Below, piece after piece: positions 1 through 64,000 of a stretch of 64,000 nucleotides of DNA. Source of the stretch: Nocardia wallacei (GTDB taxonomy: Bacteria; Actinomycetota; Actinomycetes; Mycobacteriales; Mycobacteriaceae); NCBI RefSeq assembly GCF_014466955.1, contig NZ_AP023396.1, positions 3,658,001 through 3,722,000 of the forward strand, in the 5' to 3' direction. Under the pieces are notes generated by a model. It ran no database searches. It had not been told where the DNA came from and saw nothing but the letters and a program-made list of their open reading frames with translations. The position numbers were made by a program, and so were the translations under genes. Within the stretch, counting starts at the first letter, position 1; each line of letters starts with the position of its first letter.

Positions 1-43
1 CGGCGGCTTCGTCGGTGAACGGCGGCACGGGTGGACGGGTCAT
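1..43 (-). CDS. DUF1348 / NTF2-like family protein, N-terminus only (runs off the window)
   Basis: Read on the minus strand, ATG at 43 opens MTRPPVPPFTDEAA before the window ends. This opening (RPPxPPFT plus an acidic stretch) resembles the N-terminus of DUF1348/SnoaL-like NTF2-fold proteins. A GGAAGGAA ribosome site lies at 54-61. It is divergent from the GlxA-type regulator at 175, so it is a natural candidate target of that regulator. Only 14 codons are visible, so the family call rests on the N-terminal pattern alone. Confidence 0.5.
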   Translation of the reverse strand, partial: MTRPPVPPFTDEAA

Positions 44-174
44 GTCGGGGTGGTTCCTTCCGGTCGGCGAGCGGGTCTGCCGCATCCAGCGTCGCGTGGG
101 GCGGCCGCCGGAGCCATGTCCATCGAGACACGAATCCCACACATCAGGACACGCCGGGTTGCTACCGTCGACCC

Positions 175-1155
175 ATGGCGCACAGACAGATCGCGGTGCT
201 GGCCTTCGACGGGGTCCGGCTGCTGGACGTGACCGCGGTACTGGAGGTATTCGGCACCGCCACCACCCTCGGCGGCCGCTACGACACCGTGTTGTGCTCA
301 CCCACCGGCGAACCCGTCACCACCGCATCGGGCACCCGGCTGCTGGTCGATTCCGCCTACGACGCGATCACCCGCCCCCACACCGTGCTCGTCCCCGGCG
401 CGCCGGTCCTGCCGCACACGCCCGCCCCGGCGGCCCTGCCGGCGGCGGTGACCAGACTGTCCGGTCCCGCACGGCGGATCGCGTCGGTGTGCACCGGCGC
501 CTTCGTTCTCGCCCAGGCCGGAGTGCTGGACGGACGCCGGGCCACCACCCACTGGCGGCACACCGGCCTGCTCGCCCGCGCCTACCCGGCGATCACCGTC
601 GAACCCGACTCCATCTACGTCCGCGACGGCGCCATCATGACCTCGGCCGGTGTCAGCGCCGCCCTCGACCTGGCGCTGGCCCTGGTGGAGGAGGACGAGG
701 GCGCGGCACTGGCCCGCGAGGTGGCGCGCGACCTCGTGGTGTTCCTGCAGCGCCCCGGCGGCCAATCGCAGTTCTCCGTGGCCTCGCGCACCCCGCGACC
801 CCGCCGCGACGAACTGCGCACGGTCCTCGAGTCGGTGCTCGCCGACCCCGCCCACCATTCCCTGTCGGCCATGGCGGCCCGCGCCGGAGTCAGCGGACGG
901 CACCTCACGCGCCTGTTCCGCGACGAATTGTCCACCACCCCAGCCGCTTTCGTGGAGTCGGCCCGCCTCGAGGCGGCCCGGGCCATGCTGGAGTCCGGTG
1001 AATCGGTCACCGCGGCGGCCCACCGCTGCGGCCTGGGCAGCGACGAGTCCCTGCGCCGCGCCTTCCTCCGCCACCTGGGCATCACCCCGTCGGCCTACCG
1101 GGCCCGATTCCGCACCGCGGCGCGCGCCGCACCACCGGCTCAGCGCAGCGCGTAA
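175..1155 (+). CDS. GlxA/FtrA-type AraC-family transcriptional regulator with DJ-1/PfpI domain
   Basis: A 326-residue cytoplasmic regulator. Residues about 5-170 form a DJ-1/PfpI-like amidotransferase fold with the elbow ASVCTGAF (Cys106). Residues about 225-320 are an AraC double helix-turn-helix (SAMAARAGVSGRHLTRLF, then a second helix pair ending in GITPSAYRARF). The start at 175 fits the first conserved strand (IAVLAFDGV) and has TACCGT at 163-168 followed by a 6-nt spacer, a leaderless arrangement. The longer frame from 31 has no matching upstream sequence. It is divergent from the DUF1348 gene. The 3' end overlaps the convergent folate gene by 16 bp. Confidence 0.88.
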   Translation: MAHRQIAVLAFDGVRLLDVTAVLEVFGTATTLGGRYDTVLCSPTGEPVTTASGTRLLVDSAYDAITRPHTVLVPGAPVLPHTPAPAALPAAVTRLSGPARRIASVCTGAFVLAQAGVLDGRRATTHWRHTGLLARAYPAITVEPDSIYVRDGAIMTSAGVSAALDLALALVEEDEGAALAREVARDLVVFLQRPGGQSQFSVASRTPRPRRDELRTVLESVLADPAHHSLSAMAARAGVSGRHLTRLFRDELSTTPAAFVESARLEAARAMLESGESVTAAAHRCGLGSDESLRRAFLRHLGITPSAYRARFRTAARAAPPAQRSA

Positions 1156-1856
1156 CGCGCGGCCAGCGCCGGAATGGCGGCGATCTTGTCCCGCGGCAGC
1201 CGATCCCACTGCAGCCCGGCGGGCCGGTACGGCTCCACACAGCGGATCACCGCCTCCGGCGTCACGATCAGATCCAGCCGGCAGTCGTGCTCGGCCTCGG
1301 GTAACTCCCCGTCGACCACCTGCAGCCGGTGCACCGTCGTCGCGATGAGCGTGCGTTCGTCGATCAGCCCGACCTCCTGCAGCAACGCGATCTCGATATC
1401 GGAGTAGCCCGCACCCTTCCCCAGCCGCGCGCCCCGCCGATTCACCGCGACACTGCCCAGCACGATCAGATCGATCGGCAGCATCTCGTCGACCTCCACA
1501 TTGCGCGCGACCCGCGCCGCGGTGTCCTTGCGCGCCGCCTCCGCGGCGGGCACCGGCAGCCGCCGCGGATCGAGCAGATAGAACGGCTTCGGCGCGGCGA
1601 GGCGCGGACAGGCCATGTAGATCAGCTTCCCCGCGTCCAGCGCCCGCCGCCGCACCGGGAACTGCGCGGTGTCGGGCACCGTGGTGAGCACCCGCGCCGA
1701 CGACCACTCGGGCACACCGGCCAGCCGATCGGCAGCGGCCGCCGCCCCCGCGAACTCGGGAATGTTGTACGGCGCACCCGGCGGCACCACCCCCTCCCGC
1801 TCCAGCAACGACCAGATGCGTTCGCGCGCAGCCTGTTTCGCCTCATCGACACTCAC
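1140..1856 (-). CDS. 5-formyltetrahydrofolate cyclo-ligase family protein
   Basis: A 238-residue member of the 5-FTHF cyclo-ligase family, which makes 5,10-methenyl-THF from folinic acid using ATP. The family's C-terminal core is visible: IVLGSVAVNRRGARLGKG followed by GYSDIE. The N-terminal basic helix (AKQAARERIW) is also typical. GTG at 1856 is chosen because GAGGAG lies 7 nt upstream; the frame is open further upstream but that part has biased, non-family sequence. It is transcribed toward the GlxA-type gene and overlaps its end by 16 bp. Some family members act on other substrates, so the exact reaction is inferred. Confidence 0.82.
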   Translation of the reverse strand: MSVDEAKQAARERIWSLLEREGVVPPGAPYNIPEFAGAAAAADRLAGVPEWSSARVLTTVPDTAQFPVRRRALDAGKLIYMACPRLAAPKPFYLLDPRRLPVPAAEAARKDTAARVARNVEVDEMLPIDLIVLGSVAVNRRGARLGKGAGYSDIEIALLQEVGLIDERTLIATTVHRLQVVDGELPEAEHDCRLDLIVTPEAVIRCVEPYRPAGLQWDRLPRDKIAAIPALAARYALR

Positions 1857-1927
1857 TGCGCCACTCCTCGTCTCGTAGCCGTCGGCACCCCCGCGGCGGT
1901 CCGCTGCTCGAGCGGCACACGGGTCGC

Positions 1928-2257
1928 TCAGCCCGCTCGCCGCGCCGCGTGCAACCGGGCCAGCGCCATGCGAGCCTCGGCGCGGGAGATGAGCTGATCG
2001 TCGTCGAGTTCGGCGATGGCCGCCTCCAGCCATTCGCGCACCAGGGTGGACAGCCCGATACCGCGTTCACCGGCCAGCTCCTTCAGCCGCGCGTGCAGAC
2101 GCAGCGGCAGCCGGATCGAACTGGTGATCATGATGTCCTCGTCCGGCCGCAGCGGCGGCGGCACCTGGTCCGCGGGCACCGGGCCGTCACCGAAGGCCAG
2201 CCGGTCCATGAACGCCGTGACCTCCTGCGGGGTGGATGGTAAGTCCTTGTCGCTCAT
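1928..2257 (-). CDS. Ribbon-helix-helix (BrnA/CopG-like) antitoxin
   Basis: A 109-residue protein. Its middle (SSIRLPLRLHARLKELAGE then GLSTLVREWLEAAI) is a ribbon-helix-helix DNA-binding unit: a beta strand with alternating residues, then two helices with a GxS turn. Its ATG overlaps the stop of the upstream BrnT-like toxin by 4 bp (ATGA, 2254-2257), so the pair is translationally coupled. In known BrnTA modules the antitoxin binds the toxin and represses the shared promoter. The 16-bp palindrome at 2540-2555 is the obvious operator. Confidence 0.8.
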   Translation of the reverse strand: MSDKDLPSTPQEVTAFMDRLAFGDGPVPADQVPPPLRPDEDIMITSSIRLPLRLHARLKELAGERGIGLSTLVREWLEAAIAELDDDQLISRAEARMALARLHAARRAG

Positions 2258-2532
2258 CGCCGGTTCTCCTGTTCCCACTGTTCGAACACCCTCAACTCGT
2301 CGGCGCGCATCTCGCGGGCGCCGATGATCAGCCACGTCCAGCTGTCCTGCCGCCGCGCGGCGACGATGAGCGGGCGACCGGCGTCGGTGCGGCCCCACAG
2401 CGTGAGCACCGCGACGCTGCCGTCGGCGGCCCACCGCGGCCAGCGCCGCGTGCTCGCGAGAATCTGCCGAACCTCCGAGGTCTCGATGCCGATCAGGTGA
2501 GCCATCGCCCAATCAGGCCACTCGAAACCCAT
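2254..2532 (-). CDS. BrnT-like toxin (RelE-fold ribonuclease family)
   Basis: A 92-residue protein with the BrnT pattern: an N-terminal FEWPDWAMAHL helix where the family has a W-D-x-N-x-x-H-like start, a central strand ending GRPLIVAARR, and the diagnostic closing block LIIGAREMRADELRVFEQW, comparable to ITAREM..ERRRY. BrnT toxins are small RelE-fold RNases neutralised by an RHH antitoxin, and the toxin-first gene order fits. The ATG at 2532 has no Shine-Dalgarno sequence but has TAGTAT (2544-2539) 6 nt upstream, so it is probably leaderless. Toxicity is inferred. Confidence 0.72.
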   Translation of the reverse strand: MGFEWPDWAMAHLIGIETSEVRQILASTRRWPRWAADGSVAVLTLWGRTDAGRPLIVAARRQDSWTWLIIGAREMRADELRVFEQWEQENRR

Positions 2533-2537
2533 GACCC

Positions 2538-2555
2538 GATACTACGCGCGTAGTA
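2538..2555 (-). promoter_or_regulatory. Palindromic operator overlapping the -10 of the BrnT/RHH pair
   Basis: TACTACGCGCGTAGTA (2540-2555) is a perfect 16-bp palindrome. Its edge supplies a -10 hexamer TAGTAT (2544-2539) exactly 6 nt before the toxin ATG. A repressor bound here would occlude the promoter, as expected for RHH antitoxin autoregulation. The binding protein is inferred. Confidence 0.7.
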
Positions 2556-2651
2556 ACCCCAGTTCGAGGGGTCGACCAGCACCGCCGGGGGCGCACCCGC
2601 CGCAATCCCGCAGCCGATGCGCCCCGGCAGCCGATGCCCCGCCCCGCGCGC

Positions 2652-3851
2652 TCAGCCCTCGAACAGCGACTGCCCCACATACCCGCGCGCATCCGCCACA
2701 CCCGGCGGCACCGCGAACACCGCCGACCCGATCGGCGTCGTCCAGGTATTCAGCGCGTCGAACTCGGCCAGCCGCCGCTGCACCGGCAGAAACTGCGCCT
2801 CGACATCACGCTGATACGCGGCGAACAACAACCCCGAATTCGACGTCGACCCCGGCGCGGGCGGATCGTCGTAGTTGTAGCCGCGCCGCAGGAACCGCTC
2901 ACCGGCACTGGTGTGATGCGCCCGCGCGATATGCGCCGACGGCGGAATCACCGGAATACCGAACCGATCCACCGCCGCGAAATCCGGCTCATCGAACTCC
3001 CCACCGCCCGTCAGCGGCGCCCCCGTCGCGATCCGGCGGCCCACACTCAACTCCCGCCCGTCGGCATCGAGTTCGTCCCAGGTGTCGAGATTCATCGCGA
3101 TCCGCCGCAGCACCAGCGACGTGCCACCGGCCAGCCACGCCCGCGCACCGCCGTCGTCCCACACCAGCCGATCGAACTCGGCGCTGCCCGGCACGAGATT
3201 CACCGTGCCGTCCACCTGACCCATCAGATTGCGCATCGTCTGCCCGCGCGGCGCATCGCGGAACCCGCGCTGCACCCACCGCACCGACACCAGCGACGCC
3301 ACACTCTTGGACAACACCCGCACCGCATGCGACACCGTCGTCACCTCATCCGCGCAGACCTGCAACAGCAGATCACCCGCACACCACGCCGGATCCAGGC
3401 GATCGATGCCGAAACCCGGCAGCGGCCGCAGCCACGACGGCCGCGCCGACTCCAGCCCCGCGACCGTGAACAGGCCCGGACCGAACCCGATCGTCACCGT
3501 CAGCCGCGCCGGCCGCGCCGCCAACTCCGGCTCGGTATCGGCGAGCGCCGGCCGCCCCGCGGTCAACCGCCCGGCATCACCGGACCAGATCCGCAGCAAC
3601 CCCGTGATATCCGCGCGCCCGGTCCCCGGCTTCAGATCGAAACCGACGAACGCCGCGTGCCGCTGCGGCACGGTCGCGACCCCGCCCTGATGCAGACCGT
3701 AGAACGGCTCCACCGCCAGACCCGAATCCGCCTCGGGCCGAGCCTGTCCCGCCCGCGCCGCACCCCAGCCGATCCCCGCGACACCCGCCGCCCCCGCCGC
3801 GGCGGCGCCCCCACCGAGCAGACGCCGCCGCGACACTCTCGACTCAGCCAC
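2652..3851 (-). CDS. Tat-exported DyP-type heme peroxidase
   Basis: A 399-residue dye-decolorizing peroxidase. The N-terminus carries a twin-arginine signal (SRRRLLGGG followed by an Ala-rich h-region), so it is exported folded with heme. Family markers: GQVDGT (the GxxDG distal Asp motif), IPPSAHIARAHH (heme-ligand His region) and LVLRRIAMNLDTW (conserved Arg). GTG at 3851 is used: it overlaps the stop of the PCuAC gene by 8 bp and places the Tat motif near the N-terminus. It sits in an operon with the copper lipoprotein and membrane protein upstream. The physiological substrate is unknown. Confidence 0.88.
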   Translation of the reverse strand: MAESRVSRRRLLGGGAAAAGAAGVAGIGWGAARAGQARPEADSGLAVEPFYGLHQGGVATVPQRHAAFVGFDLKPGTGRADITGLLRIWSGDAGRLTAGRPALADTEPELAARPARLTVTIGFGPGLFTVAGLESARPSWLRPLPGFGIDRLDPAWCAGDLLLQVCADEVTTVSHAVRVLSKSVASLVSVRWVQRGFRDAPRGQTMRNLMGQVDGTVNLVPGSAEFDRLVWDDGGARAWLAGGTSLVLRRIAMNLDTWDELDADGRELSVGRRIATGAPLTGGGEFDEPDFAAVDRFGIPVIPPSAHIARAHHTSAGERFLRRGYNYDDPPAPGSTSNSGLLFAAYQRDVEAQFLPVQRRLAEFDALNTWTTPIGSAVFAVPPGVADARGYVGQSLFEG

Positions 3852-4365
3852 CGTGCCCGGCCGGGCTCGCGTCGGGCACGTAGTTCTCCTTGTTGCCCGG
3901 GAAATCACGCACCCGAGCGGTGAACGTCGTACTCGAACCATCCGCGAACTTCACCGTCACCGGCACCTCCGCACCGGTCCGCAACGGCCCCGTCAGATCC
4001 ATGAACATCAGATGATCCGCACCCGGCGCCAACGCCACCTTCCCATGCGCCGGCACCACCAGGCCACCGGCCTTGGGCCGCATCATCTTCTGCCCGTCCA
4101 GACCCACCGTCTCGTGAATCTCCATCCGCGCCGACGCCGGACTGGTCGCGTCGACGATGCGCGCCTCGGCATCCGACGCATTGGCGATCTCGCCGAACGC
4201 CGCCGACATGCCCTGATCGGCCGCCTTGATCCACTGATCGGAAATCGCCACCGCCGCCGCCTGCGACACCGGCGCCGCGCCGTCACCCGAGGAACATCCG
4301 GCCGACAGCGGAACCGCCAGCGCCACAGCCACACCGGCCACGCGCGAAAAGCTGAGAACAGACAT
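3844..4365 (-). CDS. PCu(A)C-type periplasmic copper chaperone lipoprotein
   Basis: A 173-residue lipoprotein with lipobox LSAGC (Cys24). The PCuAC (DUF461) copper-binding pattern is present: MEIHE, then MM in GQKMMRP, then AHGK and HLMFMDL, supplying the spaced His/Met ligands for Cu(I). Such proteins deliver copper outside the membrane, classically to cytochrome oxidase. A C-terminal AGHGG tail adds a His. The ATG has AAGGAG upstream. The stop overlaps the DyP start, so the two proteins are co-translated; pairing a copper chaperone with a peroxidase suggests a shared copper or redox-stress role (inference). Confidence 0.88.
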   Translation of the reverse strand: MSVLSFSRVAGVAVALAVPLSAGCSSGDGAAPVSQAAAVAISDQWIKAADQGMSAAFGEIANASDAEARIVDATSPASARMEIHETVGLDGQKMMRPKAGGLVVPAHGKVALAPGADHLMFMDLTGPLRTGAEVPVTVKFADGSSTTFTARVRDFPGNKENYVPDASPAGHGG

Positions 4366-4534
4366 GAGAAAACTCCTTGTCGAGGTGAGGGAGGATCACC
4401 GTCCGCGCCGGGCGCACGACCTGCCGCCGCGCACCCCATGCCGAGACGCACCACCTGCACGCGCTCAGCACCGAACAGCACGCAACCGCGCACTGTCGAA
4501 CAGCGCGCAACCGCGCACTGTCGAACACAGTGCC
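4366..4534. repeat. Tandem 25-bp repeat upstream of the PCuAC gene
   Basis: Two adjacent copies of a 25-bp unit (4472-4496 and 4497-4521) differ at a single base; each starts CGAACAGC and ends GCGCACTGT. A 6-bp start of a third copy follows at 4522. The array lies 107-156 bp upstream of the PCuAC start, where operator or leader elements would be. No coding potential was recognised. Confidence 0.7.
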
Positions 4535-5098
4535 TCAGGCAACCACGCCCGCGAAACGGTGAGAGAAAGGAAGAACGCCCGCACCCCGCGGCGGCCCCCG
4601 CCGCCCGACCCCCGAACTCCACAGCAGACGCCTAGCCGAGACAACACGAACACCCTCGACCACCCGCCACACCGCAGCGGCAACGGCCGGAACCGCCCCC
4701 AGCGCCACCACCAGCCGCCGCACCCTCGACAGCACCCGGCCCAGCGCCACCTCGGCGCCACGAATCAGCAACGCCCCCACCGGAATCGCCACCAGATGCG
4801 CGACCAGCATCGCCGGAGCGAACCCCGGCCGATGACAATGCTCCGGCGCCACCGACAGCGCGGCATGCCCGACCGCCTGCCCCGCCCCCAGCAACACCAT
4901 CAACCGCGCCAACCCGGTACCCACCGAGGCGACCAGCACACCCGTCAGCGCACACGCCGCCACCAGCAGCGGCACCGCGGCCGAATCCACCGGCACCGCA
5001 CCGCCGCCCAACGCGTGCGCCGCGACGCTCACCGCCCCCGACGCGGCCCCGACCGACGCACCACGCAACCGCGCCGCAGGATCCATCGTCGACCGCAC
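4535..5098 (-). CDS. Actinobacterial membrane protein of the copper/DyP operon
   Basis: A 187-residue hydrophobic protein with about four membrane segments (AVPLLVAACALTGVLVASV, ARLMVLLGAGQAVGHAALSV, PAMLVAHLVAIPVGALLI, VALGAVPAVAAAVWRVV) and a His-containing loop (PEHCHRP) that could bind metal. GTG at 5098 is preferred because TAGGAT (5110-5105) lies 6 nt upstream, a leaderless start; an ATG at 5086 is the alternative. It precedes the PCuAC and DyP genes on the same strand. The function is unknown; a role in copper handling is inferred only from position and the loop. Confidence 0.65.
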   Translation of the reverse strand: MRSTMDPAARLRGASVGAASGAVSVAAHALGGGAVPVDSAAVPLLVAACALTGVLVASVGTGLARLMVLLGAGQAVGHAALSVAPEHCHRPGFAPAMLVAHLVAIPVGALLIRGAEVALGRVLSRVRRLVVALGAVPAVAAAVWRVVEGVRVVSARRLLWSSGVGRRGPPRGAGVLPFSHRFAGVVA

Positions 5099-5208
5099 CC
5101 GCTCATCCTAAGGTCCGCGCCGGCCCGCTCCACCCGCCGGGACCGTGGCCCTGCCCACACCGCACGCCGGCCACCACCACACCACGGCATCAGTCCGAAC
5201 CGGCGGCA

Positions 5209-5997
5209 TCAGTCCGAAACCGGCAGCAACCCCGGACGTTTCGCGGTCAACTCCGCCCCCGACGACACCCCACGCAACCGCCGCCCGATCCACGGCGCCA
5301 TATGAAACGCCACCCACCGCAACTCCGCCGCCACCGACTCCGCCAACTCCCGCCGCACCGGCGGCAACGGCTGCCGCCACCCACCGTCGGCACCCGGCAC
5401 ACCCAGCCTGTCCGCCACCGCCCGCGCCACCAGATCATGACCCAGCGGATTGAGATGCAACCGATCCTCCGCCCACACCCGCCGATCCGTCGTCGCGGCC
5501 ACCGGCTCGAAATCCACCAGCAGCACCCCCGGCCGCCGCGCCAACTCCCGCATCCGCGCATTCATCGCCCGCACCCGCGCCGACAACGGCCGCACGATCG
5601 GCGCGACCCCACCGATATCCGGAAACGTGAACGTCACCACCCGCGCCCCCACACCCGTCAGCGCCGCGAACATCGCATCGATATCCGCCAGCACCGCCTC
5701 CTGATCGAACCGCGGCCGAATCAGATCGTTCATCCCCGCCACCACCGCCGCCAGATCCGGCACCAGCGCCACCGCCGGACCCAACTGCTCCGCCCGGATC
5801 TGCGCCGCCCGCCGACCCCGCACCGCCAGATTCGCATACATCAACTCCGGACACGACTCCGCCAGCAGACCCGCCAGCCGATCGGCCCAGCCCCGATGCC
5901 CACCCCGGCCGTCCGGATCACCGATACCCTCGGTCTGACTGTCACCCAACGCGACGAAACGCCCGACCGGCCGCGCCACTGCGATATCCGACGTCAC
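5209..5997 (-). CDS. SGNH/GDSL-family hydrolase
   Basis: A 262-residue SGNH hydrolase. Block I is VALGDSQTEGIGD (nucleophile Ser), block III includes VVAGMNDLIRP (the G-x-N-D motif), and block V is DRLHLNPLGH (catalytic Asp/His). Such enzymes are esterases or lipases on acyl or sugar-ester substrates. There is no signal peptide, so it is probably cytoplasmic. GTG at 5997 is preceded by GGGAGG, better than the open frame upstream. The substrate cannot be read from sequence. Confidence 0.88.
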   Translation of the reverse strand: MTSDIAVARPVGRFVALGDSQTEGIGDPDGRGGHRGWADRLAGLLAESCPELMYANLAVRGRRAAQIRAEQLGPAVALVPDLAAVVAGMNDLIRPRFDQEAVLADIDAMFAALTGVGARVVTFTFPDIGGVAPIVRPLSARVRAMNARMRELARRPGVLLVDFEPVAATTDRRVWAEDRLHLNPLGHDLVARAVADRLGVPGADGGWRQPLPPVRRELAESVAAELRWVAFHMAPWIGRRLRGVSSGAELTAKRPGLLPVSD

Positions 5998-6093
5998 CTG
6001 CACCTCCCGCGAAGCCCCTGCGGCACGACATCGTACGACCGCCGCGCGAACAACGCGGATACACCGGCACACCAACGCATGACGGAAACCGAC

Positions 6094-6603
6094 TCAGAGC
6101 AACTCCAGCTCCGCCGCCCGCAGATCCTCCGGGAACACATACCGCCGCAACGCCCAGAACCGGAACGCCATCGCCAACAGCACACCCAGAATCTGCCCGG
6201 TGACGAAATTCGCCACCGCCTGCGTCGCCGCACTCACCCGCGGCACCCGGATATCGAACACATACAGCGAAATCGCCTGCGGAACCAACGTCACCGCGAT
6301 ACCCAGCGCGCTCACCGCGAAGAACAACGCCGCCTCATGATGGCGCTGCCGCCCGCCCCGCGCACTGAACGACCACTCCCGATTCAGAATGTAGGACACG
6401 ATGGTCGCGATCAGCACACCGAACGCCCGCGCCGTCAACGGCTTGTCCTGCAGCACGGTCAATTTCAGCGTGTACACCACACCGGTATCGACGAACCAGG
6501 TGACCGCACCGACCACCGCGAACTTCATCAACTCTTGATGCCGGACGAGAACAGCGCGATAGGCTTCCGGCAGCCGATCGAGGACGGGTTGCACCAGCGA
6601 CAC
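6094..6603 (-). CDS. GtrA-family membrane protein
   Basis: A 169-residue protein with four membrane segments and the GtrA layout: ELMKFAVVGAVTWFVDTGVVY at the first segment, ILNREWSFSARGG between segments, and a final segment ending RFWALRRYVF. GtrA proteins are thought to help move lipid-linked sugars across the membrane for polymer glycosylation, such as arabinogalactan-type polymers in mycobacteria. GTG at 6603 follows AAGGTGG. No glycosyltransferase is adjacent, so the pathway is open. Confidence 0.85.
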   Translation of the reverse strand: MSLVQPVLDRLPEAYRAVLVRHQELMKFAVVGAVTWFVDTGVVYTLKLTVLQDKPLTARAFGVLIATIVSYILNREWSFSARGGRQRHHEAALFFAVSALGIAVTLVPQAISLYVFDIRVPRVSAATQAVANFVTGQILGVLLAMAFRFWALRRYVFPEDLRAAELELL

Positions 6604-6666
6604 GGCACCCACCTTAACCGCGCTCGCCGCCACGCGCCGACCAGCGACCCCGCCCGGCCCCACAGC

Positions 6667-7518
6667 TCACCGCGGCGACGACCGCTCCGGCAACCCGGCC
6701 AACTCCGCGCACACCGCCGTCAAACGATCCCCGAGCGCATCGTCCTGCGCCACCCGCGACGGCGCCTTCACCCGATCCCGCTGAAAATAACAACCCGTCA
6801 CCGCCGCCGGATCCGGCGCGGAAGCCAGATACGTCAACCGCCGGCCACCCTCCTCCGCCGACACCAGGAACACCCGCTTGAACACCTCCATCACCGGCTT
6901 CGCGAACCACGGCGCGGCATCCCAGATCCCCGTCGACACCGCGCCCGGATGAAACGCGTTCACCGTCACCCCCGTCCCCGCCGACCGCCGCGCCAACTCC
7001 CGCACATACAACACATTCGCCAGCTTCGAACGGCTGTACGCCCGCTGCCCCGAATACCCACGCGCACAACCCAGATCGTCCACATCCAACGACACCCCGT
7101 AATGCATCACCGACGACGTGAACACCACCCGCGCCGGCGCACTGCGCACCAACCGCTCCAGCAACAACTCCGTCAGCAGAAAACCACCGAGATGATTGGT
7201 CGCGAACGTCGACTCCGCCCCCTCCGAGGTCTCCGTCCGCCGCCAGAAGAAGCCACCCGCGTTATTGGCCAGCACATCCAGCCGCGGACACGTCTCCAGC
7301 ACCGCGGCCGCCAGCCGCCGCACCGAATCCAGCGACGACACATCACATTCCAGCGTATCCACCGCACCGGCCCCGGCCGCCCGCACCCGCTCCGCCGTCA
7401 CCGCGAGCTTCTCCGGATTCCGCCCCACCAGCACCAGCCGATCGCCCCCCGCGGCGAGCTGCCGCGCGGCCGCCAACCCGATGCCCGACGTCGCCCCCGT
7501 GATCAGGATCGTCTTCAT
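6667..7518 (-). CDS. Short-chain dehydrogenase/reductase (retinol dehydrogenase-like)
   Basis: A 283-residue classical SDR: TGATSGIG cofactor motif near the N-terminus, NNAGGFFW, and catalytic YSRSKLANV (YxxxK). The extended C-terminus resembles retinol-dehydrogenase/WWOX-like actinobacterial SDRs that use NADP(H) on lipophilic alcohols or ketones. ATG at 7518 is preceded by GGTGGG. It is divergent from the NmrA-like gene across about 118 bp. The substrate is unknown. Confidence 0.88.
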   Translation of the reverse strand: MKTILITGATSGIGLAAARQLAAGGDRLVLVGRNPEKLAVTAERVRAAGAGAVDTLECDVSSLDSVRRLAAAVLETCPRLDVLANNAGGFFWRRTETSEGAESTFATNHLGGFLLTELLLERLVRSAPARVVFTSSVMHYGVSLDVDDLGCARGYSGQRAYSRSKLANVLYVRELARRSAGTGVTVNAFHPGAVSTGIWDAAPWFAKPVMEVFKRVFLVSAEEGGRRLTYLASAPDPAAVTGCYFQRDRVKAPSRVAQDDALGDRLTAVCAELAGLPERSSPR

Positions 7519-7636
7519 ACCCACCCACCATGCCAGATCCAGCCGCCCGGTGTACCGCACCTCGCGACCACCCCCTACCGGCACCGTTACCCGCCGAAAC
7601 GCCCTGCGCCGCAGCCCCGGCCGGTACTGTGAGCGC

Positions 7637-8500
7637 ATGGAGCCGGTACTCGTCACAGGCGCCGCCGGGGGACCGCAGGGCTCCACCGGCCGCCACCTCA
7701 CCGCCCTCCTGCTCGGCCGCGGCATCCCCGTCCGCGCCCTCGTCCACACCGACGACGACCGCACCGGCCCACTGCGCGCCCTCGGCGCCGAAGTCGTCGT
7801 CGGAGACCTGCGCGACATCGCCATCACCCGCGCCGCCCTCGACGGCGTCCAGCACGCCTACTTCACCTATCCCGTCCTCGACGGACTGGTCGACGCCGCA
7901 GGCGCATTCGCCGTCGCCGCCCGCGACGCCGGAGTCCGCCGCGCCGTCGCCGTCTCCCAACTCGCCGCCGGCCCACAGGCCCTCACCCCCCGCATGCGCC
8001 AGCACTGGGTCGCCGAGCAAATCCTCGACTGGGCCGGCATCGGCGCCATCCACCTGCGCGCCGCCGTCTTCCACGAAAACCTCGCCCGGATCGCCGACAC
8101 CGGCGACGGCACCCGCCTCACCATGCCGATGGGCCCACCCACCACCGTCCTGCCACTCATCGCCGCCACCGATGTCGCCCGCGTCGCCGCCGGACTACTC
8201 GCCGACCCCGACCGCCCCGCCGCATCCGTACTGCTGCTCACCGGCGACGTCCTCCCCATCGGCGAGGCCGCCCGCCTGCTCGGCCGCACCTACACCGACA
8301 CACCCCCGGACCACTGGCGCCGCTGGGCACTCGAGTTCTACGGCTCCGCCCACGCCGCCGAACACCTGTCGAAACTGTGGGAGATCTTCCGCCTCCTCGG
8401 CGAAGGCACCGGCCTCTACCAGGTCACTCCCGAGATCGAGAAATACGGCGGCCACCCGCCGACCACCCTCGCCCAATTCGCCGCCCACCGCTCCCGCTGA
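7637..8500 (+). CDS. NmrA-like NAD(P)-binding protein (atypical SDR)
   Basis: A 287-residue atypical SDR: N-terminal VLVTGAAGGPQGSTGRH (an expanded glycine-rich loop), then VRALVHTDDDR after strand 2 and EVVVGDLRD after strand 3. No YxxxK is seen, as is usual for NmrA-type proteins that bind NAD(P) as sensors or act as quinone reductases. The start is leaderless: TACTGT at 7625-7630, then 6 nt to the ATG. Confidence 0.83.
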   Translation: MEPVLVTGAAGGPQGSTGRHLTALLLGRGIPVRALVHTDDDRTGPLRALGAEVVVGDLRDIAITRAALDGVQHAYFTYPVLDGLVDAAGAFAVAARDAGVRRAVAVSQLAAGPQALTPRMRQHWVAEQILDWAGIGAIHLRAAVFHENLARIADTGDGTRLTMPMGPPTTVLPLIAATDVARVAAGLLADPDRPAASVLLLTGDVLPIGEAARLLGRTYTDTPPDHWRRWALEFYGSAHAAEHLSKLWEIFRLLGEGTGLYQVTPEIEKYGGHPPTTLAQFAAHRSR

Positions 8501-8510
8501 CCCACCCCGG

Positions 8511-8525
8511 TTACCTCACGGGTAA
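8511..8525. promoter_or_regulatory. Inverted repeat upstream of the XRE regulator
   Basis: TTACC-N5-GGTAA (8511-8525) lies 24 bp before a -10-like TACGAT (8549-8554), around the expected -35 position of the XRE gene. It is a plausible autoregulatory operator. This is sequence symmetry only; no factor is known. Confidence 0.4.
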
Positions 8526-8561
8526 TCGTCGCCACGCACCGGTCTCCGTACGATCGAGCAC

Positions 8562-9347
8562 GTGCAAACCCAGACCGCAGGCGACCTGCTCCGGCATTGG
8601 CGAGTTACCCGCCGCCTCAGCCAACTGGAACTGGCCGGCCGCGCCGAAACCTCCGCCCGCCACCTCAGTTTCATCGAAACCGGCCGCGCCACCCCGAGCC
8701 GCCAGATGATCCTGCACCTGTCGGAGGAACTGGAAATCCCACTGCGCGAACGCAACCGGGTCCTGCTCGCCGCCGGCTTCGCACCCGTCTACGCCGAACC
8801 CGGATTGGACACCCCGCAGATGGAGCCCGTCCGCACCGCCATGCGCCAGATCCTCGTCGGCCACGAACCGCACCCCGCACTCGCCGTCGACATGCACTGG
8901 AACATGGTCGACGCCAACGCCAGCGCCGGCCTGTTCCTCGAGGGCATCGGGCCCGAACTGCTCACCCCGCCGGTCAACGCACTGCGCTTGAGCCTGCACC
9001 CCGACGGCCTCGCCCCACGCATCATCAACCTCGCCGAATGGCGCGGCCACCTGTTCGAACGCCTGCAACGCCAGATCGAGATCACCGGCTCCGCGCACCT
9101 CGCTGCCCTGCGCACCGAAATGCGCGCCTACCCGGGCGGCGAGCACCCGCCCGGCCTCCCCGAACCCGAACAGGCCGTGGTCCCGTTGCGCCTGCGCCAC
9201 CACGGCGCCGATCTCGCCTTCCTCAGCGCCATGACGGTCTTCGGTACCCCCATGAACGTGACGGTGGCGGAACTGGCCATCGAATCCTTCTTTCCCGCCG
9301 ATCCCGCCACGGCCCGATACCTGCGCGACAACTCGCCGATCAGCTAG
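8562..9347 (+). CDS. XRE-family regulator with MmyB-like ligand-binding domain
   Basis: A 261-residue protein. Residues about 5-60 form an HTH_XRE (LLRHWRVTRRLSQLELA, then SARHLSFIETGRATPSRQM). The rest is the MmyB-type C-terminal domain (HPALAVDMHWNMVDANASA), which in the family binds a small hydrophobic ligand. GTG at 8562 is leaderless with TACGAT 7 nt upstream. It is followed closely by a fructosamine kinase-like gene. Confidence 0.87.
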   Translation: MQTQTAGDLLRHWRVTRRLSQLELAGRAETSARHLSFIETGRATPSRQMILHLSEELEIPLRERNRVLLAAGFAPVYAEPGLDTPQMEPVRTAMRQILVGHEPHPALAVDMHWNMVDANASAGLFLEGIGPELLTPPVNALRLSLHPDGLAPRIINLAEWRGHLFERLQRQIEITGSAHLAALRTEMRAYPGGEHPPGLPEPEQAVVPLRLRHHGADLAFLSAMTVFGTPMNVTVAELAIESFFPADPATARYLRDNSPIS

Positions 9348-9355
9348 CGCGGCGC

Positions 9356-10237
9356 ATGGACAATCGAGCCCATGAGCGAACCGCCGCCCGCGTACACGAC
9401 CTGCTCGGCGTCGAGGTGGCGCAGATCTCGGACCTCGGCCACCGGCACGCGTGGTCACTGCACCGTGCGCGCCTCTCCGACGGCCGCGCCGTCTTCGTGA
9501 AAGCGGCCACCGGCGCACCGGACGCCGCTGCCGGACAGGCATTGCGCGCGGAGTCGAACGGCTTGCGCTGGCTGGGGGAGGGCGCCCGCGACGGCCTGGT
9601 ACCGCCGGTGCTGGGGGAGGACGGCCGGACGCTCGTGCTGCCCTGGCTGGACGAGACCGCGCCCGATCCGGCCGCGGCCGAGACGTTCGGCCGGGCCCTC
9701 GCCGCACTGCACGAGTCCCGTCCCGGAGCCTTCGGCGCGCCCTGGCGGGGCTTCATCGCGATTGTGCCGCAAGACAATTCGCTGACGACAGGGGAGTGGG
9801 GCCGCTGGTATGCCGACCGCAGGCTGGCGCCGCTGCTCCCGGCCGCCGCACCGGTGCTGGGCAGCGCGGGCCTACGCCTGCTCGAACGCGTGATCGGAGA
9901 CATCGACCGCCTGGCCGGTGATCCGGAGCCACCGAGTCGCGTCCACGGCGACCTCTGGTCGGGGAATCTGCTGTGGACAGCGGACGGTGTACGGCTGATC
10001 GACCCGGCCGCCCACGGCGGTCACCGCGAGACCGACCTCGCCATGCTGGCCCTGTTCGGCGCGCCCCACCTGGACCGGATCCACGCGGCCTACCGGGAGG
10101 TGAGCCCCCTGAAACCCGGTTGGCGCCAACGCGTTCCACTCCACCAGCTGTATCCGCTACTCGTGCACGTGGTGCTGTTCGGCGGCTCGTACCGGGGGAT
10201 GACCCTGGAGGCAGCCGAGTCGGCGCTGCGAATCTGA
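9356..10237 (+). CDS. Fructosamine kinase family protein
   Basis: A 293-residue kinase of the fructosamine-3-kinase/aminoglycoside phosphotransferase fold. Seen: AVFVKAATG (nucleotide-binding Lys), SRVHGDLWSGNLLW (catalytic loop, the FN3K-specific HGDLWxGN) and VRLIDPAAHGG (metal-binding DPA). The family phosphorylates ketosamines on glycated proteins or free sugars to allow deglycation. The ATG at 9356 has no strong ribosome site and lies 8 nt after the XRE stop, so the two genes are probably co-transcribed. Confidence 0.88.
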   Translation: MDNRAHERTAARVHDLLGVEVAQISDLGHRHAWSLHRARLSDGRAVFVKAATGAPDAAAGQALRAESNGLRWLGEGARDGLVPPVLGEDGRTLVLPWLDETAPDPAAAETFGRALAALHESRPGAFGAPWRGFIAIVPQDNSLTTGEWGRWYADRRLAPLLPAAAPVLGSAGLRLLERVIGDIDRLAGDPEPPSRVHGDLWSGNLLWTADGVRLIDPAAHGGHRETDLAMLALFGAPHLDRIHAAYREVSPLKPGWRQRVPLHQLYPLLVHVVLFGGSYRGMTLEAAESALRI

Positions 10238-10285
10238 CCGGGTCGAACCGATCCCTCGAAATCTGCCGGTATCGACAATGAAAAA

Positions 10286-10321
10286 ATACCTAAATGGGCA
10301 TATGCGCATCTATGCATTAAA
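10286..10321 (+). repeat. AT-rich element, copy 1 (upstream of the VOC gene)
   Basis: A 36-bp AT-rich stretch in otherwise very GC-rich DNA, starting ATACCTAAATG and containing ATGCGCAT and TATGCAT. About 28 of 37 aligned positions match copy 2 at 10842-10878, on the other side of the VOC gene. The rest of 10238-10422 holds no gene that I can see. Confidence 0.65.
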
Positions 10322-10422
10322 GACGTTCATGGCCCAAGCCGCCCAACGACGCAGTCACTCCCAAAACCAGCACCGACGAAGGAGGGGGCTGCCGACGGCT
10401 GGACATGGGTTAGCGTCGGCGC

Positions 10423-10821
10423 ATGGACCTGCGCCGGATCCACCACGTGGCGATCATCGCCTCCGATTACGAACGATCGAAGGCTTTCTATACCGAAGTC
10501 CTGGGCCTGCGGGTGCTGGGGGAGCACTACCGGGCCGAACGTCGTTCGTACAAGCTCGATCTCGCGCTGCCGGACGGCGGTCAGCTGGAGGTGTTCTCGT
10601 TTCCGGACCCGCCGGCGCGGCCGTCGCGGCCGGAGGCCCGCGGGCTGCGGCATCTGGCCTTCGCGGTGCCCGATGTGGTGGCGGCGCTCGCCGAGTTGCG
10701 GGGTAGGGGAGTGCCGGCCGAGGAGGTGCGGGTCGACGAGTACACGGGGAAGCGGTTCGCCTTCTTCTTCGATCCCGACGATCTGCCGCTGGAGTTGTAC
10801 GAGGTCGGGCACGACGCCTGA
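10423..10821 (+). CDS. VOC (glyoxalase/bleomycin-resistance fold) metalloprotein
   Basis: A 132-residue single-domain VOC protein of the YaeR/SMU1112c kind. It opens with IHHVAIIASDYERSKAFYTEVLGL (first metal-ligand His), has the middle LRHLAFAVPDV (second His) and ends FFFDPDDLPLELYE (Glu ligand). Members are metal-dependent lyases, dioxygenases or isomerases; the reaction here is unknown. The ATG is leaderless with TAGCGT at 10411-10416. It is flanked by two AT-rich repeat copies. Confidence 0.85.
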   Translation: MDLRRIHHVAIIASDYERSKAFYTEVLGLRVLGEHYRAERRSYKLDLALPDGGQLEVFSFPDPPARPSRPEARGLRHLAFAVPDVVAALAELRGRGVPAEEVRVDEYTGKRFAFFFDPDDLPLELYEVGHDA

Positions 10822-10841
10822 TCAAGGAGGCTTGAATATTC

Positions 10842-10878
10842 ATACCTAGATGTAGACATGCGAATTTATGCATGCAAA
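10842..10878 (+). repeat. AT-rich element, copy 2 (downstream of the VOC gene)
   Basis: A 37-bp AT-rich stretch starting ATACCTAGATG and containing ACATGCGAAT and TATGCATGC. It is the partner of copy 1 in the same orientation. It lies about 175 bp before the cyclophilin start, with no gene between. Confidence 0.65.
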
Positions 10879-11051
10879 TCTGTCCAGGAATGTTCGTGCT
10901 GCCACGATCATCGGCAAACTCACCAACGCACACATCACCACCAGCCCAGACGAGGGAGTCCCTCCGGCTGGTGACCGGACCGAACCGACTGTCCGCGAAC
11001 AGCATCGTGGGCGCGCGCCCGGATCGGAGACGGCTCCCATACGATGTCCGG

Positions 11052-11543
11052 ATGACCAATGTGCTGCTGAAAACCTCAGCCGGGGACATCACACTCGAGC
11101 TCGACGAGACGAAGGCGCCGAAGACGGTCGCCAACTTCGTGGATTACGTGAAGGCCGGTCACTACGACGGGACCATTTTCCACCGGGTGATTTCCGGCTT
11201 CATGGTGCAGGGCGGCGGTATGACCGCGGACATGCAGCAGAAGCCGGCGCCGAACCGGGTGGAGAACGAGGCGAACAACGGGCTGCGCAACGACAAGTAC
11301 ACGGTGGCGATGGCCCGCACCTCCGATCCGCATTCGGCGAGTGCGCAGTTCTTCATCAACACCTCCGACAACGGCTTCCTCAACCATCCGGGTCAGGATG
11401 GCTGGGGTTATGCGGTGTTCGGCAAGGTCGTGGACGGCACGGCCGTGGTGGATTCGATCGATGGTGTGAAGACCGGTTCGCGGTCGGGCCATCAGGATGT
11501 GCCGGTGGAGCCGATCACGATCGTGTCGGCTCAGCTGGTCTGA
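11052..11543 (+). CDS. ppiB: Cyclophilin-type peptidyl-prolyl cis-trans isomerase
   Basis: A 163-residue cytoplasmic cyclophilin, the size of PpiB-type enzymes. Active-site elements: FHRVISGFMVQGG (catalytic Arg, hydrophobic pocket), MARTSDPHSASAQFFI and a late FLNHPG/WGYAVFG region. It isomerises Xaa-Pro bonds during protein folding. ATG at 11052 is leaderless with TACGAT 6 nt upstream. A diverged antisense copy of its MARTSDPHSASAQ segment occurs beside the dif site at 18.7 kb. Confidence 0.95.
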   Translation: MTNVLLKTSAGDITLELDETKAPKTVANFVDYVKAGHYDGTIFHRVISGFMVQGGGMTADMQQKPAPNRVENEANNGLRNDKYTVAMARTSDPHSASAQFFINTSDNGFLNHPGQDGWGYAVFGKVVDGTAVVDSIDGVKTGSRSGHQDVPVEPITIVSAQLV

Positions 11544-11556
11544 GTCCGTCGTCGGA

Positions 11557-11594
11557 GAGGGCGGCTGTCGCACGGTGGTGCGGCGGCCGCCCTC
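11557..11594. terminator. Stem-loop terminator between convergent genes
   Basis: Arms GAGGGCGGC and GCCGCCCTC pair over 9 bp, with an inner GCAC/GTGC stem. It sits between the convergent ppiB and phosphoribosyltransferase genes and has no U-tract, as is common for actinobacterial terminators. Confidence 0.75.
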
Positions 11595-11612
11595 GGTGTG
11601 TTCGGGGGTTGG

Positions 11613-12107
11613 TCAGGCGTCGAGGACGCGGGCGGTGTGGTTCACGACGGGCGGCTGTACGGACCAGGGGAAGTTGATCCAGCGGTCGGTACGCCGCCAC
11701 ACGTATTCGCAGTCGACTGCCGAGCGTGGCTTCTGGTAGATGACGGCGCAGCGGACCTCGGCGACCTTGTCGATGCAGAAGTCGCGCACGAGTTCGAGGG
11801 TGGCGCCGGTGTCGGCGACGTCGTCCGCGACGAGGACGCGAGCGCCGGCGAGGTCGACGGCCTGCGGGACGGGCGGCAGCATGACGGGCAGGTCGAGGCG
11901 CTGGTCGACGCCGGTGTAGAACTCGACATTCATGACGTGCAGGTTCTTCACGTCGAGGGCGTAGCCGAGGGCGCCGGCGACGAAGAGCCCACCGCGGGCG
12001 ATGGACAGGATGAGATCGGGTTCGAAGCCGTCGGCGGCGACCTGCGTGGCGAGTTCGCGGCTCGCGGAGCCGAACAGGTCCCAGGTGAGTTCTTCCCGAT
12101 CCGGCAC
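11613..12107 (-). CDS. Purine-type phosphoribosyltransferase
   Basis: A 164-residue type I PRTase. The PRPP-binding loop is VLVADDVADTGATLE (two acidic residues then DTGAT); an earlier LILSIARGGLFVAG is the first phosphate loop. It transfers ribose-5-phosphate from PRPP to a base, probably a 6-oxopurine such as xanthine or hypoxanthine (inference from size and C-terminal pattern). GTG at 12107 follows AAAGGGG. Confidence 0.85.
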   Translation of the reverse strand: MPDREELTWDLFGSASRELATQVAADGFEPDLILSIARGGLFVAGALGYALDVKNLHVMNVEFYTGVDQRLDLPVMLPPVPQAVDLAGARVLVADDVADTGATLELVRDFCIDKVAEVRCAVIYQKPRSAVDCEYVWRRTDRWINFPWSVQPPVVNHTARVLDA

Positions 12108-12179
12108 GGGCGCCCCTTTCGGTGGTCGATGGGACGAACTTAGACCACGCGGGATGCGGCCGTGCCGGATCGACCGGCG

Positions 12180-12899
12180 TTACACGAGGCGGTGTCCGCC
12201 GTCGACGTGCAGCACGGTGCCGGTGAGGAATTCGTTGGTCATGACGGCGTGGAAGGCGGCGGCGATGTCGTCGGGGCGGCCGACGCGGCCGCCGGGGAGT
12301 CGCTGGGCCATGGCGGCGAGTCGTTCGTCCTTGGCGTCTGCGGCGAATTGGGTCCAGATGGGGGTGTCGACCCAGCCGGGGGAGACGGCGTTGACGCGGA
12401 TCGGGGCGAGTTCGAGGGCGAGGGCGCGGACGAGTCCTTCGAGCGCGGCGTTGGCGGTGGCGACCATGGTGCCGCCGACGGCGGGCCGGTAGGCGGCGAT
12501 GCCGGAGGTGACGGTGAGCGAGCCGGTGAGCAGTGGTGCGGCGTGTTTGGCGACGAGCCAGGGGCCGAGGATTTTGATGTCGGCCACGGTGCGGGCGTCG
12601 GCGAGGGCGAATTCGCGCAGGGGGCCGTAGCCGGTGCTCATGTCGGCGGCGGTGACGACGACGTGGTCGAGGGTGGGGCTGTCGGCGAAGAGGCGTCGGA
12701 CGGAGGTCTCGTCGGCGATGTCGACCTGCTTGCGGTGCAGGCGGTTTCCGCCGCCGAGGGTGGTGGCTGCGGTGTCGAGGCGGGCGGTGGAGCGTCCGGC
12801 GATGGTGACGTCGTGGCCCGCGGTGAGGAGCCGGGCGGCGAGAGCGAGGCCCATGCCGGAGCCGCCGCCGATGATGAGGGTGTGGGAGGTATCGGTCAT
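12180..12899 (-). CDS. SDR-fold protein lacking the catalytic Tyr-x3-Lys
   Basis: A 239-residue protein with a clear SDR frame: LIIGGGSGMG cofactor loop, VDIADE after strand 3, VTSGIAAYRP at the Ser step, RVNAVSPGWVDTP after it and a closing LTGTVLHVDGGHRLV. Where the family has YxxxK, it reads VATAN before AALEGL, so both the catalytic Tyr and Lys are replaced. It may bind NAD(P) without classical SDR catalysis. It is divergent from an XRE/MmyB-like regulator, a pairing described for that regulator family and nearby SDR genes. Confidence 0.85.
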   Translation of the reverse strand: MTDTSHTLIIGGGSGMGLALAARLLTAGHDVTIAGRSTARLDTAATTLGGGNRLHRKQVDIADETSVRRLFADSPTLDHVVVTAADMSTGYGPLREFALADARTVADIKILGPWLVAKHAAPLLTGSLTVTSGIAAYRPAVGGTMVATANAALEGLVRALALELAPIRVNAVSPGWVDTPIWTQFAADAKDERLAAMAQRLPGGRVGRPDDIAAAFHAVMTNEFLTGTVLHVDGGHRLV

Positions 12900-13000
12900 G
12901 GCGTCGACTGTCGCGGCAGCGGGGGGTGCTGAGGAGGCCGTGTGTGGCCTGGTCCTGGCGGGGCCACCCCGGGAGCTGCGGGTGGAGGCAGACTGGTCGG

Positions 13001-13873
13001 GTGAGTGAGCGTCGTGTGCTGGGGGATTTCCTGCGGGCCCGTCGTGGCCGGGTGCGGCCGGAGCAGGTGGGGTTGCCACCGGGGACGGGCCGGCGGCAGA
13101 CGCCGGGTTTGCGGCGCGAGGAGGTGGCGTCGCTGGCGGGGTTGAGTGTGGACTACTACATCCGGTTGGAGCAGGGGCGGGATACGAATCCGAGTCTGGC
13201 GGTGCTGGACGCGCTGGCGGCGGCGTTGCGGCTGGACGAGGACGAGCGCGCGCATCTGTACCGATTGGCGCGGGCGGTGGCGGATCGCCGGGCGTCGGCG
13301 CGGCGGGCGCCGGTGGCGGCGCGGCCGGGGTTGGTGGTGTTGCTGGAGTCGGTGCGTCCGACGCCGGCGTTCGTGCTCGATCAGTTGAGCAATCTGCTGG
13401 CGGCGAATCCGGAGGGGCTGCGCCTGCTGTCGGGTATCACCGAGTGGGAGCCGGTGCGGCGCAACCTGGTTCGGTATGTGTTCGTGCATACGGCGGCGCG
13501 GGTGGTGTTCGAGGATTGGGAGGCGATGGCGAAAGACTGTGTGGCGCATCTGCGGACGGTGCAGGGTGCTGATCCGGCGTCGCCGGGGCTGGCGGCGTTG
13601 ACGGGGGAACTGGGTGCGGCCAGTGCGGAGTTCGCGCAGTTGTGGGCGCATTACGACGTGCGTACGAAGCGGGGTTCGCGGCGGGTGTTCCGGCACCCGG
13701 CGGTGGGGCGGTTCGCGTTGACGTCGGAGATTCTCACCGCGCCGGACGGTCAGCGGTTCGTGGCGTTCCAGGCCGCGCCGGACGGCCCGGATCGCGATGC
13801 GGTGGCCCTGCTAGGGCTGGTGGGTGACGATGTACCAGAGCACGGCGAGCGTGCCGAGCACGAAAAGTGGTGA
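13001..13873 (+). CDS. XRE-family MmyB-like transcriptional regulator
   Basis: A 290-residue regulator. The N-terminal HTH has the family signature RRQTPGLRREEVASLAGLSVDYY, shown here in two parts: RRQTPGLRREEVA and SVDYYIRLEQGRDTNPS. The C-terminal MmyB-like ligand domain (FVLDQLSNLLAANPEGLRLL) follows. GTG at 13001 starts right at the conserved region. It is divergent from the Tyr/Lys-less SDR across about 100 bp and is the likely regulator of that gene. Its last 63 bp overlap the convergent membrane-hydrolase gene. Confidence 0.9.
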   Translation: MSERRVLGDFLRARRGRVRPEQVGLPPGTGRRQTPGLRREEVASLAGLSVDYYIRLEQGRDTNPSLAVLDALAAALRLDEDERAHLYRLARAVADRRASARRAPVAARPGLVVLLESVRPTPAFVLDQLSNLLAANPEGLRLLSGITEWEPVRRNLVRYVFVHTAARVVFEDWEAMAKDCVAHLRTVQGADPASPGLAALTGELGAASAEFAQLWAHYDVRTKRGSRRVFRHPAVGRFALTSEILTAPDGQRFVAFQAAPDGPDRDAVALLGLVGDDVPEHGERAEHEKW

Positions 13874-14521
13874 GATGACCCAGGTTTCGACCTTGTTGCC
13901 GGTGCGGTCGATGATGGGCACGCTGAAGCGTGGTTTGAACGGCCACAGCAGTCGGCAGCCGCGGTCGGTGAGGCAGTCGCCGAGCAGGTGGGCCAGGGCG
14001 CCGAGGCCGACGGAGAACGGCAACCAGGACGGTTTGTCGGTGATCCAGTGGTCCATGGCGAAGGTGCCGGCGACGGCGAGCACGGTGATGGAGAAGTAGG
14101 AGCGGAAGCTTTCGCCGGGTGGGCACAGGTTGAGGGCGCGCAGGGCGAGTGCGAGCAGGAAGAACACGAGTCCGAGGGTGAACCAGCGGCCGATCCAGTG
14201 TTCGCCGGCCCAGGTGCCGAGGGCGGCGGCGACGACGAAGGCCAGCGAGTGGGTGGCGTGGCGGTGTCCGCCGGAGATGGCGGAGATGAGTCGGCAGGCG
14301 GTGTGCGAGATGGGGCCCAGGACATGGGAAATGGTGCCGTTGGGGTGGTCGGCGTCGGGGAGCAGGGCGGCGCCGGCGGTGAGGAAGGTGCCCATGAGCA
14401 GGTCGACGGTGCGGAGGTGGCCGTTCTGCAGTACGGGGTAGGTCAGGATCGAAAGTGGTAGCACCGCAGCGGCTCCCGCCCAGGCCAGTGCGCCACTGGT
14501 CGCGTGTGAATGTCCTAGCAC
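13811..14521 (-). CDS. Membrane-bound metal-dependent hydrolase (DUF457/YdjM family)
   Basis: A 236-residue protein with several membrane segments and the family's metal-binding pattern: GHSHATSGALAW at the N-terminus, LPDADHPNGTISH, GHRHATHSLAF and HLLGDCLTDRG. These His/Asp clusters match YdjM-like integral membrane hydrolases, whose substrate is unsettled. GTG at 14521 is leaderless with TAACCT 6 nt upstream. The 3' end overlaps the convergent XRE gene by 63 bp. Confidence 0.85.
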   Translation of the reverse strand: MLGHSHATSGALAWAGAAAVLPLSILTYPVLQNGHLRTVDLLMGTFLTAGAALLPDADHPNGTISHVLGPISHTACRLISAISGGHRHATHSLAFVVAAALGTWAGEHWIGRWFTLGLVFFLLALALRALNLCPPGESFRSYFSITVLAVAGTFAMDHWITDKPSWLPFSVGLGALAHLLGDCLTDRGCRLLWPFKPRFSVPIIDRTGNKVETWVISPLFVLGTLAVLWYIVTHQP

Positions 14522-14551
14522 TGTGGCAGGTTAGCCGATCTTGGTCGGTGC

Positions 14552-16801
14552 TCAGCCGTGGGTGCGGGGGTCGACGATGCGGTCGAGTGCGTTGAGGTCG
14601 GATTCGAGGGCGTAGAAGGCGCGCAGTGCGACGGCGAACGCGAAAAGCCCTCCGACACAGAGACCTACGATCGTGCCGAGGACGAGCTGCTGCTGGTGGG
14701 CGGTGAGGAAGACGAGTCCGGCGGGGACGCCGACGAGTGGAACCGACGCGGCGACACCGAGATACACGCGGCTGCGGCGCACGAGGCGGTGCAGCCGGGT
14801 GAGGTCGTCGGTGGTGGTGTGTCCGGCGGCGACGAGGCCGGGGTAGTACCAGCGCAGCATGAAGAAGGTGACGGGGAAGTAGGTGTAGACGACGGCGACG
14901 GCGGCGGCGACGAGGTTGGAGGCGATGAGGTTGATCGTGACGCCGACGGGCAGGGTGCCCAGGGAGTGCAGTTTGACCAGGAAGATGCCCATGGCGGCGA
15001 TCCAGCCGGCGAAGGTGACCACGGCGATGCGGTCGCCGCAGGCGAGGGTGTCGCCGCGGGCCTTGGCGAGGGTGGGTGGATCGAATTGTCTGCCGCGGCG
15101 CAGGCCGACGGAGACCAGCAGCACCAGCCGGCACCAGTAGAGCAGCAGGGCGATGGCCAGCGGGTAGGCGATGACGATGAGCAGGTAGCCCAGGCGGGTG
15201 ATGTGGTCGGCGGCGTCGGCGCCGAGTTCGTGGCGGATGAGTCCGATGTTGTGGGCGGCCAGGTACATGCCGCCGAGTAGCTGTCCGAGCAGGCTGGACA
15301 GGGTGACCACGGGCATGGGCCGCATCTTGAGGCGGGCGCGCAGGCTGTGGGCGGGTGGGTCGACGAGGTCGCGGGCGGCGCGGTCCTGGCTGAGTTCGAG
15401 TTGGTGGGCGAGTTCGAGGCCGCTGGCGTAGCGGTCGGCGGGGTCGGGGGACAGGCAGGTGAGCAGGGCGTGGCGGAGCACGGCGGGGCAGTCGTCGGGC
15501 AGGGTGGCCTCGGTGGCCGGTGTGATGGGTGCGCGTCGGCGTCGGATCATGGCCTGCAGCGAGTGTTCGGTTTCGCCGGCGCCGTGTTCGTCGTCGAAGG
15601 GGAGCTGTCCGGTGAGTAGTTCCCACAGCACGACGGCGAGGGCGTAGAGGTCGCTGCGGGTGTCGAGGTCGGCGGCGGTGGTGGAGCTCTGGGGGTGGCA
15701 GGCCTCGAGTTGTTCGGGTGCCATGTAGGGCAGGGAGCCGCCGAAGTAGGCGACGGGGTTGGCGCCGGGTAGGTGGCGGCTGAAGCTGATGTTGAAGTCG
15801 GCGAGTTTGGGCAGGCCGTCGGCGGTGAGCAGGACGTTGGCGGGTTTGATGTCGCGGTGCAGGACGCCGCGATGGTTGGCGTAGTCGAGGGCGGCGGCGA
15901 GGCGGCTGCCGAGCCAGGCGACGGTTTCGGGCCAGGTGAGTCGTTCGAGTTCGGCGCGGGTGGCGGAGGGCTGGGGTTCGAGGACGCCGCCGGTGGTGGC
16001 GGCGGCGTCGACGGCTTCGAGGAGCAGTCGTCCGGAGCGGCGTTCGGGTGGGGTGCGGCGCAGCAGCCGGAGCACGCCGAGCAGGGTGCCGCCGGGCACG
16101 TACTGCATGTACATGAGTTTGAGGTGCTGGTCGGTGATCTGGCGCTGGTCGAACACGCGCACGATGTGGTCGTGGTCGAGCTGGGCCAGGGTCTGGGGTT
16201 CGGTGCCGCGGTCGTGGGAGATCTTGACGGCGACGAGGCGGCCGAGGGAGCGCTGGCGGGCGAGGAAGACGCGGGCGAAGGCGCCGTGGCCGAGGGGGAG
16301 CAGTAGGTCGAAGTCGTCGATGGTGGCGCCGGGGTTGATGGTGTCGAGGGCGTCGAGGGCGGTGGGGTCGGCGAGCATGGTGGTGCGCAGGCCGTCGACG
16401 TCGAATCCCTCGGTGATGCGGGCCATCTGGGTGGGGTAGTCCTGCTCGTATTCGCTCAGGTCGATGTCGTTGCGGCGGCTGCGGGCGGTGATCTCCTCGT
16501 AGATCAGGTCCGGGGGCAGGGGTGCGGCGGCCAGTTCGGGGTAGCGGTCGCGGTAGTCGGCGAGGCGGGGGGCGTCGTCGTCGCGTTGCCAGCGTTCCTG
16601 CAGGTCGACTTTGATCAGTTCGATGAGGGCGGTGCGGCGCAGGGCGGGTTCGGTGGGCAGGTGCGCGGACAGGTCCGGGGGTGTGCCGGTGGCTTGCCAT
16701 TGTTCGGAGAACAGGGCAACCAGGCTCGTCAACGCGGTTTGCGTTGCCGTAGCGCGGTCGGCACCGGGGTCGGGTGCGGTCGCGCCGAGGTCGTCATCCA
16801 T
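14552..16801 (-). CDS. Membrane Ser/Thr protein kinase with extra N-terminal domain and polytopic C-terminus
   Basis: A 749-residue protein. Residues 1-165 hold a helical region (LIELIKVDLQERW, LADYRDRYPEL, LIYEEI) like that seen in planctomycete-type kinases. Residues 165-460 are a Hanks-type kinase: GHGAFARVFLA loop, AVKIS (Lys193), HRDIKPAN, and DFN (335-337) in place of DFG, then MAPEQ. After about residue 500 come six or more membrane segments, unlike the single-segment PknB type. The start at 16801 is used; an in-frame ATG at 16870 is possible. The signal sensed is unknown. Confidence 0.85.
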   Translation of the reverse strand: MDDDLGATAPDPGADRATATQTALTSLVALFSEQWQATGTPPDLSAHLPTEPALRRTALIELIKVDLQERWQRDDDAPRLADYRDRYPELAAAPLPPDLIYEEITARSRRNDIDLSEYEQDYPTQMARITEGFDVDGLRTTMLADPTALDALDTINPGATIDDFDLLLPLGHGAFARVFLARQRSLGRLVAVKISHDRGTEPQTLAQLDHDHIVRVFDQRQITDQHLKLMYMQYVPGGTLLGVLRLLRRTPPERRSGRLLLEAVDAAATTGGVLEPQPSATRAELERLTWPETVAWLGSRLAAALDYANHRGVLHRDIKPANVLLTADGLPKLADFNISFSRHLPGANPVAYFGGSLPYMAPEQLEACHPQSSTTAADLDTRSDLYALAVVLWELLTGQLPFDDEHGAGETEHSLQAMIRRRRAPITPATEATLPDDCPAVLRHALLTCLSPDPADRYASGLELAHQLELSQDRAARDLVDPPAHSLRARLKMRPMPVVTLSSLLGQLLGGMYLAAHNIGLIRHELGADAADHITRLGYLLIVIAYPLAIALLLYWCRLVLLVSVGLRRGRQFDPPTLAKARGDTLACGDRIAVVTFAGWIAAMGIFLVKLHSLGTLPVGVTINLIASNLVAAAVAVVYTYFPVTFFMLRWYYPGLVAAGHTTTDDLTRLHRLVRRSRVYLGVAASVPLVGVPAGLVFLTAHQQQLVLGTIVGLCVGGLFAFAVALRAFYALESDLNALDRIVDPRTHG

Positions 16802-17026
16802 CGTCGCTCGCTTCGAAGTGGAAGTTCCCGGGCCCGGCCCCGAGGATATTCGATCACTTGTGGCGGTCATCGGTGGTGTGCCGATTCCGTTACGCGGTGG
16901 GGGATATCGTCCCGTCATCATCCGGTGGTTTGCGGGCGGTGTGCAAGCCCTTTGTTCCCGGGCGCGGCGGGGCGTGCGGCGAGTTATGCTGCGGCGAGTC
17001 GGGTTGCCGGAGAAAGGGGTTGGCGC

Positions 17027-17770
17027 GTGACGGTCGCCGCCGCGGTGAAAGAGCACATTCAGCAGATCGGTGGGGGGTTCATGTTCTCCCGCGAGGCGAA
17101 GGCGTTCGGCGCCGCGACCGGTGTGGACGGGTTCATCGGCCCGTATACGCGCGGCCGCGGGGGCGTGCTGGGGGAGGTGGATGCCGATGTCGTCGCGGCG
17201 GCGTTCGGGTTCTTCCGGCCGCAAACCATCCGTGCCGCATGGGAATCGGTGCGGCTGCCCGCCGCCGAGGCCGCCGCCGGTTATCTCACGGCATGCCAGG
17301 AGTTCGGTCGGCGCAAGCTGGCGGAGTTCGAGGGCGCGGCGCCGTTGGCGGAACTGCTGGGGTCGGTGGCCGATGCGGCCGATGTCGCCGGGGTGCCGCT
17401 GTTCGCGGGGTGGCGGGCGTTGCCGCGGGCCGCCGACGCTTCCGCTCGCACGCTGCAGTTGATCCACGTGCTGCGGGAATTGCGCGGCGGCTTGCATCTG
17501 CTGGCGGTACGCGCTCACGGCCTGGCGCCGCAGCATGCCGTGCTCATCTCCGGCTCCCCGCGTCACAGTGGCCCCGAGCAGGCCCGCCTGTTCGGCTGGC
17601 CGGAACCGTTCCCCGAGATCACCGCCGATCATCGGGAGCGGTGGGCCGCGGCCGAAGCGCTCACCGACGAGTTGATCGCGCCCGCCTTCGCGGTCTTGGA
17701 CGAGAAGGCGTCAGGTGAGCTGGTCCGGCTGTTGAACGAGGCGCACGCCGCGGTTTTCGGCCGGGGATGA
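17027..17770 (+). CDS. SCO6745-like conserved actinobacterial protein
   Basis: A 247-residue protein matching the pattern of the SCO6745 family (GFIGPYTRGRGGVLG near the N-terminus, AFGFFRPQTIRAAWES, then a HAVLISGSPRHSGPEQARLFGW block). It has no signal peptide or membrane segment. GTG at 17027 follows AAAGGGG. The molecular function is not known. It is divergent from the kinase and in the same direction as the P1 peptidase that follows. Confidence 0.75.
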   Translation: MTVAAAVKEHIQQIGGGFMFSREAKAFGAATGVDGFIGPYTRGRGGVLGEVDADVVAAAFGFFRPQTIRAAWESVRLPAAEAAAGYLTACQEFGRRKLAEFEGAAPLAELLGSVADAADVAGVPLFAGWRALPRAADASARTLQLIHVLRELRGGLHLLAVRAHGLAPQHAVLISGSPRHSGPEQARLFGWPEPFPEITADHRERWAAAEALTDELIAPAFAVLDEKASGELVRLLNEAHAAVFGRG

Positions 17771-17827
17771 TGGTGTCTGGTGATCGGTGGCCGCTCGTGG
17801 GCCGCGGCCCGGGGAACGGAGGATGGT

Positions 17828-18685
17828 GTGGGGATCGGCATAACCGGTGTGCGGGTGGGGCATTGGACCGATACGGTCGGTGAGACCGGGTGTACCGCGG
17901 TGGTCCTGCCGCCGGGCACCGTCGCCTCCTGTGAGGTGCGGGGCGGGGCGCCCGCCTCACGTGAACTCGACGCGCTGGCGCCGGACAAGTCGGTGCTGGC
18001 CGTGGACGCGATCGTGCTGACCGGTGGGTCGGCGTTCGGTCTGGCCGCGGCGGACGGTGTTCTGCGTTACCTCGAGGAACAGGGGCGTGGCGTCCCGACT
18101 CCGGCGGGTCCCGTGCCGGTGGTGCCGACCCTCGCGCTGTTCGACCTGGCCGCCGGCGACCCCGCCGCCCGGCCGACCGCCGACTCCGGATACGCGGCGG
18201 CACAAGCGGTTTCGAGTGACCCGGTGCTGCACGGCCGGATCGGCGCCGGTACGGGCGCCTACACCTCGCAGTGGCTCGGCCCGGGCGGCCGCCGCCCCGG
18301 CGGGCTGGCGTATCGCGAACTCCGGCACGGCGAGCTCGTGGTCGGGGCGCTGTGCGCGGTCAACGCGTTCGGCGACATCGATGACGGCACCGCGCCGGTC
18401 GCGCTGGATTCGGTCGCGGTGTTCGAGCAGGTCTTCGATTTCGCCCGTACCCACACCACCATCGGCGCGGTTCTCACCAACGCCCGCCTCGACAAGCCAT
18501 CGTGCCGCATCGTCGCCCAGGGCGCCCACGACGGCCTGTCGCGAGCGCTCACCCCGCCGCACACCCGTTTCGACGGTGACGCCTTCGTCGCCGCGGCAAC
18601 CGGCGAGGTCCCCGCCCACGTCGACACCGTGCGCCTGATGGCCCTGTCCGCGGTCACGGCCGCCATCCGTTCCCTCGGCGGCTGA
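17828..18685 (+). CDS. P1-family (DmpA/L-aminopeptidase-type) N-terminal nucleophile hydrolase
   Basis: A 285-residue P1 peptidase. Markers: ITGVRVGHWTDTVGETGCTAVVLP at the start (first part ITGVRVGHWTD), LTGGSAFGLAAADGV, and GALCAVNAFGDI just before the autoprocessing region. These enzymes self-cleave and release N-terminal residues or act on beta-amino substrates; the cleavage residue here is not certain. GTG at 17828 is chosen because GGAGG lies 5 nt upstream (17818-17822). Confidence 0.85.
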   Translation: MGIGITGVRVGHWTDTVGETGCTAVVLPPGTVASCEVRGGAPASRELDALAPDKSVLAVDAIVLTGGSAFGLAAADGVLRYLEEQGRGVPTPAGPVPVVPTLALFDLAAGDPAARPTADSGYAAAQAVSSDPVLHGRIGAGTGAYTSQWLGPGGRRPGGLAYRELRHGELVVGALCAVNAFGDIDDGTAPVALDSVAVFEQVFDFARTHTTIGAVLTNARLDKPSCRIVAQGAHDGLSRALTPPHTRFDGDAFVAAATGEVPAHVDTVRLMALSAVTAAIRSLGG

Positions 18686-18687
18686 GA

Positions 18688-18706
18688 AGGGAGCGGCTCC
18701 GGACGA
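18688..18706. repeat. 19-bp direct repeat, copy 1 (AGGGAGCGGCTCCGGACGA)
   Basis: An exact 19-bp match to 18763-18781, spaced 75 bp apart start to start. Similarity continues weakly for 10 more bases. It contains GGAGC-G-GCTCC symmetry. The two copies bracket a fragment of a cyclophilin gene next to dif. Confidence 0.9.
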
Positions 18707-18762
18707 TGAGCGACTGCGCACTCGCCGAATGCGGATCGGACGTGCGGGCCAGCGCCACCGTG
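18704..18762 (-). pseudogene. Cyclophilin (ppiB-like) gene fragment
   Basis: Read on the minus strand this 59-bp stretch encodes TVALARTSDPHSASAQSLI, against TVAMARTSDPHSASAQFFI in the ppiB at 11.3 kb. The DNA is about 90 percent identical over roughly 58 bp. Only this conserved core is present, so it is a remnant and not a gene. It is bracketed by the 19-bp repeats. Confidence 0.8.
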
Positions 18763-18781
18763 AGGGAGCGGCTCCGGACGA
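18763..18781. repeat. 19-bp direct repeat, copy 2
   Basis: An exact second copy of the repeat at 18688-18706. It ends only 15 bp before the dif site. Confidence 0.9.
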
Positions 18782-18796
18782 CGAGCCCTTGGTCTT

Positions 18797-18824
18797 ACTT
18801 GACATAATGTCGATTATCGGCGCG
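18797..18824 (-). other. Candidate dif site (XerCD chromosome dimer resolution)
   Basis: On the minus strand the 28-bp site reads XerC arm CGCGCCGATAA, central TCGACA, XerD arm TTATGTCAAGT. The E. coli dif arms are GGTGCGCATAA and TTATGTTAAAT, so the XerD arm matches at 9 of 11 and the inner XerC half (ATAA) is identical. The 11-6-11 layout and the gene-free position both fit. This marks the replication terminus. Confidence 0.85.
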
Positions 18825-19082
18825 GCAACGGGGCGGGTGCTGAGGGTTGAATGTGTTGTGTTGCAGGATGTTCGGTGGCTGCACCCCGTGTCCGGCCGGG
18901 CTCCGTGCTCCGTTCGTGTAGGCGTGGCTGATGCGGGATTCGGTGGGTGGCATCGTGAACCTCGGTTCAAGATCTTTTCGGTCGGTCCGGGCTTCGGCGG
19001 GAAATTTTTCGGTGCGGTTGTCAGACCCCCTTCGGGGCCTCACAATGCCTCGATCCCCCGATAAAACCCGCTCTCCGCTATT

Positions 19083-19095
19083 CGTCACAGTGACG
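19083..19095. promoter_or_regulatory. CGTCAC-A-GTGACG motif, copy 1
   Basis: A 13-bp near-palindrome 215 bp upstream of the L,D-transpeptidase start; the identical 13-mer recurs at 23651. It contains GTCACAG, the core reported for mycobacterial MtrA sites at cell-wall genes, but one core alone is weak evidence. Confidence 0.4.
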
Positions 19096-19310
19096 TAATG
19101 ATGGGTGCAATTCCGGTAATTGCCGCGGCCGGACTGTCTGTGTCGTTCTCGGAAATCGACGTGCTCGGGAAGGTCTCGGGTGGGTATCAATTGTGATCGG
19201 GGGCCGGTGGTGGCGGATTAGGATTGCGCTCGACGGATTGTTTGTGATGCTCGAGATATCCTGCCACCTGCCCGGCGGCGGGTTTTATGGCTAGAGAGGT
19301 CGGTGACTCG

Positions 19311-19832
19311 ATGAGCGGCAAGCGTTACCTCGGATGGACGGCACGGTCGGCGATGTGTGTCGGTGTGGGTGTGGCCTCGGCGGGGCTGGTGCTCGCCGGG
19401 CCCGCGCAGGCGGCCCCGCTGTGGCCCGGCGGGCCCGACATCCCCGGGGTCGAGCCGCTGGTCCCGCCCGCTCCCGTGGTCGCGCCGTGCACGCAGGCGG
19501 GCGCCAAGGTGTGCATGCGCCTGTCCACGAACGAGGCCTGGCTGCTCGACGGCGACGGCAAGGTGGTTTTCGGCCCCACCCCGATCTCCCACGGCCGCCC
19601 GGGATATGAGACTCCCCCGGGCGTATTCCGCGCCGCATTCAAGAAGATCTACCACTGGAGCACCATGCACAACGCGGAAATGCGTTTCGCGGTGTTCTTC
19701 AACGGCGACATAGCCACCCACATCGGGCCTATCGAAGAACAATCCCACGGCTGCATCCGCATGACCCCCGACGGCGCCGAAGCTCTGTACAACCACGTCA
19801 ACCCGGGCGATATCTTCGAACTCGTGGTGTGA
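19311..19832 (+). CDS. Secreted L,D-transpeptidase (YkuD domain)
   Basis: A 173-residue exported protein: a signal peptide (basic start, hydrophobic stretch, cleavage near AQA at residue 34), then a compact YkuD domain with THIGP and SHGCIRM, giving the catalytic His146/Cys148 and a second His137. It forms or edits 3-3 peptidoglycan cross-links or attaches proteins outside the membrane. The start at 19311 is used because it gives a normal signal peptide; ATG at 19287 in the same frame would add eight residues. Confidence 0.87.
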   Translation: MSGKRYLGWTARSAMCVGVGVASAGLVLAGPAQAAPLWPGGPDIPGVEPLVPPAPVVAPCTQAGAKVCMRLSTNEAWLLDGDGKVVFGPTPISHGRPGYETPPGVFRAAFKKIYHWSTMHNAEMRFAVFFNGDIATHIGPIEEQSHGCIRMTPDGAEALYNHVNPGDIFELVV

Positions 19833-19851
19833 GCGGAAACGGGCGGCGGGG

Positions 19852-21501
19852 TCAATTCTTGCGTAAGGTGCCCGCGATATCGCCGATGATGCCCTGCATG
19901 CGGTAGTCGACGCTGCCGTCCGGTGCGAGCCGCAGCTTCGACCAGTTCCCATCGTCCTGACAGCCGAGCGCCGAGGTGTCGCCGGCGGTGAGGCGGGCCT
20001 GCAGCGCGATCTCGTCCGAGGTGGCAGCGGTCAGGGTTTCGGCGCGTTCGCACTTCTGGCCGCTGGTGCGGCTGGTGTTGCTGGCGGTGCCCAGCTCGTC
20101 GCCGACGCTGCCGTTGTTCAGGTCGACGACGATGGTGTAGACGACGATTCCGTCGGTCGCGGTGCCCTTCCAGGTGCCGACGTAGTCGCGCGGCAGCGTG
20201 CTGTAAGACGTTGCGGGGCTGGGTGTTTCGGAGTCGCCGGAGGTTTCCGCTCCGGCGGATCCGGGTGTATCGGCCGTCGTGCGGGTGGCGTCGGTGGCGC
20301 GGGTGTCGTGGTTGTAGGCGAGGATGCCGCTGATGGTGCCCGCGGCGGCCAGCACGGCGGCTGTGGTGGCGGCGATGAGGGCGGTGCGTTTGGGGCGGGG
20401 TGCGGGCGGTGGCGGCGGGAGGTCGCGGCGGATCGTGGTCCCGGGGTGTGCGGGGGCGCCGATCGGAGGCGGTTGGCGCGCAGCGGGATTCGCGGCGGGT
20501 GGTGGGGTGTCCGGGTGCGGTCGGGTGGTGGGGTTCGGTGTGGGCTGGTTCGAGCCGCCGGTGGCGGGGTGGGCGACGAGCGGGGCCGGTGGGGTGTCGA
20601 CGGCCGGTGCCACGATTTCGAGATCGAGCAGGGCGATGGCGCGGCGGCTGATGTCCTCGAGGATCGGGGCGGGCAGCCAGCCGCGGGTGTCGGCGGCGCC
20701 GAGCGGGGCGAGGCGGGCGGCGAGATCGGCTGGGGCCGGGCGGGATTCGGGGTCTTTGTCCAGGCAGGCTGCCACCAGGGTGCGGAGGCGGTCGGGGACG
20801 CCGTCGAGGCGGGCCGGTTCCTGGACGACGCGCCACAGCATGGCGACCGAGTCGCCGCTGCCGAACGGGCCTGTGCCGGTCGCGGCGTAGACCAGCAGGC
20901 CGCCGAGCGCGAAGACGTCGCCCGCGGGCCCGGCGGGGGCGGTGCCGGTGATCTGCTCGGGGCACATGTAGCCCGGGGAGCCGATGATCTTGCCGGTGGT
21001 GGTGAGGGCGGTGTCGTCGGCGGCGCGGGCGATGCCGAAGTCGATGACGCGCGGGCCGTCCACGGCCAGCAGCACATTGGACGGTTTCAGGTCCCGGTGG
21101 ACCAGCCCGGTGGCGTGGATGTCGACCAGTGCGCGGGCCAGGCCGGTGGCGAGGGTGATCAGCGCGGGCTCGGGCAGGGGGCCGTAGCCGTCGACGGCGT
21201 CGCTGAGGGACAGGCCGGAGACGAATCCGGTGGCGAGCCAGGGGCGCGGGGTGTCGAGGTCGGCGTCGAGGACGGGCACGGTGTAGGGTCCGGCGACGCG
21301 GCGGGCGGCGGCGACCTCGCGGCGGAAGCGGGTGCGGAATTCGGTGTCGCCGGACAGGTCGGGGCGGACCACTTTGACCGCGACGGTGCGGCCGCCGCTG
21401 TTGCGTCCGAGGTAGACGCGTCCCATGCCGCCGGCGCCGAGGATGCCGAGTAGCCGGTACTGCCCGATGGTGGTCGGGTCATCGGGTTCCAGTGGGCGCA
21501 T
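19852..21501 (-). CDS. Transmembrane Ser/Thr protein kinase (Pkn type)
   Basis: A 549-residue kinase. Domain order: kinase at about 12-265 (LGAGGMGRVYLG, AVKVV with Lys43, HRDLKPSN, IDFGIAR, GYMCPEQ), a Pro-rich linker, one membrane segment (TALIAATTAAVLAAAGTISG), then about 120 external residues with two Cys-containing stretches, a likely sensor. There are no PASTA repeats. The ATG has AAGGAA upstream. About 220 bp upstream (21502-21720) carry no recognised gene. Confidence 0.9.
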   Translation of the reverse strand: MRPLEPDDPTTIGQYRLLGILGAGGMGRVYLGRNSGGRTVAVKVVRPDLSGDTEFRTRFRREVAAARRVAGPYTVPVLDADLDTPRPWLATGFVSGLSLSDAVDGYGPLPEPALITLATGLARALVDIHATGLVHRDLKPSNVLLAVDGPRVIDFGIARAADDTALTTTGKIIGSPGYMCPEQITGTAPAGPAGDVFALGGLLVYAATGTGPFGSGDSVAMLWRVVQEPARLDGVPDRLRTLVAACLDKDPESRPAPADLAARLAPLGAADTRGWLPAPILEDISRRAIALLDLEIVAPAVDTPPAPLVAHPATGGSNQPTPNPTTRPHPDTPPPAANPAARQPPPIGAPAHPGTTIRRDLPPPPPAPRPKRTALIAATTAAVLAAAGTISGILAYNHDTRATDATRTTADTPGSAGAETSGDSETPSPATSYSTLPRDYVGTWKGTATDGIVVYTIVVDLNNGSVGDELGTASNTSRTSGQKCERAETLTAATSDEIALQARLTAGDTSALGCQDDGNWSKLRLAPDGSVDYRMQGIIGDIAGTLRKN

Positions 21502-21720
21502 CTGTGAACGTTTCCTTCCCCGGTCCTGCTGCCGGTGCGTGCCCGGCGTGCTCCTGATCCCACACGAGCGCACTACGGTCGCGCAACTCCGGGCGGGCGC
21601 GCACTCCCCCGGGCTGTTACCGCCTGGACCGCAGGGGTATCGGCCTCGCCGTCGACCAACTACGCGGAGCCGGAGGCCGAATCGATGACGATGTCGTGGC
21701 GCATACCGAACGGTGGAGGT

Positions 21721-22308
21721 CTATGTGGCTTCGTCCAAGAGGGCGCGCAGCGCTGAGTGGGCCACCTGCCGCAGTTCGTCGCGGCTGCGCCCGGCCGCGG
21801 CCTGGACGGCGATGCCGTCCGAGATCGTGTGGACGAGTGCGGCCAGGACGGCTGGTTGCTGGCGGGTCGGCAGGTCGGTGGCCTGTTCGAGTCGTCGGCG
21901 CAGTGCTGCCTCGCCTGCTTTGCGCACCGTGACGGCGTCCTGGTGTACAGCGTGCGCGTCGGGTCCGCAGGCTTGAACGGTCTTGACGCACAAGCAACCG
22001 TGGGGGGTGCTGTCGCCTGCTGTCAGGTCGACGGCTCCGTGGATCAGCCGTTCGATGACTTCGCGGCCGGTGGGCGCGTTGAGCGCGTCGGCGGCGTAGG
22101 CGCCGGGGCCGTCGAGGTAACGGGCGAGGACTTTGCCGAACAGTTCTTGTTTGTTGCCGAAGGCGGCATAGAGGCTGGGCTTGTTGATGCCCATGGCGGC
22201 GGTCAGCTCGGCCAGCGAGGTGCCTTCGAAGCCGTTGCGCCAGAACACCTCCAGTGCGCGGTCGAGTGCGGTGTCTGCGTCGAACGAGCGTGGGCGTCCG
22301 CCGGGCAT
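21721..22308 (-). CDS. TetR-family transcriptional repressor
   Basis: A 195-residue TetR regulator: the N-terminal HTH is clear (GTSLAELTAAMGINKPSLYAAFGNKQELF, of which MGINKPSLYAAFGNK is the recognition part). The C-terminal ligand domain includes HGCLCVKTVQACG. ATG at 22308 follows GGAGG. It is divergent from a Gfo/Idh/MocA oxidoreductase. Two TACC-N4-GGTA sites in the shared 115-bp gap are its likely operators. Confidence 0.92.
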   Translation of the reverse strand: MPGGRPRSFDADTALDRALEVFWRNGFEGTSLAELTAAMGINKPSLYAAFGNKQELFGKVLARYLDGPGAYAADALNAPTGREVIERLIHGAVDLTAGDSTPHGCLCVKTVQACGPDAHAVHQDAVTVRKAGEAALRRRLEQATDLPTRQQPAVLAALVHTISDGIAVQAAAGRSRDELRQVAHSALRALLDEAT

Positions 22309-22338
22309 GTAGTCCTCCGTGGCCCTCTCCATGTTTTT

Positions 22339-22350
22339 TACCTATCGGTA
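22339..22350. promoter_or_regulatory. TetR operator candidate 1 (TACCTATCGGTA)
   Basis: The inverted repeat TACC-TATC-GGTA lies 31 bp before the TetR start. It is followed by CA, as is site 2. The two sites begin 52 bp apart, close to five helical turns. Confidence 0.65.
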
Positions 22351-22390
22351 CATTACCCCTTGTGCGAGGAGGTCGGGCCGTTTAGTTTCT

Positions 22391-22402
22391 TACCGAAAGG
22401 TA
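22391..22402. promoter_or_regulatory. TetR operator candidate 2 (TACCGAAAGGTA)
   Basis: The inverted repeat TACC-GAAA-GGTA lies 22 bp before the oxidoreductase start, over the expected promoter. It has the same arms as site 1. Confidence 0.65.
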
Positions 22403-22423
22403 CAGAACTAGGGAGCGGAAACC

Positions 22424-23503
22424 ATGATCCGAGTCGGAGTTGTCGGGGCCAGCGGTTGGGCGGATAACTCGCACCTGCCCGCGCTCGGAGCGCTCGAGGA
22501 GTTCGAGGTGACCGCAGTCGCGACCACCAGCCAGTCCAGCGCGGACCGGGCGGCGGCCGCTCACGGCGTACGGCACGCCTTCGCCGGCGCGGGCGAACTC
22601 GTCGTGCACCCTGAGGTCGACTTGGTCGTCGTGTCGGTGAAGGCGTCCGGGCATGCTGCCGTGATCAAAGCAGCGCTCGACGCCGGCAAGCACGTCGTGT
22701 CCGAGTGGCCGCTGGGCATCGACGCCGACGAAGCGGAGGAGCTGACCGAGGCCGCTGCCGCGGCCGGCGTCGTTCACGCGGTCGTTCTCCAGGGCCACCA
22801 CTCCCCGAGCGCCCGCTTCGTCACCGACCTGCTGGCCGACGGCCGGATCGGCACACTCGAATCGGTCGCGCTGGTGGCCGAGGGCGCCCCCTGGGGTGGC
22901 AGTCGAATATGGCCGGACCTCGTGTTCGGCCTCGACCCTTCGACGGGAACCAACATCCTGACCATCATGGCCGGTCACTTCCTGGCCGCGCTCGAACGTG
23001 TCGCGGGCCCGCTGACCGAAGTCTCCGCACGGCTGCCCCGCATGCACGACCGCGTGCTCATCGCCGGGACCGAGCAGACAGTGCCCAACGCCACACCCAG
23101 CCACGTGCTGCTGCACGGACAACTGGCCGGCGGCGCCACCGCGTCGGTCGCCGTGCACGGCGGCAATGGACCCGCCCGGTACGGGTTCCGCCTGGAACTC
23201 GTCGGCAGCGACGCCACCTTGACCGCCACCCCGACCCAGCCCGGGACATTCATCCACTGGGGCGACTGGGAGATCCGGATCGGCGAGGAGACCCTGGCCA
23301 TGCCCGCCACCTACCGGACCGTCCCTGCCAGCGTCCAGTCCGGCCCACCGGCCAACATCGCAGCCCTCTACCAGGAGGTCGCTCGAGCCATCGCCGAGGC
23401 CCGACAACCGCATCCCAGCTTCGAGACCGCCCTGCGCCACCACCGCCTCCTGGCCGCCATCGAACAATCGGCAGCCGATGGAATCGTTCGGCGCGTCTCG
23501 TAG
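22424..23503 (+). CDS. Gfo/Idh/MocA-family NAD(P)-dependent oxidoreductase
   Basis: A 359-residue protein: N-terminal Rossmann fold (VGVVGASGWADNSHLPAL), then KHVVSEWPLGID at the spot where the family has the conserved EKP (here EWP, so the usual Lys is a Trp), and a C-terminal alpha/beta substrate domain. Family members oxidise or reduce sugars, inositols or bile pigments; the altered EKP makes the usual chemistry uncertain. GGGAGCGG precedes the ATG. It is divergent from the TetR gene and probably repressed by it. Confidence 0.88.
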   Translation: MIRVGVVGASGWADNSHLPALGALEEFEVTAVATTSQSSADRAAAAHGVRHAFAGAGELVVHPEVDLVVVSVKASGHAAVIKAALDAGKHVVSEWPLGIDADEAEELTEAAAAAGVVHAVVLQGHHSPSARFVTDLLADGRIGTLESVALVAEGAPWGGSRIWPDLVFGLDPSTGTNILTIMAGHFLAALERVAGPLTEVSARLPRMHDRVLIAGTEQTVPNATPSHVLLHGQLAGGATASVAVHGGNGPARYGFRLELVGSDATLTATPTQPGTFIHWGDWEIRIGEETLAMPATYRTVPASVQSGPPANIAALYQEVARAIAEARQPHPSFETALRHHRLLAAIEQSAADGIVRRVS

Positions 23504-23650
23504 CCAGCACGGTCCCCCGCTGAACTCCGCAGGCGCGGGCGATGCCGGCGGCGGATCCGGCACTTCCCCACCCACTGACCAGCAGCTACGCCATATCCGC
23601 CCGGAATTCGGCCGATGCTACGGCAAACCCCCCAGCCCCAGCACGCTAAA

Positions 23651-23663
23651 CGTCACAGTGACG
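23651..23663. promoter_or_regulatory. CGTCAC-A-GTGACG motif, copy 2
   Basis: The same 13-mer as at 19083, here in the gap between two convergent genes (23504-23712), where a promoter role is unlikely. The rest of that gap shows no gene and no strong terminator stem. Confidence 0.4.
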
Positions 23664-23712
23664 GTTCTGTAATTGGGTTGCGGCTCGGGCCTCTCGAGGT
23701 CCACGCCCGCAC

Positions 23713-24621
23713 TCAGCCGTGATGGCGGCGGTATACCGGGACCGCTCCAGGATGCAACGGCACCCCGTCGGTGCCGATCAACGACCGCACATCGAGGAAC
23801 TGCGTCCCCGCCGCCTCCGCGGGCACCAGCTCGTCGGGGCGGGTGATGAGTAACTCGGTCAGCGCGGCGGCGGCCCGCGTGGGCAGTGCTCCGGTGGTGA
23901 CGAGCAGATTGGCGACGCCGATGGTCCGCACCGCCGCCGCGCCCGGATACGCGTCGGCGGGGATGGTGACCCGGTCGTAGAGGTAGCCGAACCGGTCCCG
24001 CATGGGCTGGGCGAGGTCGCCGAGGTCGAGCAGACGCAGCGCCTGCGGCACGTCGAGGGCTGGTGTCGGGACGCCACCGGCCCACAGCAGCGCGTCGATG
24101 AACCCGTCGCCGAGTGCGGTGACGGCGTCGCGCAACGCCAGGTGGGTGATCTCGACGTCGCGTCCGGGCTCGAGCCCGGCGGCGCGCAGCAGCCGGTCGC
24201 CGGTGAACGTGGCGCCGGAACCGGGCGCGCCCAGGCTGATGCGTGCGCCCCGCAGCTCCGCCGCGCTGCGGATACCGCTGGCGTCGCGGACGACGAATTG
24301 CAGGTAGTTCTCGTAGACGCGCCCGATGGCCAGCAGCCGTCCGCGGTCGGGGTCGGCGTCGATCGAGTCGGCCAGCGCCAGTGCCGCATCGACCTCGCCC
24401 CGGTCGAGCAGGGCGAGATTGGCGAACGATCCGGTGGTGGTGACCGGCTCGATGTGGACGGTTCCGGCCGCGGCGCGGGCGAGCAGTTCGGCGAACGCGT
24501 GGTAGAAGCCGCCCACCTCCCCCGCAGCCACCCGCACGGTCGGTGTGCCGTCCCCGTCGCAGCCGGTCAGCGCCCCGGCGGTGAGAATGCCGGTGGCGCA
24601 GAGGAATCCGCGCCGGTTCAC
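23713..24621 (-). CDS. TAXI-family TRAP-type solute-binding lipoprotein
   Basis: A 302-residue protein with a lipoprotein signal (MNRRGFLCATG ... LTGC, Cys21; the RR suggests possible Tat export) and the TAXI receptor body (AAGEVGGFYHAFAELLAR, ISLGAPGSGATFTGDRLL). TAXI proteins bind organic acids for TRAP transporters, but no TRAP membrane subunit is present in the window. It is last in an operon with a response regulator and histidine kinase (ATGA overlap with the kinase, 24618-24621), so it may present ligand to the sensor. Confidence 0.88.
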   Translation of the reverse strand: MNRRGFLCATGILTAGALTGCDGDGTPTVRVAAGEVGGFYHAFAELLARAAAGTVHIEPVTTTGSFANLALLDRGEVDAALALADSIDADPDRGRLLAIGRVYENYLQFVVRDASGIRSAAELRGARISLGAPGSGATFTGDRLLRAAGLEPGRDVEITHLALRDAVTALGDGFIDALLWAGGVPTPALDVPQALRLLDLGDLAQPMRDRFGYLYDRVTIPADAYPGAAAVRTIGVANLLVTTGALPTRAAAALTELLITRPDELVPAEAAGTQFLDVRSLIGTDGVPLHPGAVPVYRRHHG

Positions 24622-26027
24622 GACGGCGCCGCCGCGGGCAGTTCGACGGTCACCGCGAGTCCGTGCGGATGCACCGGCTCGATCCGCAAGCTGCCCTGGC
24701 GGGCCTTGACCAGCGCGGCGGCGATGGGCAGTCCGAGTCCCGAGCCGCCCGCGGCCGCGGTGGAACTGCGGAAGAAGCGGGTGGTGAGCCGGTCCAGTTC
24801 CCCGGCGGGCACCCCGGCGCCGTCATCGGTGACCGTCAGCGTCGCCGTCTCGGCGGTGCCGGTCACCACCAGCCGGGTGTGCGCGCCGCGTCCGGCGTAG
24901 CGGCACGAGTTGCTCAGCGCCACATCGAGGATCTGCGCCAGGGCGGCGGCGTCGGCGGCGGCGTCCACGGGACCGGCCGCCTCGACGGTGAGGGTGAGCC
25001 CGGCGTGGTCGAAGGCGCTGCGCCAGGCATCGGCGCGATCCTGGGCGACCTGCACCGCGTCACACCCGGCGGCGGGCTCGGCCGGATCGAATTCGGTGGT
25101 GGCCTCGGCGACCGCGAGGGTCAGCAGCCCGTCGAGCAGCCGGGTGAGCCGCTCCACCTCGGCGGTCGCGCCGCGGAAGGTGCCGGCCGCGTGCTCGGGG
25201 ATGGCGGGTTCGAGCGAGTCGAGGCGAATGGTCAAGGCGGCGAGCGGGTTACGCATCGCGTGTGCGGTATCGGCGACCAGCTGGCGCTGCGCCTCGGCGG
25301 AATCGGCGACGGCCAGCGCCATCGCGTCGAACGACGCGGCGACGGCGCGGATCTCCGGCGGCCCGCCGTGCCGGCGAGTGAGGACGGTCTGGTCGACGGC
25401 TTCGGGCCGCGGCTTGGGCAGGGAGGCGGTGAGTTTCTCCACGGCGCGGGACAATTCGGCCAGCGGTCGCAGCACCCAGCGGGACAGCGCCAGCGCCAGC
25501 GCCATGAACAACACCATCGCCGCGACAGCGCCACCGGCCACGATGCCCCACGTGCGCAGAATGTCGGTGCGGGCGGGCCCGGTGGAGGCCTGGATGAGGA
25601 CCGCGCCGTTGACCTGTACGCCGCTGCCGACGGGCCGGGCGATGAGCACTGTGGCCGGGCTCCACGGCATCAGCTGCGCGACCGGGGCGGGTCGCTGGTT
25701 GCGGCGGGCGGCGGCGAGTGCGGCGACGACAGCGGGACTGCCGGAGTCGACGCCCGCGCCGGCGAGGGTGGCGCCGCGGGCGTCGACGACGAGGATGTTC
25801 TCGCCGTAGAGCTGGTGGTAGCGGCCGGCTTCGACGGTGAGGGCGCGGGTGTCGCCGGTGGCGGCCGCGGCGTCGGCGAGGGCGGCGAACCATTCGGCGT
25901 CGCCGGTGCGGGCGAGGACGAGTTGCTGGGTGCGGCTGGTCGCGGTGGTCAGGCACAGTGGCACGGCGAAGGCGAGGACCGCGATGGTGGCGAAAACGGT
26001 GAGGGCGGTGAGGACGCGTCGCCGCAT
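24618..26027 (-). CDS. Two-component sensor histidine kinase
   Basis: A 469-residue membrane kinase: first membrane helix near the N-terminus, an external sensor of about 130 residues, second helix (GGAVAAMVLFMALALAL), HAMP-like segment, phospho-acceptor helix ADTAHAMRNPLAAL, and ATPase motifs NSCRYAG (N box), TDDGAGVP (G1) and GGSGLGLPI (G2). It lies 4 bp after the response regulator and overlaps the TAXI lipoprotein gene, so all three are one operon. Confidence 0.93.
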   Translation of the reverse strand: MRRRVLTALTVFATIAVLAFAVPLCLTTATSRTQQLVLARTGDAEWFAALADAAAATGDTRALTVEAGRYHQLYGENILVVDARGATLAGAGVDSGSPAVVAALAAARRNQRPAPVAQLMPWSPATVLIARPVGSGVQVNGAVLIQASTGPARTDILRTWGIVAGGAVAAMVLFMALALALSRWVLRPLAELSRAVEKLTASLPKPRPEAVDQTVLTRRHGGPPEIRAVAASFDAMALAVADSAEAQRQLVADTAHAMRNPLAALTIRLDSLEPAIPEHAAGTFRGATAEVERLTRLLDGLLTLAVAEATTEFDPAEPAAGCDAVQVAQDRADAWRSAFDHAGLTLTVEAAGPVDAAADAAALAQILDVALSNSCRYAGRGAHTRLVVTGTAETATLTVTDDGAGVPAGELDRLTTRFFRSSTAAAGGSGLGLPIAAALVKARQGSLRIEPVHPHGLAVTVELPAAAPS

Positions 26028-26031
26028 GGGC

Positions 26032-26691
26032 TCACTCGCCCCAGCGGTAGCCGTAGCCGCGGATGGTGGTGATCAGGCCGGGCCGGTCGAGTTTGTGGCG
26101 CAGGCCGGTCATGTGCACGTCGAGGCTGCGGGAGACCGCGACGAACGCGTCGCCCCAGATGCGGTCCATCAGTTGCTGGCGGCTGACCGCTGCGCCGGGG
26201 CGTTCGGTGAGTGCTTGGACGAGTTCGAATTCCTTGGCGGTCAACGAGATCGGGCGTCCGGCGACTTCGACGCGGCGGGCGGCGAGGTCGACGCGGACGT
26301 CGCCGGTGGTGACGATGCGGGCGGCGGGTTCGGTGGCCGCGGCGGCGCGGCGGGTGACGTTGTCGATGCGGGCGAGCAGTTCGGCGATGCGGGGTGGTTT
26401 GACGAGGTAGTCGTCGGCGCCGCCGCGCAGGCCGCGCACGATGGAGCGTTCGTCGCTGCGGGCGGTGAGGATGACGACCGGTACGGCGCTGACTTCGCGC
26501 AGCCGGCGCAGGACCTGCAGGCCGTCGGCGTCGGGCAGGCCGAGGTCGAGGATGACGGCGTCGTAGCCGCGGTGGGCGACGAGCAGGTCGGCGCCGCGGC
26601 GCAGCCGGTGGGCGTCGTGCCCGCGGGCGGTGAGCGCCTCCACCAGGGCGTCACCGACTCCGTCGTCGTCTTCGACCACTGCCAACTGCAC
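26032..26691 (-). CDS. OmpR-family response regulator
   Basis: A 219-residue regulator: receiver domain with VVEDDDGV acidic pocket, LDLGLPDADG (phospho-acceptor Asp), VILTARSDE and VKPPRI; then an OmpR winged helix ending LRHKLDRPGLITTIRGYGYRWGE, of which TTIRGYGYRWGE is the signature. GTG at 26691 has GGGAG upstream. First gene of the TCS-TAXI operon. Confidence 0.94.
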   Translation of the reverse strand: MQLAVVEDDDGVGDALVEALTARGHDAHRLRRGADLLVAHRGYDAVILDLGLPDADGLQVLRRLREVSAVPVVILTARSDERSIVRGLRGGADDYLVKPPRIAELLARIDNVTRRAAAATEPAARIVTTGDVRVDLAARRVEVAGRPISLTAKEFELVQALTERPGAAVSRQQLMDRIWGDAFVAVSRSLDVHMTGLRHKLDRPGLITTIRGYGYRWGE

Positions 26692-26788
26692 GGTGTGATT
26701 CTCCCGTAATCGGTTCGTCCCGGCGCACCGGGTGGGGTCGCGGCCGCCTGCTCGGCCGTGTCGGGGCTGGGAACAGGCAGCGCGCGGT

Positions 26789-28153
26789 TCAGGTGGTGGT
26801 GACCGGGTAGGTGGTGCGGGTGTGTTCCTCGGGCGCGTCGATCGGGGAATCGGTGGAGGTTTCGCGCATGAACCAGTAGGTGATCAGCGAGATGAGGATG
26901 GTCGCCGAGACGTACCAGAAGAACACCGACTCGTGCCCGATCTTCTTCAGCCACAACGCCAGTGATTCGGCGGTGCCGCCGAATACGGCCGCGGTGAGCG
27001 CGTACGGCAGGCCGACGCCCAGGGCGCGGACCTTGGTGGGGAACAGTTCGGCTTTGACGATGGCGTTGATGGAGGTGTAGCCGGTGATGATCAGCAGCGC
27101 GGCCATCATCAGCGCCCAGGCGGCGACGGGGTTGGTGGTGTGACCGAGGACGGTCATGATCGGCACTGTCGCGAGGGTGCCCGCGACACCGAAGAACACC
27201 AGCAGTTTGCGGCGTCCGACGCGATCGGACAGCGCGCCGGCGATCGGCTGCAATACCACGAACACCAGCAGGGCGCAGAAGTTGATCCAGGCCACCGTCG
27301 ATTTGCTGATGCCCGAGGTGTTGATCATGTATTTCTGCATGTAGGTGGTGTAGGTGTAGAACGCGATGGTGCCGCCGAGGGTCAGCCCGACCACGAGCAG
27401 GCATTCGCGCGGGTACTGCAGCAGCACGCGCAGCGAGCCGCGCCCGGGGTCGGTGGCGGGGGTGTCCGGTGCGGCGGCGGCGCGGAAGGCCGCGGATTCG
27501 TCCATGCCGCGGCGCAGGATCATCACGATGATCGCCCCGGCCGCGCCGATCACGAACGGGATGCGCCAGCCCCAGGTGTCCAGTTGCGTGGTGGTGAGGA
27601 ATTGCTGCAGCACGATCTGCACCGCGAGCGCGACCAGTTGCCCGCCTACGAGGGTGACGTACTGGAAACTCGAGTAGAAGCCGCGTTTGCCCTGCGAGGC
27701 GACCTCGGACAGATAGGTGGCGCTGGTGGCGTATTCGCCGCCGACCGACAAGCCTTGCAGCAGGCGGGCGATCAGCAGCATCGCGGGTGCGGCCAGTCCG
27801 ATGCTCTGGTAGCCGGGGGTGGCGGCGATGAGCAGGGAGCCCGCGGCCATCACGGTGACCGACAGGGTGAGCGCGGCGCGGCGGCCGAATCGGTCGGCGT
27901 AGCGGCCCAGCGCCCAGCCGCCGATCGGGCGCATCAGGAACCCGACCGCGAACACGGCCGCGGTCGAGAGCAGTTGCGCGGTCGGATCTCCTTGGGGGAA
28001 GAAGGTTTTGGCGAAGTAGACGCTGAACGCCGCGTAGACGTACCAGTCGTACCATTCGACGAGGTTGCCGATGGAGCCGCGCAGGACGTTGGCGACGACT
28101 CGGCGTTCGCTGCCACGGCCCGGCGCACCGTGGCTCGGCTGTGTCGTGGGCAC
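26789..28153 (-). CDS. MHS-family MFS symporter (KgtP/ProP-like), copy 1
   Basis: A 454-residue transporter with 12 predicted membrane segments and the metabolite:H+ symporter features: GNLVEWYDWYVYAAFS in helix 1, RPIGGWALGRYADRFGRR loop, LQGLSVGGEYATSATYL in helix 4. Members import dicarboxylates, alpha-ketoglutarate or betaines. GTG at 28153 follows AAGGAG. It lies 100 bp after a related symporter gene and 97 bp before the TCS operon. Confidence 0.9.
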   Translation of the reverse strand: MPTTQPSHGAPGRGSERRVVANVLRGSIGNLVEWYDWYVYAAFSVYFAKTFFPQGDPTAQLLSTAAVFAVGFLMRPIGGWALGRYADRFGRRAALTLSVTVMAAGSLLIAATPGYQSIGLAAPAMLLIARLLQGLSVGGEYATSATYLSEVASQGKRGFYSSFQYVTLVGGQLVALAVQIVLQQFLTTTQLDTWGWRIPFVIGAAGAIIVMILRRGMDESAAFRAAAAPDTPATDPGRGSLRVLLQYPRECLLVVGLTLGGTIAFYTYTTYMQKYMINTSGISKSTVAWINFCALLVFVVLQPIAGALSDRVGRRKLLVFFGVAGTLATVPIMTVLGHTTNPVAAWALMMAALLIITGYTSINAIVKAELFPTKVRALGVGLPYALTAAVFGGTAESLALWLKKIGHESVFFWYVSATILISLITYWFMRETSTDSPIDAPEEHTRTTYPVTTT

Positions 28154-28252
28154 AGGGATCTCCTTCCCGACGCGGCATCGCATCGTTCGCAGACCACTGT
28201 GTCGGCAGTCACAGGTCTCGCGACAGTGTCGCGGCCGTTTTCTAACAGTCGC

Positions 28253-29575
28253 TTAGGACGTTCGGACCTTGGGCACCTTGGGGATCTCGTCGGTGCGCGG
28301 GACCTCGGTGCCGCGCAGGGAGGCGCCGACGGTTTCGCGGAGGAACAACCAGGCGATCAGGCCGATGAGGCAGGCGCCGACCATGTAGTAGGCGGGGAAC
28401 AGGTGCCATTCGGTGCGGTCGATGATCCATTCGTTGATCAGGGGTGCGGTGCCGCCGAACGCGGCGGTGGACACGTTGTAGGCCAGGGCGAATCCGGCGT
28501 AGCGGACCTGGGTGGGGAAGATCGCGGGGAAGGTCGCGGAGATGGTCGACAGCTGCGGCACATACAGCAGGCCCAGGATCACGAATCCGAGGATGGCCCA
28601 GCCCAGGCCCTGGCCCATCAGCCAGTACAGCGGCACCGACAGCACCGCGAGCGCGGTCAGCGAGAACAGCCACATCGGGCGGCGTCCCCACAGGTCCGAC
28701 AGGCCGCCGCAGATCGGCAGCACCAGCGCCATCACCAGCTGCCCGATCAGGACCATGGCGGTGGTCTGGGAGTCGCCCAGGCCGATGGTCTTGTTCAGGT
28801 AGGTGGGCATGTAGGCCAGCAGTGTGTAGTTGACGACGTTGAGGGCGATGACCAGGCCGCCGAGGGTGAGCAGTTCGCGGCGGTATTTGGTGATCAGTTC
28901 GATCAGGCCGGTTTTCGGGTGCTGTTGCTCGGCGACCTCGGTGAACACCGGGGATTCGTCGAGTTTGTTGCGCAGGTACCAGCCGACCAGGCCCAGCGGC
29001 ACGGCCAGCAGGAACGGCACCCGCCAGCCCCACTGGTCCATCTGGGTGTCGTCGAGCAGTACCTGCATCAGCAGCACCACCGCGGAGCCGCCGATGAAGC
29101 CGGACAGGGTGCCGAATTCCAGGAAGCTGCCCATGAAGCCGCGGCGGCGGTCGTCGACGGATTCGGCGAGATAGGTGGCGGCGCCGCCGTATTCGCCGCC
29201 GGTGGAGAAGCCTTGGACGACGCGCAGCAGGATCAGCAGGATCGGGGCGGCGACGCCGATGCCGGCGTGGCTGGGCAGCAGCCCGATCAGGCCGGTGGCG
29301 CCGGCCATCAGCAGAATGGTGGTGGCGAGGACGGCTTTGCGGCCGATCTTGTCGCCCAGCGGGCCCCACACCATGCCGCCGAGGGGGCGCAGCACGAACG
29401 AGATCGCGAAACCGAGCAGCGTGCCCAGGGTGCCGAGGCTGCCGGGGAAGAAGGCGTCTGTGAGGTATCCGGCGGTGGCGGCGTAGGCGCCGTAGTCGTA
29501 CCACTCGGTGGCGTTGCCCATGGCGGCGGCGGCTACGGATCGGCGTTGCTGTGGTTGCGGGTCGGCGCTCGTCAC
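28253..29575 (-). CDS. MHS-family MFS symporter, copy 2
   Basis: A 440-residue paralogue of the downstream symporter: GNATEWYDYGAYA in helix 1, RPLGGMVWGPLGDKIGRK, VVQGFSTGGEYGGAATYLAE. The two differ enough that they probably take different substrates. GTG at 29575 follows GAGGAG. It shares a 337-bp divergent region with the FadD gene, which contains a CRP-like site. Confidence 0.9.
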   Translation of the reverse strand: MTSADPQPQQRRSVAAAAMGNATEWYDYGAYAATAGYLTDAFFPGSLGTLGTLLGFAISFVLRPLGGMVWGPLGDKIGRKAVLATTILLMAGATGLIGLLPSHAGIGVAAPILLILLRVVQGFSTGGEYGGAATYLAESVDDRRRGFMGSFLEFGTLSGFIGGSAVVLLMQVLLDDTQMDQWGWRVPFLLAVPLGLVGWYLRNKLDESPVFTEVAEQQHPKTGLIELITKYRRELLTLGGLVIALNVVNYTLLAYMPTYLNKTIGLGDSQTTAMVLIGQLVMALVLPICGGLSDLWGRRPMWLFSLTALAVLSVPLYWLMGQGLGWAILGFVILGLLYVPQLSTISATFPAIFPTQVRYAGFALAYNVSTAAFGGTAPLINEWIIDRTEWHLFPAYYMVGACLIGLIAWLFLRETVGASLRGTEVPRTDEIPKVPKVRTS

Positions 29576-29912
29576 GCGCGCTCCTCTCCCCTGTTCCTGG
29601 TGGTGGCCGGCTCGGGTCCGGCGGTGGACACGAGCGCGAAGTCCGTGGGTACCCGATTGCGGGTGCGGGCAAACGGGGCGTTATCGATGCGGGCCGGTGG
29701 GGAAGGCGGGCTGAACTGGCGGGCTGAACGGCACCGACGAAGCTCAATGTGTTTGGTATCACATTGTTTTCGGGTGGGCAACTGTGCATGCGTGGCGTGC
29801 CGTCGGGCCGCCACCGGAATCGCCGATTCCGCCCGCCCGTGCCGCCCGCGCGTTCTACCGTCGAGAACAACTGCTGCGACAACAGCGGCGGCCGGGTGGA
29901 ACGAGGCCTGTG
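29576..29912. other. Divergent promoter region between symporter and FadD genes
   Basis: 337 bp with no gene recognised. It is locally AT-enriched around 29740-29790, where the CRP-like palindrome sits. Both flanking genes start outward from it. Confidence 0.6.
29745..29766. promoter_or_regulatory. CRP/GlxR-type operator candidate
   Basis: Perfect 7-bp arms CAATGTG and CACATTG separated by 8 bp. The core TGTGTTTGGTATCACA differs by one base from the CRP consensus TGTGA-N6-TCACA. It is placed to control the symporters and FadD by cAMP-CRP. Confidence 0.6.
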
Positions 29913-31703
29913 ATGAGCGAACCGATCACCTCCTGCGCCGCGTTCCAGCGCGTCGCCGCCATCGACCCCGACGCGGTCGCCGTCCGCTCGGTCGGCGGCG
30001 ACCGGTCGCTGACGTGGCGCGAGTACGCCGCGCAGGTGCGGGCGGTGGCGGCGGGACTGGCCGCGCTGGGTGTCGGGCGCGGGGACACCGTGGCGCTGAT
30101 GATGGCCAACCGGGTCGAGTTCTATCCGCTCGAGGTCGGGGTCCAGCACACCGGCGCCACCTCGTTCTCGGTGTACAACACGCTGTCGGCCGAACAGCTC
30201 GCCTACGTGTTCACCAACGCCGGGAACCGGGTGGTGATCTGCGAGGCCCGCTACGTCGACACCGTGCGTGCGGCCGGGGTGGCGATGGACACCCTGGTGT
30301 GCCTGGACGATCCGGTGCCCGGCACGGTCGGCGTGGCGCAGCTGATGTCGATGGGGCGACCCGATTTCGACTTCGACGCGAGCTGGCGGGCGGTGCGCGC
30401 CGACGATGTCCTCACCCTCTGCTACACCTCGGGTACCACCGGCAATCCCAAAGGTGTCGAACTCACCCACGCCAACCTGGCCGCCGAGGTGTACTCCTAC
30501 GCGTCGGTGATGCCCGTGGCGTTCGGCGACCGGCAGACCTCCTACCTGCCCAGTGCGCACATGGCCGACCGGCTCACCGCCCTGTACCTGCACGAATACT
30601 TCGGCACCCAGATCACCGCGGTCCCCGACCGCGCGCAGCTGCCCGCGGCGCTGGCAGACGTGCATCCCACCATCTGGGGTGCGGTGCCGCGGGTGTGGGA
30701 GAAGTTCAAGGCCGCCATCGAGTTCTCGGTCACCGCCGAACCCGACCCGGGGCGGCGCGCCGCGCTGGAGTGGGCGCTGGAGGTGGCGCGGCGCAAAGCC
30801 GCCGCGCAGCTGGCCGGGCAGCCGCCGGATACCGAACTGGCCGCCGAGTGGGCGCGCGCCGACGCGACGGTGCTCTCGGCGCTGCGCACGAAAATCGGCC
30901 TGGACCAACTGAAATGGGCGTTGTCGGGGGCGGCGCCGATCCCGCCGGAGACCCTCGGATTCTTCTTCGGGCTGGGCATCCCCATTTCCGAGGTGTGGGG
31001 CATGTCGGAGCTGACCTGCGTGGCCAGTGTCAGCCCGCCCGGCCAGGCACGGCTGGGCACCGTCGGGCGGCTGCTGCCCGGACTGGAGGGCCGCATCGCC
31101 GACGACGGCGAATTCCTGGTGCGCGGCCCGCTGGTGATGCGCGGCTACCGCGGCGAACCGGACAAGACCGCCGCCGCCGTCGACGCCGAGGGCTGGCTGC
31201 ACACCGGTGACATCCTCACCCGCGACGAGGACGGCTACTTGCGGGTGATCGACCGCAAGAAGGAATTGATCATCTCCAGCGGCGGCAAGAACATGTCCCC
31301 GGCCAACATCGAGAACGCCGTCAAAGCCGCCACCCCGCTGATCGGAGCGCTCGCCGCGATCGGTGACAACCGGCCCTACAACACGGCCCTGATCGTGCTC
31401 GACGCCGAATCGGCGGTCCCCTACGCCGCCCAGCACGGGCTGCCCGACGCCTCCGCCGCCGCGCTCGCCGCCGACTCCGGCGTGCTCGCCGCCATCGCCG
31501 CCGGTGTCGCCGCGGGCAACGCCACTCTGTCGCGGGTCGAGCAGATCAAACGCTTCACCGTCCTGCCGGTGTTCTGGGAACCCGGCGGCGACGAGGTGAC
31601 CCTGACGATGAAACTGCGCCGCAAACCCATCGCCGCCGAGATCGACGCCCTCTACGCCGAACACCCCGGCCCTGCCGTCTGCGAACCGGCCGCCACGGCC
31701 TGA
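29913..31703 (+). CDS. Long-chain acyl-CoA synthetase (FadD-like), copy 1
   Basis: A 596-residue AMP-forming ligase: P-loop-like YTSGTTGNPKG, VWGMSELTC, GWLHTGDI and DRKKELIISSGGKN, then the C-terminal catalytic lid with Lys in LTMKLRRKPI. It activates a fatty acid with ATP and CoA; chain length is not readable. ATG at 29913 (GTG at 29910 adjoining). Related to the second FadD at 57.3 kb (similar length, shared blocks). Confidence 0.92.
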   Translation: MSEPITSCAAFQRVAAIDPDAVAVRSVGGDRSLTWREYAAQVRAVAAGLAALGVGRGDTVALMMANRVEFYPLEVGVQHTGATSFSVYNTLSAEQLAYVFTNAGNRVVICEARYVDTVRAAGVAMDTLVCLDDPVPGTVGVAQLMSMGRPDFDFDASWRAVRADDVLTLCYTSGTTGNPKGVELTHANLAAEVYSYASVMPVAFGDRQTSYLPSAHMADRLTALYLHEYFGTQITAVPDRAQLPAALADVHPTIWGAVPRVWEKFKAAIEFSVTAEPDPGRRAALEWALEVARRKAAAQLAGQPPDTELAAEWARADATVLSALRTKIGLDQLKWALSGAAPIPPETLGFFFGLGIPISEVWGMSELTCVASVSPPGQARLGTVGRLLPGLEGRIADDGEFLVRGPLVMRGYRGEPDKTAAAVDAEGWLHTGDILTRDEDGYLRVIDRKKELIISSGGKNMSPANIENAVKAATPLIGALAAIGDNRPYNTALIVLDAESAVPYAAQHGLPDASAAALAADSGVLAAIAAGVAAGNATLSRVEQIKRFTVLPVFWEPGGDEVTLTMKLRRKPIAAEIDALYAEHPGPAVCEPAATA

Positions 31704-31800
31704 CCCGCCGGGGGGTTCGGAGTAGAACACCAGATCACCGTGTCGTCCGGGGTCGAGGACACCGCTGCCCGGGTCGCTGATCAGGGCCTGCTCACTCGGC

Positions 31801-31820
31801 GGACCGGCCGTGACCGGTCC
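31801..31820. terminator. Short stem-loop downstream of FadD
   Basis: GGACCGG and CCGGTCC pair with a 6-nt loop, 98 bp after the FadD stop. It is a modest candidate for a terminator, without a U-tract. Confidence 0.35.
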
Positions 31821-31878
31821 CGTCGCGGGGGCGTGTTCCACGACCGGAATCGCGCGGTCCGGGAGTACGGTCGGGGGT

Positions 31879-32367
31879 ATGGGCGACTACAACGAGCCAG
31901 GTCGCGACTACTACTCCCCGCAGCCGCAGCCGCGGCCGGGCGGGCCGCGGGTCGATTTCGCCAGACTGTGGGCCGGTGGCGTCGGCGCCGCGATCGTGGT
32001 GGCCCTGGTCATCATCGTCGGTGTGCTGCTGGTGCGGGGCGTGCTCGGGTACGGGCTGCTCGCTCCCGAAGGCGACGGCACCTACGGCAACGCCGGCACC
32101 ACCGGGTACGCGATCGGCGGCGCGGTGGTGGCGTTGCTGGCGACCGCGCTGCTCACCGTGCTGCTGCTGTTCATGCCCAATCCGCTGACCCTGTTCACCT
32201 GGATCGTCGCCCTGTGCACCGCGGTGGCGGTACTGCTGCCGTTCACCCTCACCGCCGACCACGGCGCCCAATTCGCTACCGCCGCAATCAATCTCGTCGC
32301 CGGAGTAGCGCTCGCCTCGGTCCTCGGGTCGGCCGCGCGCGCCTCCCTGGACAGCTCCGCGCGCTGA
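31879..32367 (+). CDS. Small four-helix membrane protein (DUF6069-like)
   Basis: A 162-residue protein: a hydrophilic Tyr/Pro-rich start, then four membrane segments (AAIVVALVIIVGVLLV, GGAVVALLATALLTVLLLF, FTWIVALCTAVAVLLPFTL, INLVAGVALASVLG). It resembles DUF6069-type actinobacterial proteins. Leaderless start: TACGGT at 31866-31871, 7 nt before the ATG. Function unknown. Confidence 0.75.
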   Translation: MGDYNEPGRDYYSPQPQPRPGGPRVDFARLWAGGVGAAIVVALVIIVGVLLVRGVLGYGLLAPEGDGTYGNAGTTGYAIGGAVVALLATALLTVLLLFMPNPLTLFTWIVALCTAVAVLLPFTLTADHGAQFATAAINLVAGVALASVLGSAARASLDSSAR

Positions 32368-32624
32368 GCGGACCGCATACCGGCGCGGGGCGTGAACCGG
32401 TGCACCGCGGCTTCGGCGACGTTGTCGCCGGTGCGGCCACGGCCGGGTGTTCGCGCCGGTCTGGTGACCACACGCGCGCATCCCCGGCCGGGCGCAGGCG
32501 CGCCGCCGCGTCGATCGCCGGGCCGGGCGTGGCGTCCGCGCCGCGGCGGATCCGCCGGTTCGCCCGGTCCGTGTCCGGATGGGTAGTTTGTCCAGCGGTG
32601 CCGAGGAACGGAGGTGGCTGGGCC

Positions 32625-33311
32625 GTGTGGAACCGACCGGCATGGTGGTGGCGTGCGCTGATCGTGCTCTCGGCCGGGGCGGGGCTGGTCACGGGGACGA
32701 GTTCGCTGGTGTACTTCACCATCGACAGCAACGTCCTCGCGCTGGGCTACTACCTCGGCGCCCTCTACTGGATGACCCGCCGCGCCACCACCGCCGCGCC
32801 CGCACCACGGCTGCGCGGCGCGGTCGTGCTCTACACCACCATCACCGGGCTGGTCGCGCACTTCGTCCTCCAGCACGGCGCCAGCCCACTCCCCGGCCTG
32901 CTGCACGGGCCCGACCGGCTCGGTCACTGGTCGGACTTCCTGCTGCACTACCTCACCCCCACCCTCGTGCTGCTGGACTGGCTGCTGCTCGCGCCGCGGG
33001 GCGCCGCCCGGTGGCGCGATGTGCCGCTGTGGCTGTGCTTCCCGATCGGATACACCGCGCTCGTGCTCGTGCGCGGGGCGCTGTTCCCGGCGTTCCCGCA
33101 CCGCTACCCGTACCCGTTCCTCGACCCCACCACCCGCGGCTACGGCGCAGTGGTACGCGAAATCCTCACCCTCACCGTCGAATTCGTGCTGCTGGCGCTC
33201 GCCGTCGTGGCCGCCGACCGGCTCGGGAGCCGTCTGCGCCCGGATCCGGACGCGGGCCGCGACTCCCGCGGCGACACCACCGCGCCGGACTGCCGCACCC
33301 CCGCCTCGTAA
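32625..33311 (+). CDS. Pr6Pr-family membrane protein
   Basis: A 228-residue protein with six predicted membrane segments; recognisable Pr6Pr features are YFTIDSNVLALGYYLG (segment 2), HYLTPTLVLLDWLL, and ALFPAFPHRYPYPFLDP. The fold is related to AIG1/FAR-17a proteins; function unknown. GTG at 32625 is chosen because GGAGGTGG ends 7 nt upstream; GTG at 32598 with TAGTTT 8 nt ahead is an alternative leaderless start. Confidence 0.8.
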   Translation: MWNRPAWWWRALIVLSAGAGLVTGTSSLVYFTIDSNVLALGYYLGALYWMTRRATTAAPAPRLRGAVVLYTTITGLVAHFVLQHGASPLPGLLHGPDRLGHWSDFLLHYLTPTLVLLDWLLLAPRGAARWRDVPLWLCFPIGYTALVLVRGALFPAFPHRYPYPFLDPTTRGYGAVVREILTLTVEFVLLALAVVAADRLGSRLRPDPDAGRDSRGDTTAPDCRTPAS

Positions 33312-33611
33312 GCGGGCGCCGTCCGCGAGAGCACTGCCGGGCCACCGAGTACCAGCGCGGCACGGAAACCGCTGGGCGGCACCACGGCAGCCATACCCGC
33401 ACCCCGGCCGACCGGCCGGTGCGCCCGGCCCGGTAAACTACGGGAACGCATCCTGGCGAAAGGCACGTGATGACAGTCGGCATGGTTCTGTGCGACCACC
33501 GCCCGCGCTTCGACGCGGGCCACGCCACCCGGCGCTGACGCCGGTCGCCTTTCCCGCTCCTCGTCGAAGCGCTCACCGTCCCAGCCACGGTCGATCGCGA
33601 GGAGTCCCATC
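33312..33611. other. Leader region of the methyltransferase gene
   Basis: 300 bp with a good -10 (TAAACT, 33433-33438), a 22-codon ORF at 33470 with ribosome site, a strong hairpin inside it, and the methyltransferase ribosome site GAGGAG near 33599. The predicted transcript would have a leader of about 165 nt. Confidence 0.5.
33470..33538 (+). CDS. Putative 22-residue leader peptide
   Basis: ATG at 33470 (GTG adjoining at 33467) preceded by GAAAGG; it encodes a short basic peptide starting MTVGMVLCDHRPRF with one Cys and two His. Inside it, GCCCGCG and CGCGGGC form a 7-bp stem over a 6-nt loop. It could act as an attenuator for the methyltransferase. Not supported by any known family. Confidence 0.4.
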   Translation: MTVGMVLCDHRPRFDAGHATRR

Positions 33612-34706
33612 GTGTCCACCCGGACCGCACAGCACCACACCGGAACCGGTGCGCCCCAGCCCCTCCGGCTCGTCACCGCCGACGACCGGACCAGCGCCGA
33701 CACCGCGCTGCGGCACGCCCGCACCGGCAGCACCCTGCTGTGGCGCGGCGACTACCACAACGCCCGCCAGCTCCTGGCGGCCATGCGCCGCCGGCTCGAC
33801 CGCACCCGCCGCACCGGTCCGCCCGCCGATCCGGCGCACGCCTACCACCGCTACCGGCAGGCCCGCGCCTGCCGCGCGCGGCTGCTGTCGTGCCTGGTCG
33901 TCGAGCTCGGGGCCGAGTACACGCTGGATCTGCGCCGCGCCCCGGACGTGCGCGCCGCCTGCGCCGCGGCCTACGGTCCCGCGGACCGGTCACGACTGGT
34001 GCCGCTCACCGAACTGCTCGGCGTCCTCGGCGCCCACCAGTGGCGGCTCAACGGTGTCGAGGTGCCCGCGCTCGGCGCGCGCATCCACCCGCACTACGGT
34101 GTGTTCGCCCCCACCCGCAACGACTACACCGACCTCGTCGCCCGGGCGCCGCTACCCCCGGGCACCGAGTTCGCCCTGGATCTCGGCACCGGAACCGGGG
34201 TTCTCGCCGCGATCCTGGCCCGGCGCGGCGTGGCCCGCGTGCTCGCCACCGACCTGTCGCCCCGGGCGGTCGCCTGTGCCCGCGACAACATGCGGCGGCT
34301 CGGACTCGGCACGGTCGAGATCGGGCACGGCGACCTGTTTCCCGACCTGCGCGCCGACCTGATCGTCTGCAACCCGCCCTGGCTGCCCGGCACGCCGGTC
34401 TCCGCACTCGACCACGGCGTTCACGATCCCGGCAGCGCCATGCTGCACGGTTTCCTCCACGGCCTCACCGACCACCTCACAGCCCGCGGCGAAGGCTGGC
34501 TCGTCCTGTCCGACCTCGCCGTACATCTCGGCCTGCGCGCCCCCGGCGACCTCGCCGCCCGGATCGCCGCGGCGGGCCTGCACGTCATCGACCGCCTCGA
34601 CACCTCGCCCCGCCACCGCCGCGCCGCCGACTCCACCGACCCGCTCCACGCCGCGCGCGCCGCCGAAACCGTCTCCCTGTGGCGTCTGGCTCCGCTACCT
34701 GGCTGA
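33612..34706 (+). CDS. Class I SAM-dependent methyltransferase (HemK/RlmG-like)
   Basis: A 364-residue protein. Residues 1-180 form a separate N-terminal domain; the catalytic part has LDLGTGTGVLAAILA (SAM loop), VLATDLSPRAVACARDN and VCNPPWLPG, the NPPW motif of enzymes that methylate planar nitrogen groups in RNA, DNA or Gln. GTG at 33612 follows GAGGAG. The target is not known. Confidence 0.87.
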   Translation: MSTRTAQHHTGTGAPQPLRLVTADDRTSADTALRHARTGSTLLWRGDYHNARQLLAAMRRRLDRTRRTGPPADPAHAYHRYRQARACRARLLSCLVVELGAEYTLDLRRAPDVRAACAAAYGPADRSRLVPLTELLGVLGAHQWRLNGVEVPALGARIHPHYGVFAPTRNDYTDLVARAPLPPGTEFALDLGTGTGVLAAILARRGVARVLATDLSPRAVACARDNMRRLGLGTVEIGHGDLFPDLRADLIVCNPPWLPGTPVSALDHGVHDPGSAMLHGFLHGLTDHLTARGEGWLVLSDLAVHLGLRAPGDLAARIAAAGLHVIDRLDTSPRHRRAADSTDPLHAARAAETVSLWRLAPLPG

Positions 34707-34733
34707 TCGAGACTCGCTACCTGACCCGGTAGG

Positions 34734-37700
34734 TCAGCGGCCCTGCCACACCGGGTCTCGTTTCTGCGCGAACGCCTGCACGCCCTCGGCCGCGTCCTGC
34801 GACGACAGCGCTGGGCCCGCCAGCTCGCCCTGCCGGGTGAACGCCTCGGCGACCGACCAGTCCGGCGACTCGTCGACGATGCGTTTGCTCGCGGCCACGC
34901 TCAGCGGCGCGTTCACCGCGATCCGCTGCGCCAGCGCCAGCGCCCCCGCGAACGCTCCGCCCGGCTCGGTCAGCTGGTTGACCAGGCCCAGCTCGGCGGC
35001 GCGGGCCGCGGTGATCGGGTCCCCGGTCAGCGCCAGCTCCAGCGCGATCGCGCGCGGCAGCCGCTGCGCCAGCCGCAGCACCCCGCCGCCGACCGCGACC
35101 AGCCCGCGCTTGACCTCCGGGATCCCGAACGTCGAATCCGCCGCGGCCACCACCAGATCCGCCGACAGCGCCAGCTCACAGCCACCGGCCAGCGCCGGGC
35201 CCTCCACCGCGGCGATCAACGGTTTGCGGGGCGGTTTCGCGGTGATGCCCAGCGGGCCGCGGCCCTCGGTCATCGGCAGCTCACCGCGGGCGGCGGCCTT
35301 GAGATCCATGCCGGCACTGAAATATCCGCCCGCGCCGGTGAGGATCGCGACCCGCGCGGCCGGATCGGCGTCGAAGGCGTCCAGCGCCCGTTCGAGACCC
35401 ACCGCCGCCGCGTGGTTGATCGCGTTGCGGACCTCGGGCCGGTTCACCGTGATGATCGTGACCGGCCCGCGCCGTTCCACCAGCACCGGCGGCGCCGGTG
35501 GGGCGGGTAGCGGCACCCGGTCGCGGCCCTCGACCCGGATCCGCCCGCCGCTGACCGTCACCGGCAGCCCGAGCAGATCACCGCCGAGCAGCTCCTCGCG
35601 CAGCCCGGAGTCCGCGCAGCGCATCAGGATGCGGGCGCCGTCGGCGGCGATCAGGCTCAGCACCGCCGGTTCGGGATCACCGGTGCGGGTGAACGGCACC
35701 GTGTACGCCTCGATCACCGCCGGGCCCTCGTGCCGGTCCCGGGCCGGGCGCGGCGGCGGGGAATCGATCAGCGGCCGCAGATGCCGGTATTCGGCGCGGG
35801 GCGGGCGCGCCGAGTACACGCCCAGCGCGTGCTTGGTGACATACCAGCCCAGCGACGTCGCCAGCCCGTAGCTGTCCGGTTCCGCGCGCAGCCGCGGCAC
35901 CAGCGACGCCACCGCGTGCCCGCCGTAGTTGTTGCCCGGACCGCCGCCGAAGGTCAGCCCGCCGGTCACCGACGGCGTGCGCGCCGGGTCGTCGAGCGGC
36001 AACCCCAGCTCGCGCGCCGCGATCTGCACCGCCACCGGGAAACACGCGTACAGGTCGACATGTGCCAGGTCCGCCGCGCCGATCCCGGCATGGTCGAGCG
36101 CGGCCGCGCCCAGCGCCCGGATCGCCGGTGACGCCGCCAGCTCCGCGCGCTCGCTGGTGAACCACTCGTCGTGCCCGGACGCGCCGGCGTGCAGGAACAC
36201 CCACTTGTCCTGCGCGATCCCCGCGGCCTGCGCGGCGGCGGCGCTGCACACGATGATGCCGCTGGCCATGTCCACGGTCAGATTGGCGCATTCCAGTTTG
36301 GTGTAGGGAGTCGACACCATCCGGTTGTCCGCCGAGACCGCCGCGATCTGCTCGGCGCTGAATTCCTGGCGCTGCCAAGCGAATTCGTTGCCCGCCGCGA
36401 CCGCCGAGAGCCGCGACCACAACTGGGCGACCGCCTCGGCGTGCTCCTGCGGGCCACGGCCCAGGCGATGGCGGTTCGCCGACTCCAGCAGCGCGTACAT
36501 GTTGATCGGCGCGATCAGCCCCGCCGCGGTCTCGGCGGCGTTGTTGGCGGCCTTGTCGATGCCCACCGTCCGCGTCGGCGCCACCCCCGCGTCCTGCTGC
36601 GGCCACCCCGGGTCCACTCCCGCCCGCTGCGCGGCGGCCTGCGTGGCGCCCGCCTCCGCGCCGGTGACCAGCACGATCTCGTAGTCGCCGGCGGCCACCG
36701 CCGCGGCGGCCTCGTTGATCGCCAGCTGCCCGCCGTCCCCGCCGAACGCACTGGTCTGCACCGTGTCCACACCGGCCGCGCCGACCCGCTCGGCGACCAC
36801 CGCGCCCAGATCCCGGTACTGCCACGACGTGCACGCCACCGCGAACACCGCCTGCGCGCCGCGCAGCAACGCCTCCCCGGGGCCCGCGTCCTGTGCCGCG
36901 CGGCGCAGCGCCGCCACCGCCAGCCCCGCCGGATCACCGAAGGCCGGGTCCGGGGTGCGCTGCACCACCTGCCCGACACCGACCAGCACCGGTGTCTGCG
37001 GCGCCAGCTCCACCCCGGACGCGGTGTGCAGCACCGGGTGACGGGCCGGGCCGGTGCGCAGCGGGCCCGCCGCGGCCAGGGCGGCCGGCAGTCGCGCCAG
37101 CGACTCGCGCATCGCGTCGCCGAGACTGCGGGCGACCGACCCGCCCAGCGGGCCCTCGATCGGCGGCCCGGCCACCCCGGCATCGAAATGCACCGTCGAC
37201 CGCGACCCCGTGCCCGATACGCTGATCCAATACCCGATGCGCACATGCTGGGGCGCCTCGCCCCGCAGCTCGAACCCCGAGGCGCTCACCGCGGCCACCG
37301 TCCACCCGATCTGCGCGGGCAACCCCATCACCAGCGCCTGCTGGGTGAAGCTCAGGCCCTCCCGCACCGGTCCCGGCGCGCCGTCGCGCCACCCGGTGTG
37401 CAGGGTGAACCAGTCACCGAGCCGGTTCAGATCCGACAGATACGCGACCACCGTGTCGCGTGGCGCCTCGATCTCCTGGAAGGCGTGCGCGGTCCGGGTG
37501 AACTCCGCCAGTCCCGGTGGCGCCAGGCGTTCCTCCCCGGCCACCGCCTCGGCCCGGGGCGCGTCGCCGCGGCCGCGTAATCCGGCGACCAGCTCCCGCG
37601 CCAGGCGCGGATCGCGGCGTATCGCGCCCAGCAGGGCACCGCCCGCCCGGAGCTGCGTGCGCACCGCACGAATCCGATCGCGTCCAGGCACAGGTGCCAC
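34734..37700 (-). CDS. Triple fusion: SRPBCC + thiolase-like (TLP1 type) + enoyl-CoA hydratase/crotonase
   Basis: A single 988-codon frame with no break. Residues about 60-210: SRPBCC/START-like lipid-binding fold (AFQEIEAPRDTVVAYLSDLNR start). About 235-720: thiolase fold with TLP1-like extra C-terminal domain; the usual nucleophile Cys is absent (TSAFGGDGGQ), while the His step GNNYGGHAVA remains. About 735-988: crotonase with oxyanion loop YFSAGMDLKAAA, GGCELALS and IPEVKRGL (both catalytic Glu positions). GTG at 37700 follows GAGGAGG. Likely a lipid/CoA-ester enzyme that hands a bound substrate between domains (inference). Confidence 0.88.
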   Translation of the reverse strand: MAPVPGRDRIRAVRTQLRAGGALLGAIRRDPRLARELVAGLRGRGDAPRAEAVAGEERLAPPGLAEFTRTAHAFQEIEAPRDTVVAYLSDLNRLGDWFTLHTGWRDGAPGPVREGLSFTQQALVMGLPAQIGWTVAAVSASGFELRGEAPQHVRIGYWISVSGTGSRSTVHFDAGVAGPPIEGPLGGSVARSLGDAMRESLARLPAALAAAGPLRTGPARHPVLHTASGVELAPQTPVLVGVGQVVQRTPDPAFGDPAGLAVAALRRAAQDAGPGEALLRGAQAVFAVACTSWQYRDLGAVVAERVGAAGVDTVQTSAFGGDGGQLAINEAAAAVAAGDYEIVLVTGAEAGATQAAAQRAGVDPGWPQQDAGVAPTRTVGIDKAANNAAETAAGLIAPINMYALLESANRHRLGRGPQEHAEAVAQLWSRLSAVAAGNEFAWQRQEFSAEQIAAVSADNRMVSTPYTKLECANLTVDMASGIIVCSAAAAQAAGIAQDKWVFLHAGASGHDEWFTSERAELAASPAIRALGAAALDHAGIGAADLAHVDLYACFPVAVQIAARELGLPLDDPARTPSVTGGLTFGGGPGNNYGGHAVASLVPRLRAEPDSYGLATSLGWYVTKHALGVYSARPPRAEYRHLRPLIDSPPPRPARDRHEGPAVIEAYTVPFTRTGDPEPAVLSLIAADGARILMRCADSGLREELLGGDLLGLPVTVSGGRIRVEGRDRVPLPAPPAPPVLVERRGPVTIITVNRPEVRNAINHAAAVGLERALDAFDADPAARVAILTGAGGYFSAGMDLKAAARGELPMTEGRGPLGITAKPPRKPLIAAVEGPALAGGCELALSADLVVAAADSTFGIPEVKRGLVAVGGGVLRLAQRLPRAIALELALTGDPITAARAAELGLVNQLTEPGGAFAGALALAQRIAVNAPLSVAASKRIVDESPDWSVAEAFTRQGELAGPALSSQDAAEGVQAFAQKRDPVWQGR

Positions 37701-37729
37701 CGTCCAACCTCCTCGTCGAGCCTGAGACC

Positions 37730-37758
37730 ATTAATGACCATTTGTCTCGCCGAGTCAA
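37730..37758 (-). promoter_or_regulatory. Promoter and possible operator of the fusion gene
   Basis: On the minus strand TTGACT (37758-37753), 17 bp, ATTAAT (37735-37730). The AT-rich -10 zone contains ATGGTC twice, split by ATTA, and the palindrome CATTAATG, which could bind a TetR-type regulator. Confidence 0.5.
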
Positions 37759-37790
37759 AGCCCGGGCGGGGGCCCGGCGGCGGGCCGGTC

Positions 37791-39029
37791 TCAGAGGCGG
37801 ATGCCCAGCAGCGCGTCCACCGCCGCGGCCACCAGTCCCGGCGCCGCGGCGTCCGGGCCGTCGTAGTCCAGGGCCTGCCGCGCCCAGCTGTCCACCGCCG
37901 CAAGCGCTTTCGGCGTGTCGAGATCGTCGGCCAGATGCTGCCGCAGCCGCGCCACGGTGTCCTGCGCGGCCGGGCCCGACGCCAGCGCCGCCGCGCGCTG
38001 CCAGCGATCCAGCCGTGCCAGCGCCTCGGCCAGCACCTGATCGTTCCACTCCCGGTCCTGCCGGTAGTGCCCGGCGAACAGGCCCAGCCGGATCGCCGCC
38101 GGATCCACCCCCGCGCGCCGCAGCCGCGACACGAACACCAGATTGCCGCGCGACTTCGACATCTTCTCCCCGTCCAGCGCGATCAGCCCCGCGTGCACGT
38201 AGTGGCGGGCGAAGCGCCGCCCCGCCACCAGCGCCTCGGCGTGCGCGGCCGAGTACTCGTGATGCGGATACATCAGATCGCTGCCGCCGCCCTGAATGTC
38301 GAACTCCGCGCCGATCCGGTTCAACGCGATCGCCGCGCACTCGATGTGCCAGCCCGGCCGCCCCGCGCCGAACGGCGCCGGCCACGACGGCTCACCCGGG
38401 CGCGCCACCCGCCACAACAGGGCATCGATCGGATCGCGCTTGCCCGGGCGCGCCGGATCACCGCCGCGCTCGGCGAACAATCGCTCCATCGTCGGGCGGT
38501 CGTAGCCCGACTCGTACCCGAACTGCTCGGTCGCGTCGTGCCGGAAATACACATCCGGATACTCGGCATCCTCGACCACATACGCCGCCCCCGACGCCAG
38601 CAGCTTGTCCACCAGCTCCACGACCTCGCCGATCGACTCCACCGCGCCGATGTAGTCGCGCGGCGGCACCACCCGCAACGCCGCCATGTCCTCGCGGAAC
38701 AACGCGATCTCACGCCCGCCCAGCTCCCGCCAGTCCACCCCGTCACGCTCGGCGCGCTCGAACAGCGGATCGTCGACATCGGTGACGTTCTGCACGTAAT
38801 GCACCCGATGCCCGCTATCGCGCAGCACCCGATGCACCAGATCGAACGTCAGATAGGTCGCGGCGTGACCGAGATGGGTCGCGTCGTAGGGCGTGATGCC
38901 GCAGACGTACATGGTGGCGGTCGCGCCCGGCGTCACCGGGCGCACCTGCCGATCGGCGGTGTCGAACAACCGCAACGGCGGTCCGGATCCGGGAACGGCG
39001 GGCACATCGACATCGGACCAGGACTGCAT
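37791..39029 (-). CDS. mshC: Cysteine:GlcN-Ins ligase, mycothiol biosynthesis
   Basis: A 412-residue MshC: joins Cys to GlcN-inositol with ATP, the step before the final acetylation of mycothiol. It is related to cysteinyl-tRNA synthetase: [20 protein letters not shown] holds the zinc Cys and the HIGH-type [13 protein letters not shown] another zinc ligand region, and EKMSKSRGN the KMSKS loop. It lacks the tRNA-binding C-terminus. Leaderless ATG at 39029 with TACTCT 6 nt upstream. Neighbours upstream match the mycobacterial mshC locus. Confidence 0.96.
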
Positions 39030-39178
39030 GATTCGAGAGTAAAGGTGCCCGCGGCGCGCCCCGGCGGCGACCCCGCGCCCCGGCGGCCCGCGACACCCCC
39101 GCACACCCGGCACGACCTGCGCCGACACAGCGGCTGCGGAAAGTCAACGGTTGCAATGAGGCAGCGTGGAACGCGCGC

Positions 39179-40039
39179 TCAGAACGCCGGCCACGGAATC
39201 GGGCGCGCGCTGACCGGCAACGGCATCACCGGATCGCTCAGCAACCGCCGCCCGCGCGCGGCCAGCGCGTCGATCTCCGCGTCGGTCAGATGCGCCGACA
39301 ACTCATCGCCCAGCTCGCCCGGCAGCGCCTCGACCAGCGTGCCGATATCGTCGAGCAGCTCCGCGTCCACCGGCTCGCCCGCCCACCCCCACAGCACCGT
39401 GCGCAACTTCGGCTCCGCGTGCAGGCAGATCCCGTGATCGACCCCGTACACGCCGCCGTCGACCCCCTCGAGGGCATGGCCGCCCTTGCGGTCGGCGTTG
39501 TTGAGCAGCACATCCAGCACCGCCATCCGCCGCAGCCGCGGATCGTCGGCATGCACCAGCGACACCTCCTCGCCGGTGCCGTCCACCGCGCGCAACACCT
39601 CCCGGAACCCCGCCGGCACCGCGCCCGGCGGCACCAGATCCACCAGATCCGGCCGCCCCGACCCGCCGTGCTGGGTATCGACCGACTCCACCCAGCGCTG
39701 CACCATGCCCGGACCCAGCGGACCCTCCCGCAGGATCGTCTCCGGAATCACCCCCCAGCCCAGCGCCTGCGACACCCGATACGACGCCACCTCGCGCCCG
39801 GCCAGCGTGCCGTCGGGGAAATCCCACAGCGGCCGCTCCCCGCGCACCGGCTTGTACACCACGCGCAACGACGCATCGACTGCCGCGAGATGCTCCGAGG
39901 CCGTGCGCCCGTCGGTGCGCACCGAGCCGTCGGCGCCGATCTCGCACACCAGGGTGAGATTGCTGGCGGTGCTCACCCGCCCCAGTACCGACAGCTCGCC
40001 GGTGTGGAACGGATCGCCGGCGCCGCCGTCGGTACCCAC
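39179..40039 (-). CDS. SCO1664-type kinase-fold protein (Rv2133c-like)
   Basis: A 286-residue protein with a PI3/4-kinase-like core: VVYKPVRGERPLWDFP (nucleotide-binding Lys), VLDVLLNNADRKGGHAL (catalytic-loop-like NNADRKGGH) and YGVDHGICLH (metal-binding DHG). It is conserved next to mshC in actinobacteria. Substrate unknown. GTG at 40039 follows GGAGG and lies 4 nt after the DUF3090 stop. Confidence 0.82.
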   Translation of the reverse strand: MGTDGGAGDPFHTGELSVLGRVSTASNLTLVCEIGADGSVRTDGRTASEHLAAVDASLRVVYKPVRGERPLWDFPDGTLAGREVASYRVSQALGWGVIPETILREGPLGPGMVQRWVESVDTQHGGSGRPDLVDLVPPGAVPAGFREVLRAVDGTGEEVSLVHADDPRLRRMAVLDVLLNNADRKGGHALEGVDGGVYGVDHGICLHAEPKLRTVLWGWAGEPVDAELLDDIGTLVEALPGELGDELSAHLTDAEIDALAARGRRLLSDPVMPLPVSARPIPWPAF

Positions 40040-40043
40040 CGCC

Positions 40044-40628
40044 TCATTCCTCCAGATCCGCCGCGCCGAAGATGTCGCCGCGCTTGTAACCGTTGGTGCG
40101 CACGCACATGTGCCCCTTGGTCGACAGCGGCTCCCCGCACAGCGGGCACGGCGGGCGGCCCGCGGCGATCACCTTCGTCGACCGCAACGCGAATTCCCGT
40201 GCCTGGGAAGGGGTGAGGAACACCCGGACCGCGTCCGGGCCCTCCTCGGTGTCGTCGAGCACCACCGACTCGTCCACCTCGGTCTCGGTGATCGCCAGCA
40301 ATTCCACCACCACCGCGCCCGCGTCGGCGTCCCAGCCCAGACCCATCGTGCCGACCCGGAACTCGGCGTCCAGCGGCATCTGCAGCGGGTCGGTGTCGCT
40401 GACCTCGGCCGCCTGCGGCGGCACCTCGGCGCCGAACCGGCGCGCCACCTCGTCCAGCAACAGCCCCATCCGATCGGCGAGCACCTTGACCTGCTGCTTC
40501 TCCAGCAGCACGCTCACCACCCGAGGCTCCTCCACGGCTTGCAGATAGAAGGAGCGATCGCCTGGCTCACCGACTGTTCCGGCCACGAAACGATCGGGGG
40601 TGCGAAACACATGGATTGCTCGGGCCAT
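40044..40628 (-). CDS. DUF3090 family protein (Rv2134c-like)
   Basis: A 194-residue protein with the C-terminal zinc site CPLCGEPLSTKGHMC. It opens MARAIHVFRTPDRFVAGTVG as usual in the family. AGGAGG lies 5 nt before the ATG at 40628. It stands between the phosphatase and kinase-fold genes and is likely co-transcribed with them; function unknown. Confidence 0.88.
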   Translation of the reverse strand: MARAIHVFRTPDRFVAGTVGEPGDRSFYLQAVEEPRVVSVLLEKQQVKVLADRMGLLLDEVARRFGAEVPPQAAEVSDTDPLQMPLDAEFRVGTMGLGWDADAGAVVVELLAITETEVDESVVLDDTEEGPDAVRVFLTPSQAREFALRSTKVIAAGRPPCPLCGEPLSTKGHMCVRTNGYKRGDIFGAADLEE

Positions 40629-40652
40629 CTGCACCTCCTGAAACCGACTGCA

Positions 40653-41414
40653 CTACTCACTACGAGAATCGGGGGCTCCCGCATTCCCATTATCCGTACT
40701 CGCCGCGGTCGTGCCCGTCGCGTCGACGGGCCCGACCTCGCCGCCGGGCACCGGACCCGCCCGCTCACTCGCTCGTTGCTCCACCGTTGCCGCCAGCGCC
40801 GACAGGTCGGCGCCGGTGTCGTTGACCCGCCACACGTAGGGCGCGGCGGGCGAATAGCGCACCACGCTCAGCGACGCCGGTTCGACCACGATGCGCTGGA
40901 ACCCGTCCAGATGGATCCCGAACGCGTCGGCCAGCACCGACTTGATCACGTCGCCGTGCGTGCACGCCACCCACAGCACGTCGCGCCCGTGTTGCTCGGC
41001 GAGGGCGCGGTCGTGCTCGCGAACGGCGGCCACGGCACGATACTGCACCTGCGCCAGCCCCTCCCCGGCGGGGAACACCGCGCCCGAGGCATGCCGCTGC
41101 ACCACCTGCCACAGCGGCTCGGTCACCAGTTCGGCGATCCTGCGGCCGGTCCACTCGCCGTAATCGACCTCGAGCAGCCGCGGCTCGGGCACCGGTTCCA
41201 CGCCCAGCTTGTCCGCCAGCGGCGCCACCGTCCGCTCACAGCGCAACAACGGCGAATGCACCACCCGCGCGATCGGCAACGCCGCCAGCCGCTGCGCCAC
41301 CGCCTGGGCCTGCTCGCGGCCCCGGTCGGTGAGATCGACCCCCGCACTGCGACCGGCCAGGGTCGCGGCCGTATTCGACGTCGACACGCCGTGCCGCAGC
41401 AGGATCACCGTCAT
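40653..41414 (-). CDS. Histidine phosphatase superfamily protein (MSMEG_4193/Rv2135c-like)
   Basis: A 253-residue phosphatase: LLRHGVSTSN (catalytic His), RCERTVAPLA, LEVDYGEWTGR and CTHGD (second His). It has a hydrophilic Ala/Gly-rich tail. The start is leaderless (TAGGCT, 7 nt to the ATG at 41414). It is first in the operon running to DUF3090 and the SCO1664-like gene. Substrate unknown. Confidence 0.9.
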   Translation of the reverse strand: MTVILLRHGVSTSNTAATLAGRSAGVDLTDRGREQAQAVAQRLAALPIARVVHSPLLRCERTVAPLADKLGVEPVPEPRLLEVDYGEWTGRRIAELVTEPLWQVVQRHASGAVFPAGEGLAQVQYRAVAAVREHDRALAEQHGRDVLWVACTHGDVIKSVLADAFGIHLDGFQRIVVEPASLSVVRYSPAAPYVWRVNDTGADLSALAATVEQRASERAGPVPGGEVGPVDATGTTAASTDNGNAGAPDSRSE

Positions 41415-41466
41415 GCACGCCAGCCTAACGGTGCGCGCGGGCGGGCCGCGCCCGCTGAACGGGCGA

Positions 41467-42414
41467 TCACGTCGCCGACACCACGCCCCCGGCCAGCAGG
41501 CCCAGCAGCACCAGCCCCAGCACGATCCGGTAGCCGACGAACCAGTTCAGCGAATGCCGGGCCACGAACTTCAGCAGCCACGCCACCGACGCGTACCCCA
41601 GCACGAACGACACCACCGTCGCCACCAGCAGCTGCGGCCCCGACGCGGTCAGACCCTCCCCGGCCGGTTCGAACGCGTCGGGCAGGCTGAACAGCCCCGA
41701 CGCCACCACCGCCGGAATCGCCAGCAGGAACGAGAACCGCACCGCCGCCTCCCGGGTCAGGCCGATGAACAGGCCCGCCGACGACGTCGCCCCCGACCGC
41801 GACACCCCCGGGATCAGCGCCAGGCACTGCGCGAACCCCATCACCAGCCCGTCGCGGGTGATGAGCTGCTCGAGCGGGCGGCGCTGGCTGCTGTAGTACT
41901 CCGCGGCCGCGATCACCAGCGCGAACACGATCAGCATCGTCGAGATCAGCCACAGGTTGCGCGCGCCGGTGCGGATCGCGTCCTTGCACACGAAACCCAG
42001 CACCCCGATCGGGATCGTCGCGATGATCACATACCAGCCGATGCGGTAGTCCAGCTCGCGCTGCGCGTCCGCGTCGAGCACCGGCGCCGGCGGCGGGCCC
42101 CCCGCGTAGACCGGCAGCTGCGCGGTGACCTGCTCGGACAGCGGCACCCGCCGCGCGGCGCGCCCGCTCACCCGCAGAGAGATCGTGCCGAACCAGGCAC
42201 ACAGGATGCGCCAGATGTCCTTGGCGAAATACACCAGCACCGCGGCCTCGGTGCCCAGCTGGGTCACCGCGGTGAACGACGCGCCCGCGTCGTCGCCGAA
42301 GAACACCCCCGACACGATGCGCATATGCGCCGACGAGGAGATCGGCAGGAACTCCGTCAGCCCCTGCACCGCGCCCAGTATCAGCGCCTGCACCCACGTC
42401 ATCGACGCGCCCAC
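41467..42414 (-). CDS. uppP: Undecaprenyl-diphosphatase
   Basis: A 315-residue membrane phosphatase with the UppP/BacA blocks [13 protein letters not shown] and [14 protein letters not shown], and about eight membrane segments. It recycles C55- (or C50-) isoprenyl diphosphate for cell-wall assembly; overproduction in other bacteria gives bacitracin resistance. GTG at 42414 is used since GGAGG lies 4 nt upstream; ATG at 42402 is the alternative. It matches Rv2136c in position. Confidence 0.94.
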
Positions 42415-42615
42415 GCCACCTCCATCACGACCGGATCCGTTGCCGCCGGGCGTGATCGGTGCCCGGCGAAGTCCGGCAGCGACCCTACCCCGCGACCGCC
42501 CCGCTGTCCGAGCTGGTGTCGTGCGCGCTGCTCGCGGCGGGTGCACCCGGATCGGCGCGGCGGTTCGGGGTGCCGTACCCGGACTCGAAGCGGTTGGGGC
42601 CCTAGGCTCTTGCGT

Positions 42616-42639
42616 GTGACGGAAGCACGGGCACTGTGA
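42616..42639 (+). CDS. Leaderless 7-residue leader ORF coupled to the aldo/keto reductase
   Basis: GTG at 42616, 7 nt after TAGGCT (42603-42608), encodes MTEARAL; its TGA shares a base with the next ATG (TGATG). Ribosomes starting on the leaderless 5' end would be delivered to the reductase gene. Confidence 0.45.
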
Positions 42640-43601
42640 TGGAACAGCGGGCGGTGGGGCGCAGCGGCTTACGGGTCTCCCGGATGGGACTGGCCACGCA
42701 CACCTGGGGCAAGGAAACCGACGCCGACGAGGCAGCGGTACAGCTGGTGGCGTTCGCCGAGGCCGGCGGCACCCTCGTCGACACCTCACCGGCCTACCAC
42801 GGCGGCGGCGCGCAGCGCATCCTCGGCGGGCTCGTCGGCGAACTCGTGCCGCGCGACGACCTGGTGTTGAGCGGCTGCGCCGGACTGGCCGCGGTCACCG
42901 GCGCCACCGACCCCGCCGGCGCACCGGCCACCGAGCTGCGCTGGACCGTCGACGCGTCGCGGCGCACCCTGATGCGCCAGCTCGACCGCACCCTCACCGA
43001 ACTCGGCACCGACTACCTCGACCTGTGGAGCGTCGCGGCCTGGGACCCGCGCACCCCGCTCGAGGAGATCGCCGCCACCGTCGAATACGCGGTGCGCTCC
43101 GGGCGGGTCCGCTACGCCGGAGTGCGCGGGCACAACGCCTGGCAACTGGCCACCCTCGCCGCGGCGGCGCCGATCACCGCCGCGCAACTGCCCTACTCGC
43201 TGCTCGCGCGCGGCCTCGAAGCCGACGTGGTGCCCGCCGCCACCCACCACGGCATCGGGCTGATCGCGTCCGCGCCGCTGGCCGGGGGCATCCTCACCGG
43301 CAAATATCGCGACGGCGTGCCCGCCGACTCGCGCGGCGCCGACGAGGACACCGCCGCGGAGATCCGCGACCGCCTCGACGACCACGCCGCCCGCGTCGTC
43401 GACGCCCTCGTCACCGCCGGCGACGGCCTGGGCACCTCGCCGCTGGCGGTGGCGCTGGCGTGGATCCGCGACCGGCCCGGCGTCGCCAGCATGGTCGTCG
43501 GTGCCCGCGACATCGCCCAGCTCACCGGCATCCTCGCCGCCGAGACCCTGGAACTGCCGCGCGCCATCGCCGCGGCCCTCGACGACGTCAGCAGCGGCTG
43601 A
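42639..43601 (+). CDS. Aldo/keto reductase-fold protein with two catalytic residues missing
   Basis: A 320-residue AKR-fold protein. Asp and Tyr of the tetrad are kept ([11 protein letters not shown]), but the Lys site reads LSGCAG (Lys to Cys) and the His site reads LWSVAAWDP (His to Ala). The cofactor end ([10 protein letters not shown]) is retained, so NAD(P)H may still bind. It might be a binding protein or use different chemistry. ATG at 42639 (GTG at 42636 possible). Confidence 0.86.
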
Positions 43602-43635
43602 GCGGCGGCCCGATCACACCCGCCGCCGGGCACCT

Positions 43636-43651
43636 CTTAGGCTTGCCTGCA
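43636..43651 (+). promoter_or_regulatory. Leaderless promoter with iron-box-like palindrome at hmuT
   Basis: TAGGCT (43638-43643) lies 7 nt before the hmuT ATG. It is part of TTAGGCTTGCCTGCA, with the palindrome AGGC-TT-GCCT, similar to half of the DtxR/IdeR iron box (TTAGG...CCTAA). Iron control fits the gene but the match is partial. Confidence 0.4.
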
Positions 43652-44730
43652 TGAGCAGCACCGACCGACCGGCCCGCACGCGCGCGACGGCCGGTGCGCG
43701 GCGCCCCGGGCGGGCCCGGCGCGCTCCGATCACCCGGATCGTGCCGGCCGTGCTCGCCCTGGTCCTGATCGCCGTGCTCGCCGCCTGCGGGAGCCCCACC
43801 GCCGGCGCCGGGCACGGCCCCGCCACCGCCACCCTCGACCAGCTGGACCCGGTGCCGGTCGGGCCCGCGCCCGCCCCCGTCCTGCCCGCGACCGTGCGGT
43901 CCTTCGACGGCAGCGAGGTCACCGTCACCGACGCCGCCCGCATCGTCGCCGTCGACCGCTACGGCACCCTCGCCCAGACCGTGTGGGCGCTGGGGCTGGG
44001 CGCGAACCTGGTCGGGCGCTCCACCTCCGCGTCGTTCCCCGCCGTGCGGCAGGTGCCCAACGTCGCCGGCGGCAGCGGCAGCATCAACGTGGAAGCCGTT
44101 GCCGCACAACGGCCCACGGTGTTCCTCACCGACACCGTCAGCGCCACCCCCGCCCTGCGTGACCAGCTCAAAGCGCTCGGCATCACCGTGGTCTACTTCG
44201 ACCCCGACCGCCGCCTCGACACTGTCGGGCCGCAGATCGAGGCGGTCGCCGCCGCCCTCGGCGTCCCCGACCGAGGCCGCGCGCTCGCCCAGCGCACCGC
44301 CGCCGAGATCGCCGCCGCCACCGCCGCGGTGCCCCGCCGGCAGCCACCGCTGAAAATGGCGTTCCTGTACCTGCGCAGCAGCGCGATCACCATGATGGCC
44401 GGACCCGGATCGGGCGCCGACACCCTGGTCACCGCCCTGGGCGGCACCGACGCCGGGAGCGCCGCGGGCCTGACCGAACCGTTCACCCCGATCACCAGCG
44501 AGGCCATGATCGCCGCCGCCCCGGACGTGTTCCTGGTCATGACCGACGGCCTGAAATCCGTCGGCGGCGTCGAGGGCCTCACCAAGATCCCCGGCGTCGC
44601 CCAGACCCCGGCCGGGCGCGACCGGCGCGTCGTCGACATGTCCGACGCCGCCCTGCTCAGCTTCGGCCCCAACACCGGCCACGTCCTCGCCGCCCTGCGC
44701 GACGCGATCTACTCCCCGCACACCGCATGA
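43651..44730 (+). CDS. hmuT: Heme ABC transporter substrate-binding lipoprotein
   Basis: A 359-residue lipoprotein (lipobox LAAC, Cys46, after a long basic leader). The HmuT/BtuF-like body has RIVAVDRYGTLAQTVWALG and NLVGRSTSASFPAV, the pattern of bacterial hemin-binding proteins. It would capture heme outside the membrane and pass it to HmuU. Its stop overlaps the HmuU start (ATGA, 44727-44730). Heme specificity is inferred from pattern and operon, not proven. Confidence 0.85.
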   Translation: MSSTDRPARTRATAGARRPGRARRAPITRIVPAVLALVLIAVLAACGSPTAGAGHGPATATLDQLDPVPVGPAPAPVLPATVRSFDGSEVTVTDAARIVAVDRYGTLAQTVWALGLGANLVGRSTSASFPAVRQVPNVAGGSGSINVEAVAAQRPTVFLTDTVSATPALRDQLKALGITVVYFDPDRRLDTVGPQIEAVAAALGVPDRGRALAQRTAAEIAAATAAVPRRQPPLKMAFLYLRSSAITMMAGPGSGADTLVTALGGTDAGSAAGLTEPFTPITSEAMIAAAPDVFLVMTDGLKSVGGVEGLTKIPGVAQTPAGRDRRVVDMSDAALLSFGPNTGHVLAALRDAIYSPHTA

Positions 44731-45941
44731 GCGACGCCGACCCACCGGCAGGCGAGGCAGCCGCACCGGACGCTCCCGCCGCCGGCCGCCCGGCAGCCAC
44801 GCACGGGTCGTCACCGGAACGCATCCGCGTGGAACACGCTGTGCCGCAGCGCAATCCGAGCCGCCACGCCGCGGACGCGCCGGACGGGCACGGGGCACCG
44901 ACGCGGCGCTGGTCGAAGATATCGATCGTGTTCACCGTGTCGGCGCTGCTGCTGATCCTGCTGGCCATGTACTCCGCCGCGGTCGGGCAGGTGCCGACCA
45001 CACCCCTGGAAGTCACCGGCAGCGTCCTGCACAAGATCGGCCTGCCCTGGGGCCCGCTCCCGGCCCACCCCGCCGGTGAGGTCACGCTGTGGCAGGTGCG
45101 GTTCCCGCGCGTGGTGCTGGCCGTGCTCGTCGGGGCCGCGCTGGCCACCGCGGGCGCGCTGCTGCAGGGCGTGTTCGCCAACCCGCTCGCCGAACCCGGC
45201 GTCATCGGGGTATCAGCGGGAGCCGCGGTGGGAGCCGGGATCGTCATCGTCGTCGGTGAAGCGTTCGTGGCGGCGTGGTCGGTGGCCGCGGGCGCGTTCG
45301 TCGCCGGACTGGGCACCACCCTGCTGGTGTATCTGCTGTCGCGGTCGGGCGGGCGCATCGAGACCGTCACGCTCGTACTCACCGGCGTCGCGGTCAACGC
45401 CTTCGCCGGCGGGCTCATGGCGTTCCTGCTGTTCACCGCCTCCCCGCAGGCGCGCGACCAGATCGTGTTCTGGCAACTGGGCAGCCTCAACGGCGCCACC
45501 TGGCAGTCGGTGGCCGTGGTCGCGCCGCTCACCGTGCTCGGCATCGCCGCCGCCGTCGCGATGGCCCCGCGGCTGGACCTGCTCGCACTCGGCGAAGCCG
45601 CCGCCCGCCACCTCGGCGTGGACGTGGAACGCTTGCGCCGCAACGTCATTCTCGCCGTCGCGATCCTCGCCACCGCCGGCGTCGCGTTCACCGGCATCAT
45701 CATGTTCGTCGGGCTGATCGTGCCGCACCTGGTGCGCATGCTGGTCGGCCCCGGCCACCGCGTCCTGATCCCGCTGTCGGCGCTGATCGGCGCACTCATC
45801 CTGCTCGCCGCCGACGTCGGCGCCCGCACCCTGGTCACCAACGCCGACCTCCCCCTGGGCATCCTCACCTCCCTCATCGGCGGCCCCTTCTTCTTCTGGC
45901 TGCTGCGCCGCACCCGCGCCCGCGCAGGAGGCTGGGCATGA
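44727..45941 (+). CDS. hmuU: Heme ABC transporter permease (FecCD family)
   Basis: A 404-residue permease. The first 60 residues are a hydrophilic extension; the FecCD core follows with LWQVRFPRVVLAVLVGAAL, GALLQGVFANPLAEPGVIGVSAGA (GALLQGVFANPLAEP is the family block) and IIMFVGLIVPHLVRMLVGPGHR. About ten membrane segments. Four-base overlaps with hmuT and with the His-repeat ORF downstream. Confidence 0.92.
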   Translation: MSDADPPAGEAAAPDAPAAGRPAATHGSSPERIRVEHAVPQRNPSRHAADAPDGHGAPTRRWSKISIVFTVSALLLILLAMYSAAVGQVPTTPLEVTGSVLHKIGLPWGPLPAHPAGEVTLWQVRFPRVVLAVLVGAALATAGALLQGVFANPLAEPGVIGVSAGAAVGAGIVIVVGEAFVAAWSVAAGAFVAGLGTTLLVYLLSRSGGRIETVTLVLTGVAVNAFAGGLMAFLLFTASPQARDQIVFWQLGSLNGATWQSVAVVAPLTVLGIAAAVAMAPRLDLLALGEAAARHLGVDVERLRRNVILAVAILATAGVAFTGIIMFVGLIVPHLVRMLVGPGHRVLIPLSALIGALILLAADVGARTLVTNADLPLGILTSLIGGPFFFWLLRRTRARAGGWA

Positions 45942-46375
45942 GCGCGACGCCGAGCGTCGGCGAGCGGCCCGGCATGGGCGCGACGCCGCACACGCCGGAC
46001 AGCGGGCAGAACCGGGCAGCCGAGCGTGGGCGGGTGGCTGTGCATGAGTCCGAGACCGCGCATGCGGTTGACCGCGGGCCGCGGGTAACCGGGCATGAGC
46101 GGGACGCCGCGCACACGCCGAACGGTGGGGACGGGTGGACGGCCGAGCATGGGCGGGCAACCGGGTATGAGTGCGAAACCACGCACACGGCGAACCGCGG
46201 GCAGCGGGCAACCGGGCACACGCGGAACGGCACGCACACGCCGGACTGTGGACAGGAGCGGGCGGCCGAGCATGGGCGGGTGGCCGGGTGTGCTGGAAGC
46301 CGCGCACGAACAGAACGCGGGCAGGAACGGCCGGCCGTGAACCGCAGCGCGGCCAGGACCGGGAGGGTGCGGTGA
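45938..46375 (+). CDS. His-repeat protein encoded between hmuU and hmuV (novel)
   Basis: A 145-residue ORF with ATG overlapping the hmuU stop (ATGA, 45938-45941), AGGAGG 6 nt upstream (45926-45931), and a TGA overlapping the hmuV GTG (GTGA, 46372-46375). The body is alternating repeats: 23-24-residue units (45971-46039, 46091-46162, 46214-46285) and 17-residue units (46040-46090, 46163-46213). Three units carry H-x5-H (HESETAH, HERDAAH, HTRNGTH); ten His and three Cys in all. No signal peptide or membrane segment, so cytoplasmic. It may bind heme or a metal passing through the transporter (inference). No known family recognised. Confidence 0.6.
   Translation: MSATPSVGERPGMGATPHTPDSGQNRAAERGRVAVHESETAHAVDRGPRVTGHERDAAHTPNGGDGWTAEHGRATGYECETTHTANRGQRATGHTRNGTHTPDCGQERAAEHGRVAGCAGSRARTERGQERPAVNRSAARTGRVR
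45971..46340 (+). repeat. In-frame tandem repeat inside the His-repeat ORF
   Basis: A period of about 120-123 bp (69-72 plus 51 bp) repeated nearly three times; the last 51-bp half is degenerate. Every unit is a multiple of 3. Recurring DNA words include GAGCATGGGCGGG and CGCACACGCC. Confidence 0.85.
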
Positions 46376-47220
46376 CCAGTGTGATGCACCGGGTGGCACA
46401 GGTTCTCGCGCGGCAACACGAAATGCCGGAACCGCCCGCGGCCGGGACGGTCACTCTGCGGGCCCGGCAGGTCAGCGTCGACCGCGGCGCCGGGGGCCGC
46501 GTGCTCGACCACGTGGACATCGACGTGGTGGCGGGCCAGATCCTGGCGCTGGTCGGCCCGAACGGCGCCGGGAAATCGACGCTGCTCGGGGCACTGTCGG
46601 GGGAACTCGACACCGCCACCGGCACAGTCGAACTCGACGGCCGGCCGATCCAGCGGTGGACGCCGGTCGACATGGCCCGCCGCCGCGCCGTCCTGCCCCA
46701 GACCCACACCGTCGGCTTCCCCTTCACCGCCCGCGAGGTCGTCGCCATGGGCCGCGCGCCATGGGCGCGCACCACCCGCCAGGACGACGACGAGACCGCC
46801 ATCGCCGCCGCGCTGGCCGCCACCGACACCGAACACCTCGCCGCCCGGCCCTTCCCCGCCCTGTCCGGCGGCGAACGCGCCCGCGTCGCCCTCGCCCGCG
46901 TCCTGGCCCAGGACACCCCCACCCTGCTGCTCGACGAACCCACCGCCGCACTCGATCTCGGCCACCAGGAACAGGTCCTGCGCCTGGCCCGCGCCCGCGC
47001 CGGACACGGCGCCGCCGTCGTGGTCGTCCTGCACGACCTCGGCATCGCCGCCGCCTACGCCGACCGCGTCGCCGTCCTGGAATCCGGCCACCTCGCCGCC
47101 TGCGGCCCCCCGCGCGACATCCTCACCACCACCCTGCTGTCCCGCGTCTACCAGCACCCGGTAGAAGTCTTCGACCACCCCCGCACCGGCGCCCAACTGG
47201 TCCTGCCCGCCCGCGGCTGA
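46372..47220 (+). CDS. hmuV: Heme ABC transporter ATPase
   Basis: A 282-residue ATPase: Walker A GPNGAGKST, Q-loop in VLPQTHTV, HmuV-like FPFTAREVVAMGRAPW, signature LSGGERARVALARVLAQ, Walker B LLLDEP, switch His in VVLHDLG. GTG at 46372 overlaps the stop of the His-repeat ORF and follows GGGAGGG. Confidence 0.94.
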   Translation: MTSVMHRVAQVLARQHEMPEPPAAGTVTLRARQVSVDRGAGGRVLDHVDIDVVAGQILALVGPNGAGKSTLLGALSGELDTATGTVELDGRPIQRWTPVDMARRRAVLPQTHTVGFPFTAREVVAMGRAPWARTTRQDDDETAIAAALAATDTEHLAARPFPALSGGERARVALARVLAQDTPTLLLDEPTAALDLGHQEQVLRLARARAGHGAAVVVVLHDLGIAAAYADRVAVLESGHLAACGPPRDILTTTLLSRVYQHPVEVFDHPRTGAQLVLPARG

Positions 47221-47382
47221 CCCCGGCGCGGGCCGACCGGTGCCCGGGACACCTCGAGAGGCGACGCCCGCGCAGACCGAGCGCGCGGCACGGCGCCGCT
47301 GCGGTCCCGCTCGCCTCGGCGACAAGCGCTGTGCGGGCCCCCACGGCAATCGGCCCGGGCGGTATCGCCCAGCCCCGGACAG

Positions 47383-47419
47383 CATTCCGGGCGGGGCACA
47401 GGCCGCCCCGCCCGGAATG
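47383..47419. terminator. Strong bidirectional terminator
   Basis: Arms CATTCCGGGCGGGGC and GCCCCGCCCGGAATG form a perfect 15-bp stem with a 7-nt loop, after hmuV and before the convergent 53-residue gene. Confidence 0.88.
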
Positions 47420-47500
47420 GACGTCATACCAGCTCGTCACGGTGTCGTGCACCTGGCCGCGCCGTCGTAACAGGTTGTCGCGCCGAGGTTCTCGGCTCGC

Positions 47501-47662
47501 CTACCGGTCGGGCCGGTCGTCGTCCTCGTCCGGGCGGGCATGATCCGGGACGCCGGGGTTCGGATCCCGGGCGAGATCGATCAGCGGATGCACGCCGGCG
47601 CCCTCCGGCGCCGCGTGTTTGCCGTGGCTCGTCGTCTGCTGCGTATCCCCGTCGTTGGTCAC
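47501..47662 (-). CDS. Small acidic protein, 53 residues
   Basis: A GTG start with TAACCT (47675-47670) exactly 7 nt upstream, the leaderless pattern seen across the window. It encodes a hydrophilic protein: MTNDGDTQQTTSHGK start, HPLIDLARDPNPGVPDHARP middle, and an acidic end rich in Asp. It has its own convergent terminator. No family recognised. Confidence 0.6.
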   Translation of the reverse strand: MTNDGDTQQTTSHGKHAAPEGAGVHPLIDLARDPNPGVPDHARPDEDDDRPDR

Positions 47663-47713
47663 GCCCTTCAGGTTAACGGAGCACCGTGCTCCGGTTGCAA
47701 CCCGCCACGCGTG

Positions 47714-49807
47714 TCACCGCCACACCAGCTTGAGCACCGCCGGGGTCAGCAGCATCCGAATCACGGTGGCGTCCAGCACCAATGCCGCGATCATCCCGTA
47801 GGCGATGTATTTCATCAGCACCAGATCCGAGAACCCGAACGCGCCGGTGACCACGATCAGGATCGCCGCGGCCGAGGTGATCACCCCGCCGGTGTGGGCG
47901 ACACCGTACCGGATCGCCTCCGCCGGCTCCGCCCCGTTCGCCCGCGCCTCGGCCATCCGCGACTGCAGGAACACCTCGTAATCGGTCGACAACCCGAACA
48001 GCACCGTCACGATCAGCACCAGCACCGCGAACATCAACGGCCCCGGCGTGAAATGAAACAGCCCCGCCCCGTGCCCCTCCACGAAGATCCAGGTCAAAAT
48101 GCCCAGCGTGGCACCGAGACTCAGCGCGCTCATCACCACCGCCTTCACCGCCAGCACCAGCGACCGGAACGCCGCATACATCAGCGCCACGGCGGCGAGC
48201 ACCAGAATCGCCGCCAGCAGCGGCAGACCGTCGATCAGACCGCGGATGGCGTCACGTTCCAGCGCCGGCACGCCCGCGACCATCACCCGCACCCCCGGCG
48301 GTTCCGCGATCGCGCGCAGCGCCGCGATCGCCGCGTCGGCGTCGCGCTCGTCGACCAGCCCGGTCGCCAGCACGTTCACCCCGTTGGTGGTCGGCGCGGA
48401 CGCCTCGAACGGCCCGGTCAGCCCCGGCACGAAATTGGCCTGGAACCGGATGTCGGACAACTGCTGCGCGTCCGCGCCCACCACCACCAATTTCAATGGC
48501 TCGGTACGGAATTCGGGGAACAGGGCGTCGAACTTCTCCTGCGCCACCCGCGCCGGGGCGTCCTGGGCCAGATAGCGTTCACTCAAACCGCCGAAAGCGA
48601 TGTGGCGGAACGGGATCAGCAGCGCGAGCAGCGCCAGCACCACCGGCACGATCACCCGCGCCGGGCGACGCATCGCGAAACTCGCCAGCCGGGCGAAGAA
48701 CCCGTCGTCGAGCTGCTCGGCGGTGCGGATCCCGGCGAACCGGCCCCACCCCCACAGGTCGATGCGCCGGCCCACGATACCCAGCGCCGCCGGCAGCGCC
48801 GTCACCGACAGCAGCGCCGCCAGCAGCACCGAGCTGATGCCGCCGTAGGGCACCGACCGCAGCACCCCGTTCGGGTAGATGAACAACGCGCCCAGACTCA
48901 CCGCGATGATCGCCGCCGAGAACAGCACCGTGCGGCCCGCGGTGGCGACCGTGCGGGCCGTGGCCTCCTCCACGCTGCGCCCCGCCGCCAGCTCCTCCCG
49001 GAACCGGGTCACCGCGAACAGCCCGTAGTCGATGGCCAGGCCCAGACTGACCAGGGTCACCACCGCGCTGGCGAACACGTTCACATCGATGTAGCCGGTC
49101 AGGGTCCGCATCATGCCCTGACTGCCCAGGATCGTCATACCGCCGATCAGCACCGGCAGCAGCGCCCCCACCACACCACCGAACACGAAATACAGCAGCA
49201 CCGCCACCAGCGGCAGCGCGATCAGCTCCGCGCGGTGGATATCGCGCTGCATACCGATATTGATGCCCTCCACCACCGGTTGCAGGCCCGCCAGCTGCAC
49301 CGTCGTCCCGCCCGGCCCGCCGCCCGCGACCCCGGCGGCCAGTTCGTCTTTCACGGCGAGATAGTTGTTCACCGACTCGGTGTCCTCCCCGCGCAGCCCG
49401 ATACTGGCGAAGGCGTGCGTGCGGGAGGCGTCGGCGAACTGGCCCATCATCGAGCCGTCGAAGTAGCTGTCGATCTTCTGGATGCGGTCGGGATATTTCG
49501 CGCGCAACTGTGCCAGCGCGGTCGTGACCGCGGCCCGCACCGGCGGGTCGTCGACGGTGCGGCCCGGCGGGGCGGTGTAGAGGACGATGATGTCGGCGTC
49601 GCGGTCGCGGCCGAAGGTCTCGTCGGCGATCTTGGAAGCCACCACCGATTCGCTGTGCTCGTCGAACCAGCCGCCCTGGGTCAGCCGCGGGCCCAGGTCG
49701 CGGCCGAACAACCCCGACAGCGCGACCACCGCGAGCGCGACGGCCAGCACCACGAACCGGTGGCGGTGCACGAACCGGCCCCACCGCATCGACAACTGCC
49801 GCACCAC
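47714..49807 (-). CDS. MMPL-family RND transporter
   Basis: A 697-residue RND transporter with two halves, each a membrane helix, an external loop and five helices: LGLAIDYGLFAVTRFREEL (with the proton-path Asp-Tyr) in the first, LFGLSTDYEVFLQSRMAE in the second. MMPL proteins export lipids or siderophores in mycolic-acid bacteria. GTG at 49807 is used; the gene starts 8 bp after the lipoprotein stop, so the two are an operon. Substrate unknown. Confidence 0.92.
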   Translation of the reverse strand: MVRQLSMRWGRFVHRHRFVVLAVALAVVALSGLFGRDLGPRLTQGGWFDEHSESVVASKIADETFGRDRDADIIVLYTAPPGRTVDDPPVRAAVTTALAQLRAKYPDRIQKIDSYFDGSMMGQFADASRTHAFASIGLRGEDTESVNNYLAVKDELAAGVAGGGPGGTTVQLAGLQPVVEGINIGMQRDIHRAELIALPLVAVLLYFVFGGVVGALLPVLIGGMTILGSQGMMRTLTGYIDVNVFASAVVTLVSLGLAIDYGLFAVTRFREELAAGRSVEEATARTVATAGRTVLFSAAIIAVSLGALFIYPNGVLRSVPYGGISSVLLAALLSVTALPAALGIVGRRIDLWGWGRFAGIRTAEQLDDGFFARLASFAMRRPARVIVPVVLALLALLIPFRHIAFGGLSERYLAQDAPARVAQEKFDALFPEFRTEPLKLVVVGADAQQLSDIRFQANFVPGLTGPFEASAPTTNGVNVLATGLVDERDADAAIAALRAIAEPPGVRVMVAGVPALERDAIRGLIDGLPLLAAILVLAAVALMYAAFRSLVLAVKAVVMSALSLGATLGILTWIFVEGHGAGLFHFTPGPLMFAVLVLIVTVLFGLSTDYEVFLQSRMAEARANGAEPAEAIRYGVAHTGGVITSAAAILIVVTGAFGFSDLVLMKYIAYGMIAALVLDATVIRMLLTPAVLKLVWR

Positions 49808-49815
49808 AGCCGAAC

Positions 49816-50349
49816 TCAGCCGCAGGCCGCGGTCTTGTAGTCCGCCGAGCGCAGGATCCCGCACAGGTCTGCGCGGGAGATCTTCCAGGTGCCGTCCCTG
49901 TCGACGAAATGCACGATCGTGGTGCGCACGTTGGACCCGGTGCCGTCCTTGTCCAGGCGCATGGTGGCGGTGAGGGTGCCGTCGCGGTTGTCGAAGACCG
50001 GATCGGTGACGCCGTAGACCGCGTGGGGGTTGTCCTGCATCGCGCGGTACATGTCGGGGATGGCGTCCTTGAACGCCTCGCCGTCCTCGATCAGGGCGGT
50101 GCGCTCGCTGTCGGGCAGCGACGGGTCCAGCGCGCGCTTGATCTGCGCGTCGAGTTCGGCGGCGGTCGGGATCGGCGGGCGCAGCGCCCGGCTGGTCGCG
50201 GCGGCCTGCGACGAGGACGTCATGGCGGCATACGCCGAGGAGCGGGCCGCGGCCACCGAATCCTCGTCGGTGTCGCTGCCGCACGCCCCCGCCAGCACGG
50301 TCAGCGTCAGCAGCGGCAGCAGCGCCGCTGCCGATCGTCGCAATGCCAT
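49816..50349 (-). CDS. MTB12-like secreted lipoprotein
   Basis: A 177-residue lipoprotein (LAGAC, Cys23). The mature part (AELDAQIKRALDPSLPD..., then VFDNRDGTLTATMRL and WKISRADLCGIL) resembles the low-molecular-weight antigen MTB12 C-terminal domain, an NTF2-like fold. ATG at 50349 follows GAGG. Precedes and probably works with the MMPL transporter. Confidence 0.78.
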   Translation of the reverse strand: MALRRSAAALLPLLTLTVLAGACGSDTDEDSVAAARSSAYAAMTSSSQAAATSRALRPPIPTAAELDAQIKRALDPSLPDSERTALIEDGEAFKDAIPDMYRAMQDNPHAVYGVTDPVFDNRDGTLTATMRLDKDGTGSNVRTTIVHFVDRDGTWKISRADLCGILRSADYKTAACG

Positions 50350-50778
50350 CTGCGTCCTCACCGTCGTCGAAAGTTACCGGTAGTTCTCCTACAGTCTGTC
50401 ATGCGCCGCGCCCCACCCCACGCATCTCCGGCCCTCCGACGAAATGCCTTGGCGGGCAACGGGTTACGAAAGTATCGGCGGCAAGACGGTGCGAGGGCCG
50501 TGGGCAAGCTGCCGAAGCACCGTGGGCAAGAAGCTGCCGAAGCTGCGGGGGCAAGGAGCTGCCGAGCACCGTGGGCGAGGAGCTGCCGAAGCTGCGGGGG
50601 CACAGAGCTGCGGGGGCAAAGAACGGCGCCGGGTGCTGGTGGGTGCGAAACATTGGGGCGAGGAGTTGCCGGAGTATTCGGGGACGAAGGCTATGGCCGG
50701 TGAGGACCGGGGTGTTCGGGCGAGGAGTGGTCGCGGTGGCGCCGGGTGCGGAATTGCCCCGGTGTCGGCGGTGAGGGG
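50350..50778. repeat. Gene-free region with imperfect tandem repeats
   Basis: 429 bp. From about 50497 to 50640 the words GTGGGC(A/G)AG, AGCTGCCGAAGC and TGCGGGGGCA recur in a 22-49 bp rhythm; a weaker copy is at 50655-50680. All frames are open but no gene-like start or family was found. Confidence 0.65.
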
Positions 50779-51117
50779 TTACCGGCCGTCGAGGACGGCG
50801 CCGAGGCGGCCGAGCAGCCCGCGGGCGGTCGTGCTGGCGCGGTCGGGGACCGGGGTGGCGGCGGCGATCAGGTCGCGTACCGCGGCGACGACACTGCGCT
50901 CGTCGCCGAGGTCGATATCGGTGACCCCCGCCGCGGCGACGGCCGTCACGTCCTCCGGGCCGGGCACCGCGGTGGACCGGGCGGCCTCGGCGCGGTAGAT
51001 CTCGAGGGCCAGCGTGGCACCGACCGTGCGGAAGGCGAACCAGCGCCCGTCACCGGTGACACCGAAACCGTGCGCGAACGGACCGACGGTAATGTCCTCG
51101 ACGATGAATCCAGACAT
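50779..51117 (-). CDS. Conserved mycobacterial-type protein (Rv2137c-like)
   Basis: A 112-residue protein starting MSGFIVEDITVGPFAHGFGV, close to the start of Rv2137c-type proteins. A two-layer alpha/beta start is followed by an Ala-rich helical end. No signal peptide. ATG at 51117 is used; TTG at 51132 has the better ribosome site (AGGGAG). It is divergent from the LppL-like gene, the same order as in M. tuberculosis. Function unknown. Confidence 0.75.
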   Translation of the reverse strand: MSGFIVEDITVGPFAHGFGVTGDGRWFAFRTVGATLALEIYRAEAARSTAVPGPEDVTAVAAAGVTDIDLGDERSVVAAVRDLIAAATPVPDRASTTARGLLGRLGAVLDGR

Positions 51118-51330
51118 GCGGTCTGTTTTCAACGCGTCTCCCTGGCTCGGCAGTGATGCACTGTCCACGGTAACCCGCCGGTGCGACAGAATGGCACGGC
51201 CGTCCCTGACGTGTCGCCGAAACGCGATGCCCGGGAAAGACCCCGGCGCGCGGTGACCGTCCGCGACCATGGTCAGATGAAGACGCACGCATGAATCGTC
51301 GGCAGTCGGCGCGAGTGAGGAGTTCGGGGC

Positions 51331-52365
51331 ATGGGTGGTCGCGGGAACCGGCCGGGCGGCCGCAGGTGGCGGGGATGGCCCGTGGCGCTCGCCGCCGCCG
51401 TCGCGGTGACCGTCGCGGGCTGCTCGTCGGGCGGCGATGACCACGCCACCGGTCCGGGCGCCGCCCCCGCCACCGCCGCGGTCGCACCGCCCGCCGCCAC
51501 GCCCGCCGGGACGGTGACCCCCGCCGGACCCGTCGCGGCCCTGCTGGCCGAGCCCGCGACCGGGCGCGTCGCGGTCCTCGACACCGACCGCGTGACCCTG
51601 CGGCTCCTGGACGCCGCCGCGCCCGCCCGCACCCTCACCCTGCCCGCCCCGGCCACCACCCTCGCCGCTGGCGCCCCCGGGCAGATCCTCGCCACCGCGG
51701 GCCGTGTGCTGGTGCGGATCGACGCCGCCACCAGCGAGTTGCGCAGCACCCCGCTCGACGGTGAGGGCCGCGCCGCGGCCCGGCGCGCCGACGGCACCGT
51801 CGCGGTCGGCCTGGCCGGGGGCCGCGTGGCGATCCTCACCCCGGAAGGGCAAGTGGCACAGACGATCTCGGACCTGCCGGGCATCGACGCGCTCGCCGCC
51901 GCCGGCAACGCCGTCGCCGTGCTCGACCGCGCCCAGACCGTCCTCACCCAGCTCGACCTCGGCGACGGCGCACCCGGACTGGCCCTGCGGGCCGGCCTCG
52001 GCGCCACCCAGCTGACCGCCGACCACTTCGGCCGGCTGCTGGTCACCGACACCGCCGGGGGCGCGCTGCTGGTCTACACCGCCGATCCGCTCGTCCTGCA
52101 CCAGCGCTTCCCGGTAGGCTCGTCGCCCTACGCGATCGCCTACGATCAGCGGTCCGAGACCGTGTGGGTGACGCTGACCGCGAGCAACGAAGTGGCCGGC
52201 TTCGACCTGTCGACAGGTATACCGGAGGAAGTGGGACGCTTCGCGACGGTACGCCAGCCCGACACGCTGACCATCGACCCACGCACCGGCGACATGTTCG
52301 TGGGATCCGCCACCGGCGACGGCCTGCAGCGGATCGGCGCGGACGAGAGGAAGAGAGGGCAGTGA
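51331..52365 (+). CDS. LppL-like beta-propeller lipoprotein
   Basis: A 344-residue lipoprotein (VAGC, Cys31) with repeated strands of YncE/SMP-30-like propeller blades ([60 protein letters not shown]). It sits outside the membrane just before pyrD as LppL does in mycobacteria. Function unknown. Confidence 0.85.
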
Positions 52366-52619
52366 TGACTCGGGCCTCGGCGCACCGCAGGTCGATCCCC
52401 GCCGACTGGGAGGAGACCAGCGAAGAGGGAGAATACGAATACGTCCCGCTCCGACTACCTCCCGAGGTCACCCGCGTGACCGCCTCGATGCGGCTGGCGA
52501 TCCAGGCCGAATTCGGCGGCTGGGAACTCTCGCGCGTCCGCGCCTACACCGACGGCAGCCGCAAGGTGCTGCTGCGCCGCCGCAAGACCACCTTCCCCGT
52601 CGCGGAAACGGGGATGTGA
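52365..52619 (+). CDS. DUF5703 family small protein
   Basis: An 84-residue protein: [13 protein letters not shown] start (here [18 protein letters not shown]), then [24 protein letters not shown], the typical DUF5703 block. Its ATG overlaps the lipoprotein stop (TGATG) and its end overlaps pyrD (GTGA). Function unknown. Confidence 0.85.
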
Positions 52620-53704
52620 CACCCATGTACTCCTTACTGCTGCGGCTGATGTTCCTGCTGCCCCCCGAACGCGTCCACCACCTGGTCTTCACCGCGCTGC
52701 GGCTCGCCACCCGGATCGCGCCGCTGCGCGCGCTGCTGGCCCGCCTCACCGTGGTCGGCGACCCGATCCTGCGCACCACCGCCTTCGGCGTGGAATTCCC
52801 CGCGCCGCTGGGCCTGGCCGCCGGATTCGACAAGGACGCCGCCGGGGTGAACGCCTGGGGCCCACTGGGTTTCGGCTACGCCGAGATCGGGACCGTCACC
52901 GCGCAGGCACAGCCGGGCAACCCGGCGCCGCGGCTGTTCCGGCTGCCGCCGGACCGGGCGCTGATCAACCGCATGGGATTCAACAACCAGGGCGCCGCCG
53001 CGGCCGCCGAACGGCTGCGCGCCCGCCGCCCCGGCGGCGTGCCGCTGGGCGCCAACATCGGCAAGACCAAGGTGACCCCCGCCGAGCAGGCCGCTGCCGA
53101 CTACGCCACCAGCGCCACCCTGCTAGGCCCGCTCGCCGACTTCGTCGTCGTCAACGTCAGCTCCCCCAACACCCCGGGCCTGCGCGACCTGCAGGCCGTC
53201 GAATCGCTGCGGCCGCTGCTGCGCGCGGTGCTCGACTGCGTGCAGGTGCCGGTCCTGGTCAAGATCGCCCCGGACCTGTCCGACGACGACATCGACGCCG
53301 CCGCGGACCTGGCCGTGGAACTGGGCCTGGCCGGGATCGTCGCCACCAACACCACCATCCGCCGCGACGGCCTGGCCACCCCCGCCGCCGAGGTCGACGC
53401 GATGGGCGCCGGCGGGCTGTCCGGTCCGCCGGTCGCCGCCCGCTCCCTCGAGGTGCTGCGGCGGCTCTATGCCCGCGTCGGCGACGACCTCGTGCTGATC
53501 TCGGTGGGCGGCATCGAGACCGCCGACCAAGCCTACGAACGCATCCTCGCCGGCGCCACGCTGCTGCAGGGCTACACCGGCTTCATCTACGGCGGCCTGC
53601 TGTGGACCCGCCGCATCCACCGCGGCCTGGCCCAGCGCCTGCGCGCCGACGGCTACACCACCCTCGCCGAAGCTGTCGGCGCCGCCCACAAAGCCCGTAC
53701 CTGA
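52616..53704 (+). CDS. pyrD: Quinone-dependent dihydroorotate dehydrogenase
   Basis: A 362-residue class 2 DHODH: an N-terminal membrane-associating helix pair ([20 protein letters not shown]), [32 protein letters not shown] (catalytic Ser), VKIAPDLSD and [11 protein letters not shown] (FMN phosphate site). It makes orotate, passing electrons to the quinone pool. GTG at 52616 overlaps the previous stop; ATG at 52625 is possible. Confidence 0.97.
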
Positions 53705-53713
53705 GCCGCGCGC

Positions 53714-54109
53714 TCAGCCCGACAGCCGCGGCGGCTCCGCGATCGCCCCCGTGCGGCGCAGCGCCGAGCCCGACAGCACCGGTTCGGCCGCACGCCGGGT
53801 GCGGCCGCCGGAATGGCGGCGCAGCCGCTCGATCATCCGGCGCGACAACAGGATCACCGCCTGCTCGTAGCGCACGCCCAGGGCGGCGGCGCGGTCGGCG
53901 ACCCCGCGCTGCGCGGTCCGGTCGTGCACGGCCGTGGGATCGCTGAGCAACTCGTCGAGTTCCATGCCCGCCAGCGCCTGCTCGCGGGTCAGCCGATGTT
54001 CGGGCAGCCAGCTCAGCCGCCACACCGCCGCCCCGGCGCCGTCCACCCGGAACGCGTGCTCGGGGGTCCGGTCACTGATCATGGCCCAGTCGGTCGTTTC
54101 GATCGTCAC
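53714..54109 (-). CDS. Uncharacterised actinobacterial protein, 131 residues
   Basis: GTG at 54109 with GAGGAG 7 nt upstream. Hydrophilic, Arg-rich, mostly helical (TREQALAGMELDELLSD, LLSRRMIERLRRHSGG). No family recognised, no signal peptide. It is convergent with pyrD, 9 bp apart. Confidence 0.6.
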   Translation of the reverse strand: MTIETTDWAMISDRTPEHAFRVDGAGAAVWRLSWLPEHRLTREQALAGMELDELLSDPTAVHDRTAQRGVADRAAALGVRYEQAVILLSRRMIERLRRHSGGRTRRAAEPVLSGSALRRTGAIAEPPRLSG

Positions 54110-54447
54110 GGCTGTCTCCTCTCGGGTCGCCGCGCCCTGCCCCGCGGTGTCACCGCGGTGTCCGGGCGGCTACCCAATACATCGGCGCCAGTAGCCGAAA
54201 AGTTGCGGAATGTGTCGCCGGCGTCGGCGACGTGGTGTCGAGGGTCGTGGTGTCGAGGGTCGTGGTGTCGAGGGACGGAGCCTCCCCGCCGGCGCGGTGC
54301 CGGAGGTGCCGTGCCCCGCAGCGGGTGCGCGGCCGGGGCACGAGGCCGGGGTCCGCGCGGCCGGCGATACGCTCGGCCCGTTCGGTGCGGTGTGGCGGCG
54401 CGCCCGGCGCGACCACCGTGCGCGGGCGGCGTCGGCGGTTCGGTCCG
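54110..54447. repeat. Gene-free region with a 15-bp triplicate
   Basis: About 338 bp. At 54232-54275 the unit GTGGTGTCGAGGGTC occurs three times in a row (the last with one or two changes). Nothing else is recognised; an ORF at 54150-54476 on the minus strand has only low-complexity sequence. Confidence 0.6.
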
Positions 54448-54543
54448 CTAGCCGCGATATGCGGCCACGTCGGCATCGCGCTCGGCGGCTTCGGGCATCC
54501 GGCGGCGGTGGATGCGCCGTTCGGGCGGAGTTGCTCCGACCAT
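54448..54543 (-). CDS. Small basic protein, 31 residues
   Basis: ATG at 54543 has a perfect AGGAGG 5 nt upstream (54549-54554), ahead of a TATAAC -10-like element near 54625. It encodes MVGATPPERRIHRRR and an acidic/Ala end. No family recognised; the ribosome site is the main support. Confidence 0.5.
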   Translation of the reverse strand: MVGATPPERRIHRRRMPEAAERDADVAAYRG

Positions 54544-54731
54544 CAGAACCTCCTGGAGACGCCGGCGACAGAACGCCGACCCCACAGCGTCACTTGCCGG
54601 TTCCATTCGGGCAAATGCCGCGATAGGTTATAGATAGCCGGAATTGCCGCCCGCTAAACCGCGCAAAGCCCGGCCGTTTCGCTTATGGTCTCCCCAAGAT
54701 CACCGCGCACCGGACGGAGGTGGCCGCCCCG

Positions 54732-56237
54732 ATGGCGGGACAGGACGATGCGGTCGCCGCCGTGCGCACCGTGCTCGCCCGGCTGTGCAAACGCGCGGGG
54801 CTGAGCCCGAAACGCTTGCGCAGCACCGAGATCGACGTGCGGCCCCTGCTCGGGCTGTACGTGATCGACCAGCACGCCCGGCTGACCGGGACCGACCCCG
54901 CCGAGGCCGCGCTGCCCGTCGTCGCCGACCTCGCCCGGCAATTGCCGCCACCACACCGGCTCATCGTCGATGTCGGGCTGGCGCTGGGCCTGCTGCGCGG
55001 CGGGCTGCCCGACACCGTCGACCCCGCCCGGCTCTACGCCCCCGACCTCGGCCGACGCCGCGACTACCTCAGCGCCCACTGGCCCGCCCTGCTGCGCGCG
55101 GCCGGGACCGAGAGCACCGCCGCGCCCACCCCCACCACCCGGCAACTGCGCGGCCGGCTCGAACACGAGGCGTTCACCCTGCTGGCCCAGCGGCTCGTCA
55201 CCGCCTCCGGCTACGCCTCGGTGCTGCCCACCCGGCCGGCCGGGGCGGCGGGCGAGGGCCGCGCCGGCACCGTGACCGTCATCGGCGACGCCGTGCTGGA
55301 CAACATCTGCAGCATCATCGACCATTTCCCCGGACCCGACGACCCGGCCACCGGCACCTTCCGCGACCGGCCCGGCGGCAAGGGCCTCAACCGGGCGGTC
55401 GCCGCGGCCCGCCTCGGCCTGCACGTGCGGCTGATCTCCGTGGTCGGCGACGACCTGCGCGGTCGCCGCGTCCTCGACCACCTGCGCGCCGCGGGCGTCG
55501 ACACCGACCTCGTGCGCGTCGTGCCCGGCGCCGACACGCCCGTGGCCGTCGTCCTGGTCACCAGCACCGGCGAACCGCTCAACATCGCCTGCCCCAACGA
55601 GCGGGTCCGCCTCACCCCCGAGGACCTGCACACCACCGCCGCCCGCCACGCCATCGCCGACGCCGACGCGGTCCTGCTCACCTTCGAACCACCCCCCGCG
55701 GTGATCGAGACCGCCCTCGAACTCACCGCCCGCGAACAACGCCCCCGCCTGCTCGTGCAACCCGCGCCCGCCGCCGACGGCCCGCAGCGGTTCTACCGCC
55801 ACTTCGACGCCATCGACTACCTCATCGGCACCCGCCGCGAACTCGCCGCCCTGGCCCCCGCCGGTGAACCCGGCGACCTCGACGACGCCGAGCTGTGCCG
55901 CCGCCTGCGCGCGCTCGGCGCCCGCACCGTGTGCATCGCCGAGGGCTTCGCGGCCCACGTCCGCTCCGACGACCTCGACCTCGACATCGGCCGATTCCCG
56001 GTGGTGCTCGAGGACTCTCCCGGCGCGCCCGCCGCCTTCGTCGCCGCGCTGGCCCACCGCATCGTCGCCGCCGACGGGCGCCGCCCCGGACCCGACGACT
56101 TCCGCTGGGCGACCGCCGCCATGGCCGCCACCCAGTCCACCGGCGACATCTCCGCGGCCATGCCCACCGCGGCCGCCGTGGACCGCATGGTCGAACTCGC
56201 CGCCGAAGCGCACGCCCACGGCGCGCGGTCCCGGTGA
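54732..56237 (+). CDS. PfkB-fold protein with N-terminal helical domain and degenerate catalytic motif
   Basis: A 501-residue protein. Residues 1-150 are a helical domain (LLGLYVIDQHARLTG). The PfkB domain follows: DAVLDNICSIIDHFP, PGGKGLNRAVAAARLG (signature 1), LIGTRRELAAL. Signature 2 reads DSPGAPAAF where active enzymes have DTxGAGDxF, so the anion-hole Gly and catalytic Asp are lost. It may bind a sugar or nucleotide as a regulator. ATG at 54732 with GGAGG; GTG at 54720 alternative. Confidence 0.82.
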   Translation: MAGQDDAVAAVRTVLARLCKRAGLSPKRLRSTEIDVRPLLGLYVIDQHARLTGTDPAEAALPVVADLARQLPPPHRLIVDVGLALGLLRGGLPDTVDPARLYAPDLGRRRDYLSAHWPALLRAAGTESTAAPTPTTRQLRGRLEHEAFTLLAQRLVTASGYASVLPTRPAGAAGEGRAGTVTVIGDAVLDNICSIIDHFPGPDDPATGTFRDRPGGKGLNRAVAAARLGLHVRLISVVGDDLRGRRVLDHLRAAGVDTDLVRVVPGADTPVAVVLVTSTGEPLNIACPNERVRLTPEDLHTTAARHAIADADAVLLTFEPPPAVIETALELTAREQRPRLLVQPAPAADGPQRFYRHFDAIDYLIGTRRELAALAPAGEPGDLDDAELCRRLRALGARTVCIAEGFAAHVRSDDLDLDIGRFPVVLEDSPGAPAAFVAALAHRIVAADGRRPGPDDFRWATAAMAATQSTGDISAAMPTAAAVDRMVELAAEAHAHGARSR

Positions 56238-56323
56238 CGCTCGATGTTCGCCAGACTGTCGCGGCCCGGTTGACGGGGCCGCGTGCGGGCACTCCCGGAA
56301 GGCGGCTATCGTCTGCTGCCATC

Positions 56324-56410
56324 GTGCTCGACCCCCTCGTCGCCGGGGACGCGGACCTCCGCACCCGGCTGCCCGCGGTAGGACCTGCGATCCCTCGGAG
56401 GAGCATTTGA
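56324..56410 (+). CDS. Putative 28-residue leader ORF upstream of ribA
   Basis: GTG at 56324, 11 nt after TATCGT (56307-56312). Its TGA overlaps the ribA TTG (TTGA, 56407-56410) and its last codons include the ribA ribosome site. It could couple translation of ribA; no known family. Confidence 0.35.
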   Translation: MLDPLVAGDADLRTRLPAVGPAIPRRSI

Positions 56411-57132
56411 CAGCCCAGCTGGACCAGACCGGACCCGGCACCGACGACCCGGGACACCACCCGGACGACACCGAACACCGCATCCGCCGCAAGGGTGGCG
56501 AACTCACCGTCCGCGTCCGCCAACTCCACGACACCAGCGACGGCGGCACGATCCTGCTGTTCGGCCCCGTGGCCGACGGTTGCCTGGTGCGCATCCACTC
56601 CCGCTGCCTCTACGGCGACGTCCTGCAGAGCGACGACTGCGACTGCGGCCCGGAGCTGGACAAGGCCATGGACCTGATCCAGGCCGAGGGCGCCGGTGTG
56701 CTGATCTACCTCGAGCAGGAGGGCCGCGGCTCCGGGCTGATCGCCAAGGCCCGCGGGCTGCGCTACAGCGAGCGCCACGGCGTGGACACCTTCACCAGCT
56801 ACCGCGAGCTGGACTACCCGCTCGACTGCCGCTCCTACGCGCCCGTCGCCGCCGCCCTGCGCGAGCTGGGCCTGCGATCGGTGCGGCTGCTGACCAACAA
56901 CCCCGAGAAGATGGCCGCGGTGGCACAGGCCGGGATCGCGGTGGAACCCGTGCAGCTGATCACCGTGCCGCGCAGCGAACGCGCCCGCGCCTACATGCAA
57001 TCCAAACGCGAATTCCGCGGCCACTGGCTGCCGGAGTTCCGCGTCGACCCCGCCGCGGCGCTGCCGCCCGACGCGCTGCCCGCCGCCGGCACCTGCGCCC
57101 ACCCGGCGGGCGTCGTTCCCGCCACCGGGTAG
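56407..57132 (+). CDS. ribA: GTP cyclohydrolase II
   Basis: A 241-residue enzyme for the first step of riboflavin synthesis (GTP to 2,5-diamino-6-ribosylamino-pyrimidinone phosphate). Zinc site: HSRCLYGDVLQSDDCDCG; catalytic block YLEQEGRGSGLIAK (the family has QEGRGIGL); LTNNPEKM at the end. No DHBP synthase domain. TTG at 56407 is chosen because GGAGGAG lies just upstream. No FMN riboswitch seen in the 170-bp gap. Confidence 0.92.
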   Translation: MTAQLDQTGPGTDDPGHHPDDTEHRIRRKGGELTVRVRQLHDTSDGGTILLFGPVADGCLVRIHSRCLYGDVLQSDDCDCGPELDKAMDLIQAEGAGVLIYLEQEGRGSGLIAKARGLRYSERHGVDTFTSYRELDYPLDCRSYAPVAAALRELGLRSVRLLTNNPEKMAAVAQAGIAVEPVQLITVPRSERARAYMQSKREFRGHWLPEFRVDPAAALPPDALPAAGTCAHPAGVVPATG

Positions 57133-57314
57133 ACCCCGGCCGGTGTCGGATACGTCACATTTGCCGCATCGCACCGATAGGATGGGTGAGCCGCGTCACT
57201 CGGTGCCGCGACCGCCAGCCGTGCGTTTCCGATCTCCCTTCGGCGAGTTCGCGCCGTCGCCTCTGGCGGAGCGTCCCCCAGGCTCGGTTCGTCCACCGAT
57301 CGGGAACAAGGGAA

Positions 57315-59150
57315 ATGACGACAGACATCGGCTACACACACCAATCCGGCGTCACGGTCCGTACCGTGCCGGAGGCCTTCCAGCAGACCCTGACCCTGCG
57401 CCCGCACCAGGTGGCGCTGCGCACGGTCGGCGGCACCCAGCAGATCACCTGGGCCGACTACGACCGCCGGGTGCGGGCGATCGCGGCGGGCCTGGCGAAA
57501 CTGGGCGTCGGCCGCGGCGACACCGTCGGGCTCATGCTGACCAACCGGCCCGAGTTCAACCTCGTCGACACCGCGGCGCTGCATCTGGGCGCGGCGCCGT
57601 TCTCGGTCTACAACACCAGCTCCCCCGAACAGCTCGCGCACGTGTTCGCCAACGCGGGCAACACCCTCGTCGTCACCGAGCGCGCCTTCCTCGACGCCGT
57701 GCAGCGCTGCGGCACCGAGTTCGCGCACATCGTGCTCGTCGACGGCCAGGCCGCCGGCACCGTGTCGCTGGCCGACGTGGAAGCCGACCCGGCCCCCGGC
57801 TTCGACTTCGACGCCGCCTGGCAGGCGGTGCGACCCGGCGACCTGGCCACCCTCATCTACACCTCCGGCACCACCGGCCCCTCCAAAGGCGTCGAGATCA
57901 CCCACGCCAACATCGTCGCCCAGATCGCCGGGTTGACCGCCCAGGACGGCCCGCTGGTGGTCGGCATCGACGACCGCGCGGTGTCCTACCTGCCCGCCGC
58001 GCACGTCGCCGACCGCATCTCCGGGCACTGCGCCAACCTGTTCACCGGCGTCGCCATCACCTGCGTGCCCGACCCCCGCGAGATCGCCGCCGCCCTGCCC
58101 GACGCCCGGCCCACCGCCTTCTTCGGTGTGCCGCGGGTGTGGCAGAAGATCAAGGCCGGTATCGACGCGAAACTGGCCACCGAGGCCAGCCCCGTGAAGA
58201 AGGCCCTCGCCGGCTGGGCCATCGGCACCGGCGTCGCAGCCGCCCGCGCCCGCCTCGCCGGCGGCGGCGTCAGCCCGCTGCTGCGCGCCCAGCACGCCCT
58301 CGCCGACGCGCTGGTGCTGTCGAAACTGCGTGCCGCGCTCGGCCTGGACGAGCTGCAGGTCGCCGCCTCCGGCGCCGCCGCGATCCCCCCGGAAACCCTC
58401 GAATACCTGCTCGGGCTCGGTTTCACCGTGACCGAGGTGTGGGGCATGTCCGAAACCACCGGCGTGGGCACCTTCACCGAACTGCACAGCCCGCGCCCCG
58501 GCTCGGTCGGCCGCGCCCTCGACGGCGTCGAGCTGCGCCTGGACAGCGACGGCGAACTGCTCGTGCGCGGCGCCGTCGTCACCCCCGGCTACCGCGGCAT
58601 GCCCGACAAGACCGCCGAAGCCCTCGACGACGACGGCTGGCTGCACACCGGCGACGTCGCCACCATCGACGGCGACGGCTACGTCACCATCGTCGACCGC
58701 AAGAAGGAACTCATCATCAGCGCGGCCGGCAAGAACATCTCGCCCACCAATATCGAGAACGCGGTCAAAGCGGCGTCCTCGCTCGTCGGGCAGGTGGTCG
58801 CGGTCGGCGACGCCAAGCCCTACATCACCGCGCTGATCGTGCTCGACCCCGACACCGCCGCGGTGCGCGCCAAAGCCCTCGGCACCCCCGACGCCGATGT
58901 CGCCGCCCTGGCCACCCGCGCCGAGATCGTCGAGGAGATCCGCGCCGCGGTGGTCTCCGGCAACACCCGCCTGTCCCGGGTCGAGCAGATCAAACGGTTC
59001 CGCATCATCGCGCAGGCCTGGGAACCCGGCGGCGAGGAGATCACCCCCACCCTCAAACTCAAGCGCAGCCCGATCGCCGCCAAATACGCCGCCGAGATCG
59101 CCGAACTCTACGGCGACCCGGTCCCCGAAGGCGTCATCGACCTGCGCTAG
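57315..59150 (+). CDS. Long-chain acyl-CoA synthetase (FadD-like), copy 2
   Basis: A 611-residue ligase: YTSGTTGPSKG, VWGMSETTG, GWLHTGDV, DRKKELIISAAGKN and a C-terminal catalytic Lys region (TLKLKRSPI). Closely related to the gene at 29.9 kb. It activates fatty acids for degradation or lipid assembly. Confidence 0.93.
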   Translation: MTTDIGYTHQSGVTVRTVPEAFQQTLTLRPHQVALRTVGGTQQITWADYDRRVRAIAAGLAKLGVGRGDTVGLMLTNRPEFNLVDTAALHLGAAPFSVYNTSSPEQLAHVFANAGNTLVVTERAFLDAVQRCGTEFAHIVLVDGQAAGTVSLADVEADPAPGFDFDAAWQAVRPGDLATLIYTSGTTGPSKGVEITHANIVAQIAGLTAQDGPLVVGIDDRAVSYLPAAHVADRISGHCANLFTGVAITCVPDPREIAAALPDARPTAFFGVPRVWQKIKAGIDAKLATEASPVKKALAGWAIGTGVAAARARLAGGGVSPLLRAQHALADALVLSKLRAALGLDELQVAASGAAAIPPETLEYLLGLGFTVTEVWGMSETTGVGTFTELHSPRPGSVGRALDGVELRLDSDGELLVRGAVVTPGYRGMPDKTAEALDDDGWLHTGDVATIDGDGYVTIVDRKKELIISAAGKNISPTNIENAVKAASSLVGQVVAVGDAKPYITALIVLDPDTAAVRAKALGTPDADVAALATRAEIVEEIRAAVVSGNTRLSRVEQIKRFRIIAQAWEPGGEEITPTLKLKRSPIAAKYAAEIAELYGDPVPEGVIDLR

Positions 59151-59200
59151 CGCCCACCGGACGAAACGGCGCCGCGCGCACACCCGCACAGAGCGCGGAA

Positions 59201-59241
59201 AGACCTGTGGCCCGGACACCTTCGGCCCGGGCCACAGGTCT
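59201..59241. terminator. Strong bidirectional terminator
   Basis: Arms AGACCTGTGGCCCGG and CCGGGCCACAGGTCT pair perfectly over 15 bp with an 11-nt loop, between the convergent FadD and PEBP genes. Confidence 0.9.
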
Positions 59242-59255
59242 GCGAGGAGCGCGGC

Positions 59256-59792
59256 CTACTTCACCTCATAGGTCGCGGTGATCTGCGCGCGGGCGATGGC
59301 ATGTGAGAACAGATTGAACCCCAGGAACGCCGGCGTGGCGTTCTCGTCGAGACCCAGCGACTCCACATCCACCGCGTGCACGGTGATGAAGTACCGGTGA
59401 TAACCGTGCCCGGCGGGCGGCGCGGCCCCGACATACCCGGCGAACCCGCCGTCGTTGCGCAACTGCACCGCCCCCGCGGGCAGCACCCCGCCCTCGCTGC
59501 CGGTGCCGCGCCCCAGCGTCGTGATCGACGCCGGGATATCCGCCAGCGCCCAATGCCAGAACCCCGACGCCGTCGGCGCGTCCGGATCGAACACGGTGAC
59601 CGCGAAACTCTTCGTCTGCGCCGGGAATCCCGACCACGACAGCTGCGGCGAGATATCCTTGCCGCCCGCCCCGAACACGCCACTGACCTGGTCGTTGCCG
59701 AACGGCTGACCATCGGTGACATCCTCGGAGGTCACGGTGAACGCCGGCAGCTGCGGCAGCGGCGCGTAGGGATTGTAGGAATAGTCGGGCAC
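59256..59792 (-). CDS. YbhB/YbcL-type phosphatidylethanolamine-binding protein (Rv2140c-like)
   Basis: A 178-residue [29 protein letters not shown] (the DPDxP...HW motif), [11 protein letters not shown]. It binds phospholipid head groups or small ligands; cytoplasmic. GTG at 59792 follows AAAGGA. The order PEBP then M20 peptidase matches Rv2140c-Rv2141c. Confidence 0.93.
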
Positions 59793-59813
59793 GAGACCGT
59801 CCTTTCGAGATCG

Positions 59814-61175
59814 TCAGCTGTGCAGGAGGAAATGCTCCAGGACCCGGGTGCCGAATTCCAGCGCATCGACCGGGACCCGCTCGTCCACACCGTGGAACAG
59901 CGCCGAGAAGTCCAGATCCGGCGGCAGCCGCAGCGGCGCGAAACCGAAGCAGCGAATCCCCAAGCGGGCGAACGCCTTCGCGTCCGTGCCGCCGGACAGC
60001 ATATAGGGCACGGTACGTCCGTGCGGATCGTGCGCGAGGATCGCGTCGTTCATCGCGTCGACCAGATGCCCGTCGAAGGTGGTCTCGTAGGAGTCGAGCT
60101 TGGTGATCCACTCCCGCTCCACATCCGGCCCGATCAGCTCGTCCACTTCGCGCTCGAACGCCGCCTGCCGTCCCGGCACCACCCGGCAGTCCACCACCGC
60201 CTCGGCGGTCTGCGGAATCACGTTCGCCTTGTACCCGGCGCGCAGCATGGTCGGATTTGCCGTGTCGCGCAGGGTGGCGCCGATGATGCGCGAGATGGTG
60301 CCCAGCTTCGCCAGCTGGCCCTCGATGTCGGGCCCGGCCGGATCGAACGCGAGACCGGTCTCCTCGCTCACCGCCGCCAGGAACTCCGCCACCGAATCCG
60401 ACAGCACCAGCGGGAAGGTGTGGGTGCCCAGCCGCGCCACCGCCTGGGCCAGGATGGTCACCGCGTTGTCCGCGTGCAGGAACGAGCCGTGCCCCGCACG
60501 GGCCTTGGCGCGCAACCGCATCCAGCCCAGGCCCTTCTCCGCGGTCTCCACCAGATACAGCCGCCGCTCGGTGCCGTCGCGGCGCGGCACGGTCAGCGAG
60601 AAACCGCCGACCTCGCCGACCGCCTCGGTGACACCGTCGAACAGATCCGGGCGATTGTCGGCCAGCCACTGCGACCCCCACCGGCCGCCGTTCTCCTCGT
60701 CGGCGAGGAACGCGAACACCAGATCCCGCGGCGGCACCGTGCCCTCGATCTTGAACTGGCGCGCCACCGCCAGCATCATGCCGACCATATCCTTCATATC
60801 GATCGCGCCGCGGCCCCACACATAGCCGTCGCGCACCGCGCCGGAGAACGGGTGCACACTCCAGTCCGACGCCTCCGCGGGCACCACGTCCAGATGCCCG
60901 TGCAGCATCAGCGCGCCGCGGCCGGAGTCCGCGCCGGGCAGCCGCGCGAACACGTTGCCCCGGCCCGGCGCCCCCGATTCCACGTACTCGGTGGTGTAGC
61001 CGGCCTGCTGCAGCTGATCGGCCACCCACTGCGCGCATTCGCGCTCGCCCTTGGTGGTCTCCAGCTCGCCGGTGTTGGAGGTGTCGAACCGGATCAGCGT
61101 GCTGACCAGATCGACCACCTCCGACACGGCGCGGGACACGGGTTCGGCTCGGGACTCGTCACCAGGTGCAGACAC
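59814..61175 (-). CDS. M20-family metallopeptidase (Rv2141c-like)
   Basis: A 453-residue M20 peptidase: MLHGHLDVVPAE (first metal His and Asp), WGRGAIDMKDMVGM (bridging Asp), FLADEENGG (catalytic and metal Glu), SGGTDAKAFA and LFHGVDERV (last metal His). It cleaves dipeptides or acylated amino acids. GTG at 61175 follows GGAAGGGG. Confidence 0.92.
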   Translation of the reverse strand: MSAPGDESRAEPVSRAVSEVVDLVSTLIRFDTSNTGELETTKGERECAQWVADQLQQAGYTTEYVESGAPGRGNVFARLPGADSGRGALMLHGHLDVVPAEASDWSVHPFSGAVRDGYVWGRGAIDMKDMVGMMLAVARQFKIEGTVPPRDLVFAFLADEENGGRWGSQWLADNRPDLFDGVTEAVGEVGGFSLTVPRRDGTERRLYLVETAEKGLGWMRLRAKARAGHGSFLHADNAVTILAQAVARLGTHTFPLVLSDSVAEFLAAVSEETGLAFDPAGPDIEGQLAKLGTISRIIGATLRDTANPTMLRAGYKANVIPQTAEAVVDCRVVPGRQAAFEREVDELIGPDVEREWITKLDSYETTFDGHLVDAMNDAILAHDPHGRTVPYMLSGGTDAKAFARLGIRCFGFAPLRLPPDLDFSALFHGVDERVPVDALEFGTRVLEHFLLHS

Positions 61176-61245
61176 GTTCCCCTTCCTACCATCGCCCCGG
61201 CACCCCACCATGCGTTGGCCGCACCGTGCGCGCAATCGGCCGCGC

Positions 61246-61602
61246 TCAGCCCGGCACGGTGATCTTCTGCGCGCCGATGCGCGCCATGCGCTCGCGACCC
61301 CACGCCCCCAGCGGCGCCAGCGCGCGATCGAGTGCGCGGCCCTGCTCGGTCAGCGAGTACTCCACCCGCGGCGGCACCTCCGGATACACCTCGCGGTGCA
61401 CGATGCCGTCCTGCTCGAGTTCGCGCAGCTGCTGGATCAGCATCTTCTCCGACACGCCGGGCAGGTTGCGGCGTAGCTCACCGAACCGGCGCACCCCGTT
61501 GTTCTCCAGCTCCCACAGGATCAGCACCTTCCACTTACCACCCACCACATCCATTGCCGCATCGATACCGCAGAAATACGGCCCGGATCTGTTCGCGCCC
61601 AT
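61246..61602 (-). CDS. HxlR-family transcriptional regulator
   Basis: A 118-residue winged-helix regulator: CGIDAAMDVVGGKWKVLILWEL (N-terminal Cys11 then VGGKWKVLIL), RFGELRRNLPGVSEKMLIQQL (recognition helix), YSLTEQGRAL. Some HxlR proteins sense electrophiles through such a Cys. Leaderless: TAGGCT 6 nt before the ATG at 61602. Confidence 0.94.
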   Translation of the reverse strand: MGANRSGPYFCGIDAAMDVVGGKWKVLILWELENNGVRRFGELRRNLPGVSEKMLIQQLRELEQDGIVHREVYPEVPPRVEYSLTEQGRALDRALAPLGAWGRERMARIGAQKITVPG

Positions 61603-61754
61603 CGCCCCAGCCTAGCCAGCGCGACACCGTTGTGGCCGATACCAGCGCGAGCACCCCGCGGCGGCGACAAGTCCCAAACCTGCCCGCCGCGCCTTGCCCG
61701 GCCCGGTGCGGCGGACCTAGCGTCGGCGCAGGCGACCCAGAAGGGAGGCGGCGC

Positions 61755-62873
61755 ATGAGTGTCCGTGCCCGCCAACGCGTCCGGCGCCGCACGACCGCGC
61801 CGCCGCGTGCCGCCGCCGCGCTGCTGCGTGCCGCCGCCGCGCTCGTCCTGGCCGCCGCCCTCGCTTGCGCGGCCGGACCCGCCGCCGCCGACCCGCCCGC
61901 CCGGTCGGATGCCGCCGCGCGGGCGCTGGCCGCCGCCCGGCCCGCCACCGACGGCTCCCGCCTGGTGGCCGCCGTCCCCGGTCCCGGCCGCGTCGTCGAA
62001 CTGACCGTGCACTCCGCGGCGATGGGCCGCCCGGTGACCGTCGCCGTCGCTCCCGCCGCCGACCCCGCGCGGCCCGCCCCGGCGCTGTATCTGCTCAACG
62101 GTTTCGACGGCGGCACCGGCGCCGGCGGCTGGCGCGCGGGCGGGAACTGGTTCACCCGGACCGACGCCGTGGACTTCTTCGCCGACCAGCAGGTGACCGT
62201 GGTGATGCCGGTCGGCGGGGGCGGCAGCTTCTTCACCGACTGGCGCGCCGACGATCCCGTGCACGGCCGCCAGCGCTGGACCACGTTCCTGGCCCACGAA
62301 CTGCCCGCCGTGATCGACTCCGCGTTCACCGGCACCGGCGCCAACGCCATCGCCGGGCCGTCGATGGCGAGCATTTCGGTGCTGCAGCTGGCCATCGCCG
62401 CGCCCGGGGTGTTCCGCGCGGTCGGCTCCTACAGCGGCTGCGCCCGCACCAGCGACCCCTTCGGCCAGGTCATGGTCGACACCATCGTCACCGGCACCCA
62501 GGGCAACACCCTCAACATGTGGGGACCCCCGACCGACCCCGCGTGGGCGGCCAACGACCCCTACCTGCACGCCGAGAAACTGCGCGGCACCGCGGTCTAC
62601 ATCGCCTCCGGCAACGGCGCCCCCGGGCCCCTGGACACCCTCGGCGGGCCCGGCATCGGCGACAACCCGGCGACCCTGCTCGACCAGCTCGTCATCGGCG
62701 GACTGCTCGACGCGGTCGCCGGGCGCTGCACCGTGCAGGTGCGAGATCGGTTGCGGGAGTTGAACATTCCCGCCACCGTCGACCTGCGTCCGAACGGCAC
62801 CCACTCGTGGGGTTACTGGCAGCAGGACCTGCGCAACTCCTGGCCGATGTTCGCCGCGGCGCTCGGGCAGTGA
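61755..62873 (+). CDS. Secreted antigen-85-like esterase/mycolyltransferase-family protein
   Basis: A 372-residue alpha/beta hydrolase with a long signal peptide (Ala-rich, ending near AAAD) and the Ag85-like body: LNGFDGGTGAGGW, AGPSMASISVLQLA (nucleophile Ser), and NGTHSWGYW (catalytic His). In mycolic-acid bacteria such proteins load mycolates on trehalose or arabinogalactan. ATG follows GGGAGGCGG. Confidence 0.88.
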   Translation: MSVRARQRVRRRTTAPPRAAAALLRAAAALVLAAALACAAGPAAADPPARSDAAARALAAARPATDGSRLVAAVPGPGRVVELTVHSAAMGRPVTVAVAPAADPARPAPALYLLNGFDGGTGAGGWRAGGNWFTRTDAVDFFADQQVTVVMPVGGGGSFFTDWRADDPVHGRQRWTTFLAHELPAVIDSAFTGTGANAIAGPSMASISVLQLAIAAPGVFRAVGSYSGCARTSDPFGQVMVDTIVTGTQGNTLNMWGPPTDPAWAANDPYLHAEKLRGTAVYIASGNGAPGPLDTLGGPGIGDNPATLLDQLVIGGLLDAVAGRCTVQVRDRLRELNIPATVDLRPNGTHSWGYWQQDLRNSWPMFAAALGQ

Positions 62874-63011
62874 GCGGCGCACCCGTCGCGCCGCGCTCGT
62901 GTCCGAACCTGTTGGTGGACTTGATATTTCGTACGCCACACCGCATCGGACGGCGCGCGCGCCGCACCGCCGACCGCCGGATCGGCGGCGCACCGACGCT
63001 AGGCTGACCCT

Positions 63012-63068
63012 GTGCCCGGATCACCCCCTCCCCGCCGCCGGTTCGGCCGCGGCGCCGCGCCGACATGA
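63012..63068 (+). CDS. Leaderless 18-residue leader ORF coupled to the CheB-like gene
   Basis: GTG at 63012 lies 6 nt after TAGGCT (63000-63005) and encodes MPGSPPPRRRFGRGAAPT; its TGA overlaps the next ATG (ATGA, 63065-63068). The CheB gene has no ribosome site of its own, so its translation probably depends on this ORF. Confidence 0.5.
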   Translation: MPGSPPPRRRFGRGAAPT

Positions 63069-63682
63069 CCGGCGCGGGCGACCGGCCCGCCGGTTCGGCG
63101 CCGGGCGGCGATTTCGAGGTCGTGGCGATCGCGTCGTCGGCCGGCGGCATCACCGCGCTCAGCCGGATACTGGGCGGGCTGCCCGCGGACTTCCCGGTGC
63201 CGGTGCTGGTGGTACAGCACCTGCACCCGCGCCACGACACCATCATCGCCGACGTCCTGAACCGCCGCACGGCACTGCCGGTGCGGCTCGCGACCGCCGG
63301 CGAGCGCGCCGAATCCGGCGTCGTCCACATCGCCCCACCCAACTTCCACCTGCTGGTCGAATCCGATCGCAGGCTGGCGCTGACGAGCAGCGAACTCGTC
63401 CACTTCGTGCGGCCCGCGGCGGATCCGCTGTTCGAATCCGTCGCCGCCGCCTACGGCCCGGGCGCGATCGCCTGCGTGCTCACCGGCTCGGGCAGCGACG
63501 GCGCACGAGGCGCGAGCGCGGTGAAATCGCGCGGCGGCACGGTGATCGTCCAGGACCCCCGCGACGCGCAGTGCACCGGCATGCCCGCAGCGGCGCTCCG
63601 CACCGGCACAGCCGACCTCGTGGTGACCCTGGCCGAGATCGCCCGCACGATCCGCGACCTCGTCGGGCGATCGGCGCGCTGA
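63065..63682 (+). CDS. Stand-alone CheB methylesterase domain
   Basis: A 205-residue catalytic domain: AIASSAGGITAL (Ser), VVQHLHPRHDT (His) and LTGSGSDGARGA (Asp) give the CheB triad. There is no receiver domain and no chemotaxis gene nearby. Such lone domains are found in hybrid or partner-sensing systems; the target is unknown. Confidence 0.88.
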   Translation: MTGAGDRPAGSAPGGDFEVVAIASSAGGITALSRILGGLPADFPVPVLVVQHLHPRHDTIIADVLNRRTALPVRLATAGERAESGVVHIAPPNFHLLVESDRRLALTSSELVHFVRPAADPLFESVAAAYGPGAIACVLTGSGSDGARGASAVKSRGGTVIVQDPRDAQCTGMPAAALRTGTADLVVTLAEIARTIRDLVGRSAR

Positions 63683-63798
63683 CCGATCCGCCCACATCGA
63701 CGCCCGCCGCCGCACAGCCCGCCGCGCACCCTGTCCGACCGCCGCCGCGATGCCTATGGTCGATACGGCACCACGCCGCCACCGGAGAGGCACGCAGC

Positions 63799-64000
63799 AT
63801 GACCGACACCGTCCACACCTTCACCGACGACGCCCTGGGCACCCTCGATGCCGTCGCGCTGGCCGCCGACCTCCGCGCCGGCCGCCGCGGCCACCGCGAG
63901 GTGCTGGAAGCCGCGATAAACCGTGTGCGACAAGCGAATTCGCGACTCGACGCGGTGCAGGCCGAATGCTTCGACCGCGCCCGCCGCGCCGCCCCGGGCA
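63799..64000 (+). CDS. Amidase-family protein, N-terminus only (continues past the window)
   Basis: ATG at 63799 with GAGAGG upstream opens MTDTVHTFTDDALGTLDAV, then ADLRAGRRGHREVLEAAINR and LDAVQAECFDRARRAA, the helical start of amidase-signature enzymes. The Ser-Ser-Lys site lies beyond the window. Confidence 0.65.
   Translation, partial: MTDTVHTFTDDALGTLDAVALAADLRAGRRGHREVLEAAINRVRQANSRLDAVQAECFDRARRAAPG

Follow-up and report, generated by a model that had tools for sequence, protein, structure and literature searches.

Three described systems come close to the arrangement reported here. In termination-reinitiation at overlapping genes, coupling was found to require the overlap itself, and an intergenic distance of about 20 nt almost abolished it (Huber et al. 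2023, PMC10666635). A review (PMC12548453) describes the MIRUs of mycobacteria as elements that insert at start codons, where their internal open reading frame (ORF) becomes coupled with a spacing of −4 nt, and reports that MIRUs are thought to let DNA sit at start codons with minimal impact on expression. The same review describes short ORFs, the sole role of which is to deliver the ribosome to the next gene. Here, we analysed an ORF of 145 codons that lies between the permease and ATPase genes of a heme-type transporter operon of Nocardia wallacei. On sequence grounds, we consider it likely that this ORF is a translational-coupling relay without a sequence-specific peptide function, which has grown by frame-preserving repeats; we refer to it, and to its counterparts in related genomes, as relay.

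The operon is located in the window, i.e. the whole analysed stretch of 64,000 nucleotides, with the following features:

43501..44730, + strand: gene of an HmuT-like substrate-binding protein (Pfam Peripla_BP_2, E 1e-27), the stop of which overlaps the hmuU start by ATGA; the coordinates are those of the ORF from its most upstream start, which is a putative start
44727..45941, + strand: hmuU, heme-type FecCD permease (Pfam FecCD, E 1.7e-91; best PDB relatives are the hemin permeases 5b57 and 4g1u)
45926..45931, + strand: AGGAGG ribosome-binding site of the relay ORF, within the end of hmuU, read in the sequence
45938..46375, + strand: relay ORF, 145 codons plus TGA, with an ATGA overlap with the hmuU stop and a GTGA overlap with the hmuV start
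45987..46289, + strand: tandem array within the relay from repeat analysis, frame-preserving, with a period of 123 nt (72+51)
46361..46366, + strand: GGGAGG ribosome-binding site of hmuV, within the end of the relay, read in the sequence
46372..47220, + strand: hmuV, ATP-binding protein of a heme ABC transporter (Pfam ABC_tran, E 3.6e-30; NCBIfam NF010068, 324 bits against a cut-off of 261)

Judged by its domains, the operon is that of a heme-type ABC transporter, with genes for a binding protein, a FecCD permease and a heme-type ATPase, in this order. We use the hmu gene names because Pfam, NCBIfam (for the ATPase) and the nearest solved relatives of the permease, which are hemin permeases, all support them; the HmuTUV-type operon of the original prediction is thus confirmed. 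Within hmuU, the first 60 codons (44727-44906) show a non-coding-like codon usage (log-odds −0.15), and in relatives the match to HmuU often does not set in before about residue 50-60. Further downstream in the window, a tandem repeat with a 25/49-bp unit is present at 50507-50611, just upstream of a minus-strand ORF (49816-50361). A search of positions 43000-50800 against Rfam gave no match up to E 1.

At the start of the relay, AGGAGG (45926-45931) is followed by six bases (45932-45937) and by ATG at 45938-45940, which overlaps the hmuU stop TGA (45939-45941). At its end, the stop TGA (46373-46375) overlaps the hmuV start GTG (46372-46374). The placement of the ORF between permease and ATPase genes, the AGGAGG six nucleotides ahead of the ATG and both overlaps had been noted in the original prediction and were found again in the sequence. 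The same applies to the repeats: the array shows 0% indels and 75% matches and reads as alternating units of 24 and 17 residues. We regard the ORF, doubly coupled to hmuU and hmuV, as probably translated.

How does this locus compare with the described systems? As in termination-reinitiation at ATGA, the same four-base overlap occurs at both ends of the relay with no untranslated gap, and relatives without a relay show a direct ATGA or GTGA pair; the difference is the third ORF of unconserved sequence, which stands between the two genes with both overlaps kept. As for the ribosome-delivering short ORFs, the proposed role of the relay would likewise be only the delivery of ribosomes to the next gene, but the relay is located inside an operon, continues the coupling of the upstream gene and can reach 378 codons. 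The likeness to MIRUs is that the relay ORF of the window is coupled by overlap (GTGA) to the downstream hmuV. Unlike MIRUs, however, its DNA is not dispersed in its own genome (G000), in which the best other match among the best 40 of 143 candidates reached E 0.0103 over 38 nt. In addition, it consists of 435 nt of locally grown repeats with the 123-nt period (72+51), compared with a unit of about 77 bp, which we take to be the size of the mycobacterial MIRU. It is also unlike the 77-bp unit of Nocardia described below, a comparison that concerns the Nocardia element and not the mycobacterial MIRU sequence: an nhmmer profile built from 37 copies of this element gave no match to the window relay at E ≤ 0.01 and none in the shuffled control. 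The window relay thus appears to work like a MIRU, yet we do not class it as one, because it is not dispersed and does not match the 77-bp element.

To place the locus in its genus, we surveyed the hmuU-hmuV junction in related genomes. At E ≤ 1e-60, 146 of 150 genomes of the genus contained hmuU, which was also present in 80 named loci, and the junction was read in 226 loci (30 + 116 from the genus genomes and the 80 named ones). Merging of identical junctions left 154 distinct ones, 147 from Nocardia and 7 from Rhodococcus/Rhodococcoides. Direct junctions, in which the hmuV start lies at an NTGA overlapping the hmuU stop, accounted for 87 of these (80 of the 147 Nocardia junctions and the 7 from Rhodococcus/Rhodococcoides), and 27 of the 87 carry an N-terminal extension of HmuV of at least 8 codons. 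L034, L198, L200, L203 and L225 carry in-frame extensions 57-106 codons long, the codon log-odds of which range from −0.30 to 0.11; such long HmuV extensions are the in-frame counterpart of the relay at the same junction. Relays occupy 62 of the 154 junctions: an ORF begins within the NTGA that contains the hmuU stop, and its own stop overlaps the hmuV start in a second four-base NTGA, with lengths of 11-378 codons and 43 distinct lengths. In 30 of the 62, the relay end coincides exactly with the hmuV start estimated from homology; the remaining 32 deviate by −18 to +27 nt, 20 of them by 12 or 24 nt, which we take to reflect a variable hmuV N-terminus. Five junctions are variants. L063 starts at TGATG and reaches hmuV, as does L020 by a chain of two ORFs (13 + 23 codons). 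L153 shows an apparent two-ORF chain (194 + 84 codons), with an ambiguous base in hmuV and the result 'overshoots' in the automated chain test. In L130, the ORF stops 3 nt ahead of hmuV. In L137 (genome G131), the junction is direct, but the hmuV frame breaks further downstream, which is due to either a sequencing error or a damaged gene.

The relays differ even between close relatives. In the nearest relative, Nocardia wallacei strain 760185014, the permease is 95% identical over residues 59-404, while the relay is an unrelated 39-aa ORF without histidine, and within the clade of the window relay lengths of 29, 34, 39, 61, 91, 145 and 153 codons occur. A tree of hmuU ends plus hmuV, calculated by a quick method for 150 rows (leaving out L137, L153, L191 and L199, and counting L020, L063 and L130 as relay), implies at least 18 switches between the relay and the direct state.

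Despite this variation in length, the distance between the hmuU and hmuV starts is 2 mod 3 in all 62 relays. Across them, the relay frame contains no stop in 4074 codons, which holds by definition up to the relay end, whereas the other two frames contain 103 and 49 stops (4012 codons each). Under shuffling, 32 of the 62 would be expected to be open, and the product of the individual probabilities of openness is about 10^-23 when kinship is ignored. Tandem arrays were detected in 10 relays (those of at least 75 nt were searched), and their periods are multiples of three in 9, the exception being L142. The window relay taken alone is unremarkable in its openness (P about 0.18 for shuffles of the same DNA); the case for a non-random frame is based on the comparison across junctions and not on this single ORF. 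Ribosome-binding sites were present as well. In the relatives, the anti-Shine-Dalgarno duplex energy has a median of −10.0 for the starts of relays and of −10.3 for those of hmuV at direct junctions; hmuV starts that follow a relay reach −7 kcal/mol or lower in 85% of the 62 cases, and random positions in relays longer than 90 nt do so in 9%.

The encoded peptide behaves differently from its neighbours. Summed over seven species pairs, pN/pS is 0.80 for the relay compared to 0.01 for the end of hmuU and 0.09 for hmuV, these being seven of 15 computed pairs, hand-picked from the most alike ones with no species shared. The relay value does not differ significantly from equality (Fisher P 0.25), and relay substitutions are spread evenly over the three codon positions (37/46/46). 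Individual dN/dS values of relays range from 0.25 to 2.78 over the 15 pairs and from 0.25 to 1.55 within the chosen seven; four of the seven lie at 0.25-0.64, and mild constraint on some relays is conceivable. Among the three 24-residue and three 17-residue repeat copies of the window relay, pN/pS is 1.01. Codon usage of relays is non-coding-like, with a median log-odds of −0.26 in the 56 relays of at least 60 nt compared to 0.37 in hmuV. Frame, openness and both overlaps are hence kept while the peptide changes near-neutrally.

Why should a bacterium keep a frame open for a peptide that it does not conserve? We suggest that ribosomes finishing hmuU at ATGA would restart at the overlapping ATG of the relay, translate it, finish at GTGA and restart on hmuV. 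Selection would then act on the frame, on the absence of stops and on the two four-base overlaps, since hmuV would lose its coupling to hmuU if an untranslated stretch lay between them; such a gap could also expose the mRNA to Rho. The relay peptide would be a by-product, which drifts and lengthens by tandem duplications in multiples of three, and its histidine pairs would be a passive outcome of the repeat unit. We infer from this scheme that relays are translated, that hmuV is reached by restart and that HmuV levels would fall if the frame were lost. Given that a distance of about 20 nt almost abolishes coupling, the junction should accept inserted DNA in two forms only, as an in-frame extension of hmuV or as an open ORF with its end on the hmuV start. 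The first is present in the long HmuV extensions and the second in the relays, and the third frame was found only in L137, in which hmuV itself is broken; by length, L130 and the unclean L153 belong to the in-frame class. hmuV, which has its own ribosome-binding site, might also be initiated without coupling, and the coupling account leaves the tolerance of relays of up to 378 codons unexplained. At other gene pairs of the own genome (864 kb), relays were counted in 16 of 119 cases in the overlap frame with a start codon and in 29 of 359 without one, while the control frames gave 45 of 478 and 44 of 478; by this frame control, no clear excess of relays was seen in the 864 kb. The offset control of the scan is biased, since every TGA that follows A, G or T includes a start codon.

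The 77-bp unit mentioned above is a dispersed start-codon element of Nocardia. It was noticed in L278-L297 and L302-L321 as well as in the own genome. Among 43 best-matching rows, with one place counted twice as L282 and L302, the ATG-to-ATG distance is exactly 77 nt in 34, encoding 26 residues (MSERSERI...PSASEAQS), and start codons are present at both ends in 35. The element lies in gene orientation, and the stop of its ORF overlaps the start codon of the following ORF by ATGA. Matches at E ≤ 1e-4 occur in at least 111 of 148 genomes of the genus, the own genome included (best 6 candidates per genome), and matches at E ≤ 1e-6 in at least 5 of 200 genomes of the order (best 4 candidates per genome), three of which belong to the same genus and two to one other genus. 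The 864 kb of the own genome contain two copies, L260:1840-1925 (+) and L245:13817-13901 (−), both of which end with an ATGA that includes the start codon of an open frame, a putative gene. The element looks like the Nocardia counterpart of the mycobacterial MIRUs, and no paper on MIRU-like elements in Nocardia was found in the literature collection that we searched, in which a broader search gave mainly typing studies of tuberculosis.

The element also occurs at the preceding junction of the operon. There, 86 distinct hmuT-hmuU junctions divide into 69 direct and 17 non-direct ones. Twelve of the latter carry a small ORF, the end of which overlaps the hmuU frame by ATGA or GTGA, although in two of them, L063 and L103, similarity to hmuU sets in upstream of the hmuT stop. 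The overlap of L107 holds CTG instead, and L052, L059, L074 and L113 are outside the simple form. The insert is the 77-bp element in L048, L052 and L059, with two tandem copies in L052; L045, L056 and L116 are among the other non-direct cases.

At the hmuU-hmuV junction, an origin of the relays from this element is not supported for the window: nhmmer detected it in only one of 67 non-direct junctions (L137 included) and in none of the 87 direct ones. The single case is L161, the relay of which contains five copies of the element. Dispersal in the respective own genome was examined for seven relays, with at most the best 40 candidates for each. Within these limits, L161 has at least 25 other matches, L149 a further pair of short matches at a single other site and L153 one 34-nt match elsewhere; the relays of L191, L123 and L014/L082 are single at E ≤ 0.001. 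As a general origin, we also rejected tandem duplication of the ribosome-binding site together with the ATGA junction, because the two junctions are no more alike within than between genomes. An exact 14-nt copy of the junction at the right place was found in L160 only, and the other junction matches with z > 3 (L194 and L154) fall beyond the hmuV start.

Other readings of the window ORF have to be weighed against the coupling relay. The hmu junctions of Nocardia might be a nursery for new proteins, in which the demand for coupling keeps inserted DNA of up to 378 codons open, translated and thereby recruitable; some relays, namely those with lower dN/dS or longer repeat relays such as that of the window, may then already have a lineage-specific role. 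We consider this doubtful. It is unlikely that the relay tunes stoichiometry, such that its length, codon usage or inefficient restarts hold HmuV below HmuU under selection. The non-optimal codons (median log-odds −0.26) and the extra restart would indeed be expected to lower HmuV, but relay lengths from 29 to 153 codons within the window's clade speak against a set level, and the sequences are near neutral.

That the ORF encodes a functional histidine-rich or repeat protein which retains heme or metal on the cytoplasmic side of the transporter, as proposed in the original prediction, is very improbable. The real ribosome-binding site, the double coupling and the location between two heme-transporter genes would suit it, as would the three H-x5-H pairs, which we could confirm and which exceed residue shuffles (mean 0.60, P(≥3) = 0.016, a value that ignores that the repeats copy one another). 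However, H-x5-H is present in only 5 of the 62 relays, histidine accounts for 3.8% of the residues in the relay frame and for 3.8% and 2.4% when this DNA is read in its other two frames, and the potential ligand residues are not conserved. Neither Pfam nor NCBIfam contains a family that matches the protein, and among 5.8 billion proteins a word-based search at E ≤ 0.01 returned only its own cluster (four member sequences from three contigs). Both pN/pS values, 0.80 in relay pairs and 1.01 among repeat copies, further argue against such a function. Comparison of the same place in relatives cuts both ways for the earlier proposal: directly joined permease and ATPase genes are common, the ORF being absent from 80 of 147 Nocardia junctions, which counts against heme or metal binding and leaves it unsupported, whereas 62 of 154 junctions share the coupling architecture. 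The weakest reading, an untranslated spacer expanded by repeats with an ORF open by chance and incidental overlaps, accords with the openness of the window relay under shuffling (P about 0.18) and with its likewise open other frames and opposite strand, but is scarcely credible given that relays of 43 lengths, at 62 of 154 junctions, all reach the hmuV start in one and the same frame, that the other frames carry 103 and 49 stops and that array periods are multiples of three in 9 of 10 relays with arrays; the view of the original prediction that merely non-coding repeat DNA is a poor account is borne out by the conservation of frame and overlaps.

With the window ORF read as a coupling relay, the hmuU-hmuV junction of Nocardia constitutes a natural experiment, in which about 60 different sequences stand at one place, and length and letters vary while frame, openness and overlaps are kept. 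The relays would thus allow a direct test of how much translational coupling between transporter subunits contributes to fitness. The result is also a warning against annotating such ORFs as new heme proteins. Beyond the operon itself, our results point towards a route by which unconserved sequence may be kept translated.
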